A stretch of DNA of 64,000 bases from Planctomycetota bacterium (GTDB taxonomy: Bacteria; Planctomycetota; Phycisphaerae; Sedimentisphaerales; Anaerohalosphaeraceae), in the NCBI GenBank assembly GCA_019456225.1, contig VRUI01000004.1:1-64000 (forward strand), given 5' to 3'. How positions within the stretch are numbered: position 1 is the stretch's first letter; the number at the start of each line of letters is the position of its first letter. Shown here one piece after another: positions 1 to 64,000 of this stretch. The position numbers and the translations under genes were made by a program. The notes under the pieces were generated by a model. The model did not search any database. It had not been told where the DNA came from and saw only the letters and a program-made list of their open reading frames with translations.

Positions 1-247
1 GTAAACAAAATGTGCCTTTATGCCTTTCTTTGTGCCTATCAATATAAGATTTCTACCAACTTTATTGGAGTTGAACCTTATTAAAGGAATCGTTCCTCCA
101 TATAGGGCATCATGCCTCAACTCTCTCCGCATTTCCTGAAAAAAAGCTTGTCTAAAGCAATATAAGATGCTAAAAAAGGTGTGCTAGCCAATCATTGAAG
201 GCTAATTGCTTATTGCTAATCGCTAATTGCTAAAAAAGGATTTCACT
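1..247. other. Upstream region of xylB
   Basis: No gene is visible here. The last part (about 201-234) carries the short A/T-rich phrase GCTAATTGCT repeated with small variations. The same phrase recurs near 11888-11945 and 15076-15090, so it belongs to a dispersed intergenic repeat and is probably not specific to this gene. Confidence 0.5.
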
Positions 248-1729
248 ATGTATCTTATTGGTTACGATTCCGGGACTTCGTCTATTAAAGCTACTCTCAT
301 GGATGCCGAGACCGGCAGTGTTGTTGCTTCTGCGACCTCTCCTAAGAAAGAAATGGAGATAATCGCAAAAGAGGCCGGCTGGGCAGAGCAGAAACCGCAG
401 TGGTGGTGGGACAATGTTAAACTTGCCACTGCCGAGATGCTCGCCGCCGCAAACATCGACACCGGCGACATCAAAGCTATCGGCATTACCTACCAGATGC
501 ACGGCCTTGTTTGCGTCGATAAGAACAAAGAGGTTTTGCGGCCTTCTATTATCTGGTGCGACAGCCGGGCGGTTCCATACGGCGACAAGGCAACGGCGGC
601 ACTTGGCGGCGACCATTGCCTTGAGCACCTGCTCAACTATCCGGGCAATTTCACCGCGACAAAGCTTGCATGGGTCAAGGAAAACGAGCCGCACATTTTC
701 GATAAGATCCACAAGATCATGCTTCCGGGCGATTACCTGGCGATGAAGATGACCGGCGATATCTGCACCACGCAGTCAGGACTTTCCGAGGGTATACTCT
801 GGGACTTCAAATGCAAACAGGTCGCCAACTTCGTAATGGACCACCTGGGTTTCTCTAAAGACATCCTCCCGAACATCGTCCCTACATTCGGTGATCAGGG
901 CGCCCTAAGCAAAGAAGCCGCCGCCGAGCTTGGACTAAAAGCCGGAACAAAGATCGCATACCGCGCAGGTGACCAGCCAAACAATGCGTTCTCGCTTAAT
1001 GTACTGGAACCAGGCGAAGTTGCAGCGACCGCCGGCACCAGCGGAGTAGTCTACGGAATCGGCGACAAACCGACGTACGACCCCAGATCACGCGTAAACA
1101 CATTCGTACATGTAAACAATACGGATGAGGCCCCGCGCAATGGAGCCTTGCTGTGCGTTAACGGAACCGGCATACTCAACAGCTGGCTCAAACACAATAC
1201 GACCGGCGGGATGGACTACCCGGAGATGAACGCACTTGCAGGCAAAGCACCGATCGGTGCGGATGGTCTTTCGATACTGCCATACGGAAACGGCGCTGAA
1301 CGGACGCTGGAAAACAAAGACATCGGAGCATCGCTAAACGGGATAAATTTCAACACGCACGACATCAGCCACGTCCTGCGAGCGGCACAGGAAGGCATCG
1401 TATTCGCACTTAACTACGGATTCGAGATACTTGAAGGCATGTCAGTGGAAGTAAACACAGTCCGGGCAGGCGACGCGAACATGTTCCTCAGCGATATCTT
1501 CGCGTCCACCTTCGCAAACGTCACCGGCGCGACGGTAGAACTCTACAACACAGACGGCTCACAGGGAGCAGCCCGCGGAGCAGGCGTAGGTGCCGGCACT
1601 TATAGCAGCTTCAAAGACGCATTCGTCGGATTCAAAAAAACAAAAACAATAGAACCAAAAGCAGACGAAGTCGAACAAACAAAACAAGCCTACGCAAAAT
1701 GGCTGGCGGTACTAAACGAAAAGCTGTAA
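248..1729 (+). CDS. xylB: Xylulokinase (FGGY family)
   Basis: Phosphorylates D-xylulose to xylulose 5-phosphate with ATP, feeding the pentose phosphate pathway in the cytoplasm. The 493-aa product opens with the FGGY phosphate-binding segment (GYDSGTSSIKA), has the substrate-site stretch YQMHGLV near residue 87, an AGDQPNNA segment near 250, and a C-terminal AGDANMFLSDIFA segment. Length is normal for the family. The ATG at 248 is preferred over an upstream in-frame TTG at 227 because AAGGA lies 7 nt before it. It is a single gene followed by an opposing sialidase gene. With the L-arabinose isomerase at the other end of the window it fits pentose catabolism. Glycerol- or ribulokinase is less likely but substrate cannot be fixed from sequence alone. 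Confidence 0.9.
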   Translation: MYLIGYDSGTSSIKATLMDAETGSVVASATSPKKEMEIIAKEAGWAEQKPQWWWDNVKLATAEMLAAANIDTGDIKAIGITYQMHGLVCVDKNKEVLRPSIIWCDSRAVPYGDKATAALGGDHCLEHLLNYPGNFTATKLAWVKENEPHIFDKIHKIMLPGDYLAMKMTGDICTTQSGLSEGILWDFKCKQVANFVMDHLGFSKDILPNIVPTFGDQGALSKEAAAELGLKAGTKIAYRAGDQPNNAFSLNVLEPGEVAATAGTSGVVYGIGDKPTYDPRSRVNTFVHVNNTDEAPRNGALLCVNGTGILNSWLKHNTTGGMDYPEMNALAGKAPIGADGLSILPYGNGAERTLENKDIGASLNGINFNTHDISHVLRAAQEGIVFALNYGFEILEGMSVEVNTVRAGDANMFLSDIFASTFANVTGATVELYNTDGSQGAARGAGVGAGTYSSFKDAFVGFKKTKTIEPKADEVEQTKQAYAKWLAVLNEKL

Positions 1730-1834
1730 AAACCAAAAGCTATTTCGCAGGCGGGTAAGACTTTTGCCAAAGACGGCTTTGAGTTGAAGCGGCATGAGGA
1801 TATCGCCGAGATTTGCGCCGAGATAAAGATATAA
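1730..1834 (+). pseudogene. In-frame coding remnant after xylB
   Basis: Directly after the xylB TAA the same reading frame stays open for 34 codons to a second TAA at 1832-1834. The stretch reads like coding sequence (KTFAKDGFELKRHEDIAEI) rather than spacer. It has no start codon or ribosome binding site of its own. It may be the tail of a lost downstream gene or a former C-terminal extension. I do not recognise its family. Confidence 0.3.
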
Positions 1835-1909
1835 GAATTGTAACTGAAACCAGGAACTTGCTGCACATTTGAATGCCCTTTACTAAAAAAATGGGTTATT
1901 TCTTTTCGA

Positions 1910-3538
1910 TCATTTAATCTGGAACTCGTATAGTTTTGCTTTTTCGAACACGAATTTGAGGCGTATTTTCTGGCCCTTGGTCGAGGCGAAGTTCCAGCCT
2001 TCCTGCCAGGTCACCATTACTTCTTTTGCCGTCTCGTTAACCGGTCTGCTGCTTGCCAGGGTGTTTCCCTTTTCATCGGCGATAACGATGCGGAGCGAAC
2101 CGCCCTTTTTGATCTCTGCGCTGACGCAAAGCGAATCGCCGTCAACTGAAAACGCATTTGTCGTGATAACGGCGGTATTGTCAATGGAGTTGGGCTCGTA
2201 ACCGGCCGGATGGCCTGCGGTTTTCTCGGACTCCGCAGCAGCGTCAAACGACACCGCGTCAACTGTCTTGTCGACAAGATCCTGTGTCAAAAGCGAATAC
2301 TTGGTGATGGGGGGCTTGGGGACGATGGTCTTTTCCTTGCCGTCTGTGAGCCACTCGATCGAAAACCGCATAAATGTAATCTTCTCGTATGGATGGTTTT
2401 TACCGGTCTCTAAAAGCGAAACAATCCGGCCGTCCGGCATTACCGCCATCGATGAATACGCCGAAGGGCCTTTATGAAGCACCTTCGAATACATCCAGCT
2501 TTTCGCATCGTCGCAGCTCACCCTGAGCGTCATCATCTTGCGAATATTTTTGCTGGCAGGGTTACAATGCAGAACGATCGGTTTTTTGCCGGAGTTTGAA
2601 AGCGTATAGCGAATCATGCTTGACTGGCACCTCGGGGCGACCAGCGTTTTATCCGGAGAATACTTCGACCAGGTCGCGCCCGCGTCGCTGCTTGTCGATA
2701 TCAGCTTGTACATCTCGCTAACCCCCCTCGAACGCCGCATATTAAGCAGCAGCGTCCCGTCGGTCCTTTCTATCACATGGCATTCGTTTGTACCGTCGGC
2801 AACCGAACCGCCAATATGCCAGCTTTGACCGTGATCGTCTGAATATATGACATGGGAATGATATTCAAGCTTGTCATTGCCCGCCTTGTGGTCACAGGGA
2901 ACTATAAGACGTCCTTTCTTCTCACCGATGCGAAGTTGTATCCCGCTGCCCGGTCCGGTAGCGTACCACGTCCATTTGTCCGGTTTCACATCGGCGGTAA
3001 TTTCTTTCGGATTGCTCCAGGTAACACCGTCGTCTTTAGAAAAGCAGGCATATACTCTGCGAGTATCTTTACCGGTTGATTTTGTTATTGCAGTTTCGGT
3101 ATCCAGGCCGCTGTTCCATGTACTAAGCAGCCAGACAGTACCGGTGTACTGATCGATAACCGTGCATGGATTGCCGCAGGTATTGCCGGCGTCATCAAAA
3201 ACAACCTGAAGATCCGACCATGTCCCGCCGCCGTCGACAGAGCGTTTCAAGACTGTGTCAATATCTCCCGAATCGCCCCTGCCGCTTTTTCTGCCTTCGC
3301 AAAATGCCAGGACAGTCCCGATTTTTGTAACGACAATAGAGGGGATTCTGTATGTGTTATACCCCCCCTCACCGCTGACAAATACGTCGGCAGATAAGAA
3401 CTCATTCTTTGCCGCAGCGCCTTTTTCTCCGCCTGCAGTTTTCACCGGAACGTCTGCATAAACGCCCCCTGCAAAAAAAAACAGCGCAGAGACTGCAAAC
3501 AAAAACAAAATATAAATTTTCTTAACGGCAGTTATCAA
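1910..3538 (-). CDS. Secreted exo-alpha-sialidase (GH33, BNR repeats)
   Basis: Predicted to release terminal sialic acids from glycoconjugates outside the cytoplasm. A signal peptide covers about residues 1-28. The catalytic-domain hallmark YRIP (Arg64) is followed by ECGRK-like EGRKSGRGDSGD. Five Asp-box motifs (S-x-D-x-G-x-T/S-W) are visible, for example SVDGGGTW, SKDDGVTW, SDDHGQSW and SSDAGATW, consistent with a six-bladed propeller. The last ~150 residues form an additional beta-rich domain not recognised. The start codon is TTG at 3538 with GGAG 8 nt upstream; no ATG precedes the signal peptide. It converges on xylB and has no obvious operon partner. BNR proteins with other glycosidase activities exist, so the substrate is inferred. 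Confidence 0.85.
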   Translation of the reverse strand: MITAVKKIYILFLFAVSALFFFAGGVYADVPVKTAGGEKGAAAKNEFLSADVFVSGEGGYNTYRIPSIVVTKIGTVLAFCEGRKSGRGDSGDIDTVLKRSVDGGGTWSDLQVVFDDAGNTCGNPCTVIDQYTGTVWLLSTWNSGLDTETAITKSTGKDTRRVYACFSKDDGVTWSNPKEITADVKPDKWTWYATGPGSGIQLRIGEKKGRLIVPCDHKAGNDKLEYHSHVIYSDDHGQSWHIGGSVADGTNECHVIERTDGTLLLNMRRSRGVSEMYKLISTSSDAGATWSKYSPDKTLVAPRCQSSMIRYTLSNSGKKPIVLHCNPASKNIRKMMTLRVSCDDAKSWMYSKVLHKGPSAYSSMAVMPDGRIVSLLETGKNHPYEKITFMRFSIEWLTDGKEKTIVPKPPITKYSLLTQDLVDKTVDAVSFDAAAESEKTAGHPAGYEPNSIDNTAVITTNAFSVDGDSLCVSAEIKKGGSLRIVIADEKGNTLASSRPVNETAKEVMVTWQEGWNFASTKGQKIRLKFVFEKAKLYEFQIK

Positions 3539-3592
3539 ATAACGACTCCGATTATTCCCTCATTCTAAATAGATAACAGATCATTGCTGTTA

Positions 3593-3655
3593 GCTTCATG
3601 CTTCTCGCTTCCTGCTTCTTGCTTCTCGCTTCCTGCTTCTCGCTTCCTGCTTCAC
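3593..3655. repeat. Nine tandem heptamers (GCTTCNN)
   Basis: Nine consecutive 7-bp units of the form GCTTCNN (variants GCTTCTC, GCTTCCT, GCTTCTT, GCTTCAT, GCTTCAC). Read on the minus strand it gives an artificial Arg/Glu/Lys/Ser-rich frame that I do not consider a gene. The rest of 3539-3912 shows no gene. Confidence 0.8.
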
Positions 3656-3912
3656 GTCCAAAGCTGTATCTTGGACAAGACAGATAATAGCCGAAACCGC
3701 TGGCTTTTCAACAAATATCCTGAAACTTTGGACAGATAAGCAAAATAAAGAGACCTTATTAGACTGCTTTGCAGATGAAAATCCAGCCAAATATAAAAAA
3801 AAACGCAAAAAATACCGTTTATTTACTTGCAATATCACCCAGGTATTTGTAAATTCTTCTTCTTATATGCTTTTTCACACCGTTTAGCGGCTCTTGAGAG
3901 CATAAATACAAT

Positions 3913-3985
3913 GGGAGTGTAGCTCAGCTGGTAGAGCAACGCCCTTTTAAGGCGTAGGTCCTGGGTTCGAGCCCCAGCGCTCCCA
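3913..3985 (+). tRNA. tRNA-Lys (anticodon TTT)
   Basis: A 73-nt cloverleaf. Acceptor arms GGGAGTG and CGCTCCC pair with one G-U, discriminator A at 3985. The D arm carries AGCTCAGCTGGTAGAGC, the anticodon stem ACGCC/GGCGT encloses loop CTTTTAA with anticodon TTT at 3946-3948, and the T arm has GGTTCGAGCC. The CCA end is not encoded. A sulfatase fragment on the opposite strand stops 3 nt beyond its 3' end. Confidence 0.95.
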
Positions 3986-3987
3986 TA

Positions 3988-4229
3988 TTATTTAACCCCT
4001 GTAGCCAGCGAATACCTTGACGGGGCACAAAAGGTACCGCCGTAGTGATTAGTAAACCGCATGCCCTCAGCGGCGAGTCGGTCTATATTTGGAGTGGTAA
4101 CGACCTTCTGGCCAGGAGAATTAGATAATATGTAGGTCATCAGGGTTTTCGGTTAACTGGCGCCACGGTCGCAGCAACAGTGGCGAGTGCTAAAATTATA
4201 ACTGAAATTGTGAAAGTAAGTTTTTTCAT
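3988..4229 (-). pseudogene. Decayed sulfatase, N-terminal part only
   Basis: On the minus strand an ATG at 4229 opens a signal-peptide-like start (MKKLTFTISVIILALATVAA) leading to NRKP and then a stop. In other frames downstream follow DDL, then [20 protein letters not shown] and CAPSR, which is the formylglycine (C-x-P-S-R) motif of type I sulfatases. The gene has therefore lost a segment between the NRKPN and TPNID blocks, is frameshifted, and ends soon after the active-site motif next to tRNA-Lys. Its ATG overlaps the TGA of the upstream intact sulfatase as ATGA, so it was once translationally coupled to it. Confidence 0.8.
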
Positions 4230-5839
4230 TTTTTAGTTTCTCCTGACCATAGATCGGCGGCAGGGTCATAATTAGGATTGGGTTTCATCATTTGTGCATC
4301 GACATCTTTGCGCCATTGATGAAGCTTTGCTTTGAGCTCTTTTACCTTCTTAACTTCAATTTTCGATAAATCGTTTTGCTCACCAATGTCATCTCTTAAA
4401 TTGAAAAGCTGAACGGTTCCGTTTTCAAAATATTCCAGCAGTTTGTAATCGCCGTCACGAATAGCGCCACCCGGACTCTGCATCCCATGATTACTGTAAT
4501 GCGGGAAATGCCAATAGATCGGACCTCTGTCCATTTTTTTACCCCGCACTAAACGGGTGAAGCTTTTCCCGTCAATGCCTTTGATTTTATCTTCGGCGCC
4601 GACCATTTCCAGAATAGTAGGATAAAAATCAACACTGATCAGAGGCTCATCGCAAACTGCTCCCTTTTTGCCTTCCTTCGGCCATTTCACGATCATCGGA
4701 ACTCTAATTCCGCCTTCATAGAGCCAGCCCTTGGCACCGCGCAGCGGCAGATTCGAAGAGGAAGTACGAGTATCCAATTTATTTTTCGGCGCTTTCCACT
4801 CCGGAGTACCGTTCATCACAGCCATGCCCCCGTTGTCGGACATAAAGAAAATAATGGTATCATCTTCAAGGCCAAGTTCTTTCAACTTTGCAACAAGCGT
4901 TCCAAGACTCTGGTCAACACTTTCAACCATCCCGGCGAATTCTACATTGTCCTGTTTTTGTTTAACTTTAACCAGGTCGTTATGATAAGTTGTGTGCGTA
5001 TCGGCATACTCCGGCAGCTTGATCAATTCATCCAGTTCAGCCCTGGAAGGACAAGTCGGGCTGTCAGGATTGCCTTCAAGGATATAGTCCGGCCCGGTTT
5101 GCGGCGGCATAGACGCCAGTTTCTTTTTATATTTTTCAACCAGATCAGGTCTGCCCTGGATCGGATCGTGCACAGAAAAGTGCGACATATACACAAGAAA
5201 CGGCTTATCTTTCTTTTCTTCAATATATTCTGCCGCCAATTCAGCCAAACGATCCGTTACATACTCGCCTCCATCGAGTCCCGGAATTTTTTTAGGGCTG
5301 CGAAAACCTCTTCTCCCAAGATTTGAATTAACAGAATGCGGGACATGGATATCAAATCCGTGTTCCGTTGGATTGGTATTTGTTCCAAGGTGCCATTTTC
5401 CAAACAACGCAGTTTCATAACCCATCCCTTTCAACACTTCAGCTATTGTTGTCTCTTTACTGTCTAAACTCATGGCTTTATCAGGATTCTGCAATACCTG
5501 ATAAGGCCTATTTCCTCTGCCGTCGAGCCAATCTGTAAGATTTAATGTTGCCGGATACTTGCCCGTAAGGATGCTCGCTCTTGTCGGCGAGCAGACGTGG
5601 CAGGCGGCATAGGCGTCGGTAAATCGTACTCCCTCATCCGCTAGTTTATCAATGTTCGGCGTGTCGTAAAACGAACTTCCAAAGCAGCCAACGTCGGACC
5701 AGCTCAGATCATCGACAAGAAAAAATACAATATTAGGCTTTCGCTGAATATTTGTTTCAGCAACATCCAGGCTGCATGAACCTGTTAGCGTAAGAGAGAT
5801 CAATGCCAGGGAAGTTTTTAGAAATTCACGTCTGTTCAT
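4226..5839 (-). CDS. Type I sulfatase, Tat/lipoprotein-like signal
   Basis: Arylsulfatase-family enzyme predicted to remove sulfate esters from glycans in the periplasm or at the surface. The start is taken at the ATG at 5839, which has GAGG 6 nt upstream, not at the ATG 12 nt earlier. The N-terminus MNRREFLK is Tat-like, followed by a hydrophobic stretch and Cys22, a weak lipobox candidate. The metal-binding block NIVFFLVDDLSW and the formylglycine site C83-S-P-T-R87 with downstream LTGKYP are intact; later DNGG and GGIRVPMIVKWP blocks are typical. Total 537 aa is a normal length. Its TGA overlaps the ATG of a decayed second sulfatase. Activity needs a formylglycine-generating or radical SAM maturase, which is not seen in this window. 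Confidence 0.9.
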   Translation of the reverse strand: MNRREFLKTSLALISLTLTGSCSLDVAETNIQRKPNIVFFLVDDLSWSDVGCFGSSFYDTPNIDKLADEGVRFTDAYAACHVCSPTRASILTGKYPATLNLTDWLDGRGNRPYQVLQNPDKAMSLDSKETTIAEVLKGMGYETALFGKWHLGTNTNPTEHGFDIHVPHSVNSNLGRRGFRSPKKIPGLDGGEYVTDRLAELAAEYIEEKKDKPFLVYMSHFSVHDPIQGRPDLVEKYKKKLASMPPQTGPDYILEGNPDSPTCPSRAELDELIKLPEYADTHTTYHNDLVKVKQKQDNVEFAGMVESVDQSLGTLVAKLKELGLEDDTIIFFMSDNGGMAVMNGTPEWKAPKNKLDTRTSSSNLPLRGAKGWLYEGGIRVPMIVKWPKEGKKGAVCDEPLISVDFYPTILEMVGAEDKIKGIDGKSFTRLVRGKKMDRGPIYWHFPHYSNHGMQSPGGAIRDGDYKLLEYFENGTVQLFNLRDDIGEQNDLSKIEVKKVKELKAKLHQWRKDVDAQMMKPNPNYDPAADLWSGETKK

Positions 5840-5934
5840 ATTATACCTCATTTTTATAAAACTTAATAATATCCCCGGCAGGCTTAATTAAAGGTACCTG
5901 GTACATTTAATTCTTCTTCTTATCGAACCAGCGA

Positions 5935-6390
5935 TTATTTATCCGAACTCATAGTTTGTTGGTACTTTTTTTCGATCCCTTGAACAAATTCGTTCCGTTC
6001 CTCATCATCAGGGAATACTAACTTCAAGGTTCTATTTAAGTCAGATTGAATGATCTTGTGAACTCTTTCCTGTTGTTTACCGCCGATTTGATTTCTTGTT
6101 TTGGCTTTCAAGTAATTAATTTCTATGAGACTTTTGGCGACCTCTTGAGTAGCTTGTTCTACGAGGTTTGCCTTATCCAATGCCTCCTTGGCAGCAATAT
6201 GATCTTGTTTTGCCGCCACGTATGCTAATATGGCTATAATTACCATAATAACACTAAGCGCGAGTGCGCCATGTGAAGTTTGTGTGTACTGTCGAAAGCA
6301 GTTCTGAAATCGACCACATTTATTGCAAATAGTTGCCTTGTCATTAATTTTTTCACAACAGTATCGACATTCCTTCATATTTTCGCCCAT
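5935..6390 (-). CDS. Zinc-ribbon membrane protein, unknown function
   Basis: A 151-aa protein I do not recognise. Residues 8-25 form a four-cysteine zinc ribbon (C-x2-C ... C-x2-C: CRYC and CNKC). A single transmembrane segment follows at about 42-60 (ALSVIMVIIAILAYVAA), then a charged helical, coiled-coil-like region and a lysine-rich end. The start is well supported: AAGGAG 6 nt before the ATG. It is the last of three same-strand unassigned genes (5935-7913), spaced 138 and 58 nt, which looks like a small accessory group. A sensor or adaptor role at the membrane is possible but only a guess. Confidence 0.65.
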   Translation of the reverse strand: MGENMKECRYCCEKINDKATICNKCGRFQNCFRQYTQTSHGALALSVIMVIIAILAYVAAKQDHIAAKEALDKANLVEQATQEVAKSLIEINYLKAKTRNQIGGKQQERVHKIIQSDLNRTLKLVFPDDEERNEFVQGIEKKYQQTMSSDK

Positions 6391-6528
6391 GTTCTGCTCC
6401 TTACCAAAAACTTGTTATCCTCATGTGGCCAATTTTTTGTCTTTTTTGCCGTTTCGAATGCCACATTCGGGGCTTCGTTTACACCATTTAAAGCCTAACA
6501 TGCCATTTCACGCACCATCCGTGGGATA

Positions 6529-7239
6529 TCAAGCCGATTCTTTCGGTTCGGCGATCCAATCCATCAGCCATTGAGCCATTTCAGTAGCTCTAAACAATTC
6601 CATGGCACCGCCACTGTCAGCGTATCCCCCTATACCCGCGTCATGTAACAATCCTTTGGCGATAAGTTCAGAACAGGCCATCTTAAGAACTGCAATATGA
6701 AGTTCAGGGAAATAGGGACTGATGTCTGTCGGGCCATTACTTATTCCTTCATAGTAATTTGTAAGCAATATAATGCGTTGATTATTATAAGCTTCGCATT
6801 TAGGTGCCTTTAATGCTTCTTGTAATATTTTTATGTGCATGTCTGTCAAATCGGCTAGTAAACGGCAAGCGGTTTCTGCATCATCCCACACGTGATCGTT
6901 TACAACTTGATTGGTTATAAGATTAGCAAAGTACTTTCTTTTTTCTTCTGAGCGAGTCTTAATAACATCATTAAATACCTGCATCATTAGGTCATGCAAA
7001 GGTTCAGATGGTTCAATATTAATTGATTCTTCTATTCGTTTTAAACGTGCATCCAATTCTATAATGAAGTGTTGAAATCTTTTTTGCTGATATGGTTCTC
7101 CTAGAAGTGATAATAGTTTATCTAATGCGCCACCAAGTGGATTTGAAAGCTGAATCGCTGTCCTAAGCAAAGACATGTCAGAATAGCTAGCCGAAGCTTT
7201 AGTTATAATGCCTGCCTTATCTTTTTTATTTTCTTTCAT
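6529..7239 (-). CDS. Unrecognised 236-aa soluble protein
   Basis: No family assigned. The sequence is mostly alpha-helical and charged. Residues ~30-75 (SNPLGGALDKLLSLLGEPYQ and an amphipathic helix after it) suggest an N-terminal helical domain; the C-terminal half is acidic with scattered cysteines. There is no signal peptide or clear membrane segment. AAGGAT sits 3-8 nt before the ATG. It lies between a HEPN-like gene and a zinc-ribbon membrane protein on the same strand, a pattern seen in accessory or defence islands, but nothing in its own sequence proves that role. Confidence 0.6.
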   Translation of the reverse strand: MKENKKDKAGIITKASASYSDMSLLRTAIQLSNPLGGALDKLLSLLGEPYQQKRFQHFIIELDARLKRIEESINIEPSEPLHDLMMQVFNDVIKTRSEEKRKYFANLITNQVVNDHVWDDAETACRLLADLTDMHIKILQEALKAPKCEAYNNQRIILLTNYYEGISNGPTDISPYFPELHIAVLKMACSELIAKGLLHDAGIGGYADSGGAMELFRATEMAQWLMDWIAEPKESA

Positions 7240-7297
7240 TATATCCTTTTACTTTTCTCTGGGGAAAATAAAGGGGTACGGTACCTTTGTTTTTGCC

Positions 7298-7840
7298 CTA
7301 TATTTTTTCAAGAATTCTCTCTACTATCTCTTCGCTTTTTATAACAACATTTGAAATCAAATCCTCTCCTATCATCAAATAATCATCTTTAGTTGTTATC
7401 ATATTAAAATTACCGTTTTTAGCATATTTTTCGACAGCCTCAATTGCGTCTTTCAGTTGATTCAGAAATTTTGAACCAGAAATCCTTCCTCCATTGTGGG
7501 CCACACAGTTTCTTATCCGTATATAATGAGAGAAAAGTTTGACATCAGTGTCATTTAGTTCTATATCAAAGTTAGTTTTTAGGAGGTCAATGTTTTTATC
7601 AAGCCAATTTCCTTTCCCCTTTTCTCCTTTTTCCTTATTTTTAGAATCCGGCACATTTTCTTTTGTAATGGCAGCTATCACATGCTCTGTTAGCGAACAA
7701 AATGCAATTAGAAATGAGCTATTCAGAACATTTCTGTACGGAAATTCAATCTCACGCAGATATTCTTTGTATTGTTGCTCATCTCCACTTTCGCAAAATC
7801 CTTTCCACTCTTCTGAAAATGTCGCATCAAGACTTTCCAT
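7298..7840 (-). CDS. HEPN-like protein (5' end frameshifted)
   Basis: Helical protein with R110-N-C-V-A-H115, the R-x4-H signature of HEPN domains, many of which are RNases in toxin-antitoxin or abortive-infection systems. The coordinates given are the unbroken part from the first in-frame Met. Coding sequence clearly continues upstream (WEYFSKRLETIRNVYLEC) to a run of ten A residues at 7895-7904. Before that run, ATG at 7913 with AGGAT just upstream starts M-N-S-K-K-K in a frame that would join perfectly if the run had nine A. So the native gene probably spans 7298-7913 and is broken by one base. No partner nucleotidyltransferase is seen nearby. HEPN assignment rests on one motif and the helical pattern. 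Confidence 0.6.
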   Translation of the reverse strand: MESLDATFSEEWKGFCESGDEQQYKEYLREIEFPYRNVLNSSFLIAFCSLTEHVIAAITKENVPDSKNKEKGEKGKGNWLDKNIDLLKTNFDIELNDTDVKLFSHYIRIRNCVAHNGGRISGSKFLNQLKDAIEAVEKYAKNGNFNMITTKDDYLMIGEDLISNVVIKSEEIVERILEKI

Positions 7841-8073
7841 GCATTCGAGGTATACATTCCGAATGGTTTCAAGTCTCTTACTAAAATACTCCCATTTTTT
7901 TTTTCGAGTTCATATCCTATATTCCTTTTACAGGCATCATTATACCCGGAACGAAGAGGCTTACAAGAGTTTATTCGGCTAACGGGTGCAGGTTATGCAT
8001 TGTGTTTACATAACATGCCAACGGATCGGCGGGTTTGAAGCCTTAATGGATAATTGCATTTCTTGCCGGTCAA

Positions 8074-8181
8074 TTATTTATTCTTCTTTTCCTTCTTCAA
8101 CTTTCGTTTTTCCTTTGGATTAAGATTTGCTTTTTTCTGGCTTTCTTTTTTACCTTTACTCTTTTTGCCGCCGTCGCCCAT
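8074..8181 (-). CDS. Small lysine-rich protein, 35 aa
   Basis: A short frame with ATG at 8181, AAAGGA 8 nt upstream and TAA at 8074-8076. The product begins MGDGGKKSKGKKE and contains NPKEKRKLKKEKKNK at its end; about half of the residues are Lys or Arg. The good ribosome binding site and strongly biased composition support it as a real gene. Such tiny basic proteins may bind nucleic acid, but the function is unknown. It stands alone between the HEPN-like gene and the repeat island. Confidence 0.6.
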   Translation of the reverse strand: MGDGGKKSKGKKESQKKANLNPKEKRKLKKEKKNK

Positions 8182-8279
8182 GTTGGTATCCTTTTCTGAT
8201 TAATAACAATGTTTATATTCTGTACTTACTCAGTATCGCCCTGATTGTCACTGACTTGCTCTTTCATATTTCGTCATGA

Positions 8280-8364
8280 TTTCCTCTTACGGCCTAACGG
8301 GATTCACACTCTAAGCTTCCATTTGGGGGAATGATACGGGGAATATGTGAAAAAGTCAAACAGA
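8280..8364. repeat. 85-bp dispersed repeat, copy 1
   Basis: This stretch is nearly the same as 9875-9959, in the same orientation. Differences are confined to a few bases (for example GGGATTCAC versus GGAATTTCC). Shared core words include CTCTTACGGCCTAACGG, CTCTAAGCTTCCATTTG and GATACGGGGAATATGTG. No open frame or terminal inverted repeat is evident. Confidence 0.85.
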
Positions 8365-8401
8365 TTCCTGGGCGAGGGGAAAACAATTACGAATTACTAA
8401 C

Positions 8402-8490
8402 TCAAACTGACCTATTGGTCAGTTTGAAATGAATAATGATTATTGTATAATGTATAATGAATGATTCGGCCTGACGGCCGAGGCAATTTT
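8402..8490 (+). repeat. Composite double-hairpin element, copy A
   Basis: A near-perfect palindrome TCAAACTGACC-TATT-GGTCAGTTTGA (8402-8427), then about 38 bp of A/T-rich spacer (ATGAATAATGATTATTG), then a second hairpin TCGGCC-TGAC-GGCCGA (8466-8481) followed by GGCAATTTTA. The same arrangement occurs at 22331-22416 (reverse) and 38693-38769, with a half copy at 24016-24026. It behaves like a REP-type dispersed element. Confidence 0.85.
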
Positions 8491-8570
8491 ATTAAAAAAC
8501 AGAAGCTGTATAACTTCTTTAATTTAACAGGCTTACGTTGCTTTTCGAGCTAATTTCGGTCAGTCACAGC

Positions 8571-8585
8571 ATGGGCACAGCCCAT
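8571..8585. other. Small hairpin before tandem array
   Basis: ATGGGC-ACA-GCCCAT is a perfect 6-bp hairpin just upstream of the tandem structured array. It lacks a T tract, so it is not an obvious terminator. Confidence 0.4.
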
Positions 8586-8615
8586 CCTACCGAGCTATTG
8601 AAAAGAAAAAAAACA

Positions 8616-8965
8616 CCGCCCCGGCAACGTTAAACCTCTAACGCCACAAAGCCGAGACGGCGACCTGTTGTGTCACGTAAAAAAGGGGAAAGGGATCACC
8701 GCCCCGGCAACGTTAAGGCTTTTAACGCTACAAAGCCGAGACGGCGATCTGCGTATCATAAGTAATCCCTTTCATAGTTGTCTACGCAGCTGCCGCCCCG
8801 GCGACGTTAAACCTCTAACGCCACAAAGCCGAGACGGCGCCCTGTACGTACTACATAATCCCCTTCACAGTTATATACGTGGCTGCCGCCCCCCTAGTGC
8901 ATTTTGCTACCAGTTCATACAAATTGGCATGCCGGAACCGTCGGAGACGGCAGCATTTTTCGATT
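8616..8965. repeat. Tandem array of structured 47-nt units
   Basis: Three well-kept units at 8616-8662, 8699-8746 and 8793-8839, plus a degraded fourth at about 8886-8965. Each unit starts CCGCCCCGGC and ends AAAGCCGAGACGGCG; these ends can pair (CGCC/GGCG and CGGC/GCCG). Inside, CGTTA...TAACG forms another stem; unit 2 changes both sides of the loop yet lengthens the stem to CGTTAA/TTAACG. The second and third spacers (46 nt each) share the loop core ATCCC...TTCA...AGTT but have different closing stems (CTGCGTA/TACGCAG and TACGTA/TATACGT). An open frame through the repeats is an artefact. Confidence 0.75.
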
Positions 8966-9094
8966 TATTATTTATGATTGATTATTTATTATTGCTTTTG
9001 CGCGTACATTCTCCGTGATAGTTTTAGCTCTTGTTTAAGCGAATATTGATCTGGAAGTGCGCAAAGAAAAAAGATACAAAGGGCACTGCCAAAC

Positions 9095-9226
9095 ATGCTC
9101 CACCAAGGCCCGACAAGACCTGCACAGAACATGAGGACAGCACCCCTTGTATCCTACGATACAAACGGGGTGCCGTTTTCTCACGACGTTCCTGTGCTCA
9201 AAATTTGTCGGTTTTGGTGGGAACAT
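9095..9226. repeat. Long nested hairpin, MITE- or ncRNA-like
   Basis: The arms pair in order: CCACCAA/TTGGTGG (9100-9106, 9214-9220), CCGACAA/TTGTCGG, GCACAG/CTGTGC, GCACCCC/GGGGTGC and GTATC-CTAC-GATAC at the tip. The result is one long imperfect stem of about 123 nt. A separate small hairpin ATCCGT-AAA-ACGGAT follows at 9225-9239. There is no gene inside. It could be a miniature transposable element or a structured RNA. Confidence 0.7.
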
Positions 9227-9319
9227 CCGTAAAACGGATTCGTAATATTTAATTGTCTGAATTCATAATAGCGATTATTTGGAAAGTTGTCAAGAGAAAA
9301 ATTTTAGAAAGGTTTTTGG

Positions 9320-9425
9320 TTGGGTTTTATGCGGGCCTTTGGCCCTTACCCCCTACCGCAGGGGTAGGGGGTTAAGTGGTTTAGAAACCGCCTTTCGGCG
9401 GAGGCTGATTTTCTATGCGGGCTTC
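9320..9425. other. Cluster of short hairpins
   Basis: Three adjacent inverted repeats: GGGCC-TTT-GGCCC, CCCCCTACC-GCA-GGGGTAGGGGG, and CCGCC-TTT-CGGCGG. No T tract follows, so they are not typical terminators. They lie just beyond the 3' end of the cold-shock gene, which is on the opposite strand. Confidence 0.5.
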
Positions 9426-9438
9426 ATCTGTGAAATAT

Positions 9439-9717
9439 TCAAATTAAAATTTTCATCCTCGGGCCGGTGCTGCTATTAGGATCATTTGATGTAACGTCGC
9501 AGATAGTTACCCTTGTTGCCTTCAGGCCATTTCCTGAATCGAACTGGTCGTACTTAACGGTTACACCATTTCTAAGGCATCTAAATCCTTCGCCGTCGAT
9601 GCAGCTATAATGCACAAAGACATCTTTCCCCTCATCGTTGACTATAAATCCAAATCCCTTTTTTGGGTCAAACCATTTTACTTTACCTTTTTTCATGTCA
9701 TCGTTTTTCTTATCCAT
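9439..9717 (-). CDS. Cold-shock domain protein
   Basis: Single-stranded nucleic-acid-binding protein of the CspA family, an RNA chaperone in the cytoplasm. The cold-shock domain spans about residues 10-75 with [11 protein letters not shown]1 KGFGFI and RNP2-like VFVHYS. Residue order and length fit the family, but there is a short extra N-terminus (MDKKNDD) and a C-terminal tail of about 20 residues. The ATG at 9717 is chosen; a TTG two codons earlier and an ATG eight codons into the chain (just before KKGKVKW) are alternatives and no ribosome binding site decides. It is monocistronic within the repeat island. Confidence 0.88.
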
Positions 9718-9874
9718 AATCAAAATCTTTCATAAATAATAAATTCAAAAGCACCCCCCCCTATATATAAGGCGTCTGTGGGGCGGGTTTCTTAATTGTT
9801 GAGCGGGGTATTTTCGGGCAGATGTCGGTATGTGCTGAATAAAGTTTCCTTTTTGGTGAATATCGCCACGGGCT

Positions 9875-9959
9875 TTTCCTCTTACGGCCTAACGGAATTT
9901 CCACTCTAAGCTTCCATTTGGAGGGATGATACGGGGAATATGTGAAAAAGTCAAACAGA
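9875..9959. repeat. 85-bp dispersed repeat, copy 2
   Basis: Second copy of the sequence at 8280-8364, same orientation. It is followed directly by GGGACCTGGTCC, a short palindrome that resembles the GGTACCTGGTAC phrases elsewhere in the window. Confidence 0.85.
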
Positions 9960-9993
9960 AAACAAATGGGACCTGGTCCAATTTTGGCAGAAT

Positions 9994-10075
9994 AGGTAAA
10001 ATAACATCCTGCAATCCTGTCCTTTTCATTAACTTCCCTATTTCCCAACTCATTTGACAAACTCCAAAATCCCTC
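9994..10075. repeat. Dispersed repeat R4, copy 1
   Basis: Shares with 11572-11650 the ordered words AGGTAAAATA, CATCC, GCAATCC, GTCC, CCCTATTT, CCAAC and TTGACAAACTCC. The reverse strand of the second copy reads as a plausible peptide (LGWKIGQLIKRTGLRDAILP), so the pair may be worn copies of one coding fragment. The remainder of 9960-10316 holds phrases such as CCTCTGTGGC and no gene I can support. Confidence 0.6.
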
Positions 10076-10316
10076 GATCATAGACCTGTCCCGGCTGGAG
10101 TTTATCCCGGTTTCACATCGGGGTCGGGATTCAAATTCATAAAATCCGCCAAGATATCGTTAGACATACTATTGCTTTTTTTAAATCTTTTCTCTTTTTT
10201 CCTCTGTGGCCCTCCGTGCCCTCTGTGGCAAAGCTTTTAGTTTTTAAATCCGTGTAATCTGCGTAATCCGCGGATAATTTTTATCGCTGTCCGCTGCCCG
10301 CCGCACGTTGTCCGAA

Positions 10317-10514
10317 CTAATACTCACTCCGGCATGTCCACAATAACAGAATACAAAGAAAAGTAAAGAACAAAACCACACAACCCGCCAAAAAAATCCC
10401 CCGCCAACTTTTTCCTCTTCGCTTGCGTCCCGGTTTCACATCTCCAATTTGGAACCGGAGCGTACTCGGGTCTCCCGTGATCGATTGTTCGAGATTCTGG
10501 GGATTCAGATGCAC
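10317..10514 (-). CDS. Possible small membrane protein, 65 aa
   Basis: An ATG-initiated frame whose product has a basic stretch (KPGRKRRGKSWRG) followed by one strongly hydrophobic segment (IFLAGCVVLFFTFLCILLLW). A convincing ribosome binding site is missing and the frame lies in repeat-rich sequence, so it may be fortuitous. If real it would be a single-pass inner-membrane protein of unknown role. Confidence 0.25.
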   Translation of the reverse strand: MHLNPQNLEQSITGDPSTLRFQIGDVKPGRKRRGKSWRGIFLAGCVVLFFTFLCILLLWTCRSEY

Positions 10515-10637
10515 GCTTCGCCAGTCGGTACGCGGGGCTGGTTCGTCGGCAGCCAGCAGAACAGGGACTAAGAATCGTGTTTTTTATGATTCCTGATATC
10601 AGTTTGAGTTATTGCTGTAAATTCAGGCGTTTTGAGA

Positions 10638-11474
10638 TTACCACCACCACCAGCGACCAGTGCTATCTTGGTGTTGCATCCTGTCAAAATGTCTCCAATC
10701 GACATGGCCATCTACAAAACCAATATTCATTCCTCTAGGTTTCATGTGATCACTGCCAGCGAACCTTTGCCTTGAAGCATGACTTGATGTATCTGGAAGG
10801 GTGTTTAAAGACCAGTTCCAGATTCCGCCGCTTCGTACGTCATAAAAATTAGTATTGTTTCCATCGGTGATCATTGCATCCATTACCAGTTCAGAATCCC
10901 CGGAGTTTTTGATCTTACTCAGTTTGCTGACCCAATTTGACGGTTTGCCGCTAGCCAATAAAGGGGGCCTTATCGAATTCCCGCTACTGTCAAATCTGTC
11001 AAATAAATATATATAGCCAAGCGATCGTTCATGGCTATTTAGTTGGCTTTGTGAAAGATAGCCTTCATCTACGATAGGAAGCGGACTGTTACCAGGCGTA
11101 CCATCAAAGTAGAAGATGCCAAATTGCCAGAATCGAGCATCTGTGGCTTTCTTATACTTATTTGAAGGACAATAAAACATTTTGCTGCCATCAAAACCGG
11201 CCGCTTCTGAAATCTGATTTGTTTGGTCAAAAGTCAGTGCCCAGAGCCAACTCGATTTATGCTCTGGAACCCTGTCGTCATTATCACTTGCATACAGGCG
11301 AACTCCCAGAGCCTGTTGCTTGAGATTGTTCTTGCAAATGAGAGTTCGAGCAATTTCTTTGGCTTTTCCAAGTGCCGGTATGAGAATGGCCAATAGCAAC
11401 GCGATTATCGCAATAACAACCAGCAATTCAATGAGCGTAAACCCTTTTGAGTGAGATTTCTGTTTTGGATTCAT
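10638..11474 (-). CDS. Type II secretion-like pseudopilin (H-X-DG type)
   Basis: A prepilin-type protein of the class expanded in planctomycetes. The prepilin peptidase site is K10-G11-F12-T-L-I-E with a long hydrophobic helix after it ([19 protein letters not shown]). The middle region is a globular beta-rich domain with [12 protein letters not shown]. Near the end, H followed eleven residues later by DGH ([12 protein letters not shown]) resembles the prepilin-processing-associated H-X9-DG motif. The chain ends in four tryptophans, a feature I associate with Phycisphaerae members of this group. AAAGGGG precedes the ATG. It is monocistronic. It probably forms or caps a pseudopilus or surface fibre; its exact partner system is not in this window. 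Confidence 0.85.
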
Positions 11475-11541
11475 TCTATACCCCTTTCAAAAATGCAATA
11501 GTTATCATATATTCGTAAATTAGTAACCGTTCATGTTAACT

Positions 11542-11561
11542 AAAGGCTCCGGGAGCCTTTT
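11542..11561. terminator. Hairpin AAGGCTCC/GGAGCCTT
   Basis: AAAGGCTCC-G-GGAGCCTTTT is a compact GC-rich hairpin with a short T run on the plus strand. No plus-strand gene ends nearby, so a terminator role is uncertain. Confidence 0.3.
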
Positions 11562-11571
11562 CCGGGGGTTT

Positions 11572-11650
11572 AGGTAAAATAGCATCCCGCAATCCCGTCC
11601 GTTTAATTAACTGCCCTATTTTCCAACCCAATTGACAAACTCCCAAATTT
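11572..11650. repeat. Dispersed repeat R4, copy 2
   Basis: Partner of 9994-10075. The surrounding 11475-12028 segment has no supported gene and contains further low-complexity phrases: AAATTAGTGT repeated three times near 11826-11850 and GCTAATTGCTAAATAATTC twice near 11888-11950. Confidence 0.6.
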
Positions 11651-12028
11651 GAGCGAAGCGAAATCCCGACTTCACGTCGGGGCTTATTGCTTTTCGCCTT
11701 ACACTTTTCGCTTTTAACCATCTTTTGTTTTTATCTTGTTTATCCTGTTAATCCTGTCAAAAAAAAACTCCACTTACTACTTACCACAAAACCAACAAAA
11801 AGTAAAGAAAAAAACCCCAAAAAAATTAGTGTAAATTAGTGTAAATTAGTGGTTCAATCTTTTCGTTTTTTTGCTGCCCGCTGTTTGCTAATTGCTAAAT
11901 AATTCTCTTTTTAGCTGATCGCTAATTGCTACTTGCCAATTGCTAAATAATTCTCTTTCCTTCATGTTCTTCTTATTCCTTCACGCACTTCATGGTAAAC
12001 CCCTACTTAGCGACACTACGGGTATCAA

Positions 12029-12196
12029 GAATTTAGTTTACCTCTGAATTAGGTGTCAAAAAACGTTCAAAAGCGCGCACTTTTACCCAAAAAAAGTCAA
12101 AATATCTGTTTTTTTCGCGTTTTCGTTCAATTAATTTCAATTAATTTCAAAAAAAAACGCCCAAAACCATAGGTGGGAAATATCGAAAATATCCAG
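12029..12196. repeat. 168-bp repeat, copy 1 (inverted pair)
   Basis: The reverse complement of 26038-26205 with scattered mismatches. Shared blocks include CCTCTGAATTA, AAAACGTTCAAAAGCGCGC, AAAATATCTGTTT, TTTCGCGTTTTC and AACGCCCAAAACCA. It contains an internal direct repeat (TTAATTTCAATTAATTTCA). No open frame is evident. Confidence 0.85.
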
Positions 12197-12285
12197 AACT
12201 ACATCGATCCGCGAGGAATATCTGCTCGGACCTGGCGTTTGGCGTGACCAAAAAACAGGAAAATGACCGATAACGGGCGCAAAAA

Positions 12286-12356
12286 CTGGGGTACTAGGAT
12301 TCGAACCTAGACAAACAGATTCAGAGTCTGTCGTGCTGCCATTACACTATACCCCA
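12286..12356 (-). tRNA. tRNA-Gln (anticodon CTG)
   Basis: A 71-nt cloverleaf on the minus strand. Acceptor TGGGGTA pairs with TACCCCA, discriminator G at 12286. The anticodon stem ACAGA/TCTGT encloses loop CTCTGAA, giving CTG. The T arm has GGTTCGAATCC. The U1-A72 pair is typical of bacterial tRNA-Gln. CCA is not encoded. Confidence 0.93.
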
Positions 12357-12554
12357 ATAACTATCGCAAATATAAGATTAATACAGAAAAATCATCGAAT
12401 TACAATAATCTAATAGCATATGAGGGATTTTGCAAGAAATATCCTGAAAAAATTGATGAACTTTTCATGTAATAGTTGATAATAACAATAAGATGTGTAA
12501 AATAATTGCTGCTGTTTAAAAGACAAAAGCAATGTATCTTCATTCGGGGGCAAA

Positions 12555-14876
12555 ATGAAGACTGATAATATATCAGAAGTTGATCACACCGGCAGAACCG
12601 GCATGGTGAAATCTCTGCCTGTATTGGTCGTAATAGTCGGTTCCATCCTTTCATTTACCGGTTTCTTCATAATCGCCAACCGTGAGCAATCGAACATCCG
12701 TGCCGAATTTCAGAAGGAGTCTGAAAATCATACGGCGGCACTGAAAAAATCCATTGACGACAAACTCCAGAAATTAGATTCGATAGTCCACTTTTACAAA
12801 AGTTCGGTTTCTGTGGAGCGTGATGAGTTTTCAGATTTTGTCGAAGCATTTCTCGCATCCGAGGCAATAAGCGCTTTGGGATGGGCGCCGCGAGTAATCG
12901 ATTCCCAACGAGAAAGTTTCCAGAAAAAAGCTTATGAAGAAGGACTTGAAGACTTTATGATCTTCGAGCTCAATGAAGAAGGCAAACCTGTCCCATCCGC
13001 TCAGCGAAAGGAATATTTCCCGATTTATTACCTGCAGCCTGAAAAAGAAATCACTCAGGAATACGGTACATTATTAGGCTATGACTTAATGGCAATTGAC
13101 AACAGGGTAGATTCGCTGAATTATTCAAGAGACACCGGAAAACCGTCAATTAGTAAAAAAATACCGCTCCCTACAAACAATGAGAAATTCGGATTCCTTG
13201 TTTTACTTCCTGTTTACAAAACCGCCGCACCAACCGGCACCATTGAAGAGCGAAGGCAAAACCTTGAAGGTTTTGTTGTTGGTTTGATCAGGATCAAAGA
13301 GCTTATCGAAGAGTCGCTCGCGCTCATCAGCACCAGGGGAGTCGAAATCCGGCTGTTTGATTTACATGCCGACAGCAAAAAAACATTTATCTATGGCTAT
13401 GTTCCAGGCCAGTCTGCCCAGACAGATACTTCTCCAAAAGCATCGGCTGACCTTCAGAATAATAAATTTCAGCGTGAAGAAACGTTTTCTGTCGCTGACC
13501 GCAAATGGTTGATTAAAAGCAGCCCGACACCGGCATTGATATCTTTGTTCACAACAGCTCAGCCATGGGGGTTTTTAATTGGCGGTCATATTCTAGCGGT
13601 AATCGGTGCCGGTTATATTATCATCACGGCTAAACGAACCGCCGCGATAGAAGGGCTTGTCAAATTACGGACCAGCGAGCTAAACACAGAACTTAACGAA
13701 CACAAGTTAACTGAAGAAGCTCTCAGAACCAGTGAGCTGCAGTTTCGGACCCTCGTAGAAAATATACCCGGTGCCGTCTTCAGATGCGAGATACATGCGC
13801 CATGGAAAATGGCCCATATCAGCAATGCCGCCCTGGACATAACCGGTTACCCTGCAGACGATTTTCTCGAAGGGAAAATAAATTTCGGCGACATTACAAT
13901 CCCTTCCGATTACAAGATGGTCGAACAGGAGATAACCGAAAGCATAAAAAACAAAACACCTCATGAAATTGAATATGGGATATATCACGCAGACGGATCG
14001 ATCAAATATGTCTATGAACGCGGAGTTGCAATTTACGACACAAACGGTCAGCCGCTTTATCTCGACGGGGTAATCGTTGACATTACCGACCGCAGAAAAA
14101 ACGAAGAAGAACGCGAACGCCTCCTTAGAGCCATCGAAACAAAAAACAAGGAACTCCAGAGCATTGTCTATGTCGCCTCGCACGACCTCAGATCGCCGCT
14201 GGTAAATATCATGGGATTCAGCGATGAACTGAAGATATGCTGCGAAGAATTGAAAGATCTGCTAAGCAGCGACATCCTGACCGGCGATGACAAAAAGGAG
14301 ATTAAAAAACTGCTTGAAGATTCCATACCCCAATCGCTTGGCTTCATTAATTCGGGTACAAACCAGATAAACATGCTAATCAACGGGTTGCTGCAGGTCT
14401 CACGGGCCGGAAGTGTCAGTATCGCAATCGAAACCATTGACATGAACAGCCTCGTCAGCAATGTCGTCGAAAACGTAATATTCCGCGTCAGGGAACTGGG
14501 AGCATCCATTACCATCGGCGACCTGCCTCCGTGCCAGGCCGACGGATCCATGGCTAACCAGGTATTCAGCAATCTCATCGGAAACGCACTTAAATACCTC
14601 GACCCTGAACGAAAAGGACAAATAAATGTCACAGGAATCATAAAGGGCAATAACTGCGTTTACTGCGTCGAAGATAACGGATTAGGCATACCCGAGCAAA
14701 GCGTCGAAAAGGTCTTTGAGATATTCCACCGCCTCAATCCATCGGACACCAAAGGCGGAGAAGGCCTCGGCCTGACAATAGTGACAAGAATACTAGACCG
14801 CCTAAACGGAAGCATCAGCCTCGAATCCAAAGTAGGCAAAGGAAGCAAATTCTACATAACCCTTCCAAAAGCGTAA
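12555..14876 (+). CDS. CHASE-PAS hybrid-less sensor histidine kinase
   Basis: Membrane sensor kinase of 773 aa. Two transmembrane helices (about 20-40 and 335-357) bracket a periplasmic CHASE domain (ALGWAPRV, FPIYYLQP, GYDL). A short coiled coil then leads to a PAS domain with PAC (LVENIPGAVFRCE to DITDRRKNEEE, about 395-510), a HisKA domain with the phosphoacceptor in SHDLRSP (His543), and an HATPase_c domain with N box (NLIGNALKYL), G1 box (EDNGLGIP) and G2 box (GGEGLGLTIV). No receiver domain or response regulator is adjacent, so it is an orphan kinase and its partner is elsewhere. The ligand is unknown; CHASE domains in other bacteria sense small extracellular molecules. Confidence 0.9.
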   Translation: MKTDNISEVDHTGRTGMVKSLPVLVVIVGSILSFTGFFIIANREQSNIRAEFQKESENHTAALKKSIDDKLQKLDSIVHFYKSSVSVERDEFSDFVEAFLASEAISALGWAPRVIDSQRESFQKKAYEEGLEDFMIFELNEEGKPVPSAQRKEYFPIYYLQPEKEITQEYGTLLGYDLMAIDNRVDSLNYSRDTGKPSISKKIPLPTNNEKFGFLVLLPVYKTAAPTGTIEERRQNLEGFVVGLIRIKELIEESLALISTRGVEIRLFDLHADSKKTFIYGYVPGQSAQTDTSPKASADLQNNKFQREETFSVADRKWLIKSSPTPALISLFTTAQPWGFLIGGHILAVIGAGYIIITAKRTAAIEGLVKLRTSELNTELNEHKLTEEALRTSELQFRTLVENIPGAVFRCEIHAPWKMAHISNAALDITGYPADDFLEGKINFGDITIPSDYKMVEQEITESIKNKTPHEIEYGIYHADGSIKYVYERGVAIYDTNGQPLYLDGVIVDITDRRKNEEERERLLRAIETKNKELQSIVYVASHDLRSPLVNIMGFSDELKICCEELKDLLSSDILTGDDKKEIKKLLEDSIPQSLGFINSGTNQINMLINGLLQVSRAGSVSIAIETIDMNSLVSNVVENVIFRVRELGASITIGDLPPCQADGSMANQVFSNLIGNALKYLDPERKGQINVTGIIKGNNCVYCVEDNGLGIPEQSVEKVFEIFHRLNPSDTKGGEGLGLTIVTRILDRLNGSISLESKVGKGSKFYITLPKA

Positions 14877-15316
14877 AGAGTGGCGGCCGCTTCCACCCGC
14901 AGTTTTCGATTTGAATATCCAATAGCGAACAAGGAACAACCAATAACCAACAAAAAACACTCTGATCTACTCATTTCGTGAGAAAGATTGCCCTTAATCG
15001 TACTGCTGGCATCCTGCCCGCAGAAACTGTCGGCAGGATGCCGACAGTACGTTGCCCCAAAATAATCTAGCTCACCTAATTGCTAATTGCTTCAAAATAT
15101 TATATAATAGGAAGGCCACAGAGATAAAAATAGTGTTTCTCTTATCTCTCTTGTTTTCTCTTTTTCCTCTGTGGCTAAAAAACCGTAAAATAAATGCATA
15201 AGCTGCCAATAATCGGATTGAGCCAGATAAATATTTTTGATTTTTAATTTGTCATTTTGATTTTTACATTTTATTTTTTGATCTATCAACCAGAAAACCT
15301 GCCAATATTATTGGAG
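14877..15316. other. Repeat-rich spacer
   Basis: No gene seen. At 14915-14950 is the phrase GAATATCCAATAGCGAACAA, shared with 34590-34618 and 37077-37184. At 14999-15051 is an inverted repeat CGTACTGCTGGCATCCTGCC / GGCAGGATGCCGACAGTACG with a 13-nt loop, related to GCCGGCAAGATGCCGGC at 38050. At 15113-15175 GCCACAGAG and CTCTGTGGC form widely spaced arms. Confidence 0.7.
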
Positions 15317-16303
15317 ATGACAAAATTGTTGAAATTTGGAAACCTTGAACTTGACGTTCCTTTTTTTCAGGCTCCGCTAAGCGGATATACTGACCGGGCG
15401 ATGCGCGTCCTTGCAAAGGAATTCGGTTCGCCTCTTTCGTTTACGGGCGTCCTTCTCGACAAGATCGCCCTGCACGCCGGAGCGGTCAGAAAGCTGGGCC
15501 TTGCCCCGCTGGATGACGAACACCCCGTTGGTGCGCAGATCCTCGGAGCCGACCCGATCAAAATGACGTCAGCCGCCGCGCATTTCGAGAAAATCGGATT
15601 TGACATGATCGACCTGAATTTCGCCTGCCCTGCCCCGAAGGTACTCAGACGCGGACGCGGCGGAGCAATGCTAAACGACCCCGATACTATAAGAGAAATA
15701 TTCCGCAGGGTGCGCGACTGCGTCAAATATCCGGTAACAATGAAACTTCGCATCGGTCACGGCAACGGCAGTGAAAACCGTGAAAAATTCTGGCAGATAT
15801 GCGAAAACGCCGTAGAGGACGGCTGCGACGGGCTTGTAATACACGGAAGAACCGTCCTGGAAAGATACCGCGGAGAATCTAACTGGCAAATTCTTGCAGA
15901 AGTTAAACGCAAGTTCCCGCAGATGACCATTGTCGGCAGCGGCGATATGTTTGAGGCGGCGACAATTGTCAAAAGATTAAACGAAAGCGGCATCGACGGA
16001 GTCCTCATCGCAAGAGGAGCCATCGGAAACCCATGGCTGTTCACCGAGCTAAGAGCGATCTTCGAAGGAAAAGACGATTACCAGCCGCCGACTTTAGCCG
16101 AACAGGGAAAAGTGATCCTTCGCCATTACGAAATGATAGCCGAGCGCCTCTACGGAATAAAGGGAATACGCTACTTCAGAAAATTCGCGGTAGGCTACTG
16201 CAAAAGACACCCCGAAAGAAAAAAAGCACAAATGGCAATAATCTCAGTAAGAAACCGAGACCAGGTCTACGCGGTAGTAAGAGAATGGTTCGGAGTCGAA
16301 TAA
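15317..16303 (+). CDS. dus: tRNA-dihydrouridine synthase
   Basis: FMN- and NADPH-dependent enzyme that reduces uridines in the tRNA D loop. The TIM barrel opens with FQAPLSGYTDRAMR, has the catalytic cysteine in NFACPAPKV and an RGRGGAML segment after it, KLRIGHG, the IHGRT histidine, and the phosphate-binding GSGD and ARGAIGNPW blocks. The order and length (328 aa) fit a DusB/DusA-type enzyme. The start is uncertain: ATG at 15317 is adopted, although GGAG touches it; TTG codons at 15326 or 15329 are spaced better from that GGAG. The gene converges with yebC. Confidence 0.88.
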   Translation: MTKLLKFGNLELDVPFFQAPLSGYTDRAMRVLAKEFGSPLSFTGVLLDKIALHAGAVRKLGLAPLDDEHPVGAQILGADPIKMTSAAAHFEKIGFDMIDLNFACPAPKVLRRGRGGAMLNDPDTIREIFRRVRDCVKYPVTMKLRIGHGNGSENREKFWQICENAVEDGCDGLVIHGRTVLERYRGESNWQILAEVKRKFPQMTIVGSGDMFEAATIVKRLNESGIDGVLIARGAIGNPWLFTELRAIFEGKDDYQPPTLAEQGKVILRHYEMIAERLYGIKGIRYFRKFAVGYCKRHPERKKAQMAIISVRNRDQVYAVVREWFGVE

Positions 16304-16341
16304 ACCCCGCCAATTTAAGCTTGTTCTTCTGGTTATACCAT

Positions 16342-16375
16342 AAAAAAAGAGACGAAGTTTCGTTCATCCCTTTTT
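16342..16375. terminator. Bidirectional terminator between dus and yebC
   Basis: A seven-A run, then GACGAA-GT-TTCGTT, then CCCTTTTTG. The hairpin has T tracts on both strands and sits in the gap between two convergent genes, as expected for a shared intrinsic terminator. The stem is short (6 bp). Confidence 0.5.
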
Positions 16376-16399
16376 GTTTATCGATATTTTCTACGGACA

Positions 16400-17149
16400 C
16401 TAATCCATCTGTTTTGCGATTTCGTCGGGGATGTTGAAGTTTGCGTATACGTTTTGCACGTCGTCGTGATCTTCGAATTCTTCTATCAGGTTCAGGATCT
16501 TTCTTGCCGTTTCCGGGTCGTTGACTTCGATGGAGTTTTGGGGCACCATCGATACTTCAGCCGATTCCGTGGGAATCTCTTTTTCCTGGAGAGCGCCTTT
16601 AATAGCATCAAACGCCGCTGACTGGCATGTAATCTCATACACTTCGCCATGGTTTTCCATGTCGTCGGCACCGGCTTCGAGGATTATATCCATCAATTCA
16701 TCTTCGCCAATCACCTCAGCATTGACAATAAAGACGCCCTTCTTATCGAACATCCAGTTCACACACCCGCTTGCCCCGAGCGAGCCGCCGCGTTTTTCGA
16801 ATATCTTCTTGATCTCAGGTGCCGTGCGGTTGCGATTGTCCGTAAGCCCGTCGATCATGATAGCGATTCCGCCGGGTGCATAACCTTCGTACAGCACATC
16901 GACATACTCAACGCCGCCAAGGTCGCCGGTTCCCTTTTTGATCGCCTTCTCGATAGTATCCTTGGGCATATTCGCCCCTTTGGCCTTATCGATAGCGTAT
17001 CGAAGCGTAAGGTTCTGCGCGGGGTCACCGCCGCCGGCTTTGGCCGCGACAATGATCATCCTGGCAACCTTACTCCATATCTTACCGCGCTTAGCGTCGT
17101 TAGCCGCCTTCTTATGCTTTATACCTGCCCAATGAGAATGTCCAGACAT
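16400..17149 (-). CDS. yebC: YebC/PmpR family regulator / translation factor
   Basis: Conserved 249-aa protein of the YebC/TACO1 family. It starts with the family signature MSGHSHWAGIKHKKAANDAKRG and shows the typical second block NMPKDTIEKAIKKGTG and YEGYAPGG. Family members act as DNA-binding regulators or relieve ribosome stalling on proline-rich stretches. The ATG at 17149 is chosen because the signature begins there and GAGGG lies 8 nt upstream. It is the last gene of a minus-strand operon behind hisG (36-nt gap) that starts with nusA, a context that favours the translation-factor role. Confidence 0.93.
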   Translation of the reverse strand: MSGHSHWAGIKHKKAANDAKRGKIWSKVARMIIVAAKAGGGDPAQNLTLRYAIDKAKGANMPKDTIEKAIKKGTGDLGGVEYVDVLYEGYAPGGIAIMIDGLTDNRNRTAPEIKKIFEKRGGSLGASGCVNWMFDKKGVFIVNAEVIGEDELMDIILEAGADDMENHGEVYEITCQSAAFDAIKGALQEKEIPTESAEVSMVPQNSIEVNDPETARKILNLIEEFEDHDDVQNVYANFNIPDEIAKQMD

Positions 17150-17185
17150 ATTTAAAACCCTCACAAATGAGAAAAAACTATCCTA

Positions 17186-18061
17186 TTAGTGAATCACTTT
17201 ATTTAACGGGTAAGTTATTATACCCGAAGCGCCTGCTCGTTTAAGTTCCGGCATAAGCTGCCTGTCAACCTTATCGGTAACGATGATCTCGATGGCGACA
17301 TAATCGCTGTCAACAAGATTCGAGATCGTCGGGCTTTTCTCTGAAGGAAGAACCTTAAGTACAGCGTCCAGGTCAGCCTTGTTGACGTTCATCTTCATGC
17401 CGACCAAAGTCTTTGCGTCGATAGCCGCATTAAGCAGGATCGAAATATTTTCGATTTTCTTGCGTTTAAAGTCATCTTTCCACGCGTCCCTGTTCGCGAT
17501 GAAACGAGTCGTCGAAGTAAGAAGCGTATCGAGCACCTTAAGATTGTTCGCTCTCAGCGAAGAACCTGTCTCGGTAAGCTCAACGATTCCGCTGACCAGC
17601 CGAGCCTTAACTTCCGTAGCGCCCCAGCTGAACTCAACCTTGACATTGATGCCTTTTTCGGCGAAATACTTCTTCGTAGCTCCGACCAGTTCGGTAGCGA
17701 TAATACCGCCTTCAAGATCCTCGGGCTTGTTGATGTCGGATTCAGCCGGAACAGCCAGAACCCACTTGGTAGGCCGGCTCGTCGCCTTGCTGTAAAGAAG
17801 CTCACAAACCTCATGAACATCCGAATCGTTCTCTATCACCCAGTCATGCCCGGTAAAACCCGCGTCGAGAACACCATCTTCGACATAACGGGCCATCTCC
17901 TGTGCACGCAGAAGGATCAATTCGATCTCATCGTCGTCGATACGCGGAAAATAGCTTCTTTCATAGCCGGAGATATTGAATCCGGCTCTCTCAAACAGAT
18001 CAAAAGTTGCCTTTTGAAGACTTCCTTTGGGTACGCCTAATTTTAATACTTTATCTGACAA
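17186..18061 (-). CDS. hisG: ATP phosphoribosyltransferase, long form
   Basis: First enzyme of histidine synthesis: joins ATP and PRPP to give phosphoribosyl-ATP. The 291-aa product starts LGVPKGSLQ, has [23 protein letters not shown], the PRPP-loop segment [14 protein letters not shown], and a C-terminal ~75-residue regulatory domain, so it is the hexameric long form that does not need HisZ. The start is TTG at 18061 with AAAGGA upstream. It is placed between a glycosylase-like protein (16-nt gap) and yebC inside the nusA-infB unit, far from hisH and hisF at 37-38.7 kb. Confidence 0.95.
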
Positions 18062-18077
18062 ACCAATTCCTTTCCTA

Positions 18078-19013
18078 TCATTTTTTTGACTTTGCAGCTT
18101 TTTTCGAAGCCTTTTTCGCAGTCTTCTTAACTGCCTTTTTCGCCGCTTTCTTTACAGTTTTCTTAGCTGCCTTTTTCACTGTCTTCTTTGCAGCCTTCTT
18201 TGAGTTTTTCTTAACCGTCTGCTTTACGGTTTTCTCTACAGCCTTTTTTGTTTTCTTTACCTTCTTTTCCACATCCTTCTTGCCTGCCTTTTCAACGGCT
18301 TTTTCTTCTTTTGCCTTGCTCCTGGCGGCGGTTTTTTTAGCCGTTTTTTTAGCCGTTTTTTTCTCTTGCACCGCAGCGATCTTCGCCAGCTTTTTGGCAG
18401 TCTTTTTCGCAGCGGCGTCAGTGTGAATTTTCAGCAGCATAAAAAATTCATACCCGTCATCGGACTTATTCTGCCTTTCCAAAAAGCCCTCGATATCACC
18501 TGTTTTAGCCTTGGGGTGAACAAGTTCTTCGACTCTGAGGTAATCGGCGATCGACTGAGAAACCGGGATGGCATGTCCGGAAAGAGCGGTCAGAAAACAA
18601 TAGTTGACGACAAACGGACTGATCTTTTTCAGGTCCACGAGTTTTTTTCTCGCCTGGCGTTTGCCTTCATCCTTAAGCAACATCAGGCTTATCGTATCAA
18701 ATTTGTAATATATCGCATTCAAAGATTCCGACAACTCGTTTGCGACGGTTTTGATGTCCTCGCTATCGTTGCCGAGCACCTCAACAACCTCTTCGGCGCG
18801 TGAAACCCTCAGATCGTTCAGGTCGACAAAATGCTTTTTTATCTTACGCAGTGAAGTCCTTGCAGCCGGCAAAGCCAGGTGTTCGCACAAAATACCGAAA
18901 ACAACAGCTTCAACAGGATCTTCATATTCTACCACCTTAACCTTTCCGTGCTCTTTCTTCATGGCACGATAAAGTTTGGCGATCTTTTTGGCATATACTT
19001 TACTGTCTTTCAT
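18078..19013 (-). CDS. Degenerate HhH-GPD glycosylase with H1-like tail
   Basis: The N-terminal ~200 residues follow the endonuclease III/HhH-GPD fold pattern ([16 protein letters not shown], then [28 protein letters not shown]). At the place where active enzymes have an aspartate after Pro-Val (helix after the hairpin), this protein has Pro-Val-Ser; no C-terminal four-cysteine cluster is seen. The last ~110 residues are a Lys/Ala-rich tail of AKKTVKKA-type repeats like histone H1 or HU tails. Start at ATG 19013 (GGGA upstream), 19 nt after rbfA; an in-frame start upstream would overlap rbfA. Likely a DNA-binding nucleoid or repair-related protein, perhaps without glycosylase activity. Confidence 0.75.
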
Positions 19014-19032
19014 AACTTTTGATCCCGAATAG

Positions 19033-19452
19033 TTATTCCGTTTCTTCCTGGTTTTCTTCTGAGTCTTGCCGGGCCGCATCTTTTTCTCTGTACTCGCGGG
19101 CCGCCTCTTCTATCACTCGCAAAGTATCCAGCGTCTTCTTGATCTTTTCGTCCTTCAGCAAACGAAGGATCGGAACAAACCGCGTAGTCATTCTTTCGGC
19201 AAGCAGTGACTGAATATGTTTCGTCGCATGCTGAATCGCTATATGAGTCCGTTTTTCAATAGTTTCGGTTTTCGCCATTACGCTTAAATAGATATCAGCG
19301 TTTCTGACATCCGGCGAGACATCGACTTGAGTAACCGTCACAAAACCCTCGATCCGAGGATCGTTGAGTCGGTTCTGGATAATATCGCTCACAGCTTCTT
19401 TGATTAAGCTCATTATCTTTTGCTGTCTTCTTGTCGGCGGTTTAGATGGCAT
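19033..19452 (-). CDS. rbfA: Ribosome-binding factor A
   Basis: Assists late maturation of the 30S subunit by binding near the 5' helix of 16S rRNA. The 139-aa protein has the expected opening RRQQKIMSLIKEAVSDIIQN, LNDPRIEGFVTVTQVDVSPD and the H-A-T-K-H...RF-VPIL-RLL-KDE pattern of the KH-like fold, plus an acidic tail (DSEENQEETE). It sits 65 nt behind infB in the classical nusA-infB-rbfA order. Confidence 0.93.
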   Translation of the reverse strand: MPSKPPTRRQQKIMSLIKEAVSDIIQNRLNDPRIEGFVTVTQVDVSPDVRNADIYLSVMAKTETIEKRTHIAIQHATKHIQSLLAERMTTRFVPILRLLKDEKIKKTLDTLRVIEEAAREYREKDAARQDSEENQEETE

Positions 19453-19517
19453 AATGTTTCAAAATCCCTTACTTAAAACTGTCCTGTCAGAGAAGTTTAA
19501 GAATTTTTAATAACTAT

Positions 19518-22283
19518 TTAAAGCTTTCTTTCCAGTTCAATGACCTCAAACGCCTCGAAGACATCTCCGATCTTAATATCATCGAAGCCGGCGATCTTGA
19601 TACCGCATTCCAGGCCCGCTTTGACTTCACGAACATCTTCCTTGAAATGCTTGAGCGAGTCGATAGAGCATTTTTCCCTGATGATGATATTGTCACGGAT
19701 AAGCCGGAGTTTGGCGTCTCTCATTATAACGCCGTTATTGACGAAGCAGCCTGCGATAGTACCGATACGCGAATGTTTGAACGTATCGCGAACGGTAAGA
19801 CGGCCAACCTGTTTTTCCTCGAACTTCGCTTCGAGCAAACCGAGCATCGCGTCTTTAACATCTTCTGTAATACGATAAATAATGTTATAGAGCCTGATAG
19901 CGACACCATGGGTATCGGCAATTTCCTTAACCCTGTCATCGTAGACAACATTAAATCCGATGATAATGGCGCCGGAAGCCTCAGCGAGAACAACATCGCC
20001 TTCGTTAACTCCGCCGACAGCTGCGTGAAGAATTTTAACCTTAACTTCTTCAGTGCTAAGATCCGTAAGATATTTAATAAGAACGTCGACAGAACCCTGC
20101 ACGTCGGCCTTAACGATAAGGTTAAGTTCCTTGACGTTGCCTGCCTCGATCTGGCTGAAGAGGTTTTCAAGGGTAACCTTCGATTTACGGGCAAGAGATT
20201 TTTCTCTCATGAGCATCTTGTTCTGTTCGGCGATGTTCTTGGCACGGTTGATATCCTCAAGACGGAAGAACCTGTCGCCTGCATGGGGAACGTCGCTAAG
20301 ACCGGAAATCTCGACGGCCATGGAACTGGAAGCATTTTTGATCGACCGGCCGTGCGGGTCTTTCATCGAACGTACACGACCGTAACCGCTACCGGCAAGA
20401 ATGACATCGCCCTTGTTCAACTGGCCCTCTTTCAAGAGCAGCGTAGCTACCGGCCCCTGTGTAGGACTCATCTCGGACTCTACCACCCAACCCGTAGCCG
20501 GTATCGTCGAATCCGCCTTGAAGTCCTTAAGCTCAGCGATGTAGTCAAGATGCTCGATAAGCTCTTCGATACCTTCACCCGTAGTCGCGCTTGTCTTTAC
20601 GATCTCTGTATTTCCGCTCCACTCGGCAGGAGTAAGTTCGTGCTCGGCGAGCTGACCGTATATCCTGTTGATGTCAACGCCCGGAAGGTCGATCTTGTTA
20701 AGAGCGACGATTATCTCTACGCCCGCTGCCTTTGCATGATGGATCGCCTCGATAGTCTGCGGCATAAGTCCATCGTCAGCAGCAACGACCAGAACGACAA
20801 CGTCGGTCATATTGGCACCCCTTGCACGCATCGCGGTAAACGCTTCGTGACCCGGAGTATCCAGGAAAGTGATCTTGTGACCTTTCCACTCAACCTGGTG
20901 AGCGCCGATGTGCTGGGTAATTCCACCGGCTTCGCCTTCGGCGACACTGGTCGAACGTATTCTGTCAAGCAGACTGGTTTTACCATGGTCAACGTGGCCG
21001 AGCATGGTAATAACAGGCGGACGCCTTTCGAGCTTTGCCTTTTCCCTGCTGTCAAATTCTTCTATTATTTCCTGTAGTAAAGTCTGTTTCAATTCAACGG
21101 TAAGTTCGGTTCCAAGTTCAAGAGCAACCATTTCGGCCACTTCCGTATCGATGGTCTGATTGACCGTTGCCATCACACCCATACCGAGGAGTTTGCCGAT
21201 GATCTCGCCTGTCTTTGCAGCGATCGCAGCCGACAGATCCTTAACGGTGATCGGCTCTGAAATCGTCGCTTTTTCCGGGCGAGAGGCGGCGACGGCTGCA
21301 GCATGAGCCCTTCTCCCTTCGATCCTGCGTGACGGTCGTGCCCTTCCGGTTTCACCGCGAGCAGCGGCAAGGCGAGCACGCCTGTCTTCCATATCCCGTG
21401 CACGCATCCTGCTGGCGCCCTTTGGCTTTTTGACTCCATCAGCAGCGACAGCGCCGTACTCTTGCTTTTTCCTGCCTCTGCCGCGTCCCTTACCTCTGCC
21501 GCCGCCACCGGTATCGCCGCCTGATGGGCCGCCCGGCATAAGCGGTTGTGTAACAGGACTATCGTAACGGGGCTTGCCGTGCGGGCGAGGCCTTCTTGGA
21601 CGAACTGTCTCTTCCGGCTCAACTTCTTCAACGCGAATTACGCGGGGACCGGATAGTTTGGCCGGCTTAGGCTTGGTAAGCATCGGACCGGCGGGAACAA
21701 CAACCTCAGGCTCGGGAGGCTCAAAAACAACAGCCACCTTAGGTTCTGCGGACTTTGCTCCTTTTTTGGTCTTTTTGCTGACCTTTTTAGTTTTTGCTTT
21801 TGCTTTTGCCTTCTTGGCTTTAACTGGTTTCTTAACGCCTTCTTCGACGCCTTCTTCAACTGCTTCCTCGACTGCTGCACCAGCTTCGGCCGCCGCTTCT
21901 TCATCCTTTACGGTGACTCGTTTTCTTGGTTTACGCGCTGAGCCCTCTATAACTACCGCAGCCATTTTCTTTGTTCTTTTCGGCTTTGCAGCTTTCTTAG
22001 CCGGCTTTTCCTCGGACTTGACAGCCTTCTTTTTGGCTTTCTTGGCTTTTTCAGCCTTGATCCTTACCTTGTCAAGGTCGACACGTTTGGTAGTTTCAAC
22101 TGTAGTGGTATGCTCACCCTCGCTAAACCATTCACGGATCGTCGCGGCAAGACCGAGAGAAATCGTCGACATATGATTCTTGATGTCCAGACCTTCAGCC
22201 TGGCACTTGGCAACTATGGCCTTGCTGTTTACGCCTAATTCCTTGGCGAGTAGATGTACTCTTGTAGTAGTACTTTTTGCCAA
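19518..22283 (-). CDS. infB: Translation initiation factor IF-2
   Basis: GTPase that places initiator tRNA on the 30S subunit. The IF2-N domain is at residues 5-55 ([16 protein letters not shown]). A long low-complexity linker (about 70-330) is rich in Lys, Ala, Glu and Gly/Arg. The G domain begins near residue 427 with [17 protein letters not shown] and NKID, followed by the IF-2 beta barrels. 921 aa is within the range for long-linker IF-2. Start TTG at 22283 with GGAG 7 nt upstream. The 136-nt gap to nusA contains a composite hairpin element. Second gene of the nusA unit. Confidence 0.96.
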
Positions 22284-22330
22284 CCAGATTCTCCGATCTT
22301 CTAATTACTCAATATTATTCAAAAAACAAA

Positions 22331-22416
22331 ATAGCCTCGCCCATAAGGGCGAATCCTTCATTATACAATAATCATTATTCATTATTCATTTCAAACTGAC
22401 CGATCGGCCAGTTTGA
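22331..22416 (-). repeat. Composite double-hairpin element, copy B
   Basis: Read on the minus strand: TCAAACTGGCC-GATC-GGTCAGTTTGA (22391-22416), A/T-rich spacer with ATGAATAATG and TGATTATTG, then TCGCCC-TTAT-GGGCGA (22337-22352) followed by GGCTATTTT. The second stem has changed from TCGGCC to TCGCCC with the matching change on the other arm, which preserves pairing. It lies between nusA and infB and may act on that transcript. Confidence 0.85.
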
Positions 22417-22419
22417 GTC

Positions 22420-23637
22420 CTAATCAATAGACTCGCCCTTACCCTCATCTAATATGCTTTCAGCCTGTTTCCTTTTCTTTTCGGCAGCGAGGAGTTTGGC
22501 TTTCTCTGCCGCTGCTAGAACGACCTTTATGGCAAGAACCTCTTCGATAGCGAGTTCTTCGACAAGCGGTCCGGTTCCGACCTCTTCGAGGTCAAGAACG
22601 GAAATGATACCCAGCGCTAGCAGATTGTCTACGAAAGTATCGTTGACTTCTTCAATCTCCGAAATACAGCCTGCAAGAAGTTCTACGCCGCTGTTGTATT
22701 CCTTTGGAGTGAGGATATCGATGTCCCAGCCGGTTAACCTTGCCGCCAGGCGAACATTCTGACCGTGCTTTCCGATGGCCAGTGAAAGCTGATCCTCGCC
22801 GACAACTACCGTCGCCCGTCCAAGCTCAAAACAGATAGCAATCTCGCTGACATCTGCCGGCTTTAAAGCGTTTGCGATAAGAGTCTGGGAAGAATCGCTC
22901 CATCTGACAATATCGATCTTTTCGCCGCTGAGTTCGTCGACGATGTTGCGAATTCTGCTGCCGCGAACACCAACACACGCTCCGACAGCGTCAACCTTGT
23001 CATCGTACGAGTGGACCGCGATTTTTGTTCGGTAACCCGCTTCACGGGCAAGCGATTTAATTTCAATAATACCTTCGGAAACTTCCGGAACCTCAATCTC
23101 GAATAGCCTGCGGATAAAATCGGGGTGAGTACGGGAAAGAATGATCTTGATCTGGTTGGACTGCTCGCGAACGTCGAGGATCATACAGCGAATACGCTCG
23201 CCGGGATGGTGAGTCTCACCGGATATCTGCTCGGACTTTGGCATAATTCCTTCGACACGATTGCTGATGTTGACCACCAGCGAACCGCCCTCGTAACGCC
23301 CGGCGACACCGTTGATGTTTTCGCCTTTACGCTTTACGAACTCCGAATACACGCTGTCCCGCTCGTCGGCTTTGATCTTCTGGATCATAACCTGCTTTGC
23401 AGTCTGTGCCGGAATCCGGCCAAGTTTGCGGATATCGATCTGAACATCGTCCTTGTAAGCGGTTATCTCGCCCGTTGCGCGATCTATGGTGACTTCAATA
23501 TCGCTTTCGTCCGTTGTGCCGAAATACTTTCTGGCAGCAGAGACCATTGCGTCCTCAAGATCACAAAAAATCGACTCACGGTCGATGTTCTTGTCTCTTG
23601 CGATGTTATCAACTATTCTGACTAATTCCTGATTCAT
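22420..23637 (-). CDS. nusA: Transcription termination/antitermination protein NusA
   Basis: RNA-polymerase-associated factor that modulates pausing, termination and antitermination. The 405-aa product has the N-terminal domain (MNQELVRIVDNIARDKNID...AARKYFG), S1 domain (about residues 110-180), and two KH domains with GVRGSRIRNIVDELSGEKIDI and AIGKHGQNVRLAARLTGW. The C-terminal part has one short helical-hairpin-like region and a Lys/Glu tail, with no long acidic repeats. Start ATG at 23637; an open stretch upstream contains the attenuator and is not coding. It leads the operon nusA-infB-rbfA-HhH-hisG-yebC. The usual upstream rimP gene is not present. Confidence 0.95.
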   Translation of the reverse strand: MNQELVRIVDNIARDKNIDRESIFCDLEDAMVSAARKYFGTTDESDIEVTIDRATGEITAYKDDVQIDIRKLGRIPAQTAKQVMIQKIKADERDSVYSEFVKRKGENINGVAGRYEGGSLVVNISNRVEGIMPKSEQISGETHHPGERIRCMILDVREQSNQIKIILSRTHPDFIRRLFEIEVPEVSEGIIEIKSLAREAGYRTKIAVHSYDDKVDAVGACVGVRGSRIRNIVDELSGEKIDIVRWSDSSQTLIANALKPADVSEIAICFELGRATVVVGEDQLSLAIGKHGQNVRLAARLTGWDIDILTPKEYNSGVELLAGCISEIEEVNDTFVDNLLALGIISVLDLEEVGTGPLVEELAIEEVLAIKVVLAAAEKAKLLAAEKKRKQAESILDEGKGESID

Positions 23638-23662
23638 ATTATATCTTTCTTTATTCAACCAT

Positions 23663-23692
23663 AAAAAAAAGCGAAAACTTTCAGGTTTCCAC
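23663..23692 (-). terminator. Attenuator-like terminator in nusA leader
   Basis: On the minus strand an 8-bp stem GTGGAAAC/GTTTTCGC (with two G-U pairs) and loop CTGAAA is followed at once by eight T. It lies 26 nt before the nusA start codon and some 270 nt after the predicted transcription start. Position and T tract suggest attenuation of the operon. NusA autoregulates through leader terminators in other bacteria, so autocontrol is a reasonable inference. Confidence 0.6.
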
Positions 23693-23695
23693 TTT

Positions 23696-23818
23696 TTAAA
23701 CACACCGCCATAAGGCTGTCAAAGTCAAAAGAGCATACGCAAATGCTCCCAAGACCTGCCAAAATTTATCGCTAATCAGGACATATACAATGCCCTCCAG
23801 CGATATATCCCGGTGCAA
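23696..23818 (-). CDS. Possible 40-aa leader peptide before nusA
   Basis: A frame from TTG at 23818 to TAA at 23696-23698 lies between the promoter and the attenuator. Its product is hydrophobic in the middle (FAYALLTLTALW) and starts M-H-R-D-I-S-L-E-G. The stop codon falls 4 nt before the terminator stem, where a translating ribosome would cover it. Start and ribosome binding site are weak, so the reading frame may be accidental. Confidence 0.25.
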   Translation of the reverse strand: MHRDISLEGIVYVLISDKFWQVLGAFAYALLTLTALWRCV

Positions 23819-23969
23819 GGAACCTGAAGTTCACTATCTGCGACGAAAAGGTCTTCCCGGCGCAATTCAGCAGCCGCCACATAAAATAAGCAACTATGCA
23901 CGACTGATAAGTCCGACAAAATTCATTTCACTATACCTCTAACGAGTTAAAAATTAACTTAAGCGGGCA

Positions 23970-23997
23970 ATTATACTGATGATATAATGCCTGTCAA
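23970..23997 (-). promoter_or_regulatory. Consensus sigma70-type promoter for nusA operon
   Basis: On the minus strand TTGACA (23992-23997) and TATAAT (23970-23975) are separated by 16 nt, an exact match to both consensus boxes. The predicted start lies near 23963, giving a leader of about 325 nt before nusA. Confidence 0.75.
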
Positions 23998-24015
23998 CAA
24001 TAAATTATTAATAAT

Positions 24016-24026
24016 TCAAACTGACC
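24016..24026 (+). repeat. Half copy of composite hairpin element
   Basis: TCAAACTGACC followed by GATAACGGCCCG rather than the matching right arm. The A/T-rich lead-in also resembles the other copies. It lies just upstream of the nusA promoter. Confidence 0.5.
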
Positions 24027-24124
24027 GATAACGGCCCGAAAAACACCGTAAACCACTGCAATTAAAGAGCTTGCGTGGTGCCTGTTTTTTAATAAAACGA
24101 TATATCAAACCATCAAAGAAGCCT

Positions 24125-24889
24125 TTATTCTGCATTGCTAAGGCCCTTAACGCTTGCTGAAGTATCGGCAATTTGTTGCCTGCTGCTTGGTTCAAAAATA
24201 AGAATAAGCTTATTTTTCCCGATCTCAGACTTTATGAGCTTAATATATTTGTCGTAAACTGTCGGGAATATCGGGTCAAACGGCTTATTATCCTGGCAGG
24301 CGGCAAGTATGTCTCTAAGCCAATACGGCTCGTCGACATCATCCAATTTGCCTTCTATTATCTTTTTAATAGTTTTTTTCACCAAAAAGGATATATCAAG
24401 GCTGCCGGCGCGAACATACTGAAGATTCAAAAGAAGCTTTCCGTCTTTATCTAATGTTGGATTTGCACAAAGCGTTATTACTGTATCAAAACCGAGGATG
24501 TCGACTTTCCCCATTAGTCTGATGGCATTTGGTGCAAAAACAGCATGCGGCCTTGAAATGATGACCTTGCCAAACTGGACGGGCCATTTCCAACCCAGCA
24601 GATCCTCTTCGGCGATGATCTCATTTATCCCCTCCTGGGGGACAACTATCTCGAATGGTTCATCTAGCTGGATATTGTTGTGGATATTGGGTCCCAGGTA
24701 ATGGGTAAGGTAAGGACTGACCTGATCGGTTTCCACAGGCGGCACATACGAACTAAAGCCGGCGGGCACCTTCTGCGTCATTGCAAGCATACCTGCAAGA
24801 GCCAGAAAGACTAAAACTATGACCAATAATACTCCCCGCCATAGAAACCGAAGTTTTTTCCCCCTGTTTTTTTTATCTTTTGTTTCCAA
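24125..24889 (-). CDS. Single-pass membrane protein, unknown function
   Basis: A 254-aa protein with a basic N-terminus and one membrane anchor (LLVIVLVFLALAGMLAM, about residues 21-38), the rest probably outside the inner membrane. The exported part is beta-rich up to about residue 165, with FEIVVPQEGINEIIAEEDLL and AIRLMGKVDILGF, reminiscent of periplasmic lipid- or polymer-binding folds, then helical. The start is TTG at 24889 with AAGGA upstream. It is transcribed away from pyrF. I do not recognise a family with confidence. Confidence 0.65.
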   Translation of the reverse strand: METKDKKNRGKKLRFLWRGVLLVIVLVFLALAGMLAMTQKVPAGFSSYVPPVETDQVSPYLTHYLGPNIHNNIQLDEPFEIVVPQEGINEIIAEEDLLGWKWPVQFGKVIISRPHAVFAPNAIRLMGKVDILGFDTVITLCANPTLDKDGKLLLNLQYVRAGSLDISFLVKKTIKKIIEGKLDDVDEPYWLRDILAACQDNKPFDPIFPTVYDKYIKLIKSEIGKNKLILIFEPSSRQQIADTSASVKGLSNAE

Positions 24890-24946
24890 AACATTCCTTT
24901 TATCGTATTTGTCGCTTGCTCACTTAACCAAATATGATATAGTGCC

Positions 24947-24974
24947 TTGCGATTCGTTAAAAAAGTGTTATATT
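24947..24974 (+). promoter_or_regulatory. Candidate promoter of pyrF
   Basis: TTGCGA (24947-24952) and TATATT (24969-24974) with 16-nt spacing, about 95 nt before the pyrF start. Matches are partial (4/6 and 5/6). Confidence 0.35.
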
Positions 24975-25073
24975 TTTGTTGTTTGCTGGAAATATTTAAC
25001 CATGTATGACATGGATTTTCACGGACTAAATTAATAATTTATTAAGATTACAATTAGATTAAGGAAATTTTTA

Positions 25074-26021
25074 ATGTCAAACCATTTTGGCGACAGACTA
25101 TTCGATGCGGTAAAAAACAAGAAGACCCCACTGGTTGTGGGGCTTGACCCTGTTTACGGCCGCCTTCCGGAAGCGATCCGCAACCATCCGAGAATGAACG
25201 ATGAATACGACGTGGCGGCTGCTCTTGACGCGATCTTCGAATTTACGACGCGCGTGCTTAAGATAGTCGCTCCGATGGTTCCGGCTGTCAAGATCAACAG
25301 CGCGTATTTCGAGAGATACCTCTGGGACGGGGTTGAGACGTACTATAACCTTATCTCCGAAGCCGACGCTTTGGATATCGAGACTATCGGCGATGTTAAA
25401 CGCGGAGATATCGGACATACCGCAGAGGCATACGCCGAGGGGCACGTTAAGAATCCGGAACTAGTCGGGCTGGAAGACTTTTTGGCTCCTGATGCCATTA
25501 CAGTTAACGGATTTGCCGGTCTGGACGGGATCGTGCCGTTTGCCGATGTGGCTAACGAACAGGGCAAGGGAATCTTCGTCTGGGTTCGGGCGAGTAATCC
25601 CTCGGCGGGCGAGCTTCAGGACTTTGCCGATGCCGACGGTGTTAAGATGTACGAGAAGCTGGCCGAGGTCGTCGCTTCTGTCGCTAACGAAGACAAGCGT
25701 ATCGGCAAAAGAGGTTACAGCAATGTCGGCATGGTAGTCGGCGCAACTTCGCCGGAGGAGACTTCGGCACTTCGCACCAAATATCCCAAGGCGTGGCTGC
25801 TTATACCCGGGTACGGTTCGCAGGGCGCAACAGCCGAAGACTGCGTACGCTTTTGCAACTCCGACGGGGCAGGTGCGATAGTCAACGCTTCCAGGTCGAT
25901 CATATACGCTTACGAATTAGATAAATATAAAGTGCAGTTTGGCGCAGAAAACTGGGAAAAATGCATCGAACAGGCAGTAATCGACGCAAAGGTAGAACTG
26001 TCCAAGGCAATGCATCAGTAA
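25074..26021 (+). CDS. pyrF: Orotidine 5'-phosphate decarboxylase, type 2
   Basis: Final step of UMP synthesis: decarboxylates OMP. The 315-aa length and the segment GLDPVYGRLP mark the longer type 2 branch. The catalytic block is D107-V-K109-R-G-D-I with HTAEAYAEG after it; the phosphate-gripper region near the end has GYGSQGATAED and NASRSIIYA. AAGGAAA precedes the ATG at 25074. It is flanked by a divergent membrane protein gene and a spacer; no other pyr gene is in view. Confidence 0.94.
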   Translation: MSNHFGDRLFDAVKNKKTPLVVGLDPVYGRLPEAIRNHPRMNDEYDVAAALDAIFEFTTRVLKIVAPMVPAVKINSAYFERYLWDGVETYYNLISEADALDIETIGDVKRGDIGHTAEAYAEGHVKNPELVGLEDFLAPDAITVNGFAGLDGIVPFADVANEQGKGIFVWVRASNPSAGELQDFADADGVKMYEKLAEVVASVANEDKRIGKRGYSNVGMVVGATSPEETSALRTKYPKAWLLIPGYGSQGATAEDCVRFCNSDGAGAIVNASRSIIYAYELDKYKVQFGAENWEKCIEQAVIDAKVELSKAMHQ

Positions 26022-26037
26022 GAAACAAACGACAATA

Positions 26038-26205
26038 CTGGACATTCTCGACATTTCCCACCTGTGGTTTTGGGCGTTATTTTTTGAAATTAATTGAAAT
26101 TAATTGACCGAAAACGCGAAATAAACAGATATTTTGCAATTTTTGAAGATAAATGGCGCGCTTTTGAACGTTTTTTCACCTTTAATTCAGAGGATAACTA
26201 AATTC
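26038..26205. repeat. 168-bp repeat, copy 2 (inverted pair)
   Basis: Inverted partner of 12029-12196. It begins 17 nt after pyrF ends. The following 26206-26467 segment has no supported gene. Confidence 0.85.
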
Positions 26206-26467
26206 AACAAAGGGGGAAAATCAACTTTTCGGACATTAGTGACAGATTACAAGTGCGAAGGTGGGAAGGTAAAAAGTAAGGGGAAAAAGTAGAAATTAGG
26301 GGATAAAGATTTGATGATTTTGTTTGTTTTATCTTGACATTGAAGTTTTATTTCATAGTATAGGACTTGGTATAGCGGTGTATAAAAACCAAAGCTGTTA
26401 TGGCCGGGATGTCGGAGCCACGGACAGGTTCTATTCTAATGGTAATATTTTTTATGGAGATGGTAAG

Positions 26468-27634
26468 ATGAAAAGAACAATTCTTGCGTTGGTAATGACA
26501 CTATTGGTTTGTAACACCGGCGTCCAGGCGATTAGCATCGACTGGGTAACCGTAGGCAATGCGGGCAATGCAAATGATGCTACCGGGTATGGTAGTGTTG
26601 GCTATGAGTATCAAATTAGCAAGTACGAGGTTACTGCAGGACAATATATCGAGTTCCTCAATGCCGTCGCTGCCACGGACCCCTACGGATTGTACAACAC
26701 GAATATGGACAGTGACGTTCGTGGTTGCCAAATCACGCGAAATGGCACCAGTGGGAGCTACACATACGATTTCAGCGGCCGCCCCAGCGGAGATGAGTCC
26801 GACTGGTCTAACCGGCCGGTTAATTATGTCAGTTGGTATGATACATTTCGTTTTATCAATTGGCTGGGCAACGGCCAAGGCACCAGCGATACTGAAACTG
26901 GTGCTTATACAATTACAAACTGGGATGGAACTAATGCAACGGTAAGCAACCGTAACGCTGGTGCACTGGTTTGGATGCTCAGTGAGAATGAGTGGTACAA
27001 GGCTGCTTATCACAAAAACGATGGGGTTACGAGTAACTACTTCGACTATCCGACAAGCAGCGACAGCGCTCCCGGCCGTGACATGACAGAGGCTACAAAT
27101 ACAGGTAACAATGCGAACTACTACAGCGGCAATTATCTGATAGGAAGTCCTTACTTCCGCACCGAGGTCGGTGAGTTCGAGCTTTCCGACAGTCCCTACC
27201 ACACATTTGATCAGGGCGGTAACGTTTTGGAGTGGCTCGAAACGGTTAATACTAAGTTTCCTGCCTATCGCATTCTCCGCGGTGGCTCAATGGGTGCCAG
27301 TTTCAACACCCTCCCCTCGAGCTACCGCTCTACCCGCCCCCCTGACGCCGAAAGCTTCGATCAAGGTTTTCGTGTCGCCTCTGTCTTTATTCCCTGCGAC
27401 TATATATTGGCCGGTGATATTGACGATAACTGTAAGGCAGACCTTGCAGATTTTGCAATAATCGCTGCCGCCTGGCTCAGTGACGATACTCCAACGGCTA
27501 ACTGGAATCCCGATTGCGATATATCATCTCCTTCTGATGGTTTTATTGACACTCTTGACCTTGCAGTACTGCTGAATAACTGGTTGACCGACTGCAATGC
27601 AGACCCATCAGACCCAGCATGCGTACCAAAGTAA
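26468..27634 (+). CDS. Secreted SUMF1-fold protein with dockerin-like tail
   Basis: The start is ATG 26468 (MKRTILALVMTLL), giving a clear signal peptide of about 20 residues and 388 aa. Residues ~25-295 match the formylglycine-generating-enzyme/SUMF1 fold (YQISKYEVTAGQYIEFLN, NRPVNYVSWYDTFRFINWL, SENEWYKAAY, GNVLEWLE, YRILRGGSMG, GFRVAS). The active-site cysteines of true FGE near the RGGS block are not present, so it is unlikely to mature sulfatases. The C-terminus has a pair of EF-hand-like loops (GDIDDNCKADLADFAIIAAAW; DGFIDTLDLAVLLNNW), a dockerin-like module. It is probably a ligand-binding surface or secreted protein. Confidence 0.8.
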   Translation: MKRTILALVMTLLVCNTGVQAISIDWVTVGNAGNANDATGYGSVGYEYQISKYEVTAGQYIEFLNAVAATDPYGLYNTNMDSDVRGCQITRNGTSGSYTYDFSGRPSGDESDWSNRPVNYVSWYDTFRFINWLGNGQGTSDTETGAYTITNWDGTNATVSNRNAGALVWMLSENEWYKAAYHKNDGVTSNYFDYPTSSDSAPGRDMTEATNTGNNANYYSGNYLIGSPYFRTEVGEFELSDSPYHTFDQGGNVLEWLETVNTKFPAYRILRGGSMGASFNTLPSSYRSTRPPDAESFDQGFRVASVFIPCDYILAGDIDDNCKADLADFAIIAAAWLSDDTPTANWNPDCDISSPSDGFIDTLDLAVLLNNWLTDCNADPSDPACVPK

Positions 27635-27668
27635 ACGTACAGCATAAATCATTCAGGATAAAGCCAAA

Positions 27669-27700
27669 GGGCTGTGAGGTAATGCTTGCAGCCCTTTTTT
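27669..27700 (+). terminator. Intrinsic terminator after SUMF1-fold gene
   Basis: GGGCTG, 14-nt loop, CAGCCC, then six T. It ends 66 nt after the stop codon and is a good rho-independent terminator. Confidence 0.75.
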
Positions 27701-27986
27701 CATTCCGCCCCTCCCCCTAAACGATCTGGTTTATCTGCTATTCGGTTCAAAAATGGGGCAGACCCTTGATCTTTGTTTAAAAATAGAGACTTGGCGGAAA
27801 TGTGTGTTAGCACTTTATTGTGCTTTTTTTTTAAATTTTATTGGACTTTTCTAGTCTTACAGCGTGAAATCGCCGACAAACAGATATACGGCACAATTTC
27901 TGCCCACTCGATAACGTTTTTTTCAAGTGCGGCAGACTCAATAAGGAAATTTGCAAGTAATCGTCGTTAAAAGAAAGGAACTAGAA
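27701..27986. other. Spacer before porin gene
   Basis: No gene seen. A phrase AATGGGGCAGACCC occurs near 27750, related in style to short palindromic phrases elsewhere. T-rich stretches precede the porin ribosome binding site (AAAGGA at about 27975). Confidence 0.4.
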
Positions 27987-29378
27987 ATGAAGAAAATGGA
28001 AACTGTGTTACTGTGTGTTTTGATTTTGGTTTGTTTTAGCGGAATCGCTTTATCGGCTGACCCGCCGAAACCCGGGCCGAGCTTTAAGAATCTTCGGTAT
28101 GACGAGGATTTCAGCTACCTTGGCGGTGCGGAAGGGTCATATATCAAGGACCGATGGGACCGTGTCAAGTGGATAACCCTGAACGATAACCTGCATTTGA
28201 CGCTTGGAGGTCAGGCGCGGCTGCGTTTTGAATCCGAGACGAATAAGAGCTTTGGCGGGGTTAAACCTTCGCATGACAGCTTTCTATTGCAGAGATACTT
28301 CCTGCACACTGACTTGATCCATAGCAGTGGTCTTCGTATATTCATGCAGGGTAAATTTGCACATGTTAACGATCGGGACATAAACAGCGGCTTTGGCGGC
28401 CTTGAGGATCATGCCGACATACATCAGCTTTTTGCGGATATTCCGCTGGGGTCTGCAACGTGGAGAATAGGCCGGCAGGAATTACAGTACGGCAAACAGC
28501 GATTGATATCTCCGCTGGACTGGGGTAATGTTCGCCGCACCTTCGAGGGTGTCAAAGTTATGACCGAACTCGGCGGGTGGAGCGTTGACGCGTTTGCGGT
28601 TCGGCCGGTACTCAACGGCAGAAGGAATCTGGATCGTACAGACGAGCAGAAGGATTTCTATGGTGTTTACGCGACAAGGAAATGCAGTGATGCATTGTCA
28701 ATCGATGCATACGCCCTGCTTCTTAAAGACAATAATCTCACCACGAATGTCAACGGTACCGCAGGCAGGCGAACGATATATACTATTGGAAACCGGCTTT
28801 ACGGTAAACAGGGCAGATGGGATTATGAAACCGAAGCAGCAGCACAGTTCGGTACGTACGCCGGTGATCGCGTTCGCGCATGGATGGCGACTGTAGGCGG
28901 CGGGTATACTTTTGCAGATGCTATGTGGAAGCCGAGAATCGGACTTTATTATGACTATGCAAGCGGCGACAGCGATCCGACCGATGGAACACATGAGACT
29001 TTCAATCAGCAATTCCCGCTGGGTCACGCATATTTCGGCTATCTCGACCGTATTGGACGTCAGAATGTTCATGCGATAAAGACTCAGCTTAAGGTTAAGC
29101 CAACCAAAAAGCTTACCGCATGGGCCGATTTCCATACGCTCATTGCCGATCAGGATACGGATTCAATGTATGGAGCCAACGGCGCTGCTTCAAGGCCGCC
29201 CAGCGGCAGTTCGAGCTTGTTTGGTCATGAACTTGATATGACGATGAAGTATGTTTTTGATAAGCATACCACAATACTCGCCGGTTGGGCGCATATGTGG
29301 CCGGGCGGTTTCATTGAGACCACTGGTACGAGCAAAGATGCAGATTTGATCTACACACAAATCGAGTTCAAATTCTAA
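27987..29378 (+). CDS. Alginate-export-type outer-membrane porin
   Basis: Predicted 18-stranded outer-membrane beta-barrel of the alginate_exp family. The start at ATG 27987 (AAAGGA upstream) gives a signal peptide ending near LSA-D (residue ~24) and 463 aa. Alternating hydrophobic strands run throughout, with LTLGGQARLRFE, WRIGRQELQYGKQRLISPLDW (family-typical gate region) and a last strand ending in aromatic F-K-F, the usual BAM signal. It could pass acidic oligosaccharides. It stands alone, downstream of a secreted SUMF1-fold protein. Confidence 0.85.
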   Translation: MKKMETVLLCVLILVCFSGIALSADPPKPGPSFKNLRYDEDFSYLGGAEGSYIKDRWDRVKWITLNDNLHLTLGGQARLRFESETNKSFGGVKPSHDSFLLQRYFLHTDLIHSSGLRIFMQGKFAHVNDRDINSGFGGLEDHADIHQLFADIPLGSATWRIGRQELQYGKQRLISPLDWGNVRRTFEGVKVMTELGGWSVDAFAVRPVLNGRRNLDRTDEQKDFYGVYATRKCSDALSIDAYALLLKDNNLTTNVNGTAGRRTIYTIGNRLYGKQGRWDYETEAAAQFGTYAGDRVRAWMATVGGGYTFADAMWKPRIGLYYDYASGDSDPTDGTHETFNQQFPLGHAYFGYLDRIGRQNVHAIKTQLKVKPTKKLTAWADFHTLIADQDTDSMYGANGAASRPPSGSSSLFGHELDMTMKYVFDKHTTILAGWAHMWPGGFIETTGTSKDADLIYTQIEFKF

Positions 29379-29413
29379 TCTCGCAGGCGATAAAGTCCGT
29401 GAGTTGTGAAACT

Positions 29414-29450
29414 TTAGGCCGGTGGGTTTTATACCTGCCGACCTTTTTTT
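29414..29450 (+). terminator. Terminator after porin gene
   Basis: TAGGCCGGTGGG and CCTGCCGACCT pair with one mismatch around a short loop and are followed by TTTTTTT. It lies 35 nt after the porin stop. Confidence 0.65.
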
Positions 29451-29488
29451 ATAGATCTTTGTTTTTGGGGTTTAATACGAAGTACAAA

Positions 29489-29540
29489 TAATTAATGCGC
29501 TTGACATCTCCCGTGCTCCGTGCACCGAGCGCATTAATTA
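29489..29540. repeat. 12-bp perfect inverted repeat
   Basis: TAATTAATGCGC (29489-29500) and GCGCATTAATTA (29529-29540) flank 28 bp that contain another GTGC/GCAC pair. Function unknown; a small cruciform or remnant of a mobile element is possible. Confidence 0.55.
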
Positions 29541-29551
29541 ATCGGGATTGG

Positions 29552-29689
29552 TATAAGTGCTTGAGTTTTCAAGATCAATTTGATATACTATTAAATAAAG
29601 AGGCTCAGCGTCGCAAGCGAGCTAAGATATATAATTGTATATGGGAAGTCCCAGACTCAAGTACTCAAGCAAAGGAAACGATCGCATGA
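29552..29689 (+). pseudogene. Possible IS21 istB fragment
   Basis: In the frame ending at 29689 the peptide LSFQDQFDILLNKEAQRRKR matches the conserved start of IS21-family IstB helper ATPases (LSF-x-E-x-x-x-x-L-L-x-x-E). Nothing after it resembles the ATPase core. If correct it is a short relic. The rest of 29690-30079 contains open but unrecognisable frames. Confidence 0.25.
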
Positions 29690-30079
29690 CTTTAAGAAAC
29701 ATTCGCTACTTATTACTGGTGCTGCGATTTCGCGGATCGACGACGATGTCAGCAACACGCCCGGGTTTGAAAGCGGGTCCCAAAGACCTCAGTCGAAGTT
29801 CGCCAACGAGTTTAGAGTTCAGTTGGACTGTCCCATCTCCAAGGGGCCTGCTGTACAAAGAATTAGGACATTAAAATTTGCGAAAGTTATCGAACTGAAA
29901 TTATGGATTTATACTTTGGAGCTACATCTGTCTCTTTTTGCTTTAAATGCTATAATACCACATTTACCTGGAAATTTCCATCATTATTTTTTCTGCTTCT
30001 TGTACTTTCCTACAGCACAGGTATAATATCCACTCTAAAGCCAATATTATTATAAAATCAACCCAAGAGGCATAACTCG

Positions 30080-30589
30080 ATGAAACATTACAGGATCAAC
30101 AGGACGGTTCATAAATGGTTCGGCATCATTTTCGCAATCGCACTATTAAACTTTTCCATTACCGGTTTATTACTGCTCGAAAAGAAAAAATTTGACTGGT
30201 TGCAACCACCAACTCAAACCGGCAGCGAGGGCACCGTCGATCAATTTATAACGAACCAGCAGCTCTTTAAAATTGTTTTTGACGAAAAACATCCGGACTT
30301 TAAAAACATGGAAGATATTGACCGGGTTGATTTTCGCCCTGGCAAACGAATCTTCAAAGTTCGCTCGGAAAATAATTACAGTGAAATTCAAGTCGACGCG
30401 GTAAACGGAAAAATCTTAAGCATCGCAAAACGCAATAGTGATAAGATTGAAGCCTGGCACGATGGCTCAATTTTCGGCGAATTCGTCCATCAATACATCA
30501 TGCCTGTTGTCGCTATCATAACGGTCATCCTGACGATAACGGGGTCGTACCTGTGGCTGGCACCAGCGATCAAACGCCGCGCAAAATAA
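30080..30589 (+). CDS. PepSY-associated membrane protein
   Basis: A 169-aa protein with two transmembrane helices (about 15-34 and 140-160) around a periplasmic PepSY-like domain (IVFDEKHPDFKNMEDIDRV...IFKVRSENNYSEIQVDAVNGKIL). The order RTVHKWFGIIFAI and WHDGSIFGEFVHQY with conserved histidines is typical of small PepSY-TM proteins that accompany iron uptake or reductase systems. AGAGG precedes the ATG. No partner gene is adjacent. Confidence 0.8.
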   Translation: MKHYRINRTVHKWFGIIFAIALLNFSITGLLLLEKKKFDWLQPPTQTGSEGTVDQFITNQQLFKIVFDEKHPDFKNMEDIDRVDFRPGKRIFKVRSENNYSEIQVDAVNGKILSIAKRNSDKIEAWHDGSIFGEFVHQYIMPVVAIITVILTITGSYLWLAPAIKRRAK

Positions 30590-30609
30590 AAAGACAACTT
30601 GGCCAATAA

Positions 30610-30675
30610 TAGGGGACAGTCAGAAAGCGCCGATTAAAATCGGCAGAATAATAGGAATAACAGGTGACTGTCCTG
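30610..30675. repeat. Nested palindrome GGGACAGTCA...TGACTGTCC
   Basis: GGACAGTCA and TGACTGTCC enclose a second perfect hairpin GCCGATT-AA-AATCGGC. The remainder of 30590-30997 has no gene but two GGTACC palindromes (30780-30797, 30879-30890). Confidence 0.6.
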
Positions 30676-30997
30676 CTCTGTAGAAAACCTGCTCCGAACT
30701 GTCATTGACGCGAAGGCGGGAATCCATCCTTGGCGATTCTTTGGTGATTTTGAATAGATTAAGGTAATACGAAATGAAAAAGGTACCTTACCCCTTTGTT
30801 TTCCCCGTTTTGCGGTAGTTTGTGTATCTGTAATGCTTTTAATTATACGTCAGCTATCTTACCTATTCCCCCGTAAACGGTACCAGGTACAGTTTATTCT
30901 GATGATTTTTCTTATTTATTGTTTTTTCTTGACTGGTTGGGGTTTTTTACGTTACTATTCTTGGTTGGAAATATTTTTTTTGGTTTAAGGTGATATA

Positions 30998-32323
30998 ATG
31001 GCTGATAAAATTCGTGTTGGGATTGCCGGATTCGGGACCGTTGGAACCGGTGTTGCTAAGATTATTCTTGAAAATGCCGATGCTATCGAGGCTCGCAGCG
31101 GGGTTCGGGTGGAGCTTGCCAGGGTTGTCGATCTTGATACGACGACTAAGCGGGCAGTTGACCTGCCGGATGGTATGCTGACTGACGACATGAACGCGAT
31201 GCTTGACGACGACAGTATCGATATTGGTGTTGAGCTTATCGGCGGGACGGATTTTGCGCGTGAGCTTCAGCTTAAGATGCTCGGCAAGGGTAAGCATGTT
31301 GTTACGGCCAATAAAGCATTGCTGGCAAAACATGGCGGCGAACTTTATGCGGCTGCTCACAAAAATAATAAGTGCATCGCGTTTGAAGCGAGTTGCGCCG
31401 GCGGGATTCCGATCGTATCGGCTATCCGGACGGGGCTTGCGGCGAATAATATCCGTGCGATCTACGGGATACTTAACGGGACGTGCAATTATATCCTCAC
31501 AAGCATGACGAGCGACGGGGTTGATTTTTCCGATGTTCTTAAAGACGCCCAGGATAAAGGGTACGCCGAAGCCGATCCTACGCTGGATATTAACGGCGGA
31601 GACACTGCACATAAGCTGGTGATACTTGGTTCGCTTGCGTTCGGCAGGCAGATCGAGATGGATGATATATACATCGAGGGAATTGAGAAAATCGAACTTG
31701 ACGATATTAAGTACGGCAATGAGATGGGGTATGTGCTTAAGCTGCTGGCTATCGGGGAAAAGGGCAAAAACGGCAAGCTCTCGCTGAGAGTGCACCCGGC
31801 ATTTTTGTCAAAAGACAATCCGCTTTCGCGTGTTGACGGCTCGTTTAACGCGGTCAGCATTTTCGGAGACGCCGTCGGCAATACAATGTATTACGGTCGC
31901 GGTGCCGGGATGATGCCGACGGCAAGTGCGGTTGTTGCCGATATTATCGAAGTTGCGATGGGCAACTCGTCGAACCTGTTCAATGCACAGACTGTCGAAT
32001 CGCGCGCGGAAACAGTGGCGTCGCTTGAAAGCATGGATAACGTTGTGAGCAGGTATTACATTCGCCTTCTGGCTAAGGATGTTCCGGGCACTGTTGCCAG
32101 GTATGCACAGATACTGGGAGATAACGGGATCAGTATCTCGGGCGTTCTCCAGCACGAAGAGCATAACGTAGGCACGTCGGTCGGTGTAATTGTCACGACA
32201 CACCCTGCCGAAGAAAGTAAGATCAACGCTGCATTAAAAACGATTAAAGAGCTTAACGTAATTGACGGCGAGCCTGTGTGTATTCGCATTGTAGATATCC
32301 CGGAGGACGACCTTGATGACTAA
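30998..32323 (+). CDS. hom: Homoserine dehydrogenase
   Basis: NAD(P)H-dependent reduction of aspartate semialdehyde to homoserine, branch point for threonine and methionine. The Rossmann motif is G8-I-A-G11-F-G13-T-V-G, followed by VVTANKALLA, ASCAGGIPI, LNGTCNYILTSM and EADPTLDINGGDTAHKL with the catalytic lysine region. An ACT domain (about 350-430; DVPGTVARYAQILGDNGISI) should give threonine feedback. AAGGTGAT precedes the ATG. It overlaps the next gene by 8 nt (ATGACTAA), so the two are coupled. Confidence 0.95.
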   Translation: MADKIRVGIAGFGTVGTGVAKIILENADAIEARSGVRVELARVVDLDTTTKRAVDLPDGMLTDDMNAMLDDDSIDIGVELIGGTDFARELQLKMLGKGKHVVTANKALLAKHGGELYAAAHKNNKCIAFEASCAGGIPIVSAIRTGLAANNIRAIYGILNGTCNYILTSMTSDGVDFSDVLKDAQDKGYAEADPTLDINGGDTAHKLVILGSLAFGRQIEMDDIYIEGIEKIELDDIKYGNEMGYVLKLLAIGEKGKNGKLSLRVHPAFLSKDNPLSRVDGSFNAVSIFGDAVGNTMYYGRGAGMMPTASAVVADIIEVAMGNSSNLFNAQTVESRAETVASLESMDNVVSRYYIRLLAKDVPGTVARYAQILGDNGISISGVLQHEEHNVGTSVGVIVTTHPAEESKINAALKTIKELNVIDGEPVCIRIVDIPEDDLDD

Positions 32324-33506
32324 ATACGTGATAATCGTACCTGACGGAGCGGCGGATTTCCCGCTGGATGTTTTTGACGGACAGACCGTTCTGGAAGCGG
32401 CGGATATTCCGAATATCGACTCGATATGCATCGAAGGGCGGCAAGGTATCGTCAAGACGATACCTAAGGGCATGGCGGCGGGCAGCGATGTTGCTCAGAT
32501 GTCATTGCTGGGGTATGATCCGAAAAAGTTTTATTCGGGGCGTGCGCCTATCGAGGCGGCGGCTATGGGGATCGAGGTAACGCCGGATGACTGGATATTC
32601 AGGTGCAACCTGGTGACGTTTTCGGATAAGGTTATGGCCGACCACAGTGCCGGGCATATCTCGACCGATGAGGCGAGAAAGCTTATCGAGGAATTAGCAG
32701 CGACCATGGCCGATGACCCTCGGATCAAGTTTTATCCCGGTGTTAGCTATCGGCATTTGTGCGTTATTTCGGATATTAATTTTAAGGTTACGACTGTTCC
32801 GCCGCATGATATTATCGGTGGTAAGATCTCAAAGAATCTGCCTAAGGGTAAGAACTCAGATTTTCTGAATGATATGATGTCGCAGTCGCAGCGGTTTTTT
32901 GCCAACCATGACATCAACCGGGTTCGCAGAGATCTTGGCGAAAATCCGGTAAGCTCGATCTGGTTGTGGGGGCAGGGAAAAAAGGCTATGATGGAGCGAT
33001 TCTCCGCGAGGTTCGGTGTGCGAGGGGCGGCGATCACGGCTGTTGACCTTGTTCGCGGGCTTGCGAAACTTGTGCATTTCGACCTGATCGAGGTCGAAGG
33101 GGCGACGGGGTATCTGGACACTAACTATAAGGGCAAAGGCGAAGCGGCTATCGAGGCGATCAAGAAATATGACTTTGTGTTTGTGCATATCGAAGCACCG
33201 GACGAGGCTGGTCACAGCGGCGATGCCGAGGCGAAGAAAAAGGCTATGGAACAGATCGATAAGCATATCGTCGGCCCGGTGCATGAGGCGCTCAAGGAAT
33301 ATGACAGCTACCGGATACTGGTTTTGCCGGACCATCCTACTCCGGTAGAGACGCAGGCGCATTCGGATGAGCCGGTGCCGTTCGCCATGGCAGGCGATGG
33401 AATCAAAGGTATCCTTGAAAAGCCGTTCAGCGAAGAAAATGGTCATGAATCGGGTTTCAGGATAGAATGCGGCCATGAAATGATGGAATACTTTTTGAAG
33501 GTGTAG
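32316..33506 (+). CDS. ApgM-type phosphoglycerate mutase / proposed homoserine kinase
   Basis: Alkaline-phosphatase superfamily protein of the archaeal-type cofactor-independent phosphoglycerate mutase group. The phosphoserine/metal block is VPDGAADFP at the N-terminus and GSDVAQMSLLGYDP (Ser nucleophile); later VHIEAPDEAGHSGD, LPDHPTPVETQAHSDEPVPF and a C-terminal GHEMM carry further ligands. Start ATG 32316 has GGAGGA 10 nt upstream and overlaps the hom stop. This pairing with hom is the context in which the group has been proposed to be a homoserine kinase; no other thrB is seen here. Glycolytic mutase activity is the alternative. Confidence 0.85.
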   Translation: MTKYVIIVPDGAADFPLDVFDGQTVLEAADIPNIDSICIEGRQGIVKTIPKGMAAGSDVAQMSLLGYDPKKFYSGRAPIEAAAMGIEVTPDDWIFRCNLVTFSDKVMADHSAGHISTDEARKLIEELAATMADDPRIKFYPGVSYRHLCVISDINFKVTTVPPHDIIGGKISKNLPKGKNSDFLNDMMSQSQRFFANHDINRVRRDLGENPVSSIWLWGQGKKAMMERFSARFGVRGAAITAVDLVRGLAKLVHFDLIEVEGATGYLDTNYKGKGEAAIEAIKKYDFVFVHIEAPDEAGHSGDAEAKKKAMEQIDKHIVGPVHEALKEYDSYRILVLPDHPTPVETQAHSDEPVPFAMAGDGIKGILEKPFSEENGHESGFRIECGHEMMEYFLKV

Positions 33507-33565
33507 ATCTTTGATCCACACCTTCAGATTTATAATTTATAATTTATGATTACAGAAGTTCTGTT

Positions 33566-34591
33566 ATGAAAATTCGTATAGTTGCGGTATGTTTGGTTCT
33601 GGGGTTAGTTTGTTGTGCTTGTACTTCTACGCCTAAGATCAATATTACTAAAATTGCTGATGATGTTCGTGCTGAGCAGGTCAAGGAGATGAGGTTCGGG
33701 ATGTTTATTTGCTGGTCGTTTAGCACCTTCTATGGGCAGGAATGGACGCCTACGCTTGATAAGGACTCTTCTTATTTCACGGCTACCGGGTGCGATACTG
33801 ACCAGTGGTGCAAGACGGCGAAAGAGGCGGGGATGAACTATATTCTGTTTCTGAGTAAGCACCATGACGGGTTCTGCCTTTGGGATACGGCGACTACGGA
33901 TAAGAAGGTCACTAACAGTCCGCTTGGGATCGATGTACTTGCGAAGCTAAGGAAATCATGCGACAAGTACGGGATCAAGCTGGCACTTTACTTTTCCGAG
34001 GGTGACTGGAACTGGCCGGGTGCGGCTGACGGTAAGGGACACTGGGTTGCCTCGGGTAAAGATCCGGAGATGAAAAAGGCTCAGCTTAAAGAGCTGCTTA
34101 CCAACTACGGGCCGATCGAATTCTGGTGGATGGACCATGCTGCTGGCACCGGCGGGCTATCGCACAAAGAGACCGTCGATTGGATGCATAAGTTTCAGCC
34201 CAATACATTCGTTGGTTTTAACCACGGGCAAAAGGCAGGACGAATTGCTTTGCGCGAAGTTGGAAAGCCCGGTCCGCTGGGAGATCCAAAAGCTGCATCG
34301 CCGCACAATAAAGGCGGCGAAACGGGACATAACTTCCTGCTAGCCGAATTTACCTACCCGATCCTGCCAAAGCATAAAGGCGGGGCTATGTGGTTCTATT
34401 CACTTCCGAAACACGATAACCTTTGCAAATCTGCTGACAGTCTTTATAAGGACTACGTTGGTGCTGTTAAACACGGCAATTTATTTTCACTGGATGTCGG
34501 GCCAAACTACGAAGGTAAACTAAGAGATATCGATGTTAAGACGCTCAGAGAAGTTGGGAGGATGATAAAACTCGGGGCAAAAGGCGAATAG
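33566..34591 (+). CDS. GH29-like alpha-L-fucosidase lipoprotein
   Basis: Predicted to cleave terminal fucose from glycans at the cell surface or periplasm. A lipoprotein signal ends at LVCCAC (Cys19 region). The TIM barrel has RFGMFICWSFSTFYGQEW, the substrate block H99-H100-DGFCLWDT, LALYFSEGDW and FWWMD with Asp190 at the place of the catalytic nucleophile. At 341 aa it is shorter than usual GH29 enzymes because it lacks the C-terminal beta-sandwich. It follows apgM by 59 nt and precedes a DUF1080 lipoprotein by 54 nt, forming a likely pair with the latter. Confidence 0.8.
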   Translation: MKIRIVAVCLVLGLVCCACTSTPKINITKIADDVRAEQVKEMRFGMFICWSFSTFYGQEWTPTLDKDSSYFTATGCDTDQWCKTAKEAGMNYILFLSKHHDGFCLWDTATTDKKVTNSPLGIDVLAKLRKSCDKYGIKLALYFSEGDWNWPGAADGKGHWVASGKDPEMKKAQLKELLTNYGPIEFWWMDHAAGTGGLSHKETVDWMHKFQPNTFVGFNHGQKAGRIALREVGKPGPLGDPKAASPHNKGGETGHNFLLAEFTYPILPKHKGGAMWFYSLPKHDNLCKSADSLYKDYVGAVKHGNLFSLDVGPNYEGKLRDIDVKTLREVGRMIKLGAKGE

Positions 34592-34645
34592 CCAATATCC
34601 AACAAGGAATATCGAATAACGAAGGAAAAAGCATAAGGATAATTT

Positions 34646-35299
34646 ATGAAAATTACGATCAAACTGATTTCGGCAATTGTACTGTGCCTGGTTATTAGCG
34701 GATGTGCAAACCCCGGCCGGTTTCCTATCAAGGATAATCTTTCGGGATGGTCCTGTTATCTCGAAAACCCTGATGCTAAACAGCAGGATACCTGGACAAT
34801 TGAAGACGGCGTGCTAATATGCAGCGGCACTGAACTGGGCTACATGTATTCAAACGATTCCTACAGCGATTTCACCCTGATGCTTCAGTGGAGGTGGCCG
34901 GATGAGAAGTCGGCAGGCAAAGGCGGTGTGCTGATCGATACGACCGGCGAACATAAAATCTGGCCCAGGAGCCTTGAGGCTCAGATAAACGCAAATGACG
35001 CGGGAGATTTCTGGGCATTGGACGGGTATGAACTGACAGGGACACCTGAGCGAACAAAATCACTTAGCCACGAGAAATACGGTGAATTGATCAATATACG
35101 CAAAATGCAAGCTTCCGAAAATGCTGCCGGACAATGGAACTCGTATAAGATCGTCGCAGAGGGGACAAGCGTGACTCTGATGATCAACGACAAAGTTGTA
35201 AACAAAGGGACACGAACGAATACATCCGGCGGAAAAATCTGCATTACATCCGAAGGTACCGCCATCGAATTTAGAAATATAAAAATTCTTCCTAACTGA
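34646..35299 (+). CDS. DUF1080 (3-keto-disaccharide hydrolase-like) lipoprotein
   Basis: 217-aa lipoprotein with lipobox VISGC (Cys20). The rest is one DUF1080 jelly-roll domain: DNLSGWSCY, WTIEDGVLICSG, YSDFTLMLQWRW, GGVLIDTTGE, SLEAQI, WNSYKIVAEG and the final IEFRNIKILP strand. The family includes concanavalin-like proteins, some of which hydrolyse 3-keto-glycosides made by Gfo/Idh oxidoreductases. Two such oxidoreductases are present elsewhere in the window. It follows the fucosidase and probably shares its transcript. Confidence 0.88.
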   Translation: MKITIKLISAIVLCLVISGCANPGRFPIKDNLSGWSCYLENPDAKQQDTWTIEDGVLICSGTELGYMYSNDSYSDFTLMLQWRWPDEKSAGKGGVLIDTTGEHKIWPRSLEAQINANDAGDFWALDGYELTGTPERTKSLSHEKYGELINIRKMQASENAAGQWNSYKIVAEGTSVTLMINDKVVNKGTRTNTSGGKICITSEGTAIEFRNIKILPN

Positions 35300-35370
35300 C
35301 TATATACCATTTATTACATCACATGTTCGCGTAAAACTAGACCTGCTGCATCTATAATGATGTAATTCGC

Positions 35371-35423
35371 AACATATTTCCTGTAAATTTAAAGTTGTAC
35401 TTGAAATTTACAGGAAATATGTT
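35371..35423 (+). promoter_or_regulatory. Perfect 20-bp inverted repeat with embedded promoter
   Basis: AACATATTTCCTGTAAATTT (35371-35390) and its exact reverse complement (35404-35423) are separated by 13 nt. TTGAAA at 35401-35406 and TATATT at 35423-35428 (16-nt spacing) form a likely promoter that uses the right arm as spacer. The inferred start is at or next to the ATG at 35436, so the mRNA would be leaderless. The repeat could be an operator. Confidence 0.7.
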
Positions 35424-35435
35424 ATATTATCTAAT

Positions 35436-36599
35436 ATGATTACCAGAAACATTCAAAAAGAGCTAATTATTTGTGCTAAAGAGTACCCGGCAGTAACCAT
35501 ACTTGGACCCAGGCAGTCGGGTAAGACTACCCTATCGAGGATGGCGTTTCCTGGTCATGAATACTGCTCACTGGAAGAACCGGATGCGCGGCGGCAAGCC
35601 GAAAACGATCCGAAGGGCTTGCTTGCCAATTTTTCCGGCGGTGTGATCTTAGATGAAATTCAAAGGGTACCTGAATTGCTAAGCTACTTGCAGGGTATCA
35701 TTGATGCCAATCCTGAACCGGGCAGATTTATACTCACCGGTAGCCATCAGCCCATGGTCCATCATGCGGTAAGCCAGTCACTTGCAGGCCGAACTGCGAT
35801 GCTTGAACTTCTTCCATTTTCGATCGATGAGATTCTGCAATACAAAAGAGAAGCAGATACGCCTTATGAGATGATAATAAAGGGATTTTATCCGCGGCTT
35901 CATGATAATGAGTTGCGTCCGGGTCGTTTTTATGGTTCTTATCTTTCGACCTACATTGAACGAGATGTCCGTGCTTTAATAAACTTGAAAGATCTTAGGC
36001 ATTTTGAGGAATTTTTGCGATTAGTTGCCGGCCGAATAGGTCAGTTGGTAAATTACAGTTCGATTGCCAACGATGTTGGGGTGTCTTCAACAACAATTAA
36101 AAACTGGGTTTCGGTGCTAAAGGCTTCTTTTATTCTTTTTGAACTTCCGCCCTACTTTACAAACATTCGCAAGCGTGTAACGAAATCTTCCAAGCTGTAT
36201 TTTATCGATGTTGGACTGGCTGCGTGGCTCCTGGAATTGAAAACCGCAAGCCAGGTTCAGCGGGATCCGCTTCGTGGAGCGCTGTATGAAAATCTGCTGA
36301 TCATGGAAGTTGTTAAACGGATACTGAATCATGGTGAAAGAACAAATCTTCATTTTTATCGTGATTCTGAGGGCAATGAAGTTGATCTGTTGATTCCAAA
36401 AGCAAGGCAGTTTGCTGCGGTTGAGATAAAATCCGGGCAGACTTTTCAGCCTGAGTTTATTTCGGGGATTGAGCACTTTAAAAATGCCTGCAAATCCGAT
36501 ATATCAGTAAACGGGATGGTCTGGCACAATGGCCAAAGGCAAACTAAATATAAAGATGCGGACGTACTTAATCCTTTGATACACGGATTTGAGTGGTAA
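35436..36599 (+). CDS. AAA_14 / DUF4143 ATPase
   Basis: 387-aa ATPase of the widespread AAA_14-DUF4143 type, function poorly understood. Walker A is G24-P-R-Q-S-G-K30-T-T, Walker B GGVILDEIQ (Asp73-Glu74), sensor LTGSHQP. A short helical linker with a winged-helix-like piece (IANDVGVSSTTIKNWVSVL) follows, then DUF4143 with LYFIDVGLAAWLL and a C-terminal nuclease-fold-like block (FYRDSEGNEVDLLI...AAVEIKSGQTF), which resembles the E-V-D...E-x-K pattern of PD-(D/E)XK nucleases. No Shine-Dalgarno sequence is present. Its promoter lies in a 20-bp palindrome. Possibly accessory or stress-related. Confidence 0.88.
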   Translation: MITRNIQKELIICAKEYPAVTILGPRQSGKTTLSRMAFPGHEYCSLEEPDARRQAENDPKGLLANFSGGVILDEIQRVPELLSYLQGIIDANPEPGRFILTGSHQPMVHHAVSQSLAGRTAMLELLPFSIDEILQYKREADTPYEMIIKGFYPRLHDNELRPGRFYGSYLSTYIERDVRALINLKDLRHFEEFLRLVAGRIGQLVNYSSIANDVGVSSTTIKNWVSVLKASFILFELPPYFTNIRKRVTKSSKLYFIDVGLAAWLLELKTASQVQRDPLRGALYENLLIMEVVKRILNHGERTNLHFYRDSEGNEVDLLIPKARQFAAVEIKSGQTFQPEFISGIEHFKNACKSDISVNGMVWHNGQRQTKYKDADVLNPLIHGFEW

Positions 36600-36616
36600 T
36601 AAACCAAGCCTGCATA

Positions 36617-37030
36617 TCATTTCATCAAGTCTGCGGTCAGGTGGTACAGCCAGTTTATTATTATTGCTATTATTGTCAGGGCTATTGCGTATTTGTTTAG
36701 CTTGCGGAGTGTTGGGTGGATTTTTTTGGGGATTTTTATTAGTGCCCATATTCGGTATGGGATCTGGAAGGCTATGAGCGCAAATAGGATCGGCCCGAGC
36801 GGGTGGAAGTTGAAGGCCCTGGCAAATTGTCCGTGAGCCATGGAGGTAACCGAGCATATCATCCTGCAATATTCACATTTGGTGCCGAATGTATGATTGA
36901 AGAAACAGTGGATGGACCACTTGAAACCGAAGAAATACGCGCCAATATCGTTAAGGGTAAAGGCATAGGATGCGGCGATTGCGGCAACGCATAGAGATAA
37001 GATTATTATGTGAAACGCTTTGGAGTTCAT
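36617..37030 (-). CDS. DUF2752 membrane protein
   Basis: 137-aa protein with three membrane helices. The family block is C-E-Y-C-R-M-x-C followed by SMAHGQFARAFNFHPLGP, corresponding to the usual C-P-x-C-G-x-T-R and FNPLG of DUF2752; here the Thr-Arg pair has become different residues. The start is set at ATG 37030; an open stretch upstream lies in a dispersed repeat. It converges on the AAA_14 gene with 17 nt between stops. Function unknown. Confidence 0.75.
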   Translation of the reverse strand: MNSKAFHIIILSLCVAAIAASYAFTLNDIGAYFFGFKWSIHCFFNHTFGTKCEYCRMICSVTSMAHGQFARAFNFHPLGPILFALIAFQIPYRIWALIKIPKKIHPTLRKLNKYAIALTIIAIIINWLYHLTADLMK

Positions 37031-37076
37031 TTTTTTTATCAACGTTATGAGCAATGTCCACTCACGAGTCCAAATT

Positions 37077-37184
37077 GAATATCCAATAACGAACAAGGAA
37101 CAACCAATATCCAATTAAAAAACACACTGAGCTATTCGCTTTTTACTTCCTTGTTGGATATTCCTTGTTGGATATTGGTTATTC
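37077..37184. repeat. Inverted pair of GAATATCCAATAACGAACAAGG repeats
   Basis: GAATATCCAATAACGAACAA with GGAACAACCAATATCC (from 37077) faces a reversed version (CCTTGTTGGATATTCC, TTGGATATTGGTTATTCG) ending near 37184. The same phrase occurs near 14915 and 34590. It separates hisF from the DUF2752 gene. Confidence 0.75.
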
Positions 37185-37187
37185 GAA

Positions 37188-37958
<771 letters not shown>

Positions 37959-38066
37959 TTCTATAGCTCTCTATTTTGTTAAATCCGAAATTCTAATATC
38001 GAAATCCGAAACAAATTCAAAATCTCAAAAATAAATGTTCAAAATAAAGCCGGCAAGATGCCGGCG

Positions 38067-38675
38067 TTACGGTTTTGATTTGCAGATATTTTCGAAGTTC
38101 TTTAGTATTTGCAGGCCGTCGTTTCCGCTTTTTTCCGGGTGGAACTGGCATCCGTAGATGTTGCCCTTCTGCACTGATGCAGAGATTTTCACTCCGTATT
38201 CGGTGTATGCTACTTTCGCAAGCGGGTCCGAAATTTCTGCGTAGTAAGAGTGTGCGAACGGGAAGTATCTTGCTTTGCCGAGGCCTTCAAACAAACGCAT
38301 ATCATCTTCAAATTCGACGAGGTTCCATCCCATGTGGGGGATCGTCAGGCCCGGCGGGATCGGTATGACTTTGCCGGAGATCAGGCCGAGGCACTTGTGG
38401 ATTCCGTGCTCGTGATTTTCGTCAAAGAGCAGCTGATATCCGAGACATATCCCCAGAAGGGGTTTGCCGGAGGCGGCTATTTGGCGGATGGTATCTGCCA
38501 GGTCGCCGATCGCTTCCATGGCGTATCCGCATGCGCCGACGCCGGGGAGAATGATCCCGTCGGCAGCGGCGATGTCTTCGGGCTCACAGCTGACCTTTAC
38601 GTCACAGCCTATATATTTGACGGCGTTGGTGACACTTTTTACGTTGCCTACGCCATAGTCCATTACTACTATCAT
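38067..38675 (-). CDS. hisH: Imidazole glycerol phosphate synthase, glutaminase subunit
   Basis: Class I glutamine amidotransferase that feeds ammonia to HisF. The 202-aa product starts MIVVMDYGVGNVKSV, has the nucleophile in LLGICLGYQLLF and the His-Glu pair in CQFHPEKSG. Start ATG at 38675 has AGAGGA 5 nt upstream; an in-frame start 7 codons earlier lacks one. Partner hisF is downstream. A composite hairpin element begins 18 nt upstream of the start. Confidence 0.95.
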   Translation of the reverse strand: MIVVMDYGVGNVKSVTNAVKYIGCDVKVSCEPEDIAAADGIILPGVGACGYAMEAIGDLADTIRQIAASGKPLLGICLGYQLLFDENHEHGIHKCLGLISGKVIPIPPGLTIPHMGWNLVEFEDDMRLFEGLGKARYFPFAHSYYAEISDPLAKVAYTEYGVKISASVQKGNIYGCQFHPEKSGNDGLQILKNFENICKSKP

Positions 38676-38692
38676 TGTATCCTCTGCTTTGC

Positions 38693-38769
38693 TCAAACTG
38701 ACCGTTGGCCAGATTGAGATTTATTATTGATTATTTTTGGATTCGGCCTGAGGGCCGAGGCTATTTTAT
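38693..38769 (+). repeat. Composite double-hairpin element, copy C
   Basis: TCAAACTGACC-GTT-GGCCAGATTGA (imperfect palindrome, 38693-38717), A/T-rich spacer with TTATTATTGATTATT, then TCGGCC-TGAG-GGCCGA (38743-38758) and GGCTATTTTA. The remaining sequence to 39021 shows no gene. Confidence 0.8.
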
Positions 38770-39021
38770 GATAAAACATTCGTCAGATAAGCTACATAAT
38801 ATATAATTCAGTATTAAAACGCTAATTAAAACCTGCGAAAATGCTTTTTTTGCTGTTTTTTTTGATTATAATATCCCACAAAAGACAATTTACGGCATGG
38901 TCAGGGGGAATTATACTTGCCTTGTCTATTTGGACATGTTATAACTTCCAGCAGTTTGGTACAAGAATCCCAATATCCTGTACCCTGCAATGCTCTTTGA
39001 AAATGACAGACAATTAAACAT

Positions 39022-39109
39022 GGAGAGGTGTCCGAGTGGCTTAAGGTGCAGCCTTGGAAAGGCTGTGTACGGTTCTTCCGTACCGCGGGTTCGAATCCCG
39101 CCTTCTCCG
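39022..39109 (+). tRNA. tRNA-Ser (anticodon GGA)
   Basis: 88-nt class II tRNA. Acceptor GGAGAGG pairs with CTTCTCC (one G-U), discriminator G. Anticodon stem CAGCC/GGCTG with loop TTGGAAA gives GGA. The long variable arm TACGGTTCTTCCGTA forms its own hairpin. T arm GGTTCGAATCC. CCA is not encoded. Confidence 0.95.
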
Positions 39110-39532
39110 TTCTTTAACTTGCTTTAAAACAAAATTGGATTTCCTGGTGCAAATCGAGAGTTTACAGTAAGAACCACTGCCAGTCTTTAAAAGGCAAAAG
39201 TAAATTGGCTACCGCAATATTGTCAATCGCACTGATCTCATTTGAAAAGCTTTTAGTGTCATTTCTACATAATGTATATGTCATTAGTGATTGCCGCCCT
39301 GGCCCTCAAACCAGTACTCAAGGTCAGAATCCAGCACATCTCGCCATTTTCTTCAATATTACGAAACTTTTGAAGATATTGCATGAAATAAAACATGCAC
39401 TCCCGGCGTTTATTGATATAATACAGGATTATTACCCGGGAATGGTCTGCCTTGCGAGATATGCGATACTTGCGGCCTCATAACTCGGCAACCCTAAGGT
39501 CTGTTGAACGCTTAAATGAATGGTGCTAAATT
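39110..39532. other. Spacer between tRNA-Ser and ThuA gene
   Basis: No convincing gene. A 92-codon frame at 39205-39483 lacks a ribosome binding site and recognisable sequence. TGCATG-AAATAAAA-CATGCA forms a small hairpin near 39380-39399. Confidence 0.4.
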
Positions 39533-41167
39533 ATGAATATCAAAAGCAAAAGTCTGGTTGTATTTAGTGCTGTTTTGTTGTTTTTTTGCGGAATCGTTTC
39601 TGCCGCGCAACAGCCGACCCGTGTTTTGATCTACAGCGGCGCCAACAACCACAAGTGGTCAGAAACAACCCCGGCTATTAAGAAAATACTCACAGATGCG
39701 GCAATAAGCGTCGACGTAATTGACAAGCCCGCCGACGTTACCGCCAAACTGCTCTCAAAATACGATGTGATCGTCAGCAACTGGAATAATTTCAGGGACA
39801 AGAGCCTCGTCTGGTCCGATGAAACCAGGAAGGCATACCTGAACTTTATAAGCAAAGGCGGCGGTCATGTCATGGTCCATGCCGGCGGATCGAGTTTTTA
39901 TGACTGGCCCGAGTATCACAAAATAGTCGCCTCCTGGGGCAAAGGAACCAACCACAGCCGCAAACACGAATTCCCGGTTACTATTGAAATACCGGATCAT
40001 CCGATCTGCCGCGGGCTGAAACCTTTTAAGACAAAAGATGAGCTTTGGCGAAATACAAAATTCCCTGCGTCCGGCAAAATATTAATGACAGGTTTTTCGT
40101 CAAAGAAATCCGGCGGCAAAGATAACAAAGAACCCATCCTCACCGTCTCGAACTACGACAGCGGCAGATGCGTCAACTTCATGCTCGGCCATGACGCCGC
40201 CACCATGACAAACCCTGGCTTTAAGACAGTTCTTGTTCGCAGTGTCCTATGGGCAGCGGACAAAAAACAAAGCGACAATCTTCAGTGGAAAAAAACAGAC
40301 AAAAGTATCGCCCTGAAAAATAACGGCAAAACCGTCTGGCAGTTTAACTACGGCAAGGAAACCTCCAAACCGTTTTTCCACCCGGTAGCATTGCTCGATG
40401 GAACCGTACTTACAGAGGACAGACCCGCCGACCACCCATGGCACCACGCGTTATGGTTTACATGGAAGTATATCAACGGTGTAAACTTCTGGGAAGAAAA
40501 CCGCAAGACAGGTGAAAGTAACGGCAAAACGGACTGGTCAAATGTCAAGGTTACCACCCAAAGCGATAATTCCGCTAAGATCACGATGAACCTGACATAC
40601 AGCCATAAAGACCAAAAACCCATCCTCTCAGAAAAAAGAACCATGGTAGTATCGCCCGCTGACGAAAACGGCGTGTATTACATTGACTGGACATCGAAAT
40701 TCACCGCTTGCTCGGAGACGGACGTTAAGCTCGACAGAACTCCAATACCAGGCGACCCCGGCGGAAAAGGATGGGGCGGATACGCAGGGCTTTCTGTGCG
40801 GCTAAACGGTAAGGGCGAAAAGTGGGAAGTTACCACAGAAAAAGAGCCGATCAAATTTGACAGCGGAACATTTCGAGGCAAAGCAAACTCTATGGAATTC
40901 TCGGGCGTTTTCAGCGGAAAGCCCGCCGGTATCGCGATACTCGACCACCCGAAAAACCTCAACGCACCCACGCCATGGTACGCAATAGCCGGCAAGCCAA
41001 TGAAGTATTTCAGCCCGGCTGTGATATGCTACAAACCTCACACGATCCCATCAGGAAAAACCCTGGAACTAAAATACCGCGTGATAATACACCCGAAAAA
41101 ATGGAACCCGGAAAATCTAAAATCACAAATCAAAAAATACAAGGCCGCATCGAAGCAGCCAAAATAA
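39533..41167 (+). CDS. Secreted ThuA domain fused to DUF6807 (PmoA-like)
   Basis: 544 aa with a signal peptide (about 1-24). Residues ~28-240 form a ThuA-like flavodoxin fold (RVLIYSGANNHKWSETTPAIKKIL, VIVSNWNNF, GGHVMVHAGG, WRNTKFP, GHDAATM), a family linked to trehalose or keto-sugar metabolism. Residues ~250-535 are the DUF6807 'methane oxygenase PmoA-like' domain (HPVALLDGTVLTEDRPADHPWHHALWF, VNFWEENR, GGYAGLSVRL, WYAI). The fusion is typical of planctomycete polysaccharide gene sets. It precedes a Gfo/Idh gene by 14 nt, so both domains probably handle a sugar oxidised by that enzyme. Confidence 0.85.
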   Translation: MNIKSKSLVVFSAVLLFFCGIVSAAQQPTRVLIYSGANNHKWSETTPAIKKILTDAAISVDVIDKPADVTAKLLSKYDVIVSNWNNFRDKSLVWSDETRKAYLNFISKGGGHVMVHAGGSSFYDWPEYHKIVASWGKGTNHSRKHEFPVTIEIPDHPICRGLKPFKTKDELWRNTKFPASGKILMTGFSSKKSGGKDNKEPILTVSNYDSGRCVNFMLGHDAATMTNPGFKTVLVRSVLWAADKKQSDNLQWKKTDKSIALKNNGKTVWQFNYGKETSKPFFHPVALLDGTVLTEDRPADHPWHHALWFTWKYINGVNFWEENRKTGESNGKTDWSNVKVTTQSDNSAKITMNLTYSHKDQKPILSEKRTMVVSPADENGVYYIDWTSKFTACSETDVKLDRTPIPGDPGGKGWGGYAGLSVRLNGKGEKWEVTTEKEPIKFDSGTFRGKANSMEFSGVFSGKPAGIAILDHPKNLNAPTPWYAIAGKPMKYFSPAVICYKPHTIPSGKTLELKYRVIIHPKKWNPENLKSQIKKYKAASKQPK

Positions 41168-41181
41168 GTAAAGGGTACAAT

Positions 41182-42555
41182 ATGAAAAAGAGCAAAATAG
41201 GACGACGTCAGTTCTTAAAGCAAACCGCATTCGCCGCTGCCATTCCGACTATAATCTCATCGACGGCTTTGGGCAAAGGCGACACTCCTCCGCCAAGCGA
41301 AAGAGTCAATCTTGGCTATATAGGAGTTGGTGGACGAGGCGGAGGCTTAATGCGCGGAACTCTAAATGGCCATAATGAAGCCCAGGTCGTCGCTGTAAGC
41401 GATTGCTTTGAGTCAAAACGCAAAAAAGCACTCGACAAGATCAAGGAAATTTACACTAAAAAAGGTAGAGCCTCAGACGCCAGGGCATATGCGGATTTCC
41501 GTGAAATGCTCGCACGCGAAGATATCGATGGTGTCGTCGTAGCCACACCCGACCACTGGCACGTACCGATCTCTTATTACGCAATTCAGGCCGGCAAAGA
41601 TGTCTATGTCGAAAAGCCTCTGGGCGTATCGGTCGATTACGGTTTCAAGCTTCGTAAACTCGTTCAGGACAAAAAAGCGGTCCTGCAGTACGGAACCCAG
41701 CAGCGAAGCAGTTATTATTTCAGATTTGCCTGCGAGCTTGCCAGGAACGGTTATATCGGCGAACTTGAAAGCATTGATGCATGGTGTCCGGGTTTGATGT
41801 CGTCCGGGTTTTATGCAGGCGCTTTCGCCGATGGTAACGAGAAGATTAAACCGGCCACTCAGCCGCCGAAGGATATTAACTATGATCGCTGGATCGGTCC
41901 TGCTCCAATGAAACCTTATACCGATATTCGTGTTACAAATTGGGGTGCATGGCATATCTATGATTATGCTTTGGGATTTATCGCAGGGTGGGGCGCCCAT
42001 CCGCTTGATATCGCTCAGTGGGGTAATGATACAGACGAAACGGCACCGGTGCATTATGAGGGAACCGGGACGATTCCGAAAGGTATTCTTTACGATACGG
42101 TCGCCAAGTGGGACATCCGCTGTAAATATGCCAATGGGGTTAAGATGCGTTTTATGGATGATCTTACGGCAATGCCGGTCGTGAAAAAATATAACCCGAA
42201 GGCTCGCGATCACGGAACAACATTCCACGGAACAGAAGGCTGGGTCAGCGTTAGACGCGGGACTATCAATTTCAGTGACGAAAAACTGAGAAGGCTGAAA
42301 CTCAAAAGTACAGACACCCATCTCTATGAAAGCAAGAGTCACCTGGGCAACTTCATCGACTGCATAAAAACCCGCAAAAAACCGGTCTCGCCGATAGAGA
42401 CTGCCGTCCAGTCCGATCTTATATCGCATCTATCCAACGCGGCTATCCGTCTGAATCGCCCGGTCAAATGGGATCCGAAAACCGAGCAGGTAATCGGCGA
42501 TAGCGAACTGGCAAAATCACTTAACAGAAAACTGCGGGCCCCATGGAAAGTGTAA
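41182..42555 (+). CDS. Gfo/Idh/MocA oxidoreductase, Tat-exported
   Basis: NAD(P)-dependent sugar oxidoreductase, exported by the Tat route: GRRQFLKQ at residues 7-14 then a hydrophobic stretch. The nucleotide fold has LGYIGVGGRGGGLM, ATPDHWHV and the catalytic lysine in VEKPLGVS. The C-terminal domain has AWHIYDYALGFIAGWGAHPLDIAQWG, the usual His-Asp helix. Start ATG at 41182 (AAGGG upstream), 457 aa. It is between the ThuA/DUF6807 gene and a sulfatase, all plus strand. Family members oxidise or de-glycosylate sugars through 3-keto intermediates; the substrate here is unknown. Confidence 0.9.
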   Translation: MKKSKIGRRQFLKQTAFAAAIPTIISSTALGKGDTPPPSERVNLGYIGVGGRGGGLMRGTLNGHNEAQVVAVSDCFESKRKKALDKIKEIYTKKGRASDARAYADFREMLAREDIDGVVVATPDHWHVPISYYAIQAGKDVYVEKPLGVSVDYGFKLRKLVQDKKAVLQYGTQQRSSYYFRFACELARNGYIGELESIDAWCPGLMSSGFYAGAFADGNEKIKPATQPPKDINYDRWIGPAPMKPYTDIRVTNWGAWHIYDYALGFIAGWGAHPLDIAQWGNDTDETAPVHYEGTGTIPKGILYDTVAKWDIRCKYANGVKMRFMDDLTAMPVVKKYNPKARDHGTTFHGTEGWVSVRRGTINFSDEKLRRLKLKSTDTHLYESKSHLGNFIDCIKTRKKPVSPIETAVQSDLISHLSNAAIRLNRPVKWDPKTEQVIGDSELAKSLNRKLRAPWKV

Positions 42556-42630
42556 TATAAAACAAACAAAAACCCGAAGCTCCAGCGCATGGATATAACG
42601 CAAAGAATACAGCACAAGAAGGAAATTCAA

Positions 42631-44049
42631 ATGCAATACAAAACACGATACGCCATTCTGTTTCTAGCATTGCTGTTTTGCACCTGGCATCTCGCTGTTC
42701 AGGCTGCTTCGCCAAAACCCAACGTCCTCTTCATAGCCATTGACGACTTGCGTCCGGAGCTTGGCTGCTATGGCGGGGCTCAAGTTAAGTCGCCCAACCT
42801 GGACACACTCGCCTCTGAGGGCATGGTTTTCAACCGTGCCTACTGCCAGATTGCCGTCTGCGGTGCTTCCCGCGCAAGCCTGATGACCTCGGTTCTCCCC
42901 ACATCCAAAAGATTTGTCAACTATCTGGCCCGGGCAGACGAGGATGCACCCAAAGCCAAAACGCTGCCGCAAACGTTTAAGGAAGCCGGATACACCACAC
43001 TGTCCAACGGCAAGATCTTTCACCACCGCGGCGACTCCGAAGCCAAAAGCTGGACCGAACCGGCATGGCGACCGAAAGTTAAATCGCTGGCCGCGTTGGA
43101 CCCTGCGACCACCCGGAAACTCTCCAAAAGGAAACGGGGTTTGATCTATGAGCATCCCGATGTAGAGGACGGCGCCTATGCCGATGGCAAGATTGCCGCC
43201 AAAACCATTAGCGATTTGCGGCGACTAAAGAAAGACGGCAAACCCTTCTTCCTCGCCTGCGGATTTATCCGGCCGCACATGCCCTTCTATGCACCAAAAA
43301 AATATTGGGATATGTACGACCGCCAAAAAATCGAGGTCGCAGACAACCAGTTTCGCCCGGAAAACGCACCCAAAGAATTGCGAGGCTCCGGAGAGTTTCG
43401 CAGTTACCACCTTGGGGATTTCAAAGTCGGCTCTGACAAATGGCACCGCATGATGCGGCATGGCTACTACGCCAGCGTAAGTTATGTCGACAAACTCGTC
43501 GGCGATGTGCTGGCCGAACTAAAACGCCTCGGCCTTGCCGGTAATACGATCGTTGTCGTCTGGGGCGACCACGGCTGGCATCTCGGCGAACACAACTTCT
43601 GGGGCAAGCACAACACAATGCACCTTGCCACGCGAGTACCGCTGATCGTAAAGGTCCCGCAAAAGACCCCGGCGACGACTGGCGCGTTAGTGGAAACCAG
43701 CGACATCTTCCCAACCCTATGCGATCTCGCAGGCATCACCGTTCCCGCCACAGTCCAGGGCCGCAGCTTTAAGGACATACTGGATCAACCCGCCCAATCG
43801 TTCAGGGACGTCGTATACACCCGCTTCAAACAAGGAGACGCAGTAGTAACCCCCCGTTACAGCTACACCAGCTACAACGGAGGAAAGACACACATGTTGT
43901 ACGACCTGATGAAGGATCCGAAAGAAAACCGCAACATAGCCGACAATCCCGAGTACGCAAAAATTGTTACGAACATGAAAGCAAGCCTGGCCAAAAGGAT
44001 CAACCAAGCCAAAAACGCAAATGTAGGGGAATCGCAGAGCAGCAAATAA
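42631..44049 (+). CDS. Iduronate-2-sulfatase-like sulfatase
   Basis: Exported type I sulfatase, 472 aa after a signal peptide (1-26). NVLFIAIDDLRPELGCYGG carries the Asp38-Asp39 metal ligands; the formylglycine site is C77-G-A-S-R81. The LRPELGCYG pattern, SPNLDTLASEG, CGFIRPHMPF and WGDHGWHLGEHNFWGKH place it with iduronate-2-sulfatase-like enzymes common in planctomycetes. The C-x-A-x-R form of the motif is a known variant. AAGGAAA precedes ATG 42631. It is 75 nt after the Gfo/Idh gene. Real substrate is probably a sulfated polysaccharide rather than heparan. Confidence 0.9.
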   Translation: MQYKTRYAILFLALLFCTWHLAVQAASPKPNVLFIAIDDLRPELGCYGGAQVKSPNLDTLASEGMVFNRAYCQIAVCGASRASLMTSVLPTSKRFVNYLARADEDAPKAKTLPQTFKEAGYTTLSNGKIFHHRGDSEAKSWTEPAWRPKVKSLAALDPATTRKLSKRKRGLIYEHPDVEDGAYADGKIAAKTISDLRRLKKDGKPFFLACGFIRPHMPFYAPKKYWDMYDRQKIEVADNQFRPENAPKELRGSGEFRSYHLGDFKVGSDKWHRMMRHGYYASVSYVDKLVGDVLAELKRLGLAGNTIVVVWGDHGWHLGEHNFWGKHNTMHLATRVPLIVKVPQKTPATTGALVETSDIFPTLCDLAGITVPATVQGRSFKDILDQPAQSFRDVVYTRFKQGDAVVTPRYSYTSYNGGKTHMLYDLMKDPKENRNIADNPEYAKIVTNMKASLAKRINQAKNANVGESQSSK

Positions 44050-44159
44050 CCTGTCGCAGAAATAGAATTTGTCATGGAAATTTCTTGATTAATGAGGGGA
44101 ATTTATTACCCTCTACAGGTCGACTGCGGTATAAACCGGAAATCTGAAAGGAATCGAAA

Positions 44160-45245
44160 TTGACAGAACAATTGATCAAACAACGACTTGCATCGCTTGC
44201 AGCGAAATTCAAAGAAAATCAGGTTGACGGTATTATTGTAACCTCAACGTCAAACGTGAGCTATTTGACCGGATTCATGGGGCACGACTCATGGGCTCTT
44301 GTTTTAGGCAGGCGCATCTGGCTGCTCACCGACAGCCGCTATACCGAACAGGCAAAAACCGAATGCCCCGCCTGCAAGATCATTCAGCGCAAAAAAACTC
44401 TCGCCGAAGAGGCAGCCAAAATCCTCAAGCGAAACAAATCCGTTAATAAACTCGCTGTCGAAGATACCGCAACCCTCGCCGTATTTGCTATTATAAAAAA
44501 ACACATCAAGCTGAAATTCAAAAAGACCTCCGGCCTTATCGAAACCCTCCGCACGATCAAATCCGACGATGAGATCGTCAACATCGTAAAAGCTTCCAAA
44601 ATCGCCGATGCCTCACTCGATCAGGTCATCGCGCAAATGCGTGTAGGCATGACCGAAAGCGATTTTGCCGGCATGCTCGACTACGAAATGCGAAAACGAA
44701 ATTCCATCGCCGCTTTCGACGCGATCGTATGCTTCGGCTCCAACGGCTCACGAAATCATCATTTCCCCGGCCCGCGAAAGCTCAAAAAAAATGACACCGT
44801 CCTTGTAGACTTCGGAGCCGTCTACAAAGGATACCGCAGCGACAAAACCCGCACCTTCGCAGTCGGCAAGGTAAACAAAACCTTCGCAAAGGCCTACGAA
44901 ACCGTCGCAGCCGCCCAGGCCGCGGCCATCGATCTTATCGCAGAAGGCGTCACCCTGAAAGACATAGACAACGCCGCAAGAGACGTTATCAAAGAAACAC
45001 TATTCCCCGTCTACGGACACGGAACCGGCCACGGACTGGGCCTTGACATCCACGAACAACCCTTTATGTCACCTATCGCAAAAGGAAAACTAAAAGCCGG
45101 CCAAGCCATCACCGTCGAGCCCGGAATATACATACCCGGCAAATTCGGAATAAGAATAGAAGACGATATACTGGTAACACCAGCCGGCCATAAAATACTG
45201 ACAAGAACAAAAAAATCACCTGAACTTAAAATAATAACAATATAA
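44160..45245 (+). CDS. M24 family Xaa-Pro aminopeptidase
   Basis: Metallopeptidase of the pita-bread fold that removes an N-terminal residue before proline. Residues 1-130 form the creatinase-like N-domain; the catalytic part has metal ligands in LVDFGAVYKGYRSDKTRTF (two Asp), GHGTGHGLGLDIHE (His) and ITVEPGIYIPG...GIRIEDDILVT (two Glu). 361 aa is normal. The start is TTG at 44160, supported by AAGGA 8 nt upstream. It is followed by mtnP 53 nt later. Cytoplasmic, housekeeping role likely. Confidence 0.92.
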   Translation: MTEQLIKQRLASLAAKFKENQVDGIIVTSTSNVSYLTGFMGHDSWALVLGRRIWLLTDSRYTEQAKTECPACKIIQRKKTLAEEAAKILKRNKSVNKLAVEDTATLAVFAIIKKHIKLKFKKTSGLIETLRTIKSDDEIVNIVKASKIADASLDQVIAQMRVGMTESDFAGMLDYEMRKRNSIAAFDAIVCFGSNGSRNHHFPGPRKLKKNDTVLVDFGAVYKGYRSDKTRTFAVGKVNKTFAKAYETVAAAQAAAIDLIAEGVTLKDIDNAARDVIKETLFPVYGHGTGHGLGLDIHEQPFMSPIAKGKLKAGQAITVEPGIYIPGKFGIRIEDDILVTPAGHKILTRTKKSPELKIITI

Positions 45246-45249
45246 CCGT

Positions 45250-45272
45250 AGGGGCATCCCTTGTGGGTGCCC
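45250..45272. other. Hairpin between M24 peptidase and MTA phosphorylase
   Basis: GGGCATCC-CTTGT-GGGTGCCC is a strong hairpin in the 53-nt gap between two same-strand genes. Without a T tract it is more likely an mRNA processing or stability element or a short dispersed repeat. Confidence 0.45.
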
Positions 45273-45298
45273 AAAACAACCAACAAAGGATTTATATA

Positions 45299-46174
45299 AT
45301 GTCAAAAGCAATGATCGGAATAATCGGCGGCTCAGGACTTGGCGACAGCCTCGTTCGTCACATAACAAATGTTAAACACGAAGACATAGACACCCCGTTC
45401 GGCAAACCAAGCGCACCGATAATCGTCGGACAAATGGGCGGCAAAGAGATTGCATTCCTAAACCGCCACGGCGAAGGACACACCTTCTGCCCGACGACTG
45501 TTCCATACGCCGCAAACATTTTCGCCCTGAAAAAGCTAGGCGTCACTACCCTTATCGCAAGCGGAGCGGTCGGATCGCTTCGCCAGAAGATCGCCCCCAA
45601 GGATTTGATAGTCGTCGATCAATTCATAGACAAAACCACCCAGCGAAAAAATTCGTTCTTCACCGATTTCGGCGCTGTCCACTGCGATTTTTCTCATCCA
45701 TGCTGTGACAGACTTCGCAATCTCATTCTGTCGGCGTCAGAAAACATCCACACCAAAACTCATGAATTCGGAACATACGTATGCATGGAGGGCCCGCAGT
45801 TCTCAACCCGAGCCGAATCGCTCATGCACAAAAGTTGGGAAGCCGACCTGATCGGAATGACCGCAATGCCGGAGGCAAAACTTGCCCGCGAAGCCCAGAT
45901 GTGTTATTCGCTAATCGCACTGGCAAGCGACTACGACTGCTGGAAGGGGCACGACCCATCCATCGGCAAACGGGCACTGCTAGCCGAAATAATCGGCAAT
46001 CTAACCGCCGCCACAGCTAACGCGATAGAACTGATCGAAGCAGTGCTCAATACCGACGGCACGCTATGCTCAGAACAATGCCAATGCAGAAAAAGCCTCA
46101 AACTGGCAGTATGGACAAAACCAAAATCCATAGACCCCGAAAAGAAAAAGCAACTGGCCCCGCTGTTTCAATAG
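45299..46174 (+). CDS. mtnP: S-methyl-5'-thioadenosine phosphorylase
   Basis: Cleaves methylthioadenosine to adenine and methylthioribose 1-phosphate for methionine salvage. The 291-aa product starts IGIIGGSGLGD, has the phosphate site FLNRHGEGH, ASGAVGSLR, VDQFIDKT and the active-site block MEGPQFSTRAES...IGMTAMPEAKLAREA, then ASDYDCW. The TAMPEA form and 290-aa length indicate MTA phosphorylase rather than purine nucleoside phosphorylase. There is an unusual cysteine-containing insert near the end (LCSEQCQCRKS). AAAGGA precedes ATG 45299. Confidence 0.92.
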   Translation: MSKAMIGIIGGSGLGDSLVRHITNVKHEDIDTPFGKPSAPIIVGQMGGKEIAFLNRHGEGHTFCPTTVPYAANIFALKKLGVTTLIASGAVGSLRQKIAPKDLIVVDQFIDKTTQRKNSFFTDFGAVHCDFSHPCCDRLRNLILSASENIHTKTHEFGTYVCMEGPQFSTRAESLMHKSWEADLIGMTAMPEAKLAREAQMCYSLIALASDYDCWKGHDPSIGKRALLAEIIGNLTAATANAIELIEAVLNTDGTLCSEQCQCRKSLKLAVWTKPKSIDPEKKKQLAPLFQ

Positions 46175-46232
46175 AACAGCAGGCCGCACCGGCTCTTATA
46201 ATAGACCGGAATTACCGGTTACGGGACAATAA

Positions 46233-49200
46233 TCAATCCCGCCAGACCGCCTGCAACATCCACATCTGACTCAAAACATTAAAGTCAGCCAGGCCAACGA
46301 TCCCGTCGTCGTCAAAATCGCTATCGGGGCCTGCGCTAAGCCATTGCGCGGCAATTGAAGCAGCGTCAACTACGTCTACCTTGCCGTCGCCGTTAACATC
46401 TGCCCCCTGCCGAATTCCCGCAAAATCAAGCGTGATATGCGAAACCACACTTACCACGCCTTCGCTGACAGTGACAGACGCTGCCACAGGCAAATACATC
46501 CTGTGCGAGGCCGTCAATGTATAGTTCCCCGGCTCAACATTATTAATTGTAAACGTACCGTCAGCCTGACCGTCTGCAAAAGCGGCAAACTTACCCGTAC
46601 TCGTATCGTTCATAACTACATCAAAACCAACGATCGCTTCAGCGTATACATTTCCAACAGAACCGGTAACCGTTCCGCCCTCGGAATCATAAACAAGATC
46701 GATCCCCGGCACTGACGTCGAAGTATTCGGCACATTAACGTTAGTGACAATATCTCTGATCACTCCGGTTTCCGGACCTTCAGGCGTTTCGTAAAAATTC
46801 ATAAGGTAAAGGTCATAAGTGCCCGGGGGCAGAGAAGTCATAGTATAATCGCCAGTATCGGACACTTCCGCCCACCTGGTATCCCAGTAATGCCCCCAGT
46901 TGTCAGGCGTAATTGTAGTCCCTGCAACAAGTGCCAGCAACTCAAGCTCACCGGCAATAACAACAGAGGTCGGATTTGAAACATTACCGCTGATCTGACC
47001 GCCGTCACTTACCGAGTACATCACAATATCGCCAAGCGATACTGGCGTAGTAAGATCAGGTATATTAACCGTCTGAAAATGCATTGAGTAATCGTCATCG
47101 TCAATCTCTAACGCGATATCGTAATTGCCTGGCGGCAAACGCATCTCAAATTCACCATTGCCATTAACATCGCCCCAGCCTTCAAGCCAGTCAGCCGAAA
47201 AATCAAACTCTGCAAAACTAATCGGAGTTACACCGTCACCCCGGACAAATCGTCCGGTAACCAGCGCTCCCTTTTGCACAGCGATATAACGACCTTCTAT
47301 ATCAGCCCCTTCCGGAACATTAACATAGTTATACGGACAAGCCATTGAAAATGTATACCCCGAAGAAACTTCAGGCATCGCCAAAACTTCAAATACCCCG
47401 CCTGCAAGCTGACCAATATCAAAACGCCCTTCTGCATCTGAACTGCCCCCAACCCAGGCGTTATACTTTTCGCTATCAAATTCGATCTCAACGTTTGGAA
47501 CCGGCTCACCTGTCGCCATATCAATAACAACCCCGGAATAACTCGCTGCCGGCGGAAGCGCAAAATCTACAGTAAGATCGCCGGTAAGTTCAACCTCAGC
47601 GCCAAGCCTGCCGTACATATCTTCATCACCTGCAAAATTCCAGAAACCAAGCCACATATTAATCTCTGAAGGTGGAAGGCCTGATAGCTCATAATAACCA
47701 TTAGGATCTGTGTTGCAATCACGCCCCCAGAAATCGTATGCGGAGTCTTCAATATGGCAACTGACATTAACACCCTCAAGCGGCAAACCCGTCGCCTTGT
47801 CGGTCACAAAACCGGATATAGTTAATCCGCCGCTGTCAAGCTGGATATCAACTCCAAAAGTTTCACCAACGCCGACAAACCTGTCGACTGCAGTGATCAT
47901 ATCGTTCGAATCTGCCGGCGGATAAGCTGCGATCCGATAATCCCGGTCAGGGATTAAACCGGTCATCTTATAAAAACCGTTAGGTTCAGTATAGGCATCT
48001 GTGACCCACTCATATCCGACGTATGCAACGATTCTGGCATTATCAACCGCCAGCCCGTCAGAATCAGTCAAAATACCGCTGACCGAAGCTCCAACTTCAA
48101 GATCAAAGTCGATCCCAACAACATCCTCACCAAGGGAAACATCGACTGCTGTTCTACCCTGCCATTGATGAGAATGATCATAATATTGCTTCATGAAATC
48201 ATTCTGCGATGGCTCGACTCTGACTTCAAAACTCCCCGGCGGGATATGATCGACCGTGTATACACCATTGGCATCGGTATGATCGCTGTGTATATGCTCG
48301 CCAGTGCTATCGACATGAACAGCAACATAAACACTTTCAACCGGTAATCCATTAGGGTCAAGGACAGTACCGCTAATGCTGCCGCCTTCTAAAATAGAAA
48401 AATCAATATCATCAGTTGTAACACCATCGACGACATCGACCGAATCAGCGTCATTCCAGTGCCTGACATGGTCATAATACTGAAAAACATAATTTTCATC
48501 GGAGTAAAAACTTACTCTGTATGATGAGGTCGGAAGACCAGCGACAGAATAATTACCGTTCGGATCGGTATAACCATGCCCGAAATACTCACCCGTAGAG
48601 TAATCATGTACATAGAGATAACAATCGCCAACACCAAGTCCAGTCGTTGCGTCAGTGACTCTTCCCGTTATCGTGCCGCCTTCGACAAGTGCAAAATTAA
48701 TTCCGCCAGTTGTCGCTCCCTGGGTAACGCTAACTGCATCGGCATCGTTATAATTGTATTTGTTATTATAATACTGCTTTACAAAACCTTGCTGCGAGAA
48801 GACTGCAACCATGTAATTGCCGGAAGGTAAACCAGACAAGGTATAATCACCGTTTGAATCGGTATTAACGCTGGAGACACCATCCCCTGTGTCAAAATCA
48901 TAAGCATAAACCCACATACCCGATAGCGGTGTTCCATCTGATTGGTCGGTAACCGTACCCGTTATCGTGCCGCCTTCGGCAAGCGCAAAATCAATACCGC
49001 TAGTTGTCGCTCCCAGGGTAACGCTAACCGCATCGGCATCGTTAGAATTGTATTTGTTATTATAATACTGCTTTACAAAACCTTGCTGCAAAGATACATA
49101 CACACGATAACTGCTCGTCGTCAGGCCGGTTATAGTATATACGCCGTTAAGGTCGGTACTCACCCCACCCACGTACGTACCCGATACCAAATCATACGCA

Positions 49201-49328
49201 CGTACCCAAACCGATGGGATCGGTGAACCATCGGAATTATCTGTAACTGTCCCTGAAATTGTTCCCGAAAAAGCAGTCTGTGACAGAAGGATTGATATGA
49301 TAATTGCGGTAAAATATCTTTTCAGCAT
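46233..49328 (-). CDS. Secreted CarboxypepD_reg repeat protein with dockerin-like tail
   Basis: 1031-aa exported protein. After a signal peptide (1-22, ending SQTAFSG) come about ten carboxypeptidase-regulatory-like Ig-fold repeats of 75-95 residues, each starting G-x-I-x-G-x-V-T-D and containing a Y-x-I-x-G-L-P turn and a D-F-x-L-E-G end. The first three share KQYYNNKYNxNDADAVSV almost identically, so they arose by recent duplication. The C-terminus is a dockerin-like pair (ADVNGDGKVDVVDAASIAAQW and SDFDDDGIVGLADFNVLSQMW). ATG 49328 is preceded by GGAG; a TTG 12 nt earlier is unlikely. Probably an extended surface stalk or matrix protein. It is the only gene in its unit. Confidence 0.85.
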   Translation of the reverse strand: MLKRYFTAIIISILLSQTAFSGTISGTVTDNSDGSPIPSVWVRAYDLVSGTYVGGVSTDLNGVYTITGLTTSSYRVYVSLQQGFVKQYYNNKYNSNDADAVSVTLGATTSGIDFALAEGGTITGTVTDQSDGTPLSGMWVYAYDFDTGDGVSSVNTDSNGDYTLSGLPSGNYMVAVFSQQGFVKQYYNNKYNYNDADAVSVTQGATTGGINFALVEGGTITGRVTDATTGLGVGDCYLYVHDYSTGEYFGHGYTDPNGNYSVAGLPTSSYRVSFYSDENYVFQYYDHVRHWNDADSVDVVDGVTTDDIDFSILEGGSISGTVLDPNGLPVESVYVAVHVDSTGEHIHSDHTDANGVYTVDHIPPGSFEVRVEPSQNDFMKQYYDHSHQWQGRTAVDVSLGEDVVGIDFDLEVGASVSGILTDSDGLAVDNARIVAYVGYEWVTDAYTEPNGFYKMTGLIPDRDYRIAAYPPADSNDMITAVDRFVGVGETFGVDIQLDSGGLTISGFVTDKATGLPLEGVNVSCHIEDSAYDFWGRDCNTDPNGYYELSGLPPSEINMWLGFWNFAGDEDMYGRLGAEVELTGDLTVDFALPPAASYSGVVIDMATGEPVPNVEIEFDSEKYNAWVGGSSDAEGRFDIGQLAGGVFEVLAMPEVSSGYTFSMACPYNYVNVPEGADIEGRYIAVQKGALVTGRFVRGDGVTPISFAEFDFSADWLEGWGDVNGNGEFEMRLPPGNYDIALEIDDDDYSMHFQTVNIPDLTTPVSLGDIVMYSVSDGGQISGNVSNPTSVVIAGELELLALVAGTTITPDNWGHYWDTRWAEVSDTGDYTMTSLPPGTYDLYLMNFYETPEGPETGVIRDIVTNVNVPNTSTSVPGIDLVYDSEGGTVTGSVGNVYAEAIVGFDVVMNDTSTGKFAAFADGQADGTFTINNVEPGNYTLTASHRMYLPVAASVTVSEGVVSVVSHITLDFAGIRQGADVNGDGKVDVVDAASIAAQWLSAGPDSDFDDDGIVGLADFNVLSQMWMLQAVWRD

Positions 49329-49781
49329 GACCCTCTCCAAAAAAATTAAGAAATTTTCACAAAGCCAACCTCATCCGAAGCCGGCAAATCTATAATATTG
49401 TAATTCAAATATCATTATATGTCAATGGTTATTGTCTGATTGCGAGAAAACACAGGGTTATGGCAGTGAAACCCCCATAGGGGATATTCCAGCTATACAT
49501 ACACTGTCGTCACTGCACATTATTTACACTTTATCGACCTGCGAAACATTCAAACTCCCATATTGCACCCCAAAACAGCAAACCAAAGCGTTTGCCGATT
49601 GCCCATAATTCTTTCTTTACAACCGTAATGCTATAGTATATAATCCCGGTGTTATATGGGAGCCTTTACTCCGAATATTTCACGAAACCTGCGGTTTCAG
49701 TCGGCTGTTTCATTCAGCTCCAGCATTTACCGTATATAATCCTTTTAATCGTAATTACCTTATAGGAAAGAACTTAGAGAC
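49329..49781. other. Divergent intergenic region
   Basis: No gene seen. It carries the divergent starts of the repeat protein and the HMGL-family gene. The promoter for the latter is listed separately; a second TATATAAT-like box occurs near 49733. Confidence 0.5.
49616..49644 (+). promoter_or_regulatory. Strong sigma70-type promoter
   Basis: TTTACA (49616-49621) and TATAAT (49639-49644) with the ideal 17-nt spacer. The expected start is near 49651, leaving a 130-nt leader before the HMGL-family gene. Confidence 0.65.
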
Positions 49782-51110
49782 ATGAACTACGACGATATTA
49801 AATTAGCAGATATTGACAGGCCCGAATTATACAGGGACATATTCCCTTACACGGAATTTCCGAAAGTCGATTTTGACGATGTCAGAATCCCACTGGAAAT
49901 TCCTGAAAAAATCTGGATCACCGACACAACATTCCGTGACGGCCAGCAGGCCAGGCCTCCGTACACACCCGACCAGATACTCCGTATTTTTGACTTTTTC
50001 CACGAGATCAACGGCGGAACCGACCTAATTAAGCAGTGCGAATTCTTCCTCTACTCGAAGAAGGACAGAAAAGCCGTAGAACTCTGCAAAGCCAGGAACT
50101 ACGAATTCCCCGAGATCACAGGCTGGATTCGCGCCGTCAAAGCAGACTTCAAGTACGTCACCCAGATGGGCCTGAAAGAAACCGGAATCCTCACATCGGC
50201 TAGCGATTACCATATCTTCCTCAAGCTTCGCAAAACCCGCAGCCAGGCTTTGGCCGCTTATCTCGACGTCGTCAAAAGCGCACTGGACAATAACGTAATC
50301 CCCCGCTGCCATTTCGAGGATGTCACGCGAGCCGACTTCAACGGTTTCGTACTCCCCTTCGCAGCCGAGTTGATGAAGCTCGCCGAAGAATACAAATCTA
50401 CAGTGAAGATTCGCCTGTGCGACACTCTCGGTTTTGGTGTTTCGTATCCCCAGGCAACCTTGCCAAGATCGGTACCGAAATTAATCCACGGCCTAAGACA
50501 GATCGGCGTCCCTGCGGAGTGGCTCGAATGGCATGGCCATAACGATTTCCACAAGGTGCAGGTAAACGCCGCTACCGCATGGCTGTACGGCTCGGCCGCT
50601 GCCAACTGCTCGATGTTCGGCGTCGGCGAAAGAACCGGTAACCCCCCTCTCGAAGCTATGGTTATCGAACACGCTCAACTAGTCGGAACCGACAGCAAAA
50701 TAAATTACGAAGCGATCACCGAACTGACAAATTATGCTAACAAGGAACTCGGTTTCGACCTTCCTACAAACTACCCGCTGGTAGGCAAGGATTTCAACGT
50801 AACCCGCGCGGGCATTCACGCCGACGGACTCATGAAAAACGAAGAGATTTACAACTGCTTCGATACGCAAAAACTGCTTAAACGCCCTGTAGGCATCGCC
50901 ATCACCGACAAAACCGGTGCCGCCGGCATCAAGCACTTTATCGAAGATCGATACGAGATAGAGATCGCCAAGCATGACCCCCGTGTCATCGGGATCAAGG
51001 ACAGGATCGACACCGAGTACGAAGCAGAAAGAGTTTCGGCGATTTCAGACACTGAGATGATCGAGTGGATTGAAGAGGTTTTCGGAGATCAGCTTCCGGC
51101 GACGAGGTAA
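49782..51110 (+). CDS. HMGL-family acyl-CoA condensing enzyme (citrate/homocitrate/isopropylmalate synthase type)
   Basis: DRE-TIM metallolyase fold. The metal and substrate site is D48-T-T-F-R52-D53-G-Q-Q, with the HxH-type ligands in EWHGHNDF (about residue 250) and a GVGERTGNPPLEAM block. It then has a helical extension (about 300-442) but no clear leucine-sensing LeuA domain. The motif TFRDGQQARPPYT and the rest resemble a subgroup that includes the Re-citrate synthases described in some anaerobes. 2-isopropylmalate or homocitrate synthase are alternatives. No leu genes are adjacent. AGGAAAG precedes the ATG; the HAD gene follows immediately. Confidence 0.8.
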   Translation: MNYDDIKLADIDRPELYRDIFPYTEFPKVDFDDVRIPLEIPEKIWITDTTFRDGQQARPPYTPDQILRIFDFFHEINGGTDLIKQCEFFLYSKKDRKAVELCKARNYEFPEITGWIRAVKADFKYVTQMGLKETGILTSASDYHIFLKLRKTRSQALAAYLDVVKSALDNNVIPRCHFEDVTRADFNGFVLPFAAELMKLAEEYKSTVKIRLCDTLGFGVSYPQATLPRSVPKLIHGLRQIGVPAEWLEWHGHNDFHKVQVNAATAWLYGSAAANCSMFGVGERTGNPPLEAMVIEHAQLVGTDSKINYEAITELTNYANKELGFDLPTNYPLVGKDFNVTRAGIHADGLMKNEEIYNCFDTQKLLKRPVGIAITDKTGAAGIKHFIEDRYEIEIAKHDPRVIGIKDRIDTEYEAERVSAISDTEMIEWIEEVFGDQLPATR

Positions 51111-51866
51111 TTGAGTTTGGCAGATAAGCAAATCAAAGCGGTAATTTTTGACCTTGGAGACACCTTGCTCAATTTCGGCAAGGTCGATACCGGTTCCCTT
51201 TTTCTAAAGGCAGGTCGCCTGTCATACGAATATCTCAAAAATGCAGATCAGCCGGTCGGCGGTTTCCAGCGGTACCTCTGGGGCAACCTTCTCGGTATTC
51301 GCGCGCAGTCGTTTTTCTCCGGCCTTTTCGGAAACGATTTCGACTCGCTGGAAATTCTGAAAACTTACGGACACAGAAAGAAATACACCCTGACCGACGA
51401 GCAGTGGGAAGATGTAAACCGCTGCTGGTATCAGCCGCTAAAAGAGTTGACAAAAGTCGAGAGCGATCTGATCGAAACACTTACGGCACTAAAAGACGCC
51501 GGCCTAAAACTCGGAATCCTCTCAAACACATTCGTAAACGCCTGCTCGCTCGACACCCACCTTCAGGAGCTTGGCATTCTGGATTTTTTCCCGATGAGAA
51601 TATATTCCTATCAGTACGAGTTCAGAAAACCCAACATAAAGATATTCCAAACCGCCGCCGAGAAGATAGATACCCCCGCCGCTAATATCCTGTTCGTCGG
51701 CGATCGCGTAAACAAAGACGTTAACGGAGCCCTAAAGGCCGGCATGAGAGCGGCCCTGATAAAAACCTACACAAACGCCGGAAAACAAAGGCCCGAAGGA
51801 ACGATAGAGATCGAGAAAATCGCAGAATTACCAGAAATAATAAAAAAGATCAATTCCGGCACATAA
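51111..51866 (+). CDS. HAD superfamily hydrolase
   Basis: 251-aa HAD protein with a helical cap. Motif I is FDLGDTLL: the first Asp is kept, but the usual second Asp (D-x-D) is Gly with Asp one place later. Motif II is LSNT, motif III Lys in RKPN, motif IV VGDRVNKD. The start is TTG, at 51111 right after the preceding TAA or at 51117; GAGG in the end of the upstream gene suits the second better. It is co-transcribed with the HMGL-family gene. It might be a small-molecule phosphatase, but the altered motif I makes activity uncertain. Confidence 0.8.
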   Translation: MSLADKQIKAVIFDLGDTLLNFGKVDTGSLFLKAGRLSYEYLKNADQPVGGFQRYLWGNLLGIRAQSFFSGLFGNDFDSLEILKTYGHRKKYTLTDEQWEDVNRCWYQPLKELTKVESDLIETLTALKDAGLKLGILSNTFVNACSLDTHLQELGILDFFPMRIYSYQYEFRKPNIKIFQTAAEKIDTPAANILFVGDRVNKDVNGALKAGMRAALIKTYTNAGKQRPEGTIEIEKIAELPEIIKKINSGT

Positions 51867-51952
51867 AACTAGCCGAATAAACTGAAACCCGAAGCGCAAG
51901 CGCAGGGATAAAAAACGCCAAACAAGCAGCTTAACCGTTGCAAAATAATTTG

Positions 51953-52742
51953 GTAACCGTTCACAGGGCATAAATGTGGATTATGGCCTGTGAACGGTTA
52001 CCATATAAGCAATGGTTGCCATAAGACGCGGCCCAACCAACTGGCCTTTGTCAATGTGAGCCGGCATGGGCGCATCGTGAAACTTTTGACAATGTTCGCA
52101 CCAGTAGCGAAGACCTGTATGTTGTTCAATATGAGTCGGTTTTTGAACAATTTCAACCTGTTGAACGATTTTTTCGGCCCCTTGAACCTCTTCGAGTTTA
52201 CCGCCACCATCAGGGCAAACATCAAGTGTATGGGTTTGAAATGTGTCGATTTCTTCTGTGGTAAAAGGGTCTCTTTCATGCTTTGGATGTCCGGGTTGAC
52301 CGCCAATGTTGCGAGAACCGTTGTTCTTTTTCTTTCGCGGCGGCTTGACAATATCCGACGATGGCGGTTTGGAAGAGGTGGACGAATTCTTCGACAGTTT
52401 AGCCACCTTGTCAGTGAGCTTGGCGACCTGTTCGGCCAGTTCCGCATTCTTCTTGGCAAACGTTTCATTGATTTCAACAAGTTCAGCAACCTGTTTTTCA
52501 AGTTTCGCGATGCGGCGAATATAGAATTGTTCTGTTTTTCAAGTCAAGTTTCGTCCTCAAGTTTGCCAACACGATTATTATCGGACAAATTTAAGGCTTT
52601 GCTTGAGATAAATATTGACATACCACCTTGAATATGCTATAATTCATCAAAAGCATGGGGTTTGTATTTGATCGAGTCGAAAATGGGCATTTTGACATTG
52701 AGTGCGTTGTTCAATACGCTTAAAATTCCCGTGAACGGTTAC
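51953..52742. mobile_element. Deletion derivative of an IS66-family element
   Basis: Bounded by terminal inverted repeats GTAACCGTTCACAGG (51953-51967) and, on the other strand at 52728-52742, GTAACCGTTCACGGG. The flanking octamers are ATAATTTG (51945-51952) and ATAATATG (52743-52750), 7 of 8 identical, matching the 8-bp duplication typical of IS66. An extra inverted copy of the terminal repeat (51987-52001) forms a hairpin with the left end. Only a transposase N-terminal fragment remains in 790 bp, so the element cannot move by itself. Confidence 0.8.
51981..52538 (-). pseudogene. Truncated IS66 transposase (TnpC N-terminus)
   Basis: Open from 52538 to a stop at 51981. It starts with a coiled coil (RIAKLEKQVAELVEINE...), then KLSKNSSTSSKPPSSD, the IS66 N-terminal signature, NIGGQPGHPKHER and a zinc-finger-like part (CPDGGGKL, YWCEHCQKF), and ends where the catalytic DDE domain should begin (GPRLMATIAYMV). 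A separate short frame MSIFISSK from 52621 may be the original start, split off by an in-frame stop at 52539-52541. Confidence 0.85.
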
Positions 52743-52902
52743 ATAATATGTTTATCAATACAGGACACGCAATGGGTGATAGCAGGTCTGATTTTCTCTT
52801 TAATTATGGAGCGTTGTTTGCGTATATAGAAGGTAAAGTAGCGTTGTTTTTAAGTCGATACTAGTGATTCATGTAAATATTATTTTTTAATGAGGATTTG
52901 TA

Positions 52903-55900
52903 ATGAAGTCATTGGATGTAATGAAAAGTTTTATTATTGTTTCGTTGGTCGCCTGTTTGTCGGCGATATCGCTTGGCGGGGTCGTTCCTGTTGCCAGTCC
53001 GTTTTATGCAGGCGCAGAACAGACCGACGCGCGAATGATTTACGTCGGTGGCAGCGGCTCGGGTGGAAAACTCGCAGTCGATTGCCATGCGGATTTCATG
53101 GTCGCCAGGGACGATAGCAATGTCGTGCAGAACTGGTGCAACGCCGGAACGTTTAAATGGAGCTTCGGATTCTTCAGTTTCGATGGTCCATCAAGCGAAT
53201 ATCCCTCGTTTAACTCGAACCTCAACGGCTCCACAGCGGTGACGTTCGATGGAGGGGACAAACTCCGGATGATTCTCGAACCGGGCTTTGGGTATACCCT
53301 TCCCAGCGAAATCACCGATGGCGTTGTGACCGTGGAAATGTGGATTCAGAATCCCTCGGTGCAGGCGGGTGAAGTCCTGATCAGCTTCGAGGATTCGCCG
53401 GGATTCGACCTGACGGTCGACAACTTCAGCATGAGCGGAAGCACATCCTGGCAACACTTGGTGGCAATCTCCACTGGCACCCAGGTGGAGTATTATCTTA
53501 ATGGTTCGTATAAGACGACTCAGGCCGGCGCAATTGACTTCGACGGCAATGCGGTCATCAACCTCGGCGCGGAGTCCTTTACCGGCTCCATCGCCGCGAT
53601 CCGCATTCACACCAAGCAGATGAACGCGACCGATATCAGCCACAACTACACCGGCGGCGTCGGTCTTGGGACTTATCTCTTCTACCCCATCCACGCAACC
53701 GACATCGAACACGCATGGTGGGGCGATCCCGACCGCTCGGTCGATCCGGGAACCGATCTGCGTTGGCACGAATCGGCGCACTTTCGCTCGATGTGGGACG
53801 AGGCGGAGAATCCTAATCCCGGCGATGACATTGGGGCACGAATCCTGGCTACCCAGTTGGACAAACTCGAGACGGTTTACACCTATATGAACGAGAAGTC
53901 CGGCAAGCACCTGCCTTTGGTCTCTAATGATGAGAACAAACGTGGTGACGGTCGCAAGTATAAGTGGATCGTTGGTAACGGCTGGGGCGGTGCGTGGAGC
54001 GGGAGCAGTCCTTTTGGTCTTGGTTATGGTATTTTCTACGCCGGTTATGATAATCCTCACGAGTATACGCACGGCACCGACGGCCATCAGATGAATAGTA
54101 TTACGGGGCAGTGGTGGGAAACACATGCTAACTTCCAGGTTTCGTGGTTGGGTAATCCGCAGGTTAACCCTGTGACGAATTGCCCGAAGCACGCACATGT
54201 TTATCCTACGACTGGTGGTAACTACTACCATTCTTATCTGATCTGGGATCACCTTGTTGAGAGCCCTGAGTATGGCGGTTTGTATGTTACGCGTATGTGG
54301 AACATGGGTCCATCTTCCGGTGCCAATGGCAATGGTTCAGTTTTCCCGCCAAGGGCTATGACGGCATTGGAGCCTAGTCCTGCGACACCGTTTGATCATG
54401 AATGGGTCAAGATGGCCGCGCGCAACATTACCTGGGACTACCCGAGTCACCCCGAATACGCCAGTACATGGAACAACTGGGGCGAGAAGAAATACAATCA
54501 TCGCAAGCATTATACATTGCTTAATGAGGTTCCTTATCTTGCTACTGGCTGGTATGAGCCTCCGAAGTGGCGTACACCTCAGCAGCACGGTTATAATATC
54601 TGTGCGCTCGAGGCTAATGCCGGTCCTGTTACGGCTGACCTGAATGGTTTTTATGATGCCTCTCATGATTCTGAGTGGACGGCGATGTTTGTTGCAGTTG
54701 ATAATGGTACACCTCGTTATGGTGAGATTTTCAATACTCAGTCTCCGGGCAGTTTTGAAGTTCTTGCTGGTGATGATGAGCTTTATCTTGTTGTTGCTGC
54801 GACACCTCAGATCATTATGGAGATCGGCATTTTCAGTAACCAGGGGGAGGCCAATACGGACTATCGGGGTGCTTCGAAGGACAGGTTCCCTTATCAGGTT
54901 AAATTAACTGGTACTACGCCTAAGGCTTCTTTGTGGATACCTTCTACGGCTAAAAATGGTTTTATCGCAGCGAGTGCATATGTTGCACCTACTGCTTATA
55001 TCGCTTCAGGTGCTCAGGTTCTTGACAATGCACGCGTTGAAGATTATGCACAAGTTTATGGTACTGTCAGCGGCAATGCTGTTGTATCGGGCTATGCTTA
55101 TATCAACAGTGGTGCAATAGTTACTGATAATGCTTTAGTTAGTGACCACGCTATTATTCGCGGGGGCAGTAGTATTTATGGTAATGCCCGTGTTCTGGAG
55201 CATGCCGATATTCATGGCGTGCCGATTTATGACTATGCTGTTTGTAAGGGTAACTCAGAAGTTAGCGGTCCTATTCACGGCAACGCCATGATTGACGGCA
55301 ACTACATCAAGAACGGCGACCACTCCACAGGCTACCAGTTCCTGTGGGCTTGGGGCGACTACATCCAGGATGGCGAGACGTACCAGGATTTCGGCGGGCT
55401 GTTCCTGGAGTACAAGTTCGAACAGCAAAACGCTTATCGCGTGTGGGATACCTACGGCGCGACCTGGGCTCGGTTGATCAACGGGGCCTCGTATGCATCC
55501 GACCACGGCGGGACCGTGTTGGACCTCGACGGGGTGGATCAGTTTGTCGATCTGCACTCGAGCGTGGCCACATCGAACGACGTTTCGTTCGTCGTCGACG
55601 TCAAATGGGACGGCGGGGCCAACGGTCAGCGCATTTTCGAGTTCTCGAACCCCAACGGCGACGTGTGCTGGCTTTCGCCGAGCGACAGTCAGGGCAAGCT
55701 CTCTTTCGGGATCAACGTCGACGGCGACGAGCAGGTGGTGCGGGCGGCCAATCCGCTGCCGACCGGCGTCTGGAAGACTGTCTCGGTCATGATGTTCGAC
55801 GACAAGGCCGTTGTTCAAATCGACGGTTTCGATTGGGGCAGCAACGACGCCTTCACCCACGACGTCAAAGACGTGAGCGCCTCCGTCTGCTACCTGGGCC

Positions 55901-58900
55901 GTGGGGCTTCGGGCGGCTACTTTGACGGCCGGATGGACAACTTTACCATCTGGTCCAAGTCGCTGATCGACGTCATTCCTCCGACTCCCGATCCAGCGGA
56001 GTTCTTCGTCGAGCCCGTTTCGGTAACCGAGACGGAAGTCGCCATGTTCTCTAAGCAAGGCGCCGATGCTGGCGGCAACGTCGAGTATAATTTTGAAGAG
56101 GCTCTGGGCGGAACCGGCGCCGACGACAGCGGCTGGCAGGGGAGCAGGAGATACTGGGATGAAGATCTCGATCAGGGCGTCACCGAATACGTTTACCGGG
56201 TCACGATGCGAGACGGATCAGGCAACATGACCGACTCGTCGGCCGCCACGCGGCTGACCTGGCAGACCACGAACAAGGTCTATTCCCAGGCCGACGACGC
56301 CACCGGCCTGGCCGTGATCGAGGCCGAGAACTATGGCCGCAAAGCGGCCGGCATCAATGGCTACGAATGGGAGATCAACACGGGCGCGGCAGGCTACCTC
56401 GGCTCGGGCGCGATGATGGTTTCCGCCGGCGGAGCAAACAATGGCGTCGACTATGATGTTAAGTCGCCTCGGATGGATTACTTCATCGATTTCGCCAAGA
56501 CCGGCAACCACTGGGTCTGGGTCCGGGCTCACGGCGCCAATCCCAACGCCGACTCTTACCACCTGGGCGATGACATGCATGCCTCCGGCTGGGGCTATTA
56601 CCAGGCCTGGGGCACCTGGAACATCTATCATTGGATGAAGAAAGGCCCCTTCAGCGTTGATTCGACCGGCGTACACACGATCAATCTCTGGATGCGCGAA
56701 GACGGCACCAGGATCGACCGCCTGCTGGTTACCAGCGACAACGGCTACGTCCCGACCGCGCAGACCGACGGCCAGGGCAACGTGATCGGCGACGGTCCAG
56801 CGGAGAGCGCGTCCGTTACCAGGACCATGCTCTTTAAGGCCGCCATCACCGACAACACGGCGCCTACGCCTGACTCGGCGACGTTTCAGACACTCCCTGC
56901 GGGGGTAAGCGGCTACACGATCTCGATGACGGCCACGACCGGCACGGACGCCAGCGGCGGCGTCGAGTATTACTTCGAGGAGACGAGCGGCACTCCCGGC
57001 GGCACAGACAGCGGCTGGCAAAGCAGCGCGACCTACTCGGACTTTGAGTTGACGCCCGACACGAGTTATTCCTACCGGGTGCGGATGCGCGACATCTATG
57101 GCAACAAAACCGCCTGGTCAGAACCCGAAATCGCCAGTACTACCAATGAAGTGGATAAACAGGCGCCGACGCCGAATCCGGCGCAGTTTGCCGTGCCGCC
57201 CACGCCCGGCATCGCTCAGACCTTGACGATGACGGCGGTTGTGGGAACGGATACGTACGGGTCGGTCGAATACTACTTCACCGAGACGAGCGGCGGCCTG
57301 GGCGGCAGCAACAGCGATTGGCAGTCCAGCCCGACCTATGTCGATTCCGACCTGTCGAGAAGCACGCAATACACCTACACGGTAATGATGCGCGACGGCC
57401 TGGGCAACGTCGGCACGGCCTCGACGCCGCCGGTATCCGGCACGACCAGCTCGGACAAACAAGCGTTATTCTCTGTGGACCACGATAACCTGCCTGCCGT
57501 TGGGGCTTCCGTGGAAACATGGGACGGCTTCACAAAGTCCCATGGAGCTCCGACGGTCGTCGAGTTGGGCGGAGAAAAATGGTATTCGAATCTTAAAGCC
57601 ACCACCTTCGACGGGATGGTGCACAACAGCGGCGACCATGCTGCTGGTACCAGCATCCCGATCAATGGTGCAACCATTGTGACTGCGGTCAAGCCCGAAC
57701 GGGAGGATGTCGGCGACGGGGGCTGGTGCTCGATTGTGGATATTTTCTACGATCAGTTGTGCATGGGTATCAAGAACCAGACCGGAGAGGTCAAAGTCAA
57801 GATATCCGGAGCCAGCGGAAGCAACCACACTTGGACCAGTACGGCCCTCATACCCGAAGAACCAGGCGTGCTGACCCTTAGCGTCGGAAGCGGAGCCAAC
57901 CCAGCATTCGAGGTCTTCTGGCAGGGCGCAGATGATCCGGAGCCGATATTGATTGGAACAGGAAACGGCAATACAGGCGGCGAGACTTACACCGCGTTGT
58001 ACGCACAAGCTAATAACAGGGCCCACGGCAGTGCTATCAGCATCGGCCGCGGCTGGAGGGCTGATAATTGGTCGACCTACAACGGGCTGATCGGTGATAC
58101 GTATGTATTCGACGAGCAGCTATCAGCAGCGGCCCTTTTGAGGGTGCAAGATGCTGTTCGTGCGGCCATGGGCATCGGTAGGCCAGCTGACACAGATGCT
58201 CCAACACCTGACCCTGCAACATTTGCAAGTGCTCCGGCTGCTGACAGCGATACTGCTATCAGCATGACGGCGACAACAGGCACTGATGCTTCCGGTCCTG
58301 TAAAGTATCTCTTTACATGTACAGCAGGCGGTGGTAACAGCAGTTCATGGCAGACAAGCGCTTCGTACACCGACAGCGGTCTGACTGCAAGCACACAGTA
58401 TACCTACACGGTTACAATGCGTGACGCTTTAGGCAATACAGGTACTGCTTCCAGTGGTGCAAGTGCTACAACCGATCCTGTACCGGATATTACCGGTGAC
58501 GGCGAGATCAATCTGCTTGACCTTTCGAAGATGGCTATGCAATGGGGTCAGAGTGATTGTGCCAACAATGACTGGTGCGATGGGACGGACCTTGATATGA
58601 GCGGTCAGGTTGGTTTAAGCGACTTGATCGTGCTTGCTGAGCAATGGTTAGTGAATGTTACCACCGATCCCTCGATGATCTTGATCGACCCGGAAACCGG
58701 CGTCACTGTCTCGAGTGAGTATTCCGGAGAAGATACTCCGGGTGCCCACATCGTCGACGACAGTGGGTTGTCTGGGGGGATGCATGACTCTGATTATAAA
58801 AATATGTGGTTGTCTAGCGGCATCGGATACGGAGGGGAAGATACAGATCCTTCCGTGACCTTCGATCTGGGGGCGGTGTATACCATCAGTAGCTTCCACG

Positions 58901-59175
58901 TTTGGAACTACAACCAGGCTGGTCTCCCTAGACGCGGCATCAATAACGTTTCGGTTGAGTACGGGACCACGGCGGCGCTAGGTTCAACAGTCGCTGGGAT
59001 TACCAACTTTGCCCAGGCAACAGGAGCCGATGGATATACTGGCGAAAAATTCGATACGTTCACACCGTTCAGTGCGCGATACATCAAGTTCGATATTAAC
59101 AGCAATCACGGCGACGTCAACTTATTCTACGGGCTTTCGGAAGTTCAATTTTATGGCTGGATTTCCACTCCATGA
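52903..59175 (+). CDS. Giant secreted mosaic protein with HEYTH metallopeptidase-like domain
   Basis: 2090 aa with signal peptide (about 1-25). Domains in order, approximate residues: LamG-like sandwich 100-245; DUF6055-like domain 256-565 with H386-E-Y-T-H390 and Glu406 in WWETH, a zincin pattern; left-handed beta-helix of hexapeptide-like repeats 686-795 (GNARV, GNAVV, DNALV); LamG 830-1022; FN3-like 1026-1122; CBM6/malectin-like 1136-1275 (IEAENYG); two FN3-like 1316-1515; LamG-like 1520-1758; FN3-like 1765-1858; dockerin-like EF-hand pair 1863-1915; F5/8C discoidin 1923-2090. GAGGA precedes the ATG. Predicted role: binding and processing of glycoproteins or matrix. The catalytic claim is inference. 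Confidence 0.8.
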   Translation: MKSLDVMKSFIIVSLVACLSAISLGGVVPVASPFYAGAEQTDARMIYVGGSGSGGKLAVDCHADFMVARDDSNVVQNWCNAGTFKWSFGFFSFDGPSSEYPSFNSNLNGSTAVTFDGGDKLRMILEPGFGYTLPSEITDGVVTVEMWIQNPSVQAGEVLISFEDSPGFDLTVDNFSMSGSTSWQHLVAISTGTQVEYYLNGSYKTTQAGAIDFDGNAVINLGAESFTGSIAAIRIHTKQMNATDISHNYTGGVGLGTYLFYPIHATDIEHAWWGDPDRSVDPGTDLRWHESAHFRSMWDEAENPNPGDDIGARILATQLDKLETVYTYMNEKSGKHLPLVSNDENKRGDGRKYKWIVGNGWGGAWSGSSPFGLGYGIFYAGYDNPHEYTHGTDGHQMNSITGQWWETHANFQVSWLGNPQVNPVTNCPKHAHVYPTTGGNYYHSYLIWDHLVESPEYGGLYVTRMWNMGPSSGANGNGSVFPPRAMTALEPSPATPFDHEWVKMAARNITWDYPSHPEYASTWNNWGEKKYNHRKHYTLLNEVPYLATGWYEPPKWRTPQQHGYNICALEANAGPVTADLNGFYDASHDSEWTAMFVAVDNGTPRYGEIFNTQSPGSFEVLAGDDELYLVVAATPQIIMEIGIFSNQGEANTDYRGASKDRFPYQVKLTGTTPKASLWIPSTAKNGFIAASAYVAPTAYIASGAQVLDNARVEDYAQVYGTVSGNAVVSGYAYINSGAIVTDNALVSDHAIIRGGSSIYGNARVLEHADIHGVPIYDYAVCKGNSEVSGPIHGNAMIDGNYIKNGDHSTGYQFLWAWGDYIQDGETYQDFGGLFLEYKFEQQNAYRVWDTYGATWARLINGASYASDHGGTVLDLDGVDQFVDLHSSVATSNDVSFVVDVKWDGGANGQRIFEFSNPNGDVCWLSPSDSQGKLSFGINVDGDEQVVRAANPLPTGVWKTVSVMMFDDKAVVQIDGFDWGSNDAFTHDVKDVSASVCYLGRGASGGYFDGRMDNFTIWSKSLIDVIPPTPDPAEFFVEPVSVTETEVAMFSKQGADAGGNVEYNFEEALGGTGADDSGWQGSRRYWDEDLDQGVTEYVYRVTMRDGSGNMTDSSAATRLTWQTTNKVYSQADDATGLAVIEAENYGRKAAGINGYEWEINTGAAGYLGSGAMMVSAGGANNGVDYDVKSPRMDYFIDFAKTGNHWVWVRAHGANPNADSYHLGDDMHASGWGYYQAWGTWNIYHWMKKGPFSVDSTGVHTINLWMREDGTRIDRLLVTSDNGYVPTAQTDGQGNVIGDGPAESASVTRTMLFKAAITDNTAPTPDSATFQTLPAGVSGYTISMTATTGTDASGGVEYYFEETSGTPGGTDSGWQSSATYSDFELTPDTSYSYRVRMRDIYGNKTAWSEPEIASTTNEVDKQAPTPNPAQFAVPPTPGIAQTLTMTAVVGTDTYGSVEYYFTETSGGLGGSNSDWQSSPTYVDSDLSRSTQYTYTVMMRDGLGNVGTASTPPVSGTTSSDKQALFSVDHDNLPAVGASVETWDGFTKSHGAPTVVELGGEKWYSNLKATTFDGMVHNSGDHAAGTSIPINGATIVTAVKPEREDVGDGGWCSIVDIFYDQLCMGIKNQTGEVKVKISGASGSNHTWTSTALIPEEPGVLTLSVGSGANPAFEVFWQGADDPEPILIGTGNGNTGGETYTALYAQANNRAHGSAISIGRGWRADNWSTYNGLIGDTYVFDEQLSAAALLRVQDAVRAAMGIGRPADTDAPTPDPATFASAPAADSDTAISMTATTGTDASGPVKYLFTCTAGGGNSSSWQTSASYTDSGLTASTQYTYTVTMRDALGNTGTASSGASATTDPVPDITGDGEINLLDLSKMAMQWGQSDCANNDWCDGTDLDMSGQVGLSDLIVLAEQWLVNVTTDPSMILIDPETGVTVSSEYSGEDTPGAHIVDDSGLSGGMHDSDYKNMWLSSGIGYGGEDTDPSVTFDLGAVYTISSFHVWNYNQAGLPRRGINNVSVEYGTTAALGSTVAGITNFAQATGADGYTGEKFDTFTPFSARYIKFDINSNHGDVNLFYGLSEVQFYGWISTP

Positions 59176-59276
59176 ACTCCAACCGTTATTAACAATAGAA
59201 ATTAAAGGGAAATTAAAGCCCGACGCCGGGCGTAGTAGATTAGGGGCTGGCTGGGATATATTAGCATACGATATAC

Positions 59277-59402
59277 GATGACTTCGAAGGCGGCTGCACC
59301 ACCGGCGAATGCTGTGAAGGAACAGACCTTGACATGAACGGCGAAGTAAACATCGGCGACTTTGCAGTATTAGCCTACCACTGGTTACTCACTTCAAACT
59401 AA
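59277..59402 (+). pseudogene. Orphan dockerin-like module fragment
   Basis: A 41-codon stretch with EGTDLDMNGEVNIGDFAVLAYHW, ending in a natural stop. It has no start of its own and upstream is out of frame. It is the C-terminal end of a dockerin-bearing protein, left behind about 100 bp after the giant gene, so the 3' end of this locus was rearranged. Confidence 0.65.
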
Positions 59403-59657
59403 ACCTTGAAGTGACCTAAATGGTCGTAATGTTTTAATGGCTCAGTTGATCGGATTGTTTACATTAGTGAAAAGGACGATTTCGTCAGTATCAATAGTAA
59501 CGAGTCTGTAAAGTTCGTTTCTGATACCTTAACAGCACCTGAACTATATTTATGTGGTTCAGGTGCCAATATGAACAATCATTCTAATGAAATAAAAAAG
59601 CAAGAAAGCAATGTTGAATGAACTCTCCCGAAAATGCTTTCAAAACGGTTGACATCC
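59403..59657. other. Spacer with 10-bp perfect hairpin
   Basis: GCACCTGAAC (59533-59542) and GTTCAGGTGC (59555-59564) pair perfectly around a 12-nt loop. There is no T tract. No gene is seen. Confidence 0.5.
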
Positions 59658-60881
59658 TTACGTTTTCAAACCACTCAAGTTCACTTCCAGCCGTTTATTC
59701 TCTTTAATAAGTTTATCCATGGTCAAAAGAGCGCCCCTGGCGGCAGCTTCACGGCCGAGGATAGTTGTAAGCACGCCATCGACAGAACGTTGAAGTGTGT
59801 CGTTTGTATAAATTCCTTCACCAATATTGCGATAGAATGTGGCAATATTCCGTTTGGCTCCGGCGGAATAGAGGCTCTTAACATCTCCTGAATAATGCCC
59901 CTTGCCTCCGCGCACATAGGACTTGCCCCAGTACTCGATCAGGGCATTGGCCGTCTGGCCGTAAACATGACAGCTAAGCCTGCCGTCGGTATTGTTCTTT
60001 AGAGCCTGCCCGAAATGATTGTGCACAACCCCGTTTGCATACTTAAAGACGATAGAGCATACATCCCGGCTGTCACCGTGAGGATTCGCCCGGCAGATTC
60101 TCGAAAAACCCGATGCCGCCACAGGTTTCTGGCCAATTGCCCAGAGTGCCGCGTCGATAGCATGAATATCGTAGTTGCCGATAAGGTCGCAGCCAAGGGC
60201 TATCGTATTTACCCAGATAAGCCGTTGCAATAGGTTTTCGATAGTGTCAGCCTTGGGAGGGTCCGGCCAGCCATTGCATATCCCATAAGTCGCTACCTGG
60301 GAAATTGGGCCGATCTGCCCGGCATGGATCGCTTTGGCAACTTTTATATTGACCGGGTCGGTTGGCATTTGATAATCGACCAGAAATACTCTTTTATTGT
60401 TTGTTGACTTCTTGCCCGCCTCCAAAATCGCCATACAGCCGGGCACATCCACCGCGACCGGTTTGGCCATATACACATGCAAACCCGCCTGGACCGCTCT
60501 TTCGGCATGTTCCGGAAGGAAATAGGGTGGCGTCTCCAACGCAACGGCCTCTACACCGCTATCGATTAGCTTTTTATATCCCGACAATCCCGAAAAACGC
60601 CTCCTACTGCTGACACCAAGCGCATCACCGCATTGATCGACCACATGCCCAAAGTAATCCGCCACAGCATGCATCTCATATCCGCCATGTTCCTTAAATA
60701 ACTTGGCGATCCACCGACCGCGTCCCCCGCAGCCGATCACGCCAAGTTTGATCTTACGTGCAACTTGTTTTGTGTCGGTCGCCTGCCCAAAAACATTGCC
60801 CCCACCGACAACCAAGCCGGCCGTCCCCGCTGCCTTCAATATCTCTCTACGTGTCATATCGATTTTACTCAATGCAGACAT
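59658..60881 (-). CDS. Gfo/Idh/MocA oxidoreductase, Tat-exported
   Basis: 407-aa NAD(P)-dependent oxidoreductase. A Tat motif T-R-R-E-I-L-K near residue 10 precedes a hydrophobic segment. The nucleotide site is LGVIGCGGRGRWIA. The catalytic lysine is kept in VYMAKPVAVD, but the family's usual Glu before it (E-K-P) is Ala. The C-terminal domain has GNYDIHAIDAALWAIG with the conserved Asp-His helix. GAGAGG lies before the ATG. It is the last of three minus-strand genes with a sugar symporter and an arabinose isomerase. Confidence 0.9.
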   Translation of the reverse strand: MSALSKIDMTRREILKAAGTAGLVVGGGNVFGQATDTKQVARKIKLGVIGCGGRGRWIAKLFKEHGGYEMHAVADYFGHVVDQCGDALGVSSRRRFSGLSGYKKLIDSGVEAVALETPPYFLPEHAERAVQAGLHVYMAKPVAVDVPGCMAILEAGKKSTNNKRVFLVDYQMPTDPVNIKVAKAIHAGQIGPISQVATYGICNGWPDPPKADTIENLLQRLIWVNTIALGCDLIGNYDIHAIDAALWAIGQKPVAASGFSRICRANPHGDSRDVCSIVFKYANGVVHNHFGQALKNNTDGRLSCHVYGQTANALIEYWGKSYVRGGKGHYSGDVKSLYSAGAKRNIATFYRNIGEGIYTNDTLQRSVDGVLTTILGREAAARGALLTMDKLIKENKRLEVNLSGLKT

Positions 60882-61041
60882 TTTAATATCCTCTCAAACT
60901 CAAACTCAATGAGTATAAATCAAAAATTTTGCGTTCATGATTAGAATTTCGAATTCCAAATTGGAATTTTGCAAAAGTTTAGTTCTTAGTTGAAATCTTA
61001 GCGAAACTGTCTTAGGCAACTACAAATCATGCGAAAGTTAA

Positions 61042-62760
61042 TTACCAGAAATATGCATAAAAGGCTATTGTAAAAGTGATGATTACTCCCGAATGGAATA
61101 AATCCCAGTTATTCCAGCTACTGCGAGTTTCGGCAATCTGTTCAGCGGTACCAGAACCATAGGCAAGACCCGTAAGCATTTCCTGTGACGGTTTTTTTGT
61201 AAACAAACTGATGATTATGATCGACACTATACAAATCACGAACAGGACGATACAGAAGTGCAGCCAGTTCGGTGCAACCATGGTATTGTATAAAATTCCG
61301 TCATGATCAAGAGATTTTGAGAATATTTTCAATGTTAATCGCGACATGCCTATGACAAATCCAATAATCAGCCCCCACAGCCCACCGGCGGCGGTAGTCT
61401 TTTTAGAAAAGATTCCCATCACAAAAACTGCGGCAATCCCTGGTGCAAGTAATGACTGGACATCTTGCAGGTATTCATAAAGGACATCACTCAAGCTTTT
61501 CATAATCGGAATCCAAAGGATTCCCAGTACAACGACCACTGCCGTAGCGACACGACCGACAAATACCAGCTTTTTCTCAGGAGTATCTGGTTTGAATTTC
61601 TTATAGAAGTCAACAGTAAAAAGCATCGCAGAAGAATTAAACAAAGAGGCCAGCGAACTCATAAGTGCCGCAACCAGCCCCCCTACAACGATACCCTTGA
61701 CACCTGCCGGCAATAGTTCGGAAACCAATACCGGGAAAGCCTTGTCAGGATCATCCAGTGGAAGCTTGCCCTGCTGATGTAGCGCAAAAGCGATCATCCC
61801 GGGGATCAGGAAGATAAACACTGGCAGAAGTTTTAGGTAAGCACCAAATATGGTACCCCGGCGAGCCTGCTTCTGATCTCGACCGGAAAGAACACGCTGG
61901 ACAATATATTGATCGGTACACCAGTACCAAAAACCGATGATAGCCGAGCCGAACAGGACACCAGTCCATGGGAATTTCGGATCGTCTGCCGAACGCACCA
62001 GCGACATCATGGTATCGCCATGTTTGGTCGTCTGGTCTCGGCAAATTTCTTCCAGGGTAGTCCAGCCTTCAATGACACCAGCTCCGCTGAGTTTGCATAA
62101 ACCGACAACCACAATAACTATTGAACCGATCAAAAGTACCGGTGTCTGCAGGACTGATGTATAAAGAACCGCTTTCATGCCGCCAAAAATCGTGTAAAGA
62201 CCGGTTATAACCACCAGGCCTATGGCGCCGACCCAGAAGAAATCGATCTGCTGGCCGAGAATCGTTATATTCTCAATGCCAAGCACTGTTTTAAATACCA
62301 TTCCTCCTGCCCAGACAGTAACTGCTACTTTGGTAAGGACATAACTGATAAGCGAAATGATCGATAGGAATGACCGGGCGGCCGGACAATAGCGGCGTTC
62401 GAGAAATTCCGGCATGGTAAACACCATACTACGGGAATAAAACGGCACAAATGCCCAGCCCAATACCAGGATCATCCAGGCCTGTATCTCCCAGTGGGCC
62501 ATTGCCATACCGCTTTGAGCACCGGCTCCGGCCAGCCCCACCAAGTGTTCGGATCCGATGTTGGAAGCGAAAATCGAGGCGCCAATTGCCACCCAACCAG
62601 CATCTCTACCGGCCAGAAAATAGTCGGTGGACGTCTCTGATTTTTGCATGACTACATAAACAACAATTGCGATCATGCCCAGGAAAAATAATCCCAGCGT
62701 ACTCCAGTCCTGCCAGCCAAAACCTGTCTGGTTGGCTAATATAGTATGAAATATTCCCAT
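61042..62760 (-). CDS. Sodium/solute symporter (SSS family), sugar type
   Basis: 572-aa inner-membrane protein with about 13-14 helices. Signature pieces: TDYFLAGRDAGWVAIGASIFASNIGSEHLVGLAGAGA, the Na+-site region typical of SGLT-like transporters, FTMPEFLERRY, a conserved IFGGMKAVLYT and LVAALMSSLASLFNSSAMLFTVDFYKKF. The WYWCTDQYIVQRVLSG block is characteristic of SSS sugar carriers. AAAGG precedes the ATG. Its position 82 nt behind araA suggests uptake of arabinose or a related sugar; myo-inositol or galactose types look similar. Confidence 0.92.
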   Translation of the reverse strand: MGIFHTILANQTGFGWQDWSTLGLFFLGMIAIVVYVVMQKSETSTDYFLAGRDAGWVAIGASIFASNIGSEHLVGLAGAGAQSGMAMAHWEIQAWMILVLGWAFVPFYSRSMVFTMPEFLERRYCPAARSFLSIISLISYVLTKVAVTVWAGGMVFKTVLGIENITILGQQIDFFWVGAIGLVVITGLYTIFGGMKAVLYTSVLQTPVLLIGSIVIVVVGLCKLSGAGVIEGWTTLEEICRDQTTKHGDTMMSLVRSADDPKFPWTGVLFGSAIIGFWYWCTDQYIVQRVLSGRDQKQARRGTIFGAYLKLLPVFIFLIPGMIAFALHQQGKLPLDDPDKAFPVLVSELLPAGVKGIVVGGLVAALMSSLASLFNSSAMLFTVDFYKKFKPDTPEKKLVFVGRVATAVVVVLGILWIPIMKSLSDVLYEYLQDVQSLLAPGIAAVFVMGIFSKKTTAAGGLWGLIIGFVIGMSRLTLKIFSKSLDHDGILYNTMVAPNWLHFCIVLFVICIVSIIIISLFTKKPSQEMLTGLAYGSGTAEQIAETRSSWNNWDLFHSGVIITFTIAFYAYFW

Positions 62761-62842
62761 TGATTCAACCTTTCTGTGTACTCAATTAATGTTGGCACCC
62801 TATGCCAATACTTTCAGAAAACATCTCCCCCGGTAGCTATAG

Positions 62843-64000
62843 TCATCCAAGACCATTTGCTAACATGTAATATATTTCATTAATGCGGATATCTTTTTTA
62901 AACTCAGATATCTCCGTATTATCGTCAATCAGGAGATATTCTATCCCGACCATTTCGGCAAAATCTTCCAGATGTTCTTTGGTGATAGCCATGCTAAAGC
63001 CGCTATGATGTGCCCCGCCGCCCAGAATCCAGGCTGTTGCTGCTGTTTTTAGATCAGGAGCCGGATCCCAGAGCACCCTGGCCACTGGAAGTTTTGGCAT
63101 ATCATTTTCGGGTGCAAGAACGTTACAGGGATTCACCAGCATTCGGAACCGATTGCCCATGTCCATTAATGAGACGTTGATTCCCTGTCCCTGTGGAACG
63201 TTAAAGACCAGCCTGGGCGGGTCCGCTTTACCACCGATTCCTAGCGGATGAACTTCCAGGGCAGGTTTATCGCCGGCAATGGATGGACAAACCTCAAGCA
63301 TGTGAGCACCAAGAACTTTCATATTGCCCGGCTCAAGATGGTAAGTATAGTCTTCCATAAACGATGTTCCACCCGTCAAGCCAGTGGCCATGACTTTCAT
63401 CGCCCTGACCAGGGCGGCGGTTTTCCAGTCACCTTCAGCACCGAAACCATAGCCGGCGGCCATTAAACGCTGAACCGGTAAGCCTGGTAATTGCTCCAGA
63501 CCATGGAGGTCTTCAAACGTAGTAGTAAAAGCAGAAAAACCACCTTCTTCAAGAAATGCTTTCATGCCGGATTCTATGCGAGCTGATTCTTCAACGGCTT
63601 TCATCTGTTCGGCAGAAAGGGCAATATGATAAGTATCCTGGAATTCGGTAACCAGAGCTTTAGTTTGCTTGTTAGATACCTGTTTTATATATTTGACCAG
63701 ATCACCCACACCAAAACCGTTTACTGAAAAACCAAACTGCTTTTGAGCCTGAACTTTATCACCTTCAGTTACAGCCACTTCTCGCATATTGTCCCCGAAG
63801 CGGGCGACTTTCAGCCCTTGCCATTCATGCCGGCCACAGGCGGCTCTCATCCATACATCTAGTTTCGAGACCACCTGGTCATCTTGCCAGTGCCCGACAA
63901 TAACTTTACGATTCTTTCTGAGGCGACTGCAGATAAAACCGAACTCCCGGCCGCCGTGAGCGGACTGGTTGAGATTCATAAAGTCCATGTCGATGGAATC
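62843..64000 (-). CDS. araA: L-arabinose isomerase, N-terminus beyond window
   Basis: Converts L-arabinose to L-ribulose using Mn2+. Only the last 385 or so of about 500 residues are inside the window; the frame is open to base 64000. The active-site and metal residues fall in [11 protein letters not shown] (Glu), [10 protein letters not shown] (Glu), [11 protein letters not shown] (His) and [10 protein letters not shown] (His). The gene leads a minus-strand cluster with an SSS symporter and a Gfo/Idh oxidoreductase. With xylB at the other end it suggests pentose use. Confidence 0.93.

Follow-up and report, generated by a model that had tools for sequence, protein, structure and literature searches.

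The tandem array of hairpins at positions 8616-8965 of the window (the whole 64,000-nucleotide stretch of DNA that was analysed) is probably the 3' half of an independent, multi-copy, modular, orphan gene for a structured noncoding RNA on the minus strand. The predicted transcript is ~650 nt long (~9258 to 8606, minus) and carries three copies of one hairpin, here called B, in its 3' part. As far as the letters can tell, the strand, promoter-like start, structure, modular shuffling and terminal U-tract of this element are all supported; its promoter and terminator are consensus matches.

An earlier note on this DNA had offered two readings of the array, a new noncoding RNA array or a recombination substrate. 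The first stands in outline, given the excess of structure, the retention of G-U pairs, the promoter and terminator, the occurrence at four loci and the lack of an Rfam match. The second has little support: no integron integrase match exceeds the curated cut-off, and slippage can explain the duplication within the array.

Architecture of the element

Along the minus strand, the order is a promoter-like site, a 5' module (H1), element C, hairpins B3, B2 and B1, and a run of eight U residues. The predicted sigma-70-type promoter (TTGACA-17-TATTAT, 9265-9293, minus) is near-consensus, with 11/12 matches, and would start transcription at ~9258. H1 is a long nested hairpin (120 nt; 9100-9220, minus) built from the stems CCACCAA/TTGGTGG, CCGACAA/TTGTCGG and GCACAG/CTGTGC and an apical stem; a second copy was not found elsewhere in this genome.

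Two pairing partners are available to bases 9153-9138, the 5' side of H1 and 9088-9073. Pairing with the latter, followed by U6 (9072-9067), gives a terminator-like alternative hairpin (9063-9153, minus) that excludes the apical stem of H1. The competing folds are predicted at -78.0 (H1) versus -70.9 kcal/mol (alternative), and the hairpin beside the U-tract of this module at -48 kcal/mol. Such an anatomy resembles a terminator switch and may be regulatory.

Element C (8882-8954, minus) has a 12-bp stem, GCUGCCGUCUCC/GGGGGCGGCAGC, around a 49-nt interior, and its three variable pairs are each retained as G-U. What had been taken for a degraded fourth unit is in fact this distinct hairpin, found intact at two other loci (C138 and C72) with 86-89% identity. 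The AT-rich linker at 8960-9003 (the ATAAATAATCAATCATAAATAATAAATC region) has matches at 22 further places in the genome. The predicted 3' end, an intrinsic terminator, is the U8 tract at 8606-8613 (minus), directly after B copy 1.

Repeat units and spacers

The three near-identical units described previously are indeed present, at 8616-8668, 8700-8752 and 8793-8845, spaced 84 and 93 nt apart. Their structure is also far above chance: the whole predicted minus-strand transcript, a 653-nt stretch, has a predicted fold of -258.5 kcal/mol (z ~ -8). The earlier note had read the hairpin on the plus strand; every unit folds much better on the minus strand (-29.2 versus -18.6, -39.4 versus -27.3, and -36.3 versus -20.8 kcal/mol), because several of the apparent plus-strand mismatches are G-U pairs there.

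On the minus strand the unit reads CCGUCUCGGC-UUUGU-GGCGUUA-loop-UAACGUYGCCGGGGCGG, that is, a stem of ~17-22 pairs, G-U pairs included, with a single 5-nt bulge, UUUGU. Bulge and stem are invariant across the eight B copies of this genome, and loop and flanks vary. Copy 3 (8792-8838, minus; model score 81 bits) lies inside a tandem duplication; copy 2 (8688-8773, core 8694-8749, minus; 83 bits) has the outer stem GAAAGGGATTAC/GTGATCCCTTTC; copy 1 (8616-8660, minus; 84 bits, -25.2 kcal/mol) abuts the U-tract and forms the terminator stem.

The duplication, called by TRF at 8699-8892 (period 93, 2.1 copies; no strand), comprises unit 3 and its spacer, joined at a shared CCGCCCC, and needs only ordinary slippage. 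Spacers 2 and 3 do share a loop sequence, as had been observed, because of this 93-bp duplication, which accounts for the likeness in place of the proposed selection for hairpins. The stems that close the two spacers, CTGCGTA/TACGCAG and ACGTA/TACGT, occupy non-homologous registers and therefore do not represent covariation. The "covarying spacers" of the earlier note thus give way to a duplication, with no significant covariation.

Folding strength and G-U retention

All four loci that carry B hairpins fold better on the same strand, with sense z-scores of -7.8, -8.1, -5.4 and -5.1 and antisense z-scores, in the same order, of -4.5, -5.7, -2.7 and -1.5. Mismatches were then counted in helices found with Watson-Crick pairs only, under a strand-symmetric rule. 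On the minus strand, in-helix mismatches comprise 27 G-U and one A-C, from copies that are not independent; in shuffled sequences matched for composition, the G-U share is 56-66%.

Counted by hand over distinct alignment columns, helices scoring ≥11 contain 23 G-U against 4 A-C. The corresponding one-sided p-values (0.00016 at even odds, ~0.01 allowing for composition) are indicative only, since the threshold of 11 was set with the figure for all helices, weak ones included, already in view; that figure is only 27:12 (p 0.02), and the test itself was devised after the folds had been seen. Strand-specific retention of G-U pairs points to an RNA.

The cores vary too little for classical covariation, which is absent. 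A covariation test on the B units turned up one pair in which both bases change, the same as for shuffled columns, and none that is significant. Changes within helices are dominated by one-sided, G-U-compatible ones, that pair in B being the single double change.

Related loci in the same genome

The units do recur inside the genome, with eight copies at four loci: three in the window, two each in C138 and C113, and one in C72, whose contig ends within its array copy. A branched domain, D, is common to C113, C138 and C72 and absent from the window locus, and a final hairpin (A) with its U-tract is common to C113 and C138. The 5' modules differ (H1 in the window, F in C72, E and others in C113 and C138), each followed by a U-tract; downstream modules are shared among loci while 5' modules are swapped.

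At three loci, a scan found promoter-like sequence bordering the structured region on its 5' side (11/12, 11/12 and 10/12), and C138 has TATAAT at the homologous position. At the three loci where the 3' end is assembled, the 3' edge is a strong hairpin with a U-tract (-25, -23 and -24.5 kcal/mol). The predicted RNAs of the other loci measure ~640 to ~990 nt.

Domain D contains an arm with a canonical T-loop (GCAGG-UUCGACC-CCUGC), a possible 7-bp acceptor stem (GAGGCAG/CUGCCUU) and a D-loop-like GAAUGGUAAA. Pair probabilities for T-arm and acceptor are 0.9 and ~1 in C113 and 0.37 and 0.77 in C72; in C138 they fall to an improbable 0.09. Neither ARAGORN nor Rfam calls a tRNA or tmRNA, and the C138 copy breaks both the T-loop and the acceptor pairing. 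The description "tRNA-like" is only a lead.

Distribution beyond this genome

Searches with DNA and covariance models found no relatives among 97 further genomes from the same family and order, nor among 391 others across the phylum; the 38 other family genomes gave none under looser filters, and there were none in viral contigs, phages or plasmids. The search that the earlier note had suggested across the phylum therefore yields no relative outside this genome and no deep conservation. At gathering or permissive thresholds, Rfam 15, including ornate RNAs, riboswitches, tRNA, tmRNA and 6S, matches neither the array nor the 5' module, nor any of the other loci.

Several candidate matches were set aside. 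Four viral-contig matches to a 16-nt core are embedded in unrelated sequence, and 17 contig matches to an 18-base core look like chance, the covariance model R1 finding nothing significant there. Weak R1 matches in the relatives G455 and G016/G027 are ordinary GC-rich, terminator-like hairpins. Members of the clade also carry terminator hairpins of the GCACCG/CGGTGC type, and the B stem may in part be no more than a terminator motif of that ordinary sort.

Possible alternatives: terminators or dispersed DNA repeats

These relatives, whose ordinary intergenic terminators have the same type of stem, bring up an alternative that we regard as unlikely: that the array is a set of tandem intrinsic terminators or an intergenic insulator, duplicated by slippage, the RNA itself having no role. 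The recurring arrangement of hairpin then U-tract would fit, as would the origin of the third unit by tandem duplication. A row of terminators, however, does not explain why B2, B3 and C have no directly adjoining U-tract, or why the internal UUUGU bulge is invariant. Moreover, the region is equipped with a promoter-like start of its own and, further upstream, a 120-nt hairpin, and domain D, present at three loci, is unlike a terminator.

Distinctly unlikely, in our judgement, are dispersed noncoding repeats (MITE-like, or REP/BIME-like DNA palindromes) on mobile or defence islands, with hairpins that function as DNA. Strand-specific G-U retention speaks against them, as a DNA cruciform would not require G-U pairs to be kept on just one strand. 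Eight copies at four loci of a single genome, two of them beside defence genes, are what such repeats might look like, and the end of the C72 contig inside one copy and the partial array in the window agree with this; but fixed element ends are absent (C113 and C138 share flanks, C72 starts mid-element), no transposase was recognised by eye among neighbouring ORFs, and no integron integrase passes the cut-off. REP/BIME and other intergenic palindromic repeats are likewise multi-copy palindromes between genes; the window element differs in its long single-strand architecture, promoter-like start and strand-specific G-U pairs.

Gene neighbourhood

The window element lies between a cold-shock protein gene (9439-9723, minus) and a 35-aa lysine-rich ORF (8074-8181, minus). 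Beyond the latter is a HEPN-like gene (7298-7840, minus) with an RNCVAH motif and a PADLOC match to RTasHEPN (E 6.5e-6); Pfam gives it no match, its HEPN-type matches are weak, and it was not found among 58 relatives. It is the first of a three-gene cluster (7298-7840, 6529-7239 and 5935-6390, minus).

The C113 neighbourhood holds a type I restriction system with PrrC; this PrrC-like anticodon nuclease beside the restriction system (L037 1495-6876) is ~5 kb from the array. C72 is near a SIR2-HerA pair and a HEPN-nucleotidyltransferase gene, and inspection of the listed ORFs at C138 found no defence gene. Two of the four loci adjoin defence genes, and no neighbour is common to all four that would point to a functional partner.

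It is very improbable that the repeats form the RNA antitoxin of a type III-like toxin-antitoxin system, or of one resembling AbiF, in which the HEPN-like gene would be the toxin. The order of promoter, repeats, terminator and HEPN-like (RNCVAH) ORF downstream on the same strand does resemble the published layout of type III systems, with promoter, repeats, terminator and toxin gene (PMC8860590), and its AbiF counterpart (PMC12373285). However, the HEPN-like gene begins 766 bp past the U-tract, with another promoter-like repeat and the 35-aa ORF in between; the ORFs read at C113 and C138 include no comparable gene downstream (the downstream side of C72 is off the contig); and no Rfam family matches, abiF (RF03085) included. 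The candidate was rejected as a type III system because no toxin gene lies directly downstream and the downstream ORF is only weakly HEPN-type, where a ToxN/AbiQ-family endoribonuclease would be expected.

Comparison with known systems

Protein-titrating small RNAs of the CsrB/RsmZ type carry one hairpin in several copies per RNA, with GGA in the loops. The window RNA similarly repeats one hairpin within one RNA; unlike them it has no constant loop GGA, its constant part being the UUUGU bulge, and no Rfam match. GOLLD, ROOL and OLE are likewise large and highly structured, each with its own gene (here predicted, ~650 nt in the window), and differ from the window RNA, which has neither an Rfam match nor deep covariation. 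Known large ornate ncRNA families form multimers with conserved contacts (PMC12286853).

The type III antitoxin RNAs ToxI and CptI share with the window element a promoter, tandem repeats and a terminator; they are known pseudoknots, whereas the window units are 84-93 nt apart, predicted to be plain hairpins, and have no conserved toxin gene downstream. YrlA, a bacterial Y RNA, has a tRNA-like module to which domain D, found at the three loci outside the window, possibly corresponds. Unlike the setting of YrlA, this genome (assembly 95.8% complete) encodes no TROVE/Ro protein: a match to PF05731 (TROVE, Ro60/Rsr) is absent, and a Y RNA was rejected.

The earlier note's view that this is not a CRISPR is correct by anatomy, with units 84 and 93 nt apart and spacers related by duplication; the array lacks the short identical repeats and the unrelated, evenly sized spacers of a CRISPR, cas genes having been sought by eye in the ORF list only. 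An integron attC array was rejected as well (TIGR02249 has 12 matches in the genome, 0 over the curated cut-off), and so was a retron or DRT ncRNA, the three RVT_1 matches being on contigs C46, C33 and C23 and none at the array loci.

Possible function and significance

For the structured RNA that we favour, we tentatively suggest a repeated binding site combined with a gated leader. Transcription would start at the TTGACA/TATTAT promoter and would pass or stop at the 5' module, according to which of two mutually exclusive structures forms, the stable hairpin or the terminator-like hairpin with its U-tract. The full-length RNA would end at the last B hairpin and U8. Its B hairpins, with their invariant UUUGU bulge, could each bind some protein or RNA, giving one to three sites per molecule, and this stable, structured RNA might act in trans, probably by titration or as a scaffold.

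As a long shot, the loci might represent an undescribed modular RNA family, often beside defence genes, in which swappable, sensor-like leaders with a terminator switch precede a body of UUUGU-bulged hairpins, and the tRNA-like domain at three loci is a possible decoy for nearby tRNA- or RNA-cutting effectors (HEPN, PrrC-type).

If transcribed, the element would belong to a family of large structured RNAs that is not yet listed, from a little-studied group of bacteria, with four modular copies in one genome, and would exemplify how structured RNAs diversify via module swaps. The defence genes beside two of the four loci are a concrete place to seek its function. Should these be merely terminators, the case is a warning against taking repeated hairpins for new RNA classes.

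Other repeats and gene fragments

An 85-bp direct repeat (94%) at 8280-8364 and 9875-9959 of the window, with a promoter-like TTGACT-17-TATCAT, lies upstream of the 35-aa lysine-rich ORF and of the cold-shock gene, and looks like a duplicated promoter or leader. Decayed 3' gene fragments (...LVEYRDI*) lie beside the C138 array (L007 327-530 and 1907-2100; L008 4593-4745), as does the fragment NGWLFWKYKDKNGNLAELGGLRK*, and related DNA is found beside C113. The window also holds an inverted dispersed repeat of 169 bp, 88% identical, at 12029-12196 and 26038-26205, and another dispersed pair at 8400-8493 and 22325-22418.
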